From positions 1-25,619 of IMG/VR virus record IMGVR_UViG_3300044547_000068: a stretch of 25,619 nucleotides of DNA; one strand, given 5' to 3'. Positions 1 to 25,619 of the stretch are shown here, piece by piece (positions within the stretch are counted from its first letter, which is position 1; each line of letters opens with the position of its first letter). Origin of the DNA: a virus. Below the pieces are notes generated by a model. The model was not told the DNA's origin. It saw nothing but the letters and a program-made list of their open reading frames with translations, and did not search any database. A program made the translations under genes and the position numbers.

Positions 1-155
1 CCATGACTCTATACATACTATTCCACTCAATCAAAACCTAGATATTTTCGATACCCCCCCACCTTCCAACCAAGAAGAAACCTAAAAAAATTTATACAAA
101 AAAATATATGAAGAACGCATCTCTTATATTAAAAAAACCAAAGCAACCCAAGAGT

Positions 156-185
156 TTGGGTTCGTTTGGCAAAGTTGCTATAAAT
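156..185 (+). promoter_or_regulatory. Putative sigma70-type promoter with extended -10
   Basis: A TTGGGT box (156-161) lies 17 bases before TATAAAT (179-185), and the -10 is preceded by TGC, giving an extended -10 (TGnTATAAA). The -35 matches the consensus only in its first three bases. Transcription would start near position 191, which fits translation of the next gene from the ATG at 243 rather than from an earlier ATG at 108. The region before it (1-155) is A-rich with a run of C and shows nothing else I can support. Confidence 0.4.
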
Positions 186-242
186 TTAAGCATGCGGGCG
201 TCCAAAATGGACTTTACAGAGCAAGAATGCATGGAGATGGAA

Positions 243-467
243 ATGAGCCCAGTACAGAAGGAAGTGTTTTTAATCGTTGACGAATGGTGGAAGATGTACG
301 GGTATTCCCCTACTATTAGAGATATTGCGTACCAGAGGGGCAAATCAGGTCTAGGGAACACGATGGACATTGTGAACAAGTTGGTTCGCCTTGGGGTGCT
401 TAAAAAGATCAATGGCGGTGGCAGGTCGATCCGGCCGGTGTACATTAACTTCAAGGCTTTGGAATGA
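243..467 (+). CDS. LexA-type winged-helix DNA-binding protein
   Basis: The 74-residue product matches the N-terminal winged-helix domain of LexA: MSPVQKEVF at the start, then GYSPTIRDIA (the PT-x-x-x-IA recognition region), GNTMDIVNKLVRLGVLKK and a wing ending GGGRSIRP. The Ser-Lys autopeptidase domain of LexA is absent. I chose ATG 243 because GGAG (233-236) sits six bases upstream and the LexA alignment begins there; an in-frame ATG at 108 would add 45 residues without a ribosome site. The stop overlaps the terminase start (ATGA). In this slot most phages carry the small terminase, so the protein could be a regulator of the late operon or a DNA-recognition subunit for packaging. The fold is fairly sure, the role is not. 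Confidence 0.7.
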   Translation: MSPVQKEVFLIVDEWWKMYGYSPTIRDIAYQRGKSGLGNTMDIVNKLVRLGVLKKINGGGRSIRPVYINFKALE

Positions 468-1966
468 CCGACCTTGAAAAGATAGAGCAGTTGATGGCTG
501 GATTGCAGCCTAATGAGCAGGAGACATTGCTAGCTCAGGTGGAGGAATATAGGGCGGCGCTGGAAAGGGAGACGGCGCAGGGCAACTTTATGGCCTACGT
601 AAAAATGATGTGGCCGGGTTTTGTCCATGGCAGACACCATGCAGTGATGGCAAAAAAATTCGAGGCTATCGCCAATGGAACCTTAAAGAGGCTGATCATT
701 AACATGCCGCCTCGGCATACAAAGTCGGAGTTTGCTTCCTATTTGTTGCCTAGCTGGTTCCTAGGTAGATACCCTAACAAGAAGATTATTCAGTCTTCCA
801 ATACTGGGGACTTGGCTGTCAACTTTGGCCGCAAGGTTAGGAACTTGGTGGATTCAGAAATGTACGCCAAGGTGTTTCCCGGGGTGGCATTGAGACAAGA
901 TAGTAAGGCGGCCGGCCGGTGGGCTACTAACCAGAACGGGGAATACTTTGCCATTGGTGTGGGTGGTACGGTTACTGGTAAGGGTGCGGACCTACTGATT
1001 ATTGATGACCCGCATTCTGAGCAAGAGGCTGCTATGGCGGCTGGCGATCCTAGCGTCTTTGACAAAACCTATGAATGGTATACGTCCGGACCCCGGCAAC
1101 GTTTACAACCGGGCGGGGCCATTGTGATCGTTATGACCCGATGGGGTGATAGGGATTTGACCGGTCGGGTAATTAAAGACGCCACCATGAGGGACCAAGC
1201 CGAGGAGTGGGAGGTCATCGAGTTCCCCGCCATCATGCCTAGTGGTAATCCCTTATGGCCTGAATTCTGGTCCTTCAAGGAATTGAGCGCGCTACGCGAG
1301 GAACTACCACCATCAAAATGGAACGCCCAGTACCAACAGGCTCCGACGGGTGAAGAGGGTGCGATGGTCAAAAGGGAGTGGTGGAAGATTTGGGACAAAG
1401 AAAATCCGCCGCCTTGTGAATTTATCATCCAGTCTTGGGACACGGCATTTACAAAAAACGAACGCTCCGACTATTCGGCCTGCACTACTTGGGGCGTCTT
1501 CTATATGGACGGCGACGTCAATAATGTGAACGTCATCCTCCTTGATGCATTCCAGAAACGGATGGAGTTCCCGGAATTAAAAGAACGCGCCCTAGCCGCG
1601 TACCAAGAATGGGAGCCGGACGCTTGTATTATTGAGGCTAAAGCGGCGGGGGCCCCTTTAATATTTGAACTGCGTAAAATAGGCGTAATGGTTTCAGAAT
1701 ACACCCCTAGCCGTGGCAACGATAAATTCGTTCGTTTAAATTCTGTCACAGACATGTTCCGGTCTGGTAAAGTGTGGGCACCAGAAACCCGGTGGGCCAG
1801 CGAAGTAGTTGAACAGATGGCGTCCTTCCCGATGGGCGACCATGACGACCTTGTGGACTCAAGCACTCAAGCCTTGATAAGGTTTCGACAAGGCGGCTTC
1901 CTAAGATTAGAATCCGACGAACGGGAAGAGTTAAAAAGTTTTCGGCGTAAACACAGTTACTATTAA
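464..1966 (+). CDS. terL: Terminase large subunit
   Basis: This is the packaging motor ATPase and headful or site-specific nuclease that drives DNA through the portal. The N-terminal ATPase has a phage-type Walker A (MPPRHTKSE, residues 81-89), a Walker B LLIIDDPH (177-184) and the coupling-like VMTRWGDRD (223-231). The C-terminal RNase H-like nuclease shows SWDTAF (D326), CIIEAKAAG (E391) and GDHDDLVDS (D461/D462), the expected acidic triad. At 500 residues it has normal full length. It starts inside the stop of the upstream wHTH gene (ATGA) and precedes the portal by 21 bases, the classical order. All motifs are intact, so it should be functional. Confidence 0.96.
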   Translation: MTDLEKIEQLMAGLQPNEQETLLAQVEEYRAALERETAQGNFMAYVKMMWPGFVHGRHHAVMAKKFEAIANGTLKRLIINMPPRHTKSEFASYLLPSWFLGRYPNKKIIQSSNTGDLAVNFGRKVRNLVDSEMYAKVFPGVALRQDSKAAGRWATNQNGEYFAIGVGGTVTGKGADLLIIDDPHSEQEAAMAAGDPSVFDKTYEWYTSGPRQRLQPGGAIVIVMTRWGDRDLTGRVIKDATMRDQAEEWEVIEFPAIMPSGNPLWPEFWSFKELSALREELPPSKWNAQYQQAPTGEEGAMVKREWWKIWDKENPPPCEFIIQSWDTAFTKNERSDYSACTTWGVFYMDGDVNNVNVILLDAFQKRMEFPELKERALAAYQEWEPDACIIEAKAAGAPLIFELRKIGVMVSEYTPSRGNDKFVRLNSVTDMFRSGKVWAPETRWASEVVEQMASFPMGDHDDLVDSSTQALIRFRQGGFLRLESDEREELKSFRRKHSYY

Positions 1967-1987
1967 GATAACCAGCGAAAGAATACT

Positions 1988-4480
1988 ATGGCAACCAACA
2001 GCATGAGCCCATCCTTATATCAAGCCCCTATGGGAATTGATGCAGGACTCGGAGAACCGGATTTGGAAATTGAAATTGAAAACCCTGAAGGGGTAACAAT
2101 TACTGCAGGCGGAATGGAAATTGAAATTTTGCCGCAGACCGAAGAAGAGTTTGATGTAAACCTTGCCGAAGAAATGGATGACGGCGAACTGCAAAAGTTA
2201 GCCAGCGAGTTAATTGATTTAGTGGACACCGACATCCAGTCTCGCAAAGATTGGGTAGAGATGTATGTAAAAGGACTTGACGTCCTAGGCATGAACTACG
2301 AAGAGCGCACAGAGCCATGGCTAGGTGCCTGTGGCGTGTACTCCACAATTCTTACAGAAGCGGCCATCCGTTTCCAATCAGAGACTATTACCGAAAGCTT
2401 CCCGGCGCAGGGCCCCGTCAAGACCCGCATTATTGGCGAAGAAAATCCAGAAACCACCGAAGCTGCAGAACGTGTCCGCGATGACATGAACTACCAATTG
2501 ACCGAAGTGATGTTGGAGTATCGCCCTGAGCATGAGCGCATGTTGTATAGCTTAGGCTTGGCTGGCTCTGCATTTAAGAAGGTCTACTACGATCCAGCAC
2601 TTGGCCGTCAAGTGTCAATGTACATCCCTGCAGAAGACATCATCATTCCTTACGGCGCGTCTAGCACCCAGACGGCAGAGCGTGTTACTCATGTAATGCG
2701 TAAAACCAAAAACGACATCCGTAAATTACAGGTGGCCGGTTTCTACCGCGACATCGAGTTGTCTGATCCTGAGCCAATTCATACAGACGTTGAAAAGAAA
2801 AAAGCCGAAGGCCAAGGCTACACACTAACTGACGACGAGCGTTATCAGATTCTTGAAATCCACGTCGATTACAGCCTACCCGGCTACGAGGACGAAGACG
2901 ACATTGCTCTTCCTTACATCATTACCATTGATCGCGGTACTTCAGAAGTATTGGCTATCCGCCGTAACTGGAACAAAGACGACGATCTTTCACAGAAGCG
3001 CCAGCACTTTGTGCAGTACACATATGTACCCGGCTTTGGAGCCTACGGCCTTGGCCTAATCCATTTGATCGGCGGCTATGCGCGCGCTGGCACATCTTTG
3101 ATTCGCCAGTTGGTTGACGCAGGTACTTTGTCTAACTTACCCGGCGGTATGAAGACTAAAGGCATGCGCGTCAAGGGAGACGACACACCCATCGCCCCGG
3201 GCGAGTTCCGAGATGTGGACGTTGCCTCCGGCACGATTCGCGACAACATCATGGCGCTGCCATACAAGGAGCCAAGCCAAGTTCTGTTGGCGTTGCTGAA
3301 CCAAATCACTGAAGAAGGTCGTCGCTTAGGTTCGATCTCCGACATGAACATCAGCGACATGGGCGCGAACGCTCCGGTGGGCACAACCCTTGCGCTGCTT
3401 GAGCGACAGTTGAAAACCATGTCTGCAGTACAGGCGCGCGTTCACTATTCGATGAAGCAGGAGTTCAAGCTCCTCAAAGAAATCATCCGTGACTACACCC
3501 CTGAAGAGTACAACTACACTCCTGAAGGCGGCGATCGCAAAGCAAAGCAATCGGACTACGACCTTGTAGAAATTATTCCGGTGTCGGACCCCAACAGTTC
3601 GACCATGGCCCAGCGGATCATGCAATACCAAGCGGTCATTCAGTTGGCCCAGAGCGCACCGCAGATTTATAACCTTCCACATCTGCACCGCCAGATGATT
3701 GAGGTACTTGGCGTTAAGAATGCCGATAAATTGGTTCCTATCGATAGCGATCAAAAGCCCCGCGATCCTATTTCAGAGAATATGGCCTTCCTTAATGGTA
3801 AGCCAAATAAAGCATTTATCTATCAAGACCACGAAGCACACATTGCGGTACACAGTACGTTCCTGCAAGACCCAATGATTGCAGCAGCGATTGGACAAAG
3901 CCCCATGGCAGCCCAAATGCAGGCTGCTATTCAGGCTCACATTGCAGAGCACCTTGGTTTTGCTTACCGCGTGAAAATTCAAGAACGCCTTGGCGCTCCT
4001 TTGCCTACACCAGACGTCGAACTTTCACCAGAATTGGAAGTTCAGTTGTCCCGCGTGGTTGCACAGGCCGCACAGCAGTTGTTGATCATCAATAAAGGCC
4101 AAGCAGCGCAGCAGCAAGCCGCTCAGCAAGCCCAAGACCCAATCCTCCAGCTTCAAATGCAGGAAGTTCAGATCAAAAAGCAGGACGCTGACACTAAAGC
4201 TCGCAAGGTGGACGCAGATATTGCCAATAATCGTGAAAAATTGGCCCTTGACGCGGACAAAGGTGGGATTGACCCCCTACAACTCATGCAAGAGGCCCAA
4301 CAAGCTGAGCAACAGCACCAGCAGCAGCTACAAATCAACGCCCAGCAGGCTCAACAGGCTGCCCAAGCCGCTCAACAGCAGATGGCAATCAAGCAACAAC
4401 AGGCCCAGCAAGGCATGGCAAATAAAGCCGCACTTTTAAATCAAAAATTAGCCGGACAACCACCAAAACAAGGGGTTTAA
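1988..4480 (+). CDS. Portal protein (P22-like)
   Basis: The 830-residue protein forms the dodecameric vertex ring through which DNA enters and leaves. Evidence is its position directly after terL, its size, and portal-type segments such as RKDWVEMYVKGLDVLG (about residues 82-97), an acidic N terminus, ALGRQVSMYIPAEDIIIPYG (about 205-224) and the helical QEFKLLKEIIRDY region. It resembles the P22-type portals (about 725 residues) of many marine and freshwater phages. The last about 130 residues are extremely Gln/Ala-rich and predicted coiled coil, comparable to the long helical barrel of P22 portal. A weak GAAAGA precedes the start. The family assignment is from general resemblance and context. 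Confidence 0.88.
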   Translation: MATNSMSPSLYQAPMGIDAGLGEPDLEIEIENPEGVTITAGGMEIEILPQTEEEFDVNLAEEMDDGELQKLASELIDLVDTDIQSRKDWVEMYVKGLDVLGMNYEERTEPWLGACGVYSTILTEAAIRFQSETITESFPAQGPVKTRIIGEENPETTEAAERVRDDMNYQLTEVMLEYRPEHERMLYSLGLAGSAFKKVYYDPALGRQVSMYIPAEDIIIPYGASSTQTAERVTHVMRKTKNDIRKLQVAGFYRDIELSDPEPIHTDVEKKKAEGQGYTLTDDERYQILEIHVDYSLPGYEDEDDIALPYIITIDRGTSEVLAIRRNWNKDDDLSQKRQHFVQYTYVPGFGAYGLGLIHLIGGYARAGTSLIRQLVDAGTLSNLPGGMKTKGMRVKGDDTPIAPGEFRDVDVASGTIRDNIMALPYKEPSQVLLALLNQITEEGRRLGSISDMNISDMGANAPVGTTLALLERQLKTMSAVQARVHYSMKQEFKLLKEIIRDYTPEEYNYTPEGGDRKAKQSDYDLVEIIPVSDPNSSTMAQRIMQYQAVIQLAQSAPQIYNLPHLHRQMIEVLGVKNADKLVPIDSDQKPRDPISENMAFLNGKPNKAFIYQDHEAHIAVHSTFLQDPMIAAAIGQSPMAAQMQAAIQAHIAEHLGFAYRVKIQERLGAPLPTPDVELSPELEVQLSRVVAQAAQQLLIINKGQAAQQQAAQQAQDPILQLQMQEVQIKKQDADTKARKVDADIANNREKLALDADKGGIDPLQLMQEAQQAEQQHQQQLQINAQQAQQAAQAAQQQMAIKQQQAQQGMANKAALLNQKLAGQPPKQGV

Positions 4481-4681
4481 ATGGAACAAAACGTAATGGA
4501 CCTGCTTACAAAGCAGCTTAACGAGGATCGAGAGATGTTAATTTCCGCTATTGCGGGTGGGAAAGTAACAGATTTTGCGGAGTACAAAGAGTTATGTGGG
4601 CAAATCCGGGGAATTTCCCGAGCACAAATCCGTGTAACTGAAATGGTGTCGCGCCTGAGAGCCGGGGAGCAGGACGACTGA
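4481..4681 (+). CDS. Small conserved phage protein, unknown function
   Basis: The 66-residue product is helical and charged (MEQNVMDLLTKQL at the start, then YKELCGQIRGISRAQI), with a C-terminal acidic tail GEQDD. Its ATG follows the portal stop with no gap, so it is translated by coupling to the portal gene. Genes of this size and type are common between portal and head-assembly genes of podovirus-like phages, but I know of no proven function. It could be a portal or head-assembly accessory. No membrane segment or signal peptide is seen. Confidence 0.75.
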   Translation: MEQNVMDLLTKQLNEDREMLISAIAGGKVTDFAEYKELCGQIRGISRAQIRVTEMVSRLRAGEQDD

Positions 4682-4687
4682 GTTTGG

Positions 4688-4731
4688 ATGGGTTTATCTG
4701 GGGTTACCCGCCGAAATACGCTAAACCCCAT
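4688..4731 (+). other. Intergenic stem-loop
   Basis: ATGGGTTTA (4688-4696) can pair with TAAACCCCAT (4722-4731) leaving one bulged C, and a smaller GGG-TTA-CCC lies inside. There is no U-tract, so it is unlikely to be an intrinsic terminator. It occupies the only sizeable gap (71 bases) between the 66-residue protein and the GroES-like gene and may affect mRNA stability or processing. Confidence 0.35.
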
Positions 4732-4752
4732 GCGTGAAAGTAAGGAAATCGA

Positions 4753-5154
4753 ATGTCAGAATTTAATGTTAACGCCGTAGATTTGTCTGGGGTACTAAAT
4801 GCCACAGATGAAGAAAAGGCCCGACAGATTCCAGACCCGGTTACATACCATTTACTGTGTATGTTGCCTAAGGCCGAGGAAGAAATCGGAGAAAGTGGGC
4901 TGATTAAAACCAGCCAAATGATGCATCACGAGGAGCTTCTATCCCCCGTGTTGTTTGTAGCCAAAATGGGCCCTGACGCCTTTACTGACGAAAAACGTTT
5001 CCCAAGCGGCCCAAGCTGCAAGGTAGGCGACTTTATTTTGGTTCGCCCTAATAGCGGTACACGGATGAAAATCCACAATACCGAATGGCGGCTTATCAAT
5101 GATGATTCGGTTGAAGCAGTAATCCAAGACCCACGAGGAGTACAACGGCCATGA
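4753..5154 (+). CDS. GroES-like co-chaperonin
   Basis: The 133-residue product has the GroES/Cpn10 layout: VTYHLLCMLPKAEE (residues 30-43) for the first strand, a mobile-loop-like stretch GESGLIKTSQMMHHEE (46-61), SPVLFVAKMGPDAF (64-77), KVGDFILVRPNSG (90-102) and a closing EWRLINDDSVEAVI (111-124). It has about 25 extra N-terminal residues. Co-chaperonins cap the host GroEL; phage T4 gp31 does this to fold its capsid protein. Its position among head genes, just before the scaffold, suggests the same task. An AAGGA site precedes the ATG, and the stop overlaps the next start (ATGA). Pairwise similarity is modest, so the identification is good but not certain. Confidence 0.72.
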   Translation: MSEFNVNAVDLSGVLNATDEEKARQIPDPVTYHLLCMLPKAEEEIGESGLIKTSQMMHHEELLSPVLFVAKMGPDAFTDEKRFPSGPSCKVGDFILVRPNSGTRMKIHNTEWRLINDDSVEAVIQDPRGVQRP

Positions 5155-6116
5155 GCATCGAAAAAACTGAGTTTGAGTTTCCAGACGAAGAAGGTACCAA
5201 AAACGCTCGTGCCGGTGGCCGTGTAGTTGAACCTGAATCCGATAAAGAATCCGATACAGAGATTGAAATTGTTGACGACACCCCTGAAAAGGATCGCCAT
5301 CGCACCCCTTTAGGTGAAGCGCCTAAGCCGGTAACTGATGATGAGCTCGCTAAATACAGCGATCAAAAGCTGAAGGACCGCCTTGCGCACATGAATAAGG
5401 GCTACCACGAAGAGCGACGAGCCAAGGAAGTAGCTTTACGGGAACGTGAAGAAGCTGTCCGGGTTGCGCAATCTGTCGTAGAAGAGAACAAACGCCTGCA
5501 AGGGTCGCTTGCCTCCAACCAAACGGCACTGATTGACCAAGCCAAGATGGTAGTAGCATCGGAAATCGAAGATGCTAAACGGGCCTATAAGGACGCCTAT
5601 GAGGCGGGGGACTCTGAAGCACTTACAAAGGCGCAGGAAAAATTAACCACCGCATCAATCCGTGCGGATAAGGTACATAATTTTAAACCTACCCCTTTAC
5701 AAACTAAAGAATATCCTGTACAAACGCAACAACAGGCTCCTCAAGCGCCTGAAGTTGATTCCAAAACACGCGACTGGTTAGACAAAAATTCGTGGTTTGG
5801 TACCAACCGAAAGATGGCAGCTTACGCTCTCATTTTGCACGAGGACCTAAAGGATTCTGGTGTGCCTGTGGCTAGTGATGAATATTACGAAGCTATCGAC
5901 GCCGATATGAGAAAACGGTTCCCTGAGTCATTTGCAGACGAACCCGCTGATGCTAAAACTTCTCAGCGAACAAAATCAAATGTAGTTGCACCGGCATCAC
6001 GTAGTACAGCGCCTCGAAAGATCGTACTTACACAAACGCAGGTAAACATCGCCAAGCGGCTCGGCGTTCCTTTGGAACTCTATGCTCGTAAGGTTGCGGA
6101 AGAAATGAGGAAATAA
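5151..6116 (+). CDS. Scaffolding-like head assembly protein
   Basis: The 321-residue protein is very acidic at its N terminus (FEFPDEEGTK, then ESDTEIEIVDDTPEKD), has a long predicted coiled coil (about residues 75-175, rich in E, K, A, Q), a Gln/Pro linker, a compact segment WLDKNSWFGTNRKMAAYALI (about 209-228) and a basic C terminus (RLGVPLELYARKVAEEMRK). Acidic-coiled-basic layout, position upstream of the capsid gene and size fit an internal scaffold that binds capsid protein through its C terminus. Its sequence is not close to a named scaffold that I can recall, so the call rests on composition and place. It overlaps the GroES-like gene by four bases. Confidence 0.65.
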   Translation: MSIEKTEFEFPDEEGTKNARAGGRVVEPESDKESDTEIEIVDDTPEKDRHRTPLGEAPKPVTDDELAKYSDQKLKDRLAHMNKGYHEERRAKEVALREREEAVRVAQSVVEENKRLQGSLASNQTALIDQAKMVVASEIEDAKRAYKDAYEAGDSEALTKAQEKLTTASIRADKVHNFKPTPLQTKEYPVQTQQQAPQAPEVDSKTRDWLDKNSWFGTNRKMAAYALILHEDLKDSGVPVASDEYYEAIDADMRKRFPESFADEPADAKTSQRTKSNVVAPASRSTAPRKIVLTQTQVNIAKRLGVPLELYARKVAEEMRK

Positions 6117-6119
6117 ATT

Positions 6120-6572
6120 ATGACTGAACAAATTCGTAAGAGCCGTGAACTCGATACCCGCGCAACCACAACTCGCCCAGCGAAGTGGCTGCCACCCCAG
6201 CTTCTGCCCGATCCCACGCCGGAACCGGGTTATGCGTTTCGCTGGATTCGTACCGCGACTCTTGGCAAAGATGATCCGACAAATTTATCTTCAAAGCTAC
6301 GTGAAGGCTGGGAGCCCGTAAAGGCATCTGACCATCCTGAGATTAGATTGTTTGGTACAGCCAATGGCCAGTTTCCAGACAGTGTTGTCGTAGGTGGATT
6401 GATGTTATGCAAAACACCCGTGGAGTTTACGGAACAACGTGACGAGTACTACCGCCAACAAGCGGAAACTCAAATGAATTCTGTAGATAACACGTACATG
6501 CGCGAGAGTGACCCACGTATGCCGCTTTTCAAAGAGCGTAGTACCAAAGTTACTTTCGGTAAAGGTATTTAA
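6120..6572 (+). CDS. Conserved head-region protein, unknown function
   Basis: The 150-residue product contains the segments GYAFRWIRTATLGKDD and EGWEPVKASDHPEIR, a pattern that recurs in proteins between scaffold and capsid genes of uncultured phages, and an MNSVDNTYMRESDPRMPLF segment near the end. It is soluble, without membrane segments or signal peptide. It lies three bases after the scaffold-like gene and 17 before the next gene, so it belongs to the same head-assembly transcript. A role in capsid assembly is likely from context only. Confidence 0.7.
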   Translation: MTEQIRKSRELDTRATTTRPAKWLPPQLLPDPTPEPGYAFRWIRTATLGKDDPTNLSSKLREGWEPVKASDHPEIRLFGTANGQFPDSVVVGGLMLCKTPVEFTEQRDEYYRQQAETQMNSVDNTYMRESDPRMPLFKERSTKVTFGKGI

Positions 6573-6589
6573 TTTTTTGGAGTTTAACT

Positions 6590-7186
6590 ATGGCTTATCC
6601 TACAGTAAGCGCTCCGTACGGCCTAGAGCCCATCAATCGTATTGATGGCATGCCTTACGCGGGTGCTTTACGTCAGATTCCTGTTGCTGCTGGTTTTGGT
6701 ACTGCTATTTTTAATGGCGATACCGTACAAATCAATAGCGATGGTTACCTGATTCTTTCTACCACTACTAACTCTGGCGCTATTGTCGGTGTATGTGTTG
6801 GCGGTCAATATGTGAACTCAAGCGGCCAAACCGTTCAAGCTCAGTATTTGCCTGCTTCCATCTCTACATCTACAAACCTCGCCTATGCGTACGTTATTGA
6901 TGATCCAATGGCTCTGTTCAAGGTCGCAGTTGTGTCTTCTGGCACTACTATGAGCTCAGCAGGTCGTACGGTTGTTGGAACCAACTTGGCTTTGGTATTG
7001 AACGCTGGAAGCACCACTACTGGTAATTCCGCTTTCGCTGTTACCTTGACCGGTGCTGGTACTACCGCAACCATTCCAGTTCGTGTAATCGACGTTGTGC
7101 CGGAAACTGCTACAGCCGCTGATACTTACACCGAATTATTGGTGAAGATTAACACTCACCAATACAACAACACCACTGGTGTTTAA
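6590..7186 (+). CDS. Putative capsid accessory or decoration protein
   Basis: The 198-residue protein is rich in Thr, Ser, Gly and Val and looks all-beta. It opens with SAPYGLEPINRIDGMPYAGA and contains FNGDTVQINSDGYL and GVCVGGQYVNSSGQTVQAQY. Proteins of this type lie immediately upstream of the capsid gene in related uncultured phages. GGAG (6579-6582) sits seven bases before the start. A decoration, cement or head-lining role is inferred from location, beta-rich composition and lack of any enzyme motif. Confidence 0.7.
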   Translation: MAYPTVSAPYGLEPINRIDGMPYAGALRQIPVAAGFGTAIFNGDTVQINSDGYLILSTTTNSGAIVGVCVGGQYVNSSGQTVQAQYLPASISTSTNLAYAYVIDDPMALFKVAVVSSGTTMSSAGRTVVGTNLALVLNAGSTTTGNSAFAVTLTGAGTTATIPVRVIDVVPETATAADTYTELLVKINTHQYNNTTGV

Positions 7187-7196
7187 GGAGTAAAAA

Positions 7197-8108
7197 ATGG
7201 CTATTTCACGCGCACAACTACTTAAAGAACTCTTGCCCGGTCTGAACGCATTGTTTGGACTTGAGTACGCCAAATATGGTGAAGAGCACAAAGAAATCTA
7301 CGAAACAGAAGCGTCTGAGCGTAGTTTTGAAGAAGAGACCAAGCTGTCTGGTTTCTCCGCCGCTCCGGTGAAGAACGAGGGCTCTGCCATTGCTTATGAC
7401 AATGCGCAAGAAGCTTGGACTGCACGTTACAACCACGAAACAATCGCGATGGGCTTCTCCATCACCGAAGAAGCCGTGGAAGATAACTTGTATGACTCTT
7501 TGTCAGCACGTTACACCAAGGCTTTGGCCCGTGGTATGGCGTACACCAAGCAGGTTAAGGCTGCCTTTGTATTGAACAACGCGTTCAATACTGCGGTTAC
7601 CTACGGCGACGGCGTTACCTTGTGTAACACTGCTCACCCCCTGATCTCTGGTGGCACCAACAGCAATCGTCCGTCAACCGGCGCTGATTTGAACGAAACT
7701 TCGTTGGAAAACGCAGTTATTCAGATCGCTGCTTGGACAGATGAGCGCGGTTTGCTGATCGCTGCTAAGCCTAAGAAGCTGGTCGTACCTCCTTCTTTGA
7801 TGTTCGTTGCTACCCGTCTGTTGGAAACTAACCTCCGTGTTGGTACTACTGACAACGATATCAACGCATTGAAGAACAATGGTTCGATCCCTGAAGGCTA
7901 TTGCGTCAACCACTTCTTGACCGACACAAACGGTTGGTTCTTGTTGTCTGACGTGCCTAACGGCTTGAAGCACTTCGTCCGTATGCCTTTGGCTAATTCC
8001 ATGGATGGAGACTTCGACACCGGAAATGTACGTTACAAGGCCCGCGAGCGTTACAGCTTCGGCGTTAGCGACCCACTCGGCATCTTCGGATCGCCCGGTT
8101 CGTCCTAA
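7197..8108 (+). CDS. Major capsid protein (Mu gpT-like, HK97 fold)
   Basis: The 303-residue product builds the capsid shell. It starts MAISRAQLLKELLPGLNALF and shows features of the Mu gpT-like family: ITEEAVEDNLYD (about residues 88-99), CNTAHPL, KPKKLVVPPSLMFVATRLL (about 192-210), VGTTDNDINALK, YCVNHFLTDTNGWFLL and a C-terminal YKARERYSFGVSDP. The length is typical of that family. A perfect AAGGAG (7185-7190) six bases upstream, and a strong terminator just after the stop, indicate high expression. No cleaved prohead protease is encoded nearby. Confidence 0.9.
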   Translation: MAISRAQLLKELLPGLNALFGLEYAKYGEEHKEIYETEASERSFEEETKLSGFSAAPVKNEGSAIAYDNAQEAWTARYNHETIAMGFSITEEAVEDNLYDSLSARYTKALARGMAYTKQVKAAFVLNNAFNTAVTYGDGVTLCNTAHPLISGGTNSNRPSTGADLNETSLENAVIQIAAWTDERGLLIAAKPKKLVVPPSLMFVATRLLETNLRVGTTDNDINALKNNGSIPEGYCVNHFLTDTNGWFLLSDVPNGLKHFVRMPLANSMDGDFDTGNVRYKARERYSFGVSDPLGIFGSPGSS

Positions 8109-8120
8109 GCCCTCGGGCTT
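8107..8120 (+). repeat. Short inverted repeat overlapping the capsid gene stop
   Basis: AAGCCCTCGGGCTT is a perfect palindrome able to form a five-pair stem with a CTCG loop. It begins at the last two bases of the capsid stop codon and lies directly in front of the stronger terminator hairpin. It may add to transcript-end stability. Confidence 0.45.
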
Positions 8121-8125
8121 TATAG

Positions 8126-8155
8126 AAAGGGCTCCTTCGGGGGCCCTTTTTATTT
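8126..8155 (+). terminator. Rho-independent terminator after the capsid gene
   Basis: AAAGGGCTCC (8126-8135) pairs with GGGGCCCTTT (8140-8149) around a TTCG tetraloop closed by C-G, the especially stable cUUCGg type. One G-U pair is included. A run of T with one A (8147-8155) follows. Stem, loop and U-tract together make a textbook intrinsic terminator that should end the head transcript. Confidence 0.9.
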
Positions 8156-8156
8156 G

Positions 8157-8185
8157 TTGCACACCACCAAACAAAGTGATATATT
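8157..8185 (+). promoter_or_regulatory. Putative extended -10 promoter for downstream virion genes
   Basis: TTGCAC (8157-8162) and TATATT (8180-8185) are separated by 17 bases, and TG lies one base before the -10 (TGATATATT), the extended -10 pattern. It follows directly after the terminator, so it would restart transcription for the genes from 8278 onward. The start would be near 8192, giving a leader of about 86 bases. The pattern suggests use of the host housekeeping sigma factor. Confidence 0.6.
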
Positions 8186-8194
8186 CCAACTAAT

Positions 8195-8251
8195 CCGGGT
8201 TTTCCGGTGTATCAAACAGTCCCGGCTGACTGACATGCAAGATTGATACAC
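8195..8251 (+). promoter_or_regulatory. Structured 5' leader (nested hairpins)
   Basis: Three pairings lie in the predicted leader. GTGTATCAA (8207-8215) and TTGATACAC (8243-8251) are perfect nine-base inverted repeats. Inside them CAGTC (8217-8221) pairs with GACTG (8228-8232). Just upstream CCGG (8195-8198) can pair with CCGG (8204-8207), sharing one base with the large stem, so the two are partly exclusive. The outer repeat could also be a binding site for a dimeric repressor. The ribosome site AAAGGA (8264-8269) lies free downstream. Confidence 0.5.
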
Positions 8252-8277
8252 TTCAACGCATGTAAAGGAATTACATC

Positions 8278-8802
8278 ATGGGATTCGCAACTCACCTTGG
8301 CCCTTGGCTGCTCGGAACTGTTCGTAACACAACCGGCACTACTGTTGGCACTATTGAAAACTGCGGCGCAACCGTTGTTTCTCAAACATTTAAAAAGAAC
8401 TACACAGGTCAAGCCGCTTCCGCGACTACCGACACCATTTGCGTGTTACCTGCTGGCGCTCAAATTGTTGACATCTTGATTGACACCACTGTTGCATTTA
8501 CAGGCTCTACCGCAGCCAATGTAAGCCTTGGTGATGGCACTACAGCCGCCTTGTACTGGGCTGCTACAGACGTGACCACTGCTGGTCGCGCAGCCGTTAG
8601 CAACGCAGCAGCTAAGTTGGGCGCATGGTGCGGTGCTGCATCTGCAGCGTCTTCCAACGGTATTGGTATCGGTTCAACTGATGTAAAAATCGTTGCCACA
8701 ATGACACCAACTGTTGCCGCAGTGACAGCAGGTACTGTGCAGTACACAATTATGTACGTGGTTGCCGACTCTAGCGGCTTACAGTTTCCCGCTTCAGCTT
8801 AA
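8278..8802 (+). CDS. Beta-rich virion structural protein
   Basis: The 174-residue product is rich in Ala, Thr, Gly and Val. It starts MGFATHLGPWLLGTVRNTTG and contains CVLPAGAQIVDILIDTTVAF (about residues 55-74) followed by SLGDGTTAALYW, a pattern seen in phage surface or decoration proteins. No enzyme motif or membrane segment is evident. It is the first gene of a new transcription unit with its own promoter, structured leader and AAAGGA ribosome site, so it is probably made in quantity. A head fibre or capsid decoration role is inferred. Confidence 0.65.
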   Translation: MGFATHLGPWLLGTVRNTTGTTVGTIENCGATVVSQTFKKNYTGQAASATTDTICVLPAGAQIVDILIDTTVAFTGSTAANVSLGDGTTAALYWAATDVTTAGRAAVSNAAAKLGAWCGAASAASSNGIGIGSTDVKIVATMTPTVAAVTAGTVQYTIMYVVADSSGLQFPASA

Positions 8803-8810
8803 TTGATCTT

Positions 8811-8826
8811 GGGGGCTTCGGCCCCC
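8811..8826 (+). other. GC-rich stem-loop without U-tract
   Basis: GGGGGC (8811-8816) pairs perfectly with GCCCCC (8821-8826) around a TTCG loop. GCATTACAG follows instead of a T-run, so it is at best a weak terminator; an attenuator or mRNA 3'-end protector for the upstream virion gene is more likely. Confidence 0.6.
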
Positions 8827-8845
8827 GCATTACAGGAGATTAATT

Positions 8846-9322
8846 ATGGGTATGCAAACCGACGTTAAATCGCAACACGGTGGAGTTTCTGGCTTGATGG
8901 TTCCGTACCGTACTCGCCTTAAAGGAGCGGTTGTTTTTCCGTTTTCTGGTGCTACTGAGTACACTGTTTTGGTGGACGATCAAAGCATAAGTGGAACTTA
9001 CGCAAGGGCCACCACAACAGCGACAATTACAGCAACTAATCACGGCTTGAAGGCGGGCGATTGGGTTTATTTGGACTGGGATTTGGCGGATAACCCGTAC
9101 CAAGTTCAAACAGCGTCCACTGCAAATACGTTTACTGTTACTGTCGCCAATTCTGGCGCAGCCAGCGGAAATGTGACTGTGTGGAATGATGTGCTGCTGC
9201 AACTAGACGCATCAAATCAAACTGGGTACAGCGTACCAATTCCCGGAGAAGGCGTCCTTGCTCATAACGGCATACGACTTTTCTTAGGCGCTAACACGCA
9301 TATCACGGTGTTTTATGGCTGA
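8846..9322 (+). CDS. Virion protein with beta-sandwich-like domain
   Basis: The 158-residue product carries the segment TATITATNHGLKAGDWVYLD (about residues 57-76) and then NPYQVQTASTANTFTVTVAN, a beta-domain pattern common in phage virion proteins. The N terminus (QTDVKSQHGGVSGLMVPYRT) and the C terminus (GANTHITVFYG) resemble small proteins that accompany decoration proteins. AGGAG lies before the start. It overlaps the next gene by eight bases. The role is structural by context. Confidence 0.65.
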   Translation: MGMQTDVKSQHGGVSGLMVPYRTRLKGAVVFPFSGATEYTVLVDDQSISGTYARATTTATITATNHGLKAGDWVYLDWDLADNPYQVQTASTANTFTVTVANSGAASGNVTVWNDVLLQLDASNQTGYSVPIPGEGVLAHNGIRLFLGANTHITVFYG

Positions 9323-10064
9323 TACAGAGAAGAGCATTAACCTAGTTGGGCGCAAACTTATGGTTGCGATCCCCTGCTATGACGGCAGGCTGAATATTAA
9401 GACGGCGTTTGCTTTGGCAGCGCTCGTCCCTAAACTGGACAAGATGGGTGTCCAGATTCAGCTTGCGCATTTGTCAGGGTGCTCGATCATTACCAAGGCG
9501 CGTAACGCGCTAGTTACTAGATTCATGGATTCGGATTGCACTGATCTACTATTTGTAGATTCGGATGTCATCATTACTCCCGAAGACGTAATTCGTTTGC
9601 TGGCCCTGAGCGGTGGCAAAGACATTACTGCCGGCTCATATCCACGTCGCGCTGACGACCGTAAATTCTTCCTTGACTTCTACTTAAACGATGATGGCGA
9701 GTTAGAGTTTGACAACAATGGTTTGATGCGTGTAAAAAATGTAGCTACAGGCTTTATGATGATCCAGCGCCATGTGCTGGAAACCATGATTACCAACCAC
9801 CCCGAGTGGAAGTACTACAACAACGTGGACGATACGCACGAATCAGCAGTATTTGATTTTGCTATTGTTGACGGCAATTACATCGGGGAAGATTACCTGT
9901 TCTGCCAGCGCGCTCGCGCAGAAGGCTTTACAGTGTTCCTTGACACCGACATCAGCCTGCCGCACGTAGGCACTACCGAGTTCTACCGTAACTTTGCTGA
10001 AGATGCTATGAAGCCTTTGATGGCAGAGCATGGTAAGAAGCGTTTAAAGGTAGCAAATGGCTAA
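9315..10064 (+). CDS. GT-A fold glycosyltransferase-like protein
   Basis: The 249-residue product looks like a nucleotide-sugar-dependent glycosyltransferase: MVAIPCYDG (16-24) for the first strand, TKARNALVTRFM (60-71), LLFVDSDVIITPED (78-91) with the metal-binding DSD, ITAGSYPRR (104-112), ATGFMMIQR (144-152) and GEDYLFCQRARAEGF (191-205), then DTDISLPHVG (210-219) with a possible metal-binding His. It may modify a virion protein, host polysaccharide or lipopolysaccharide. It lies in the structural block and overlaps both neighbours, so its expression is tied to virion genes. Substrate and acceptor cannot be read from the sequence. Confidence 0.8.
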   Translation: MADTEKSINLVGRKLMVAIPCYDGRLNIKTAFALAALVPKLDKMGVQIQLAHLSGCSIITKARNALVTRFMDSDCTDLLFVDSDVIITPEDVIRLLALSGGKDITAGSYPRRADDRKFFLDFYLNDDGELEFDNNGLMRVKNVATGFMMIQRHVLETMITNHPEWKYYNNVDDTHESAVFDFAIVDGNYIGEDYLFCQRARAEGFTVFLDTDISLPHVGTTEFYRNFAEDAMKPLMAEHGKKRLKVANG

Positions 10065-10311
10065 GAAAACCCCATCCCTTGCGGTAGGTCGCGGTGAGAA
10101 GCTTCCTGTCTCTAAAGGGGCTGGGCTGACCGCCAAAGGCCGTGCTAAGTACAACGCAGCCACAGGATCAAACCTCAAAGCTCCACAACCAGAAGGTGGG
10201 CCCCGCAAAAAGTCATTCTGCGCTCGTATGTCTGGCATGCCCGGCCCGATGAAAGACGAAAAAGGCAAGCCTACCCGTAAGGCTGCTTCACTAGCTAGAT
10301 GGAAGTGCTGA
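10057..10311 (+). CDS. Small basic conserved protein ending in Cys
   Basis: The 84-residue product is basic and Gly/Pro-rich. It contains VSKGAGLTAKGRAKYNAATG, NLKAPQPEGGPRKKSFCARM and MKDEKGKPTRKAASLARWKC, a conserved small-protein family that I associate from memory with DUF6321 (not verified). Function is unknown. It overlaps the glycosyltransferase by eight bases and opens the run of small basic genes. The last residue is Cys, a feature shared by four of the next five proteins. Confidence 0.8.
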   Translation: MAKKTPSLAVGRGEKLPVSKGAGLTAKGRAKYNAATGSNLKAPQPEGGPRKKSFCARMSGMPGPMKDEKGKPTRKAASLARWKC

Positions 10312-10319
10312 GGTAAAAA

Positions 10320-10646
10320 ATGGCTAATAAAGAAGATGAAATTATCAATGGTTTAATGGAAGCAATTAAATCCAAAAAAGATACAGACCCCGGAATGACT
10401 CCACGTCGAGATGGTCGCGGTAGTACTTTTGGTGATGATCCCGGAATGACACCGATGAATAAGGTTGATAGGGAGGATATTGATTTTAATAAACTTCTTA
10501 ATCGTGATGCGCCTCGTTCTAGTGCCTCTACAAAAAAGAAACCTTCTAATCCATATAATTTGAAAAATGGCGGAAAAGTTGCCTCCGCTTCTAGTCGTGC
10601 CGATGGTATAGCCCAGCGTGGCAAAACCCGTGGGAAGATGTGCTGA
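10320..10646 (+). CDS. Small protein with C-terminal ADGIA-RGKTRGKM motif
   Basis: The 108-residue protein has an acidic N-terminal half with a repeated DPGMTP (two copies, about residues 22-27 and 41-46) and a basic C-terminal tail: NGGKVASASS, then RADGIAQRGKTRGKMC at the very end. The tail is the reference copy of a motif present on six proteins in this window. I know no function. The acidic body and basic tail might let it bind DNA or a capsid surface, but this is inference. The start has GAGG upstream. Confidence 0.75.
   Translation: MANKEDEIINGLMEAIKSKKDTDPGMTPRRDGRGSTFGDDPGMTPMNKVDREDIDFNKLLNRDAPRSSASTKKKPSNPYNLKNGGKVASASSRADGIAQRGKTRGKMC
10617..10640 (+). repeat. DNA copy 1 of the motif-coding repeat
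   Basis: This 24-base stretch encodes RGKTRGKM and is identical, except for one base (C for T), to 12861-12884. Near identity at synonymous positions suggests recent duplication or recombination between the two genes. Confidence 0.7.
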
Positions 10647-10647
10647 T

Positions 10648-10908
10648 ATGGAACTAAGCACAATTTGGTCGGCAGTACTTTCTGTTGTGATGGGGGTTTT
10701 TGGCCTATTCGTCAAAGAAAAGTTTGCTCAAATGAAAGAAATTGGCGAAGACACTAAGCGTGTCGAACGTCTTTTAAACATAACCCGCGAGGAGATTGCC
10801 CGTGATACAGTTACTCAAGCAGAAGTTCAACGAATTACTGACCACATTGACCAACGCTTTAACAAGCTTGAAGCAAAAATTGACCAGCTTATTCAAGCAG
10901 GGAAATGA
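10648..10908 (+). CDS. Small membrane protein with coiled coil
   Basis: The 86-residue product begins MELSTIWSAVLSVVMGVFGLF, one transmembrane segment (about residues 5-22), followed by a long charged helix with coiled-coil character to the end (VKEKFAQMKEIGEDTKRVER, ITDHIDQRFNKLEAKIDQLI). I start it at ATG 10648, one base after the previous stop; a longer frame from GTG 10618 lies inside the upstream motif. One membrane helix plus coiled coil recalls inner-membrane spanins, some holin partners and other small phage membrane proteins. It is the only membrane protein in the basic-protein cluster. Function is uncertain. Confidence 0.75.
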   Translation: MELSTIWSAVLSVVMGVFGLFVKEKFAQMKEIGEDTKRVERLLNITREEIARDTVTQAEVQRITDHIDQRFNKLEAKIDQLIQAGK

Positions 10909-11300
10909 TGCCAAGTAGCTCTAAAAAGCAACACAATTTCATGGCTGCGATAGCCAATTCGCCATCGTTTGCTAAGAAAGTAGGAATCCCACAGTCCGTG
11001 GGAAAAGACTTTAACGAGGCCGATAAAGGCCGTAAATTTTCAAAAGGTGGTGATACTATGGCTTCTAAAATGAACCCCGGCTTTATGGCAATGATAGCTA
11101 AGAAAAAAGACGGTAAAGCCGAAGGCGGTAAAGCCGACATGAAACAAGACAAATCAATGATGCAGAAGGCCGTCAACAAACACGAAGGCCGTTTGCACAA
11201 AGGCGCGACTATGACTAAATTGGCTAAAGGTGGCGGTATCGAAACCAAGGGTAAAACCAAAGGTAAGATGATCGCCATGAAAAACGGCGGACGGTGCTAA
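10905..11300 (+). CDS. Small Lys-rich protein with GKTKGKM motif
   Basis: The 131-residue product opens SSSKKQHNFMAAIANSPSF, then KKVGIPQSVGKDF, a conserved N-terminal pattern of small phage proteins. The rest is Lys/Gly/Met-rich (FMAMIAKKKDGKAEGGKAD). Near the end is GGGIETKGKTKGKM followed by IAMKNGGRC. The last nine residues recur, with two changes, at the end of the protein encoded at 11821-12105. It is strongly basic and ends in Cys. Two adjacent ATGs (10905 and 10908) could start it; both overlap the upstream stop. Function unknown. Confidence 0.75.
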   Translation: MMPSSSKKQHNFMAAIANSPSFAKKVGIPQSVGKDFNEADKGRKFSKGGDTMASKMNPGFMAMIAKKKDGKAEGGKADMKQDKSMMQKAVNKHEGRLHKGATMTKLAKGGGIETKGKTKGKMIAMKNGGRC

Positions 11301-11310
11301 TCATGGCTAC
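11294..11310 (+). repeat. Gene-junction repeat, copy 1
   Basis: GTGCTAATCATGGCTAC spans the last codons and stop of one gene and the start of the next. An identical copy lies at 11812-11828, at the next junction, suggesting the genes arose or moved by recombination at such junctions. Confidence 0.8.
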
Positions 11311-11818
11311 ATCAGAATTTGGTTCCGCGTTTGCTGCTGCTCGTAGAGCGGGAGATAAAACGTTTGAGTTCAACGGTAAAAAATATACTACCGAAACCGC
11401 TGAAGAGACGGGCGCAGCAAAGAAAGCTGCTCGTAACTCTGGTATGCGTAAACAGAGCGATATGATTTCTGCCCTTCAAAGCGCAGAACGTAATGCATCA
11501 GACGAAACTTCTCCTTTGGCGCGTCAAAAAATTGCAGAAGCGGCCAAAGCTGCGCGTGATAGATACGCAAATGCAGACTCTGAAGAATCAATGAGTGGAT
11601 ACAAATCCCGTTATACACCCGCAGGCATGGCCCCAAAAACCACAGCAGGCGCGCGTCCATCTTCTCCAGCCCCATACCAAAGCATGCTTTCTGAAGAAGA
11701 TCAAGGCATGAAACGTGGCGGGAAAATTAAAAAGATGGCTTCAGGTGGATCGGTTTCTGCTTCCCGCCGTGCAGACGGTATTGCCATTAAAGGCAAAACT
11801 CGTGGAAAGATGTGCTAA
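11303..11818 (+). CDS. Small protein with TF-GK-Y-T N terminus and C-terminal ADGIA motif
   Basis: The 171-residue protein has three parts: an N-terminal FGSAFAAARRAGDKTFEF plus NGKKYTTE, a pattern I have seen in several small phage proteins; a helical, Ala/Glu/Lys-rich middle; and a Pro/Ser linker leading to MASGGSVSASRR and ADGIAIKGKTRGKMC at the end. ATG 11303 is preferred; a GTG at 11294 would add three residues and overlap the upstream stop. There is no clear ribosome site, so translation is probably coupled. Function unknown; it could be a virion-internal protein. Confidence 0.75.
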   Translation: MATSEFGSAFAAARRAGDKTFEFNGKKYTTETAEETGAAKKAARNSGMRKQSDMISALQSAERNASDETSPLARQKIAEAAKAARDRYANADSEESMSGYKSRYTPAGMAPKTTAGARPSSPAPYQSMLSEEDQGMKRGGKIKKMASGGSVSASRRADGIAIKGKTRGKMC

Positions 11819-11828
11819 TCATGGCTAC
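11812..11828 (+). repeat. Gene-junction repeat, copy 2
   Basis: This is the identical second copy of the 17-base junction described at 11294-11310, 518 bases further on. Both encode a terminal Cys, a TAA stop, and a new ATG-Ala-Thr start. Confidence 0.8.
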
Positions 11829-12105
11829 TACTAGACCTACATTCTCTGAAGATCAAGATATGGGTGACGTGTCTCCAGCCGATGTGGCTGAAGCAAAGAA
11901 ACGTACCAAAGCACAGGCAGCTTACGATGCTGCAGACCAGACTCCACCTTCAAAAAGCAGTGATGCTCGTGCTCTTGTACGTGGTCAACGAGGCTATGCA
12001 AAAGGCGGTTCAGTTTCTTCTGCATCCTCTCGTGCTGATGGTTGCGCTCAAAGTGGCAAGACCAAAGGTAAGATGGTTGCAATGAAAAATGGCGGGATGT
12101 GCTAA
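11821..12105 (+). CDS. Small protein with ADGCA motif and AMKNGGMC tail
   Basis: The 94-residue product has an acidic N-terminal half (FSEDQDMGDVSPADVAEAKK) and a basic end: AKGGSVSSASSRADGCA, QSGKTKGKM, then VAMKNGGMC. It combines the two C-terminal modules of this cluster, the ADGIA-type motif and the MKNGG-C extension also seen at 11300. The stop TAA shares a base with the next ATG (TAATG). Terminal Cys again. Function unknown. Confidence 0.72.
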   Translation: MATTRPTFSEDQDMGDVSPADVAEAKKRTKAQAAYDAADQTPPSKSSDARALVRGQRGYAKGGSVSSASSRADGCAQSGKTKGKMVAMKNGGMC

Positions 12106-12380
12106 TGATTGCCAGTCGCGGCATGGGGGCCGTAAACCCCTCCAAGATGCCTAAAGGTGTGAAGAAGGCCCGCCGGGATGACACCGACTTCACACAATAC
12201 GCTGAAGGTGGTACGGTCAATGCTGCGGGTAACTACACAAAACCCAGTCTTCGCAAGAAGATTGTGTCGCAAGTAAAAGCCGCAGCAACGCAAGGAACCG
12301 GCGCTGGAAAATGGTCTGCACGTAAAGCTCAGCTAGTCGCTAAGAAATATAAAGCCTCTGGCGGTGGGTATAGGGACTAA
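12105..12380 (+). CDS. Small basic protein with KWSARKAQL-GGGY domain
   Basis: The 91-residue product contains EGGTVNAAGNYTKPSLRKKI (about residues 34-53) and GKWSARKAQLVAKKYKASGG, closing GGGYRD. This YTKP-LR ... WSARKAQL ... GGGY layout is a conserved small domain found in viruses and bacteria (I recall a DUF name such as DUF5872 but cannot verify it). The next gene encodes what I recall as the other half of the same longer protein, in the +1 frame. ATG 12105 overlaps the upstream stop. No catalytic motif is visible. Confidence 0.78.
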   Translation: MIASRGMGAVNPSKMPKGVKKARRDDTDFTQYAEGGTVNAAGNYTKPSLRKKIVSQVKAAATQGTGAGKWSARKAQLVAKKYKASGGGYRD

Positions 12381-12381
12381 A

Positions 12382-12615
12382 ATGAAGGCTCCACAGAAAT
12401 CGCTCAAGGACTGGGGTGACCAGAAATGGAGAACTAAAAGTGGTAAAAAATCTTCTGATACAGGTGAAAGATACCTACCAAGCGCTGCGATTAAAAGCCT
12501 CAGCCCTAGTGAGTATGCTGCGACAACGCGGGCAAAACGTGCTGGCAAAGCTAAAGGGAAACAATTCGTAGCTCAGCCCAAAGGCATAGCAAAGAAAACA
12601 GCGGGGTTTAGATAA
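12382..12615 (+). CDS. Small basic protein with GERYLP domain
   Basis: The 77-residue product reads KSLKDWGDQKWRTKSGKKSS, then TGERYLPSAAIKSLSPSEYA, TTRAKRAGKAKGKQF and QPKGIAKKTAGFR. The pattern is strongly conserved in small viral and bacterial proteins of unknown function. In some viruses I recall it following a WSARKAQL-GGGY segment in one chain; here the two are separate genes one base apart and in different frames. It is very basic and could bind nucleic acid. ATG 12382 is the plausible start; an in-frame GTG at 12364 lies inside the previous gene. Confidence 0.78.
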   Translation: MKAPQKSLKDWGDQKWRTKSGKKSSDTGERYLPSAAIKSLSPSEYAATTRAKRAGKAKGKQFVAQPKGIAKKTAGFR

Positions 12616-12890
12616 TGGCAGATGAAACGTATGGTATTTGGGATATAAAAGCTCAAAGTTTGGTACGAAATAAAACGTACGACAGCGCTAGTAAAGCTAA
12701 TGCTGCGAGTAACCGCATGGATACAACCTACGGGGGCTCGCGTTACGTACCCAAACTTATTCCCGGCCAGCCGGTAAAAACAAGTGCTGCGGAGTCTGAT
12801 GAACAGCCTGTAGCAGCTAAGCGCGGGGGATTTATAAAATCTGCTGACGGCATTGCAAAACGTGGTAAAACCCGTGGGAAGATGATTTAA
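12615..12890 (+). CDS. Small protein with C-terminal ADGIA-RGKTRGKM motif
   Basis: The 91-residue protein starts with a compact segment (ETYGIWDIKAQSLVRNKTYD, then SASKANAASNRMDTTYGGSR) unlike its neighbours, has a Pro/Ser/Glu linker, and ends AKRGGFIKSADGIAKRG, KTRGKMI. It ends in Ile, not Cys. Its start overlaps the upstream stop (TAATG). The unrelated body joined to the same tail shows that the tail behaves as a module. It closes the small-protein run and is followed one base later by the adaptor gene. Confidence 0.75.
   Translation: MADETYGIWDIKAQSLVRNKTYDSASKANAASNRMDTTYGGSRYVPKLIPGQPVKTSAAESDEQPVAAKRGGFIKSADGIAKRGKTRGKMI
12861..12884 (+). repeat. DNA copy 2 of the motif-coding repeat
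   Basis: This stretch differs from 10617-10640 by one base in 24 and encodes the same RGKTRGKM residues. The two genes otherwise share no visible similarity. Confidence 0.7.
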
Positions 12891-12891
12891 T

Positions 12892-13818
12892 ATGGCAACC
12901 TCCGGCACCTCATCGTTTAACCTAGACCTCACAGAAATTGTTGAGGAGGCGTTTGAACGCGCGGGTTCCGAGTTGCGTTCGGGTTATGACCTGCGCACCG
13001 CGCGGCGTTCACTGAACTTGATGTTTGCCGAGTGGGCAAACCGCGGTATTAACATGTGGACGTTTGAGCAATGCACGATTAATTTGGTGGCTGGCCAAGC
13101 CACTTACGCCCTTCCTGTAGATACCGTAGACCTCTTGGAGCACGTCATTCGCACGGGCGCAGGCAACGTATCAACACAGGCTGACCTAACTATTTCGCGT
13201 ATCAGCGTATCAACATACGCCACGATTCCAAACAAACTCTCCCAAGCCCGACCCATCCAAGTATGGTTCCAACGGCTTGACGGCGAGCGATCCGCAGTGG
13301 GAACCACCCTTGCAAGCACCATAACGGCCACAGACACGACGATAACTGTTGCGTCAACGGTTGGCCTAGGTACAACGGGTTTTGTCCTTATTGACGCGGA
13401 AACCATCAATTACGGGTCAGTCTCAGGGAATCAGCTTTTGTACTGCTCACGCGGTCAGGCAAACACCACGGCTGCGGCTCACACATCGGGGGCTGCTGTA
13501 TATCCACAGAACCTTCCATCGGTAACCGTCTGGCCCGTGCCAGATACCACTGCTGACTACCAATTCGTGTACTACCGCATGCGCCGTATTAACGATGCAG
13601 GTGGTGGTGTAAACACCATGGATGTACCGTTCCGTTTTTTACCCTGTATGGTGGCTGGCTTGGCGTATCAGTTAGCCATGAAGATACCCGGTGGCGCAGA
13701 CCGTTTACCTATTTTGAAGGCCCAATACGACGAGGCATGGCAGCTTGCTGCTGACGAGGACCGGGAAACCGCTCCCATACGATTTGTGCCCCGCCAGATG
13801 TTTATTGGTGGCACTTAA
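12892..13818 (+). CDS. Head-tail adaptor protein (P22 gp4-like) with inserted domain
   Basis: The 308-residue protein has the gp4-like connector core: a helical start (LTEIVEEAFERAGSELRSGY and RSLNLMFAEWANRGINMWTF, residues 13-58), ATYALPVDTVDLLEHV (70-85), PSVTVWPVPD (209-218), YYRMRRI and a C-terminal helix region ending RFVPRQMF. Such proteins sit below the portal and prepare the tail. Between residues 135 and 205 is a Thr/Gly-rich beta domain (ITVASTVGLGTTGFVLIDAE) not needed in the P22 protein, which is about 166 residues long. It likely sticks out from the ring. A second adaptor follows at 15203. Confidence 0.78.
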   Translation: MATSGTSSFNLDLTEIVEEAFERAGSELRSGYDLRTARRSLNLMFAEWANRGINMWTFEQCTINLVAGQATYALPVDTVDLLEHVIRTGAGNVSTQADLTISRISVSTYATIPNKLSQARPIQVWFQRLDGERSAVGTTLASTITATDTTITVASTVGLGTTGFVLIDAETINYGSVSGNQLLYCSRGQANTTAAAHTSGAAVYPQNLPSVTVWPVPDTTADYQFVYYRMRRINDAGGGVNTMDVPFRFLPCMVAGLAYQLAMKIPGGADRLPILKAQYDEAWQLAADEDRETAPIRFVPRQMFIGGT

Positions 13819-14207
13819 TGGGTAATCGGTTCGCATCCGGCAAAAAGGCGATTGCGGAATGTGATCGCTGCGGGCAGCAGTTCTTGCTGAAGAAGTTAAA
13901 GACTGAGATAATCAAGCAACGGAAGTATGAGTTATTGGTGTGCCCCGAGTGCTGGGACCCGGATCAGCCGCAGTTAATGCTTGGTACATTTCCGGTAGAT
14001 GATCCACAAGCATTGCGCAACCCACGTAGGGATACAACATACGTGGTATCTGGAGTAAATTCAGAAGGCAATTTGTCTGGTGGCTCGCGGGATATCCAGT
14101 GGAATTGGAATCCCGTTGGGGGTTCTTCAGGGTTTGACGCCTCTCTAACCCCAAACTACCTAGTTGCAACCACGAGTGTCGGAAATGTTACGATAACGGT
14201 ATCATGA
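13818..14207 (+). CDS. Zinc-ribbon protein of the connector region
   Basis: The 129-residue product has two CxxC pairs, C15/C18 (AECDRCGQQF) and C42/C45 (VCPECWDPDQ), a zinc ribbon, followed by PQALRNPRRDTTYVV and a beta-rich tail ending TTSVGNVTITVS. Similar zinc-ribbon proteins sit near adaptor genes in uncultured phages. It may be a small structural part of the neck or tail. The start uses the last base of the adaptor stop, and its stop overlaps the HNH gene (ATGA). Function not known. Confidence 0.7.
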   Translation: MGNRFASGKKAIAECDRCGQQFLLKKLKTEIIKQRKYELLVCPECWDPDQPQLMLGTFPVDDPQALRNPRRDTTYVVSGVNSEGNLSGGSRDIQWNWNPVGGSSGFDASLTPNYLVATTSVGNVTITVS

Positions 14208-14734
14208 AAACTTGCACTGTTTGTAAAGAAAATAAGCCTGTAAACCAGTTTGAGTTACAGAGATGCCAATGTTTGGATTGCCGAAAAAGTTATTCTAAAG
14301 TTCGAAGAGCAGCGTACTACGCACGAACAAGAGAATCCTCAATTTTAAAAACAAAACTTTGGCGAGAGCAAAACCCAGAAAAAAAAGTTCAATTTCGAAA
14401 AGCAGAATATTTGGTCAATGCTGAAGCAGCCAAAGAAGCAGCGCGGAAATATCGCGCTCAATACCCGGCAAAAACAAATGCTTGGAGTCGTAAACATCAG
14501 TTATCCAAAAGGATGCAAACGCCAAAGTGGCTAACGCAAGACGATCACTGGATGATTGAGCAGGCTTATGAATTGGCAGCGCTTCGTACCAAATTGTTTG
14601 GTTTTTCTTGGCAAGTTGACCATATCGTTCCTTTACAGGGAAAACTTGTGTCGGGGCTGCATACCCCGTACAATTTGCAAGTCATACCTGCAAAGCACAA
14701 CCAAAGCAAGTCAAATCAATTTACGGTTTCATAG
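14204..14734 (+). CDS. HNH homing-type endonuclease
   Basis: The 176-residue product has an N-terminal zinc site (C4/C7 and C23/C26), a long Arg/Lys/Ala-rich helix (about residues 30-100) and a C-terminal HNH nuclease: FSWQVDHIVPLQGKLVSGLH (D139, H140, H153), then YNLQVIPAKHNQSKSN (N157, N166, K169, N171). This is the layout of free-standing HNH endonucleases that spread between phage genomes. It is more A-rich than its neighbours and breaks an otherwise structural run. The four-base overlap with the upstream gene shows it is now well fitted. A packaging role, as for HNH proteins next to terminases, is unlikely here because terL is far away. Confidence 0.85.
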   Translation: MKTCTVCKENKPVNQFELQRCQCLDCRKSYSKVRRAAYYARTRESSILKTKLWREQNPEKKVQFRKAEYLVNAEAAKEAARKYRAQYPAKTNAWSRKHQLSKRMQTPKWLTQDDHWMIEQAYELAALRTKLFGFSWQVDHIVPLQGKLVSGLHTPYNLQVIPAKHNQSKSNQFTVS

Positions 14735-14743
14735 GAGTTAATC

Positions 14744-14932
14744 ATGGCATATACAAAAGCTGCGGATGGTATTACTAAACAAGGTAAGACCAAAGGCAAA
14801 AATCTTGGTGATAGTGGTCCTACCGTCGCCATCCAACACGGTGGTAAAGGCAGCAAGGGCGGCAAAACCAATGAAGAAATGCTGAAGCTGGGCCGTGGTC
14901 TGGCTAAAGTAGCTAACCAAAAGCGAGGCTAA
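14744..14932 (+). CDS. Very small basic protein with N-terminal ADGIT motif
   Basis: The 62-residue product carries the shared motif at its N terminus (AADGITKQGKTKGKNLGD, residues 6-23), then QHGGKGSKGGKTNEEMLKLG and a basic end (LAKVANQKRG). It is the only copy in which the motif comes first. AGGAG (14733-14737) precedes the ATG. It is separated from the other motif genes by the adaptor, zinc-ribbon and HNH genes. Function unknown. Confidence 0.7.
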   Translation: MAYTKAADGITKQGKTKGKNLGDSGPTVAIQHGGKGSKGGKTNEEMLKLGRGLAKVANQKRG

Positions 14933-14933
14933 T

Positions 14934-15200
14934 ATGGCAACCTTTAGCAAAAAACTGATGGGCAAGGAAGTTGGCGATGCCAGCGTTTACGCCAAGCCCC
15001 ACACTATGTCTGGCAAAGCGGTGGCTATTTCTGGTAACCCCGGCAAAGAACCCAACCATAGCAAGTTGGACTCGTATGACGTAAGTGTAGGCAATATCAG
15101 CAAGTCCGCTGGTAATGAGCCTGTCAAAACCTCTGGAATTAAAATCCGTGGTACCGGCTGTGCTACCAAAGGTGTCATGGCCCGGGGGCCGATGGCATAA
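14934..15200 (+). CDS. Small conserved protein with GIKIRGTG-ATKG-MARGPMA tail
   Basis: The 88-residue product has a Lys/Ser/Gly-rich body (VYAKPHTMSGKAVAISGNPG) and a C-terminal tail SGIKIRGTGCATKGVMARGP. The tail is Gly/Lys/Arg-rich like the ADGIA motif and also ends in a short Met-containing block, but the residues differ; it may be a distant relative or a separate module. I have seen similar tails in other uncultured phages. It lies one base after the previous stop and three before the second adaptor. Function unknown. Confidence 0.7.
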   Translation: MATFSKKLMGKEVGDASVYAKPHTMSGKAVAISGNPGKEPNHSKLDSYDVSVGNISKSAGNEPVKTSGIKIRGTGCATKGVMARGPMA

Positions 15201-15202
15201 GT

Positions 15203-15883
15203 ATGAACTACGCTGCTCTAGTTACTGCGATCTCTGATTACACGGAGAACACGTTTACCACTACTGATATGAATACGTTCATTCAGCAGGCGGAGCAGCG
15301 TATATACAACACCGTTCAGTTCCCCTCGTTGCGCAAAAACGTAACAGGACTTTTAACATCCGGCAATAAGTACTTATCGTGCCCTGATGATTTTCTGTCC
15401 TCGTACTCTATCGCAATAATCAGTGGATACGGTACCGCCAATGAGACGTATACGTACTTACTGAACAAGGATGTAAACTTTCTCCGGGAAGCGTATCCAA
15501 ACCCTACAGATACTGGAATACCTAAGTATTACGCATTGTTTGGGCCAACTACAACTGCAGGGACTCCGCCAGTTCCTACAAACGAGTTGTCGTTTATTTT
15601 GGCTCCAACCCCTAATTCCGCGTACTACGCAGAGCTTCACTATTACTACTACCCAACCTCCATTACCACTGCATTGACTACATGGTTGGGCGATAACTTT
15701 GACACCGTGCTGCTTTATGGCGCATTGGTAGAGGCGTACACCTACATGAAGGGTGAGGCCGATATGGTTGCCTTATACACTGCGCGTTACCAAGAAGCGC
15801 TTGCACTTGCTAAACGTCTTGGCGATGGCCTTGAGAAGCAGGATAGCTACCGCAGCGGAACCTACCGAGTACCTGTCCGATGA
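15203..15883 (+). CDS. Phage adaptor protein (SU10-type)
   Basis: The 226-residue protein fits the SU10-type adaptor family, which joins the portal to the tail nozzle. It starts with helices (ALVTAISDYTENTFTTTDMN, FIQQAEQRIYNTVQFPSLRK), has a beta core (KYLSCPDDFLSSYSIAIIS, LSFILAPTPNSAYYAELHYY) and ends in helical WLGDNFDTVLLYGALVEAYT and YMKGEADMVALYTARYQEAL. The aromatic-rich YYAELHYYYYPT before the last helices is typical. Length is as expected. It overlaps the next gene by four bases (ATGA). Together with the protein at 12892 it gives two connector layers. Confidence 0.83.
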   Translation: MNYAALVTAISDYTENTFTTTDMNTFIQQAEQRIYNTVQFPSLRKNVTGLLTSGNKYLSCPDDFLSSYSIAIISGYGTANETYTYLLNKDVNFLREAYPNPTDTGIPKYYALFGPTTTAGTPPVPTNELSFILAPTPNSAYYAELHYYYYPTSITTALTTWLGDNFDTVLLYGALVEAYTYMKGEADMVALYTARYQEALALAKRLGDGLEKQDSYRSGTYRVPVR

Positions 15884-16293
15884 TCGTCCAAACACAGACC
15901 ACTTCGTTTAAAGCAGAGGTGTACCAAGCGGTACACAATCTGTTAACGAATACCATCAAGATTGCGTTGTATACGGCAAGCGCTAACCTTGACGAAGATA
16001 CCACGGTATATAGCACCACCAATGAGGTTGTAGCGTCAGGCTACACAGCAGGCGGAGCTGTTATGACAGGAGTAACGCTTAACACTTCTGGCTACACGGT
16101 CTACGTTAATTTTGCAAATGTTTCGTGGTCAACATCAGTGACAGCACGGTGTGCCTTGATTTACAATGCCAGCCAAGGAAATAAGTCCATTGTGGTGTTA
16201 GATTTTGGTTCAGATAAGACATCCACAGGCACGTTTACCATCACAATGCCAGCTAACACAGCTACCTCTGCGCTAATTCGCAGTTCAAATTAG
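15880..16293 (+). CDS. Conserved tail or connector protein, unknown
   Basis: The 137-residue protein contains FKAEVYQAVHNL, TIKIALYTASANLDEDTTVY (about residues 26-45), VVASGYTAGGAVMTGV and IVVLDFGSDKTSTGTFTITM. This recurring phage pattern comes right after adaptors and before fibre genes. It is beta-rich and soluble. Its position suggests a tail or fibre-attachment part. No named family comes to mind. Confidence 0.7.
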   Translation: MIVQTQTTSFKAEVYQAVHNLLTNTIKIALYTASANLDEDTTVYSTTNEVVASGYTAGGAVMTGVTLNTSGYTVYVNFANVSWSTSVTARCALIYNASQGNKSIVVLDFGSDKTSTGTFTITMPANTATSALIRSSN

Positions 16294-16301
16294 GGGTTTT
16301 T

Positions 16302-16880
16302 ATGTCCAATGAAGTCGCAAAATCAACAGATTCCGTAACTGCAGGTATGGTCGCAGGGACGCAATCCGTACAGCAAGCTAGCGGTGGTGGTGTATTTACT
16401 GTCCAGTGCTTCGACAAAGACGGAAACCTGAAGTGGGAAGAATCCGCGCATAACCTAGTTGTAAATACTGGTTTGCAAGACATGAACACCCAGTACTTCA
16501 AAGGCTCCAGCTACACCGCTGCGCTTTATTTAGGCTTGGTTACAGGACCCGGCTCCGGCACAACGTACGCTGCTGCGGATACGTTAGCATCACATGCAGG
16601 GTGGACTGAGTTCACAGACTACAGCGGTGCTCGCAAGGCGCTTACATTTGGTACAGCTACAACTGCAAACCCCTCAGTTATTAGCAACACAGCATCTCCA
16701 TCAGTGTTCACCATTTCTGGTGCTGGTGGCACTGTAGCAGGCGCGTTTCTATGTACTGTGTCTAGCGGCACATCAGGAACTTTATTTTCTGAAGCAGATT
16801 TCCAATCCCCCGGCGACCGCGCAGTTGTTTCTGGGGATACCCTGAATGTGGTTTACACGTTCAGCCTGACCGCTTCTTAA
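16302..16880 (+). CDS. Conserved tail-region protein, unknown
   Basis: The 192-residue product contains VFTVQCFDKDGNLKWEESAH (about residues 31-50), NLVVNTGLQDMNTQYFKGS and LYLGLVTGPGSGTTYAAADT, which recur in phage virion proteins next to the type encoded at 15880. It ends in a beta-rich, Thr/Ser-rich domain. No enzyme motif is seen. It is probably a tail or virion-surface protein made with its neighbours. Confidence 0.7.
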   Translation: MSNEVAKSTDSVTAGMVAGTQSVQQASGGGVFTVQCFDKDGNLKWEESAHNLVVNTGLQDMNTQYFKGSSYTAALYLGLVTGPGSGTTYAAADTLASHAGWTEFTDYSGARKALTFGTATTANPSVISNTASPSVFTISGAGGTVAGAFLCTVSSGTSGTLFSEADFQSPGDRAVVSGDTLNVVYTFSLTAS

Positions 16881-16892
16881 AAGTGATTCCGA

Positions 16893-17447
16893 GTGTTTGG
16901 CTTTGGGTCATTTGCTAGCGCTCCTTTTGCGTCTTTATCTGACGAGGCATCCAGCTTTGTTGGCGATGTGGCAGAGGCCGCTTCAGTAGTAGAAACCAAT
17001 GCCGCTTCTGTTGTTTTTCTCGGGGATTATTCTGAATCTACTTCAATAGCAGACACAGCAGCGGTAGTATCCCCAGTCTTTAGTTCCGCAGTAACTGAGG
17101 CTGGGTCAGTAGCAGATACAGCTAGCAGCCAAGCTGACTTTGTTCCACTTTATAACGAAGCCGTGTCTGGTGTTGATACACCTAGCGTAGGGGCTTCCAC
17201 GTTTAACACCTCCGCAGTTGAGGGCGCAAGCGGAGTGGATACGTCTACTGCTACAGCAACACTTGCAGCCAGCATACAAGACGCTGCAACAGCCATTGAT
17301 AATACAAATGGTTTGGCTCCGTGGGAAGTTATAGACGATTCACAAACTGCTGCATGGCAAGTAGGGAACACTGCCCAGACTCCTACATGGGGCGTAATAG
17401 GGACAGCGCAAACTGTTACGTGGCAGGTAATTAAGGCTAAAACATAA
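16893..17447 (+). CDS. Repeat protein of the tail region
   Basis: The 184-residue product starts from GTG, the only start available, since a stop lies in frame nine bases upstream. After FGFGSFASAPFASL come about six imperfect repeats of about 20 residues with the core EAxSVxDT (for example AEAASVVET, SESTSIADT, TEAGSVADT, NEAVSGVDT, VEGASGVDT, QDAATAIDN). The C-terminal 41 residues carry a second repeat of about 11 residues built on WxVIxxxQT (WEVIDDSQTAA, WQVGNTAQTPT, WGVIGTAQTVT). The layout suggests an elongated fibre or spacer. Function is unknown; no ribosome site is clear. Confidence 0.68.
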   Translation: MFGFGSFASAPFASLSDEASSFVGDVAEAASVVETNAASVVFLGDYSESTSIADTAAVVSPVFSSAVTEAGSVADTASSQADFVPLYNEAVSGVDTPSVGASTFNTSAVEGASGVDTSTATATLAASIQDAATAIDNTNGLAPWEVIDDSQTAAWQVGNTAQTPTWGVIGTAQTVTWQVIKAKT

Positions 17448-17456
17448 GGGATTTAT

Positions 17457-19685
17457 ATGGCGCTCGTAGTAAAAGACAGGGTAAAAGTAAGTACAACCAC
17501 AACAGGTACGGGTACACTTTCGCTAGGATCAGCCGCAACCGGATACCAAACTTTTAGCGTTATTGGGAACGGTAACACTACTTACTACACAATTTCAAGC
17601 GCTACAGGCTCAGAGTTTGAAGTTGGCATTGGAACGTACACCACTTCCGGTAATACCCTATCCCGTGACACTGTGCTGTCTTCCAGCAATGGCGGCTCAC
17701 TGGTTAGTTTTTCTGCGGGATCAAAAGATGTATTTGTAACTTATCCAGCAGAGCGTTCCGTTTACTTAGACTCCGCAGGTTCGTATCCAGTACAGAACAC
17801 ATTTAACGCCTTTAACGCTACAACAGCCACACTTACTGCGGGTACTGTAACTACCGCGCCTTCTACTGGAAATGACATTGCCAATAAGACCTACGTTGAC
17901 ACCATTGCATCGGCTGGCATCCATTACCACGCACCCGTATTCGTAGAATCACCCGATACTGCGGGTAACCTGAATGCAACCTACAACAACGGCGCTTCTG
18001 GTGTTGGGGCCACACTAACGAATGCGGGTACGCAAGTAGCGCTTACCATTGACGGCGTGTTGATGACGACTACCAAGCGGGTGTTGATATACAACCAGAC
18101 TAATGCGGCTCAAAACGGTGTTTACACCGTAACTACGGTCGGTAGCGTATCGACCAACTGGGTGCTGACACGCGCTACAGATGCCGATACCTATGCGCCT
18201 TCAAGCCCCAATTCACTTGGTCAAGGTGATGCGTTTTTTGTAACAAGTGGCGATACAGGCGCGGGTGAGGGTTATGTTTGCACAACCGTTGGGGTAATCA
18301 CCTTCGGTACTACAGCAATTACGTTTTCCCAGTTTAGTGCTGCAGTAACTTACAGCGCGGGCACGGGTTTAAACCTAAGCCCTTCGACAACATTTAACAT
18401 CTCAAACACTGCTGTAACGGCTGGTTCTTATGGTTTGGCTGGCTCTGTACCCACGATTGCTGTAAACGCCCAAGGGCAGATTACATCGGCTTCCAACACG
18501 GCTATTGCAATTGCAGCAGGCGCAGTTTCTGGACTAGCTACTTCAGCTACGACAGACACAACCAACGCAGCAAACATTACCTCTGGGACTCTGCCATCTG
18601 GACGGCTCTCTGGTAGCTACACAGGCGTTACTGGGGTTGGAACTCTGACTGCCGGTACTTGGACTGCGACTGCAATCGGGGCTGTATATGGGGGAACTGG
18701 CCTATCTTCCTACGCAGTTGGCGATATTCTGTACGCAGACACCACAACCTCACTGGCTAAACTTGCCGACGTAGCTGTAGGCAATGCGCTGATCTCTGGC
18801 GGCGTTGCTTCCGCGCCTAGCTATGGAAAGATTGGCTTGGCTACCCACGTAAGCGGAACCCTTCCTGTTGCCAACGGCGGTACAGGCGCAACAACATCCA
18901 CAGGTTCAGGTGCAGTAGTACTAGACACAAGCCCAACACTTGTAACTCCAGCACTGGGTACACCTACTTCTGGCAACTTTAGTACCGGAACATTTACATT
19001 CCCCACATTTAATCAAAACACTTCTGGAACAGCCGCAGGTTTATCTGCTACTTTAGCCGTTGCTTCTGGTGGTACAGGGGTAACAACTTCTACAGGCACA
19101 GGAAATGTTGTTTTATCGACAAGCCCGACCTTAGTAACCCCCGCATTAGGAACGCCAGTCTCAGGTGATTTCAGTACTGGGACATTTACATTCCCCACGT
19201 TTAATCAAAATACCTCTGGTACTGCTGCGGGGCTTTCCGCTACGCTTGCAATTGGTTCAGGCGGCACAGGCGCTACAACTTTGGCTGGGGCTTCGATTGC
19301 TACCTACACTGGCACAGAGACCCTGACCAACAAGACTATTACCAACCCAACGGTAACTGATTACGTAGAAAGCGTAGTTGCCATCGGCACGGTGACCACC
19401 ACAAACACTATTGCCCTGACTAACGGTACAGTGCAGACTGCAACATTAACAGCGTCAACAGCCTGTACGTTTACTATGCCCACTGCTACGGCAGGAAAGT
19501 CTTTTGTGTTGCTTCTTAAACAGGCGGCGACTACGGGGAACGGTACAGCAACATTTACAGGCGTTAAATGGAGTTCAGCAGGAGCTCCAACAATTACGGC
19601 TGCTGCGGGGAAAATGGACATCTTGACATTTATTGCTGACGGCACAAACTGGTACGGCTCTGCTGCACAAGGGTATACACCGTAA
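17457..19685 (+). CDS. Tail fibre protein
   Basis: The 742-residue protein is Thr/Ser/Gly/Ala-rich. Its N-terminal about 105 residues (VVKDRVKVSTTTTGTGTLSL, then FEVGIGTYTTSGNTLSRDTV and FVTYPAERSVY) form a conserved attachment module seen in many uncultured phages. Then follow a KTYVDTIASAGIHYHAPVFV segment, beta-rich fibre parts and, at residues 472-599, two tandem 64-residue repeats containing TGATTSTGSGAVVLDTSPTL. The C-terminal domain (about 600-742) includes ETLTNKTITNPTVTDY and may be a tip or trimerisation unit. It overlaps the next gene by one base (TAATG), as fibres often do with their adhesin or chaperone. Confidence 0.85.
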   Translation: MALVVKDRVKVSTTTTGTGTLSLGSAATGYQTFSVIGNGNTTYYTISSATGSEFEVGIGTYTTSGNTLSRDTVLSSSNGGSLVSFSAGSKDVFVTYPAERSVYLDSAGSYPVQNTFNAFNATTATLTAGTVTTAPSTGNDIANKTYVDTIASAGIHYHAPVFVESPDTAGNLNATYNNGASGVGATLTNAGTQVALTIDGVLMTTTKRVLIYNQTNAAQNGVYTVTTVGSVSTNWVLTRATDADTYAPSSPNSLGQGDAFFVTSGDTGAGEGYVCTTVGVITFGTTAITFSQFSAAVTYSAGTGLNLSPSTTFNISNTAVTAGSYGLAGSVPTIAVNAQGQITSASNTAIAIAAGAVSGLATSATTDTTNAANITSGTLPSGRLSGSYTGVTGVGTLTAGTWTATAIGAVYGGTGLSSYAVGDILYADTTTSLAKLADVAVGNALISGGVASAPSYGKIGLATHVSGTLPVANGGTGATTSTGSGAVVLDTSPTLVTPALGTPTSGNFSTGTFTFPTFNQNTSGTAAGLSATLAVASGGTGVTTSTGTGNVVLSTSPTLVTPALGTPVSGDFSTGTFTFPTFNQNTSGTAAGLSATLAIGSGGTGATTLAGASIATYTGTETLTNKTITNPTVTDYVESVVAIGTVTTTNTIALTNGTVQTATLTASTACTFTMPTATAGKSFVLLLKQAATTGNGTATFTGVKWSSAGAPTITAAAGKMDILTFIADGTNWYGSAAQGYTP
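18870..19253 (+). repeat. Two tandem 192-base repeats inside the tail fibre gene
   Basis: Units run 18870-19061 and 19062-19253, each 64 codons, with a broken third unit from 19254 (GSGGTGATT). Protein sequence is largely conserved (TSPTLVTPALGTP, FSTGTFTFPTFNQNTSGTAA), while third codon positions differ widely. The duplication is therefore not recent and its protein sequence has been kept. Confidence 0.88.
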
Positions 19686-20560
19686 TGTTTGCTGCTAAAA
19701 ACTTCTTTCTAGCCGCTGTAGGAGGAGTTCCTGACTTTACGTTTAACCTCACTACGGGGTCAAACTTAAATTTAAGAACGCAAGCATTGGCAGCAGGCTG
19801 GGGCGGGGCGGCAAAGGTAATTGCAACAGTACCTTCTAGTAATACAATCAGCGGAACCGGGTCTAGCACGGCTTTAACCATTGACGGGTCATTTCCGTTA
19901 GGTGTAACGCTTGTAAACAGCGGAACAATTCAAGGCTATACCGGCTCTACCGGCTCTACCGGCTCTGCAGGGACTAATGGCGCTGCGGGCGGAGGAGGTG
20001 GTGGCGGGTTTGGAACTAGTAGTAATGGGTCTGCTGGTAGTGCTGGTGGTGCTGCTGGCAACGGGGGCACTGGAGGTACTGGAGGTACAGGGGGGCTAGC
20101 TATTTTGGCTTCCGTGCCTGTATCTATAAACAATATAAATACTATTTCAGGGGGCACCGGTGGCACTGGGGGTGCAGGTGGGTCGGCAGGGACACGTTCA
20201 GGCGGTGGAGGGGGAGGAGGCGGCGGTGGAGTAACCTCTCAAGGAGGGAAAAATCCCAATTTAAATTATTCAGGGGGCGCTGGAGGAAACGGATATAGTG
20301 TTGCTGGCGGCGGCCCTTTCTCCGGTGCCGCTGGCGGTGGAGGTTCATCACCTGCTGGGCGGGGCGGGGATGGGGGTGGCTCAGGATCAGCGGGGGCCGC
20401 GGGTCAAACTGGAACAACTCTTGGTGGAGGAGGGGGTGCTGCTGGGGCAGCAGGGTCTAGCGGAGGTTCAGGAGCTAGCGGGGCAACTGGTGCGTACATA
20501 TCAGGCAACTCAAATGTTACATGGATAGCCTTTGGAACAAGAAACGGAACAGCAACATGA
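19685..20560 (+). CDS. Polyglycine adhesin, gp38-like tail fibre tip
   Basis: The 291-residue protein has an N-terminal domain (PDFTFNLTTGSNLNLRTQAL, GWGGAAKVIATVPSSNTISG, residues 16-82), then a Gly/Ala/Ser-rich region (83-270) with runs of up to eight or more glycines, and a C-terminal ISGNSNVTWIAFGTRNGTAT. The closest known type is the gp38 receptor-binding protein of S16-like T-even phages, in which polyglycine II helices pack into a tip. Glycine blocks alternate with short loops (for example KNPNLNYS, ILASVPVSINNINT) that may contact the receptor. It overlaps the fibre gene by one base and the next gene by four. The resemblance is by composition and context. Confidence 0.72.
   Translation: MFAAKNFFLAAVGGVPDFTFNLTTGSNLNLRTQALAAGWGGAAKVIATVPSSNTISGTGSSTALTIDGSFPLGVTLVNSGTIQGYTGSTGSTGSAGTNGAAGGGGGGGFGTSSNGSAGSAGGAAGNGGTGGTGGTGGLAILASVPVSINNINTISGGTGGTGGAGGSAGTRSGGGGGGGGGGVTSQGGKNPNLNYSGGAGGNGYSVAGGGPFSGAAGGGGSSPAGRGGDGGGSGSAGAAGQTGTTLGGGGGAAGAAGSSGGSGASGATGAYISGNSNVTWIAFGTRNGTAT
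19940..19966 (+). repeat. Three tandem 9-base repeats in the adhesin gene
   Basis: ACCGGCTCT occurs three times in a row, encoding Thr-Gly-Ser three times at the entrance of the glycine-rich region. ACTGGAGGT occurs twice at 20069-20086. Multiples of nine bases keep the frame, so slippage would change loop or helix length without breaking the gene. Confidence 0.85.
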
Positions 20561-20985
20561 TTAAATATAAAATTATCGAAGCAAACCCAGAATCGCATTC
20601 CATTATTGTGCGTTTTTATACCGATACAATTACAGAACATATGCTGTCAGTTGATACTGTTAACGGTGTAGTTCTTAGGGCAAGGACGGATTATTCATTT
20701 GACCTGCCTATACCCGCGCCTACAGGATTAGAGCTAAATAAGTTTATTAGTGCTCGCGCCCCTACAGCATGGTTGGAAGCACAAGAAAATATACGCAACC
20801 CAAATATTGATACATCGTTAGCTGTCATTATCCCGCTAGTAGGGCGAGAAGTTGAAGCTCTTCCGTTTAATGAAACATTACCATTAATAGCTGCTACATT
20901 TACCACGGACTTAAATGGTAATGTAGCCAATAGGAGTAATGCTGGGACCGCTGGAAATATATCAGAAACGATTACCGTACTTTAA
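20557..20985 (+). CDS. Conserved protein after the adhesin, possible fibre accessory
   Basis: The 142-residue product starts MIKYKIIEANPESHSIIVRF and contains HMLSVDTVNGVVLRARTDYS and APTGLELNKFISARAPTAWL. ATG 20557 overlaps the adhesin stop (ATGA), so I prefer it to an earlier in-frame ATG at 20521 inside the adhesin. The product is a mixed alpha/beta soluble protein with no catalytic motif. Genes right after an adhesin often encode fibre-assembly chaperones or small tail parts; that is the only hint of function here. Confidence 0.68.
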   Translation: MIKYKIIEANPESHSIIVRFYTDTITEHMLSVDTVNGVVLRARTDYSFDLPIPAPTGLELNKFISARAPTAWLEAQENIRNPNIDTSLAVIIPLVGREVEALPFNETLPLIAATFTTDLNGNVANRSNAGTAGNISETITVL

Positions 20986-20988
20986 TAT

Positions 20989-21519
20989 ATGGCGTACCTA
21001 GTTTCAAAACCCAGTGAATTTACAGCGCTACATCTTAGAGTTGTTACCAGTATATGGGAGTACAAAGGAGATGTTCAGGTAGTAGGGTTTCGTGCGCCGC
21101 TGGGTGGAGATGATCCGTTTATAAAATCCATAATAAGTAAAGGCTCATGCCGTATGGAGTACCCCGGTACCGAATACCCTGATGTTATTGGGGCCGCGCC
21201 AAATTGCGATATCTTCCCAGCACCAAATTCAACGGGCAAACAATTATTTAGGATGACCATCTTAGAAGACAATACAGAAGTACAGTGCATACAACCACAA
21301 TTGGGGTATAGGGTTATTACAGATAAAGACGTTAACCTTGATGCTGGGAATACGCTAGCTGTAGCTAAAGGGGTAATGGTTCTTGTGTTTGGGGACGACT
21401 ACACAATCAATGGTGACGCACAAGAAGGTTTCCACATGTTTGCAGTTCAAAACAATGATGTTGTGGTGGCGGCTAATTCAACGTGCAGGATCATAGTCTT
21501 TGAATCTATACCCGTATAA
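20989..21519 (+). CDS. Unknown beta-rich protein
   Basis: The 176-residue product (start YLVSKPSEFTALHLRVVTSI) has several beta strands, for example VQVVGFRAPLGG, ITDKDVNLDAGNTLAVAKGV and a C-terminal VVVAANSTCRIIVFES. The layout recalls a cupin-like barrel, but the His/Glu metal motif is not present. It lies three bases after the previous gene and has no clear ribosome site. It may be a virion surface protein. I do not recognise a family. Confidence 0.6.
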   Translation: MAYLVSKPSEFTALHLRVVTSIWEYKGDVQVVGFRAPLGGDDPFIKSIISKGSCRMEYPGTEYPDVIGAAPNCDIFPAPNSTGKQLFRMTILEDNTEVQCIQPQLGYRVITDKDVNLDAGNTLAVAKGVMVLVFGDDYTINGDAQEGFHMFAVQNNDVVVAANSTCRIIVFESIPV

Positions 21520-21529
21520 AAAGGTTGAT

Positions 21530-21637
21530 ATGCTATTTATTGCTTGGCAATTCGTAAAACTTTTAGTACTTTTCCCTATTTACAAGTACGTAAAACACAA
21601 ACGCAAACTACAAAAGGAAAAACAACATGCAATTTGA
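21530..21637 (+). CDS. Small single-helix membrane protein (35 aa)
   Basis: The frame runs 35 codons: MLFIAWQFVKLLVLFPIYKY, then VKHKRKLQKEKQHAI. Residues 2-20 form a hydrophobic membrane helix and the rest is strongly basic, so the C terminus is probably cytoplasmic. AAAAGG (21519-21524) lies five bases before the ATG. It overlaps the hydrolase gene by 11 bases in another frame and fills the whole gap before it. The coding evidence is the ribosome site, the sensible membrane topology and the overlap; a possible role is a membrane partner of the hydrolase or a small holin-like protein. Confidence 0.5.
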   Translation: MLFIAWQFVKLLVLFPIYKYVKHKRKLQKEKQHAI

Positions 21638-22553
21638 ATATAAATCACAACCCCTACGGCAAAACTGGGACAAAGAACTTCCTAAGTATTGGTTTGATAA
21701 CAGCCCGTATAAAACGCATTTTTTTAACGCGGTTAGCATCCTTATCCCACAGGCAGAAAATGTTGTAATCCACGCCATTAAAGCAAACAGGCTGCTTTTA
21801 ACAGACCCCGTGCTTAAAGCGCAAACAGCCGAGATGATTGCTCAAGAGAATTGGCATTCGTTTTCTCATCGCCAATACAATACATGGCTTGATAAAGTTG
21901 GAGTACCCGCGACTGAGATGGGCAAGTGGTATCTGCAAAAAATGCTAGCGTCTAAGAAATGGCTGGAAAATCTTGTGGGCCCTAAAGGATGGCTAACCGT
22001 TGTTATTTGTGGTGAGCACAATGCCGCCGTTATGATGGAATATTTCTTAGAGCGCCCTAAGTTGTTAGCACAAATGCACCCCCATTTCCGCCAAGCATGG
22101 GTGTGGCACTTCCTTGAAGAGATTGAACATAAGGGGTCTGCGCTTGATATGTGGCATGACCTCAAGGACGTATACGGCTACAAACGGCATATGCTCCAAA
22201 TTGCCTTTGCGTTATTTGTTGTTCGGTTCAAAATAAACCATACCAAAATGGTTATACGGTTGTTACGACATGATAAGCAACTATGGAAATGGAAGACTTT
22301 TAAAGACGCTGCAAGTTTTCTTTGGGGTATGGACGGCCTAAATGTTAAAACTTTTATACCGCTACTTAAATTCTTTAAACCAAACTTCCATCCTTGGGAT
22401 CACGACACCCGTTATCTTCTTGAGCAGTACTCTAAAATTACAGAAGAAGAGCAGCTTAATGACACCCAAGTGCAGCAAATCGACGCAGAATTCAAAGGAT
22501 GTATTTCGGACATTGAGGCCGTCATAGCCGCAAACAATGTTAAGACGTACTGA
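21627..22553 (+). CDS. Metal-dependent hydrolase-like protein (ferritin-like diiron type, PF10118)
   Basis: The 308-residue protein resembles the predicted metal-dependent hydrolase family (PF10118, COG3687), whose helical fold has a diiron-type site. Ligand motifs visible are FFNAVSILIPQAE (E44), QENWHSFSHRQYN (E74-x-x-H77), ICGEHNAAVMMEYFLE (E130 and E138) and WHFLEEIEHKGSALDMW (E165-x-x-H168). This fits two E-x-x-H pairs plus single Glu ligands. The true reaction of the family is poorly known; desaturase- or hydroxylase-like oxidation is possible. Many aromatic residues and a hydrophobic, helical middle (QIAFALFVVRFK) suggest membrane association. AAAGGA precedes the start. In a phage it would be an auxiliary metabolic gene. 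Confidence 0.8.
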   Translation: MQFEYKSQPLRQNWDKELPKYWFDNSPYKTHFFNAVSILIPQAENVVIHAIKANRLLLTDPVLKAQTAEMIAQENWHSFSHRQYNTWLDKVGVPATEMGKWYLQKMLASKKWLENLVGPKGWLTVVICGEHNAAVMMEYFLERPKLLAQMHPHFRQAWVWHFLEEIEHKGSALDMWHDLKDVYGYKRHMLQIAFALFVVRFKINHTKMVIRLLRHDKQLWKWKTFKDAASFLWGMDGLNVKTFIPLLKFFKPNFHPWDHDTRYLLEQYSKITEEEQLNDTQVQQIDAEFKGCISDIEAVIAANNVKTY

Positions 22554-22570
22554 ACACTGGATTTAATACT

Positions 22571-22591
22571 GGGGCATATGTACAATGCCCC
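22571..22591 (+). other. Stem-loop upstream of the tail-collar gene
   Basis: GGGGCAT (22571-22577) pairs perfectly with ATGCCCC (22585-22591) around a seven-base loop. No T-run follows, so it is not a classical terminator. It lies in the 57-base gap between the hydrolase and the collar fibre and ends nine bases before the AAGGA ribosome site; it may stabilise or separate the transcripts. Confidence 0.55.
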
Positions 22592-22610
22592 TACCACATA
22601 AGGAAGCCCT

Positions 22611-23609
22611 ATGACTACGGCAGCAACATCACTTTTAGGCTTGGCCCTACCAGTATCCGGCGAACTGTCTGGTACATGGGGCGATACGGTCAACAACTCG
22701 TTAACGTCTTTGTTGGATACCGCTGTAGCGGGTACCACTACGCTCAGCACAGACGCAGATGTTACTTTAACGACTACAACCCTAGCCGCCAATCAAGCGC
22801 GACAGGCAGTCCTTCTTTGTACGGGCGCACGGACCGCAATTCGGTATATCACAGCCCCAGCCCAAAGCAAGACTTACATTATTGTAAATAGCACATCTGG
22901 CGGCTTTGCAGTAGTTATTCGCGGCGCTGGTCCTACAACAGGGATAACCATAGCCAATGGAACTTCGGCAACAGTAGCGTGGAGCGGCGCTGATTTTATT
23001 TTTGTATCTGCTATTTCGGCAACGGGTATTGTCTCTGTGGCAAATGGCGGTACAGGAACATCCACTTTTACGGCTAACGCAGTATTGGTTGGAAACGGAA
23101 CTTCGGCAGTTGCTACAGTTGCCCCAAGTACATCGGGTAATGTTTTGACTAGCACTGGCACGGCATGGGCATCTTCCGCATTACCCGCATCATTCCCGTC
23201 CGGCGGCATTATTATGTGGAGCGGGTCAATTGCATCAATCCCTAGCGGATGGGTGATATGCGACGGAACCAACAGTACGCCAAACTTGCGCGACAGGTTT
23301 GTTATTGGAGCAGGATCGGCATACGCAGTAGCCGCTACAGGAGGCAGCGCAGATGCAGTTGTTGTAACCCATACACATACCGCAACTTCCACAGTTACAG
23401 ACCCGGGCCATTCACACTCATACACAGATCAACAGTATAACTTTCCTGCAAATAGCGGAAGTGGCGGGCCCGGCGCTACCCAAACAAGTTCTACCGGCGG
23501 GGCATCAACTGGCATTACGGTTGGGACAACAAACGCATCTGCGGGAGTATCAGGCACAAACGCAAACCTTCCTCCGTATTACGCATTGGCGTACATTATG
23601 AAGACCTAA
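22611..23609 (+). CDS. Tail fibre protein with phage tail-collar domain
   Basis: The 332-residue protein has an N-terminal module (SLLGLALPVSGELSGTWGDT, residues 8-27) found in many phage fibres, a beta linker with VSVANGGTGTSTFTANAV, and a tail-collar domain (PF07484): PSGGIIMWSGSIASIPSGWV, CDGTNSTPNLRDRFVIGAGS (197-236). The C-terminal part has His pairs THTHT (H254, H256) and GHSHS (H267, H269), resembling the metal-binding His motifs of T4 gp12, and ends NLPPYYALAYIMKT. It probably trimerises and helps adsorption. AAGGA (22600-22604) precedes the start. Confidence 0.87.
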   Translation: MTTAATSLLGLALPVSGELSGTWGDTVNNSLTSLLDTAVAGTTTLSTDADVTLTTTTLAANQARQAVLLCTGARTAIRYITAPAQSKTYIIVNSTSGGFAVVIRGAGPTTGITIANGTSATVAWSGADFIFVSAISATGIVSVANGGTGTSTFTANAVLVGNGTSAVATVAPSTSGNVLTSTGTAWASSALPASFPSGGIIMWSGSIASIPSGWVICDGTNSTPNLRDRFVIGAGSAYAVAATGGSADAVVVTHTHTATSTVTDPGHSHSYTDQQYNFPANSGSGGPGATQTSSTGGASTGITVGTTNASAGVSGTNANLPPYYALAYIMKT

Positions 23610-23623
23610 TAAAAGGATAAAAC

Positions 23624-23749
23624 ATGGTGGACTTTTATGTTGAGGGGTCATATTTATTTGCAACCATCTTATTTCCAGTGCTTTTGCTGATTAGCATTGT
23701 TATTTTGGCAATAGGAGTTCGGTTAAAAAATTGGGTGTCAACTTTTTAG
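23624..23749 (+). CDS. Small single-helix membrane protein (41 aa)
   Basis: The frame encodes 41 residues: VDFYVEGSYLFATILFPVLL, then LISIVILAIGVRLKNWVSTF. A long hydrophobic helix spans about residues 11-32, followed by RLKNW, so the C terminus is probably cytoplasmic. AAAAGGA lies six to seven bases before the ATG. The stop comes one base before the next ATG. A single helix with a short basic tail fits holin-like or membrane-anchoring small phage proteins; the function is unproven. Confidence 0.6.
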   Translation: MVDFYVEGSYLFATILFPVLLLISIVILAIGVRLKNWVSTF

Positions 23750-23750
23750 T

Positions 23751-24500
23751 ATGAGTTTTTTTAGTAAGAAACCTACTGTTGAGTTTGTTTGTAGTGTGGC
23801 AGGGGTTGAAGAGCTTATGCCGATCATCCCTTCCGCATCGTATAAACACGCATGGACCGGTCGTTTGCTGGAAGACTTTAAACAAAAACGCTTGGAACCC
23901 GATTACGGTATGGTGGCATCAATGCACACCGCCAAATGTCCCGGGATATTTAATTTAATGCGGCATGGGTGGATTTTGCGTACATGGCAAGATATAACCA
24001 TTGAGACCAATAGTGATGGTATTAGTTGTAATTGGGCATCCGCCGTAAACCAAAAAGAAGTATGTGGGTTTGACGCTATTGGGTTTCACCCTCCTGAGCA
24101 GCTTGTAGATTTTCTTGACAACTGGGATGGGGTTATACAGAACGTAATTAAGTTCCAAACTTCTTGGAAATGCAAAATTCCCCCGGGGTACTTTTTACTA
24201 GAAATGCCTGTTGCGTACTCTGATGAAAATAGGTTTGAAACATTGCCGGGGTATTTTTCCAGTGAGTATGGGTATGCACAGATGAATCCGCAGGTTAAAT
24301 GGAAGGTTCCTTCTGGCAAAGTACTTATAAAAGCAGGGACCCCAATAGCGCAATACATTCTTGTTAAGCGAGATCAGTTTGATGTGGTTGTACGCACAGA
24401 AACCCAACGGGAAAATAACATTGCTCGCTTAATCCATGAGCATGTTTTTGTTAAAAATATGAAACGGTTTAAAGAACTAAACCAAAAGTTAATGGGGTAA
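23751..24500 (+). CDS. Conserved phage protein, unknown function
   Basis: The 249-residue protein includes the stretch HTAKCPGIFNLMRHGWILRT (about residues 59-78), FDAIGFHPPEQLVDFLDN, KIPPGYFLLEMPVAYSDENR, KWKVPSGKVLIKAGTPIAQY and QFDVVVRTETQRENNIARLI. The CPG-x-x-x-x-x-x-x-G-W-I-L pattern and later beta core resemble a conserved family of phage hypothetical proteins (a resemblance to DUF6065 is possible but unverified). No signal peptide or membrane segment is seen. The gene is AT-richer than the fibre genes and may come from a different source. I cannot assign a reaction. Confidence 0.72.
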   Translation: MSFFSKKPTVEFVCSVAGVEELMPIIPSASYKHAWTGRLLEDFKQKRLEPDYGMVASMHTAKCPGIFNLMRHGWILRTWQDITIETNSDGISCNWASAVNQKEVCGFDAIGFHPPEQLVDFLDNWDGVIQNVIKFQTSWKCKIPPGYFLLEMPVAYSDENRFETLPGYFSSEYGYAQMNPQVKWKVPSGKVLIKAGTPIAQYILVKRDQFDVVVRTETQRENNIARLIHEHVFVKNMKRFKELNQKLMG

Positions 24501-24501
24501 C

Positions 24502-24675
24502 GTGATTGATGCAATTGCTTCCGCTCAGATACCGTGGCCCAATACCGAGACAAAAATCGTGTTGGTTTGCCGTGTCGTGCTGCCGAGCGAAAAGTATGGG
24601 GCTAACGAGTTTCTAGATAAAGACGGGAGGGTGTGCCGCTGGGTTGTGGAGGTCAAGAATGATCGACCCAATTAG
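24502..24675 (+). CDS. Small unknown protein (57 aa, GTG start)
   Basis: The frame from GTG 24502 gives 57 residues: IDAIASAQIPWPNTETKIVL, VCRVVLPSEKYGANEFLDKD, then GRVCRWVVEVKNDRPN. It fills the 158 bases between two confident genes, GGGG lies five to eight bases upstream, and it ends 14 bases inside the next gene. A mix of strands is suggested and no membrane segment is present. Support is the full coverage of the gap and balanced composition; I recognise no family. Confidence 0.55.
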   Translation: MIDAIASAQIPWPNTETKIVLVCRVVLPSEKYGANEFLDKDGRVCRWVVEVKNDRPN

Positions 24676-25132
24676 CGCATTTGCCATAGCACAAGGTGCT
24701 ATAAAAGGAATCCAAGCCGCAATCAAAATGGGCAAGGATGTTCAAGGTATCACAAACGATGTGATGAAGTTTTTTGACGCGAAGGAAAAGGTAGCCAAGG
24801 AAGCGGTTAAAGACCCGAAGAAAAAGTACTCCTCTGACACTAGTCAGGCCATGAGCACAGTGATGCAACTGCATGAACTGAATCGGGCTGAAGAAGAACT
24901 CAAGTGGCACTTTATCAATCAGGGCCACAGCCAGCTTTGGAGCCAGATTCTGCTTGAGCGTAACTCGATTGTGCAGAAGCGCAGGACGCAGGAGATATTG
25001 GATGCTAGGGCGGCAAAGAACCGCAAGGCAGAGATTGACGAAGCCATCACAATGGGGCTTTGCATACTGGTAGCCGCTGCCATATTTTTCTTGGTGGCTT
25101 GGGGTGTAATTGCAATGAAAGGCAAGCTGTGA
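24659..25132 (+). CDS. Membrane protein with C-terminal anchor
   Basis: The 157-residue product starts MIDPISAFAIAQGAIKGIQA, has helical charged parts (MQLHELNRAEEELKWHFINQ, RNSIVQKRRTQEILDARAAK) and one transmembrane segment at residues 130-152 (AITMGLCILVAAAIFFLVAW). A perfect GGAGGT (24648-24653) five bases before ATG 24659 fixes the start; an in-frame GTG at 24644 lies over that site. Proteins of this layout are common in marine phages, near the lysis or tail region, with unknown role. A link to lysis or DNA entry is conceivable. Its stop overlaps the next start (GTGA). Confidence 0.78.
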   Translation: MIDPISAFAIAQGAIKGIQAAIKMGKDVQGITNDVMKFFDAKEKVAKEAVKDPKKKYSSDTSQAMSTVMQLHELNRAEEELKWHFINQGHSQLWSQILLERNSIVQKRRTQEILDARAAKNRKAEIDEAITMGLCILVAAAIFFLVAWGVIAMKGKL

Positions 25133-25619
25133 GCGAAGGAACTTTAAACGCCAATTCAACTCTTGACAAAGTTCTTGGGTATGTGGATTCGCCATTTAAA
25201 CTCGCCGCCATCCTTGTCATGGGCGTAGTTGCTTTTGCTGGCTACTTTGTGTACACAAACCAAGACCTGCTGATTGGCGCTTACAAAGAGTCCAAGAAGA
25301 TACCTAGCATTGCCGAGGACAGAGTTGAGGATGCCTCTGCCCACCTGTTTAAGACCACCAACGCCACTATTGTTGCAGTGTTTAAAGTCAACCCAATGTT
25401 CGGGACTCGCATACTGTACCGAGCCTATGCCAAGGACGGCAGAGACAAAACCAATGACGGGCTGGATGTCGGACTGTTTACAAACAACGCAGCCAATAAC
25501 GCTGACGTTGTGAAGCTGATGGCAAACGAAATCCCTTGCGGGGAGTACCGCACGGCGCAGTCTGAAATGGGTATTTGGTACATCAACAAGGGCGTTACCT
25601 ATACTTGCAGAATCAGTGT
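25129..25619 (+). CDS. Membrane-anchored protein, cut by window end
   Basis: The frame from GTG 25129 stays open to the window end (163 codons read). An N-terminal membrane helix (FKLAAILVMGVVAFAGYFVY, residues 23-42) is followed by a soluble domain with NQDLLIGAYKESKKIPSIAE, ATIVAVFKVNPMFGTRILYR, GLDVGLFTNNAANNADVVKL and IPCGEYRTAQSEMGIWYINK. The domain probably lies in the periplasm, with Cys residues (IPCGEY and YTCRIS) that could pair. Similar proteins occur in uncultured phages without known function. The overlap with the upstream gene suggests a two-gene membrane unit. Confidence 0.72.
   Translation, partial: MSEGTLNANSTLDKVLGYVDSPFKLAAILVMGVVAFAGYFVYTNQDLLIGAYKESKKIPSIAEDRVEDASAHLFKTTNATIVAVFKVNPMFGTRILYRAYAKDGRDKTNDGLDVGLFTNNAANNADVVKLMANEIPCGEYRTAQSEMGIWYINKGVTYTCRIS

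Follow-up and report, generated by a model that had tools for sequence, protein, structure and literature searches.

A short peptide carried by six otherwise different small proteins of a virus raises two questions: is it a genuine, movable unit, and what does it do for the proteins that bear it? The window, a stretch of 25,619 nucleotides (positions 1 to 25,619 of the IMG/VR virus record IMGVR_UViG_3300044547_000068), encodes all six, on the + strand and at the coordinates given in a preliminary description. Tagged protein 1 (108 aa, 10320..10646) has its tag, GGKVASASSRADGIAQRGKTRGKMC-stop, at 10563-10643, and its orthologue in the close relative L107 is alike in both body and tag. Tagged protein 2 (131 aa, 10905..11300) opens with the P3 module (KKQHNFMAAIANSPSFAKKVGIPQSVGKDF) and carries a degenerate core, GGGIETKGKTKGKM, at 11229-11270, before the end IAMKNGGRC. 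Tagged protein 3 (174 aa from a GTG, 11294..11818, with the ATG at 11303 as the likely start) combines an N-terminal helix-hairpin module (FGSAFAAARRAGDKTFEFNGKKYTTE), a disordered middle and a tag at 11735-11815; in its AF2 model (mean pLDDT 57.7) only residues ~2-32 are ordered and the tag is unstructured. Tagged protein 4 (97 aa, 11812..12105, likely starting at the ATG at 11821) has its tag at 11995-12078 and, after it, the extension AMKNGGMC, and tagged protein 5 (91 aa, 12615..12890) has the tag GGFIKSADGIAKRGKTRGKMI-stop at 12816-12887. The sixth, a small protein at 14744..14932, bears the core at its N-terminus (MAYTKAADGITKQGKTKGKN, 14747-14800), a placement typical of its family, with a cluster of 16 relatives of the N-terminal kind.

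Five of these ORFs were matched by a tag profile of 28 columns made from 198 tags, with the window and L107 left out: those ending at 10646 (E-value 8e-17), 12105 (1e-15), 11818 (2e-12) and 12890 (2e-10), and the one starting at 14744 (3e-6). The same five tagged ORFs were recovered from their own record by tblastn, and 100 triplet-shuffled windows gave no profile match below 1e-3, which rules out chance or low complexity as the source of the tag. With nothing more than GGGIETKGKTKGKM for a core, the ORF that ends at 11300 is missed by the profile when used by itself, but including it is correct because its orthologues in related phages keep either a degenerate GKT core (n = 43) or a fuller one (n = 73). 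Of the block form first proposed, GG..SAS..RADGIA.., the SAS segment is missing from the ORF ending at 12890; likewise, the description of the block as terminal or near-terminal is to be read with the ~8-9 residues that lie beyond it in the ORFs ending at 12105 (..VAMKNGGMC) and 11300 (..IAMKNGGRC). A seventh, related C-terminal block, RGTGCATKGVMARGPMA ('class 4'; 15147-15197), at the end of the protein encoded at 14934..15200 (+ strand), had been overlooked.

The tag corresponds to no known family, having no Pfam, PHROG, PADLOC or PDB match. Among the small window ORFs only DUF6321 was matched in Pfam, isolated tag sequences of 26-37 aa gave none in PHROGs, and the one row returned from the PDB was an 8-residue chance match (E 0.19). 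In the literature we found no description of the motif, of a common C-terminal motif on small phage proteins, or of DUF6321. The pattern RADG[IC]AxRGKT[RK]G[KR]M-x-stop occurs in at least 120 stretches of viral contigs, and among the matches listed the stop falls exactly one residue past the motif in 198 of 239 pattern copies. The general form is R-[AG]-x-G-[IC]-A-x-[RK]-G-x(4)-[KR]-Phi-x-COOH, where Phi is M, Y, F or I, and it is mainly C-terminal, with 245 strictly C-terminal copies as compared with the N-terminal cluster of 16; a number of copies stand inside a protein or at its N-terminus. At the invariant G, A, T and D the third codon positions vary freely (about 1-1.9 bits), so that selection acts at the peptide level. 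In 28 tags fetched via the major capsid protein (MCP) and not via the motif, D-14, G-13, G-8 and T-6 are present in 28/28, and K-7 and G-4 in 27/28.

The bodies to which this peptide is joined are unrelated and disordered, falling into ~147 clusters. Together with the strict C-terminal register, two kinds of exchange strongly support the idea of a movable tag put forward from the window alone. The first is the gain of a tag by a usually tagless family: the DUF6321 protein just upstream of the array (10057..10311, + strand) ends in ..LARWKC, and the same protein runs on into a tag in other phages, the bodies ending in ..RAWNC-stop and those running into the tag being roughly 77-97% identical. 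The second is the exchange of tag type on one body, as in MATRWDNLPGLRDDV, which is joined to RADGIAQRGKTKGRYI in L107 and to RGWGIARGARKAKMR in L166. Recent tandem duplication of one gene is ruled out, since the bodies are unrelated and the tags only 60% nt-identical within a genome. Bodies turn over fast while the tag stays: as MCP identity drops from >97.5 to 80-84%, the share of tagged bodies held in common goes 54/18/11/9/5% (18% at 92-97.5% MCP identity), against 100/79/69/50/42% over the same steps for class 4, used as a control. The bodies are short, with few aromatic residues, and 144 representatives searched against Pfam, PHROGs and PADLOC gave no known family except DUF6321 and P3, so that no payload activity is visible.

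The tag is bound to one MCP lineage. The window's MCP (7197..8108, + strand) belongs to PF25209 (Phage_capsid_4), with a weak match also to 'head maturation protease' fusion PHROGs; its AF2 model (pLDDT 41.7) is too poor for docking or comparison. A GroES-like protein (4753-5154) and a scaffold-like protein (5151-6116) are also encoded in the window. The same MCP family was found in all 22 tagged records with a length of 22 kb or more and in 6/6 long records of the marine dialect. Conversely, 30 of 36 loci fetched by MCP alone have the tag, in every case downstream on the same strand and never upstream. Tags lie at 1-8 kb from the MCP gene. The tagged genes are flanked on one side by the cement/MCP genes and on the other by the portal adaptor (PF24175, SU10_adaptor; 12892..13818, + strand, the downstream neighbour of the main array in the window), in a tightly packed head block on one strand, and no tags were found outside this block in genomes of 50-87 kb. 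Prokaryotic genomes (257 Gb scanned) gave only four tag matches, three of them on contigs also encoding the phage MCP and the fourth at a contig edge, joined to an unrelated gene, which rules out an origin of the tag in host genomes. The preliminary description had proposed asking whether copies are terminal, near head or connector genes and not widespread outside phages; most copies are indeed terminal, and they always lie beside head/connector genes. The capsid can do without the tag, because a few relatives have the MCP and no class-1 tag (6/36 MCP loci, and the cultured phages HTVC023P, CRP-902, QDWS535 and RW). Co-inheritance of MCP and tag could also arise from gene neighbourhood alone.

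Within this lineage the tag occurs in dialects. The marine form (class 2), RGAGIARKGVRPAKM-x, equals class 1 in length and register and is exactly C-terminal, one residue past the motif, in 121/129 copies; class 4 pattern matches are so in 101/101. There are 185 class-1 loci and 123 class-2 loci, and none with both. The P3 body carries class 1 in 123/141 closed ORFs of class-1 phages, and class 2 in none, whereas in class-2 phages it carries class 2 in 15/20. Thus the same body can carry either dialect, and the dialects are lineage-specific and mutually exclusive, with only three changes on an MCP tree of 119 tips. A class RGTGAATKGxMARGPMA occurs beside both dialects. The tryptic peptides ADGIAQR, ADGCAQR, ADGIAVR and GDGIAQR and, for the marine form, GAGIAR recur in many tagged proteins.

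Virion targeting, comparable to that of T4 and already raised in the preliminary description, is the best-supported function, to judge from where the genes lie, their tie to the MCP lineage and the fast exchange of bodies; we also infer a head protein as recognition partner, a virion location and ejection of some of the proteins into the host. In our view it is rather probable that the peptide is a capsid-loading tag on hypervariable cargo, recognised by a head component and working like the T4 capsid-targeting sequence (CTS), but from the C-terminus. A co-inherited head component, on the MCP, scaffold or portal side, would recognise the tag, and a rapidly exchanged set of small disordered proteins would thereby be taken up by the particle, or attached to it, as it assembles. 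The tag would be the address and the bodies the payload, and some tagged proteins might be ejected into the host.

The T4 CTS is N-terminal and is removed by the prohead protease, whereas the present tag is mainly C-terminal and Gly/Lys/Arg-rich. In most copies its core has no Glu and no acidic cleavage motif, but the MCP does weakly match the 'head maturation protease' fusion PHROGs. The sequences are unrelated, and mutually exclusive dialects and overlap with a ribosome-binding site (RBS) are peculiar to the present tag. Encapsulin cargo-loading peptides are also short, C-terminal and carried by different cargo proteins, although their sequence is unlike that of the tag, their cargo consists of folded enzymes and not disordered orphans, and they serve a cell compartment and not a virus. 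The encapsulin shell is an HK97-fold protein (PMC8346489, PMC10960027); the MCP here is of a phage capsid family. T4 internal proteins, for their part, are highly diverse payloads whose sole common feature is a short targeting sequence, by which they enter the core of the prohead (PMC3012670), and the joining of diverse bodies to one conserved short sequence is the likeness to the present tag. We also considered an extension of capsid loading, in which a phage group among the most abundant in water uses a lineage-specific address code, made up of the two dialects and the class found beside both, to load its particles with a fast-exchanged disordered arsenal that would enter the host together with the DNA; this is no more than tentative.

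Of the alternatives to capsid loading, the one that survives best is that the tag fixes variable proteins outside the capsid or connector, as decoration of the Hoc/Soc type of T4, with the bodies contributing to adsorption or to properties of the particle. Virion surfaces often bear hypervariable accessory proteins, and genes lying between cement/MCP and portal adaptor fit this placement on the same genetic data; the bodies, however, short, aromatic-poor and without recognisable folded domains, are unlike known decoration proteins, and we consider it unlikely. A little less likely still is a non-specific nucleic-acid-binding tail, by which the proteins would cover or compact the packaged DNA (or phage RNA) without any protein receptor; DNA binding was also raised in the preliminary description. 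The tag does have a net charge of +0.24 per residue, and T4 internal proteins touch DNA via lysines (PMC3012670). Nevertheless, charge alone would call neither for the invariant D-14, G-13, A-11, G-8 and T-6 nor for the exact C-terminal register; these features argue against a purely electrostatic tail, as do the mutually exclusive dialects tied to the MCP lineage and the almost complete exclusion of a double cysteine at -12/-1.

Action in the infected cell, in host take-over or counter-defence, with the tag as a degron or as a point of attachment for host machinery and no link to the particle, would suit the fast, arms-race-like turnover of the bodies and the hydrophobic residues ahead of a free C-terminus, which resemble general C-terminal recognition signals, but it is very improbable given the confinement of the genes to the head block, the lack of PADLOC or Pfam matches and a dialect that follows the MCP lineage. 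Least probable is a nucleic-acid element, a built-in RBS and recombination joint for splicing genes into the operon with the peptide as by-product, which is refuted as a complete explanation. In its favour, a GGR codon stands at G-4 in 135/193 tags (8/193 at G-8, 21/193 at G-13; 14/28 against 3 and 6 in the MCP-fetched set) and the next ATG lies at -1 to +8 nt from the last sense codon in 170/193, often in ATGA or TAATG overlaps. But an RBS accounts for no more than the last two or three codons, codons -18 to -6 keep their amino acids with third positions free, tag nt identity within a genome is low and that between genomes is 55%, and N-terminal core copies cannot serve as an RBS for the next gene. 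The overlapping RBS may also be reflected in the alternation of R-5/K-3 with K-5/R-3 (odds ratio 25), whose replication in the independent MCP-fetched set is not clear.

Capsid loading, if true, would matter beyond this window, as the tag-bearing phages are a very common water-dwelling group in which fast-changing tagged small proteins are encoded beside the capsid gene and, judged from sequence, are probably marked for the virus particle. The MCP family and gene order are those of the HTVC023P-type pelagiphage head module, which includes vSAG 37-F6 (PMC9599517), termed putatively the most abundant marine virus (PMC5490008, PMC9599517). HTVC023P itself differs in having no class-1 tags, and none were seen in HTVC027P either; the carriers near this type are uncultured relatives and the Planktothrix phage Pag-Yong1, which has one tagged protein (UMO75986.1, ending in GRDGCAKRGRTKGRFI) whose divergent tag was reached only via the phage's MCP. 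In cultured phages, tblastn with a 25-aa or doubled tag found nothing, such short queries being insensitive there, and neither the main class-2 body of the marine form nor a class-4 protein had a cultured relative by tblastn. The tag would then offer a simple sequence handle for hundreds of virion-associated payload proteins, absent from family libraries, in the viral dark matter of this phage group; which proteins are ejected, and what they do, would become directly testable, and a C-terminal counterpart of the T4 targeting sequence would be useful for loading chosen proteins into phage shells.

The P3 module at the N-terminus of tagged protein 2 is also known outside the group, as PHROG 16759 (phiKZ PHIKZ165.1, 121Q gp51), with 79% identity over 43 aa. 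The phiKZ protein, unlike that of the window, is tagless and only 58 aa long, and in Asteriusvirus P3 opens a protein of 263 aa, the deposited name of which is 'structural protein' or 'virion structural protein'.

The tag, a short and mainly C-terminal peptide on otherwise unrelated small proteins, is found in the window (a single virus record of 25,619 bases) in an array of ORFs between the gene for a DUF6321 protein (10057-10311) and that for an SU10-type portal adaptor (12892-13818), which is followed by tail genes. Upstream lie the genes for the terminase (464-1966), the portal (1988-4480), a GroES-like co-chaperonin within the head block (4753-5154; phrog_3188, E 1.5e-6), a protein named scaffold-like from gene position only (5151-6116), and the major capsid protein (MCP; 7197-8108; PF25209, above its cut-off score). 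Judged by its MCP sequence, the window belongs with Pelagibacter phages HTVC023P and HTVC027P, Planktothrix phage Pag-Yong1, Phage DSL-LC04, Roseobacter phages CRP-901/902, Alcaligenes phage QDWS535 and Caulobacter phage RW (40-72% MCP identity). GroES is annotated at the same position in all the named relatives examined. A profile of the tag from which the window and its nearest tagged relative were excluded matches five window ORFs (E 8e-17 to 3e-6), and no match was obtained in shuffled windows. The preliminary description had counted six ORFs with a common motif, which holds for these five; the sixth (10905-11300) retains only a degenerate core, fuller in other members of its family. The N-terminus of a conserved neighbour (12105-12380), MIASRGMGAVNPSKMPKGVKKA, is an RGxGA block similar to the tag core, and it is found again in relatives.

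A degenerate DNA pattern scan found DGxAx[RK]GKT[RK]G[KR]M in at least 120 stretches of viral contigs, and exactly one residue separates the pattern from the stop in 198 of 239 protein copies, bearing out the proposal that the motif is mostly terminal. Searched with a profile, the same loci yielded 221 strict C-terminal copies, 12 that stop three residues sooner (..RGKTRA-stop), some 90 extended at the C-terminus, mostly in relatives and members of the P3 family (named after the N-terminal module of 10905-11300), and a small N-terminal tag family. The consensus is GG-x-V-SSAS-[KS]-R-[AG]-D-G-[IC]-A-Q-[RK]-G-K-T-[RK]-G-[KR]-M-[VCI]-COOH. Since some of its columns are set by the search pattern itself, we checked it on 28 independent tags, which come from loci obtained via the MCP and do not occur in the pattern set. 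Counting back from the C-terminus, D-14, G-13, G-8 and T-6 are present in 28/28, K-7 and G-4 in 27/28 and A-11 in 25/28, and position -2 is a bulky hydrophobic residue (M, Y, F, I, L, W), not invariably Met. Third codon positions of the invariant residues vary freely, and therefore selection acts on the peptide. Cysteines at -12 and -1 are almost mutually exclusive, occurring together in 1 of 193 tags (odds ratio 0.015; P = 0.006 by within-record shuffling) and in none of the independent 28, where singles number 9 and 10 (hypergeometric P ~0.007). This suggests that the ends of the 12-residue core are close together once bound, or that there is a need to avoid disulphides.

At the DNA level, GGA or GGG encodes G-4 in 135 of 193 tags, versus 8 at G-8 and 21 at G-13, an excess that recurs in the independent set, and in 170/193 an ORF that follows, 40 codons or longer, has its ATG -1 to +8 nt from the last sense codon (CGTGGGAAGATGTGCTGATATGG and CGTGGAAAGATGTGCTAATCATGG are window examples). 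From this codon choice and spacing, the tag end probably doubles as the ribosome-binding site of the following cassette.

The tag is tied genetically to the MCP lineage. The MCP of the window family is encoded in 22/22 records that carry the tag and measure 22 kb or more, and in 27/30 overall, the three without it all being below 20 kb. As anticipated, the tags lie near head genes: in 13 records of 50-87 kb all follow the MCP gene on the same strand at a distance of about 1.5-8 kb (one of the long records was read across its ends), and 30 of 36 MCP-fetched loci with at least 4.5 kb downstream carry a tag there, with none upstream or on the other strand among the 36. Wide occurrence in non-phage genomes, which would speak against a phage tag, is not observed: 257 Gb of prokaryotic genomes gave four matches, three on contigs also encoding the phage MCP, and the fourth (L128:1-330, on a contig binned as Patulibacter) appears to be an assembly chimera, with a tag at the contig edge fused with an ORF for an unrelated acyltransferase-like protein. 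The tag also has a marine-type dialect, class 2 (RGAGIA[RKQ][KR]GVRPAKM-x), of the same 16-residue length and register as the window type, class 1, and C-terminal in 121/129 copies; 'marine' refers to its occurrence in pelagiphage-like contigs, not to sample metadata. Class 1 was found in 185 loci, class 2 in 123 and both in none, counts that include some contigs fetched twice. P3-bodied proteins carry the class-1 tag in 123 of 141 closed ORFs of class-1 phages, and class 2 in none, and the class-2 tag in 15/20 in class-2 phages. The MCP is present in 6/6 long class-2 records, and the dialect switches three times among the 119 tips of the MCP tree. The class-4 block RGTGAATKGxMARGPMA, C-terminal in 101/101 copies, is found in class-1 as well as class-2 phages, the window among them (14934-15200). 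Another C-terminal block, RGCGAVMEGRRKQTQYI, ends a protein in the same gene interval of a relative without the class-1 tag (L197:6909-7235).

The bodies to which the tag is attached fall into about 147 BLAST clusters, and the idea of a movable tag is strongly supported by direct cases. DUF6321 proteins end in ..RAWNC-stop in most phages and run on into ADGGYVKSADGIAQRGKTKGKMC-type ends in seven related loci (L037, L055, L057, L094, L126, L172, L024), with about 77-97% identity across the body between tagged and untagged forms, which is a direct tag gain; the body MATRWDNLPGLRDDV ends in RADGIAQRGKTKGRYI in one relative (L107) versus RGWGIARGARKAKMR in another (L166), a direct tag exchange. 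The tag stays constant and the body varies: in comparisons of phages whose MCPs are 92-97.5% identical, a homologue is present in the partner for only 18% of tagged bodies, versus 79% for the nearby class-4 protein. The bodies look disordered from their composition, 97% having TOP-IDP above 0.1, with Trp and Cys scarce, and the AF2 model of the 11294-11818 protein predicts order only at residues ~2-32. Among 144 body representatives, searches of Pfam, PHROG and PADLOC gave no family except DUF6321 and P3, beside single Pfam matches that are weak (E 0.0017 at best).

We propose that the C-terminal tag would load proteins into the particle through recognition by a head component, with the MCP as candidate receptor; the tagged proteins would have a putative virion location, inside or outside, and might be ejected. 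Competing readings are a DNA tail, a decoration, an RNA element or an intracellular effector. Particle loading would resemble in working principle the T4 capsid-targeting sequences and encapsulin targeting peptides, but the tag is a member of neither, lacking the N-terminal position of the former and the enzyme cargo of the latter. A literature search for the motif string gave no match, and the Pfam and PHROGs libraries hold no model for the tag. A hypervariable island encoding an unknown protein was reported in vSAG 37-F6, a related marine virus with a capsid homologous to the marine viral proteins detected most abundantly by proteomics (PMC5490008).

Elsewhere in the window, an endonuclease VII-like ORF (14204-14737; phrog_1035, E 3e-16) sits between connector genes and may be a homing-type insertion, since it is absent from relatives such as L149 and L155, and a predicted metal-dependent hydrolase (21627-22553; PF10118, E 4e-56) is likely an auxiliary gene of cellular origin. 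The P3 module, KKQHNFMAAIANxPxFAKKVGIPQSVGKDF (10908-11036), is common to small podovirus-like phages of the window type and phiKZ/Asterius-type jumbo phages (L142, phiKZ; L448, 121Q), where it makes up a protein of 58 aa or opens one of 263 aa labelled 'structural protein'. A second movable N-terminal module of tagged proteins, FxxAFxxARxxGDKTFEFxGKKYxTE (11300-11400; also in L031, L048, L091, L121, L148 and L263), is predicted to form a helix and a hairpin (pLDDT ~85) and occurs with both tag dialects.
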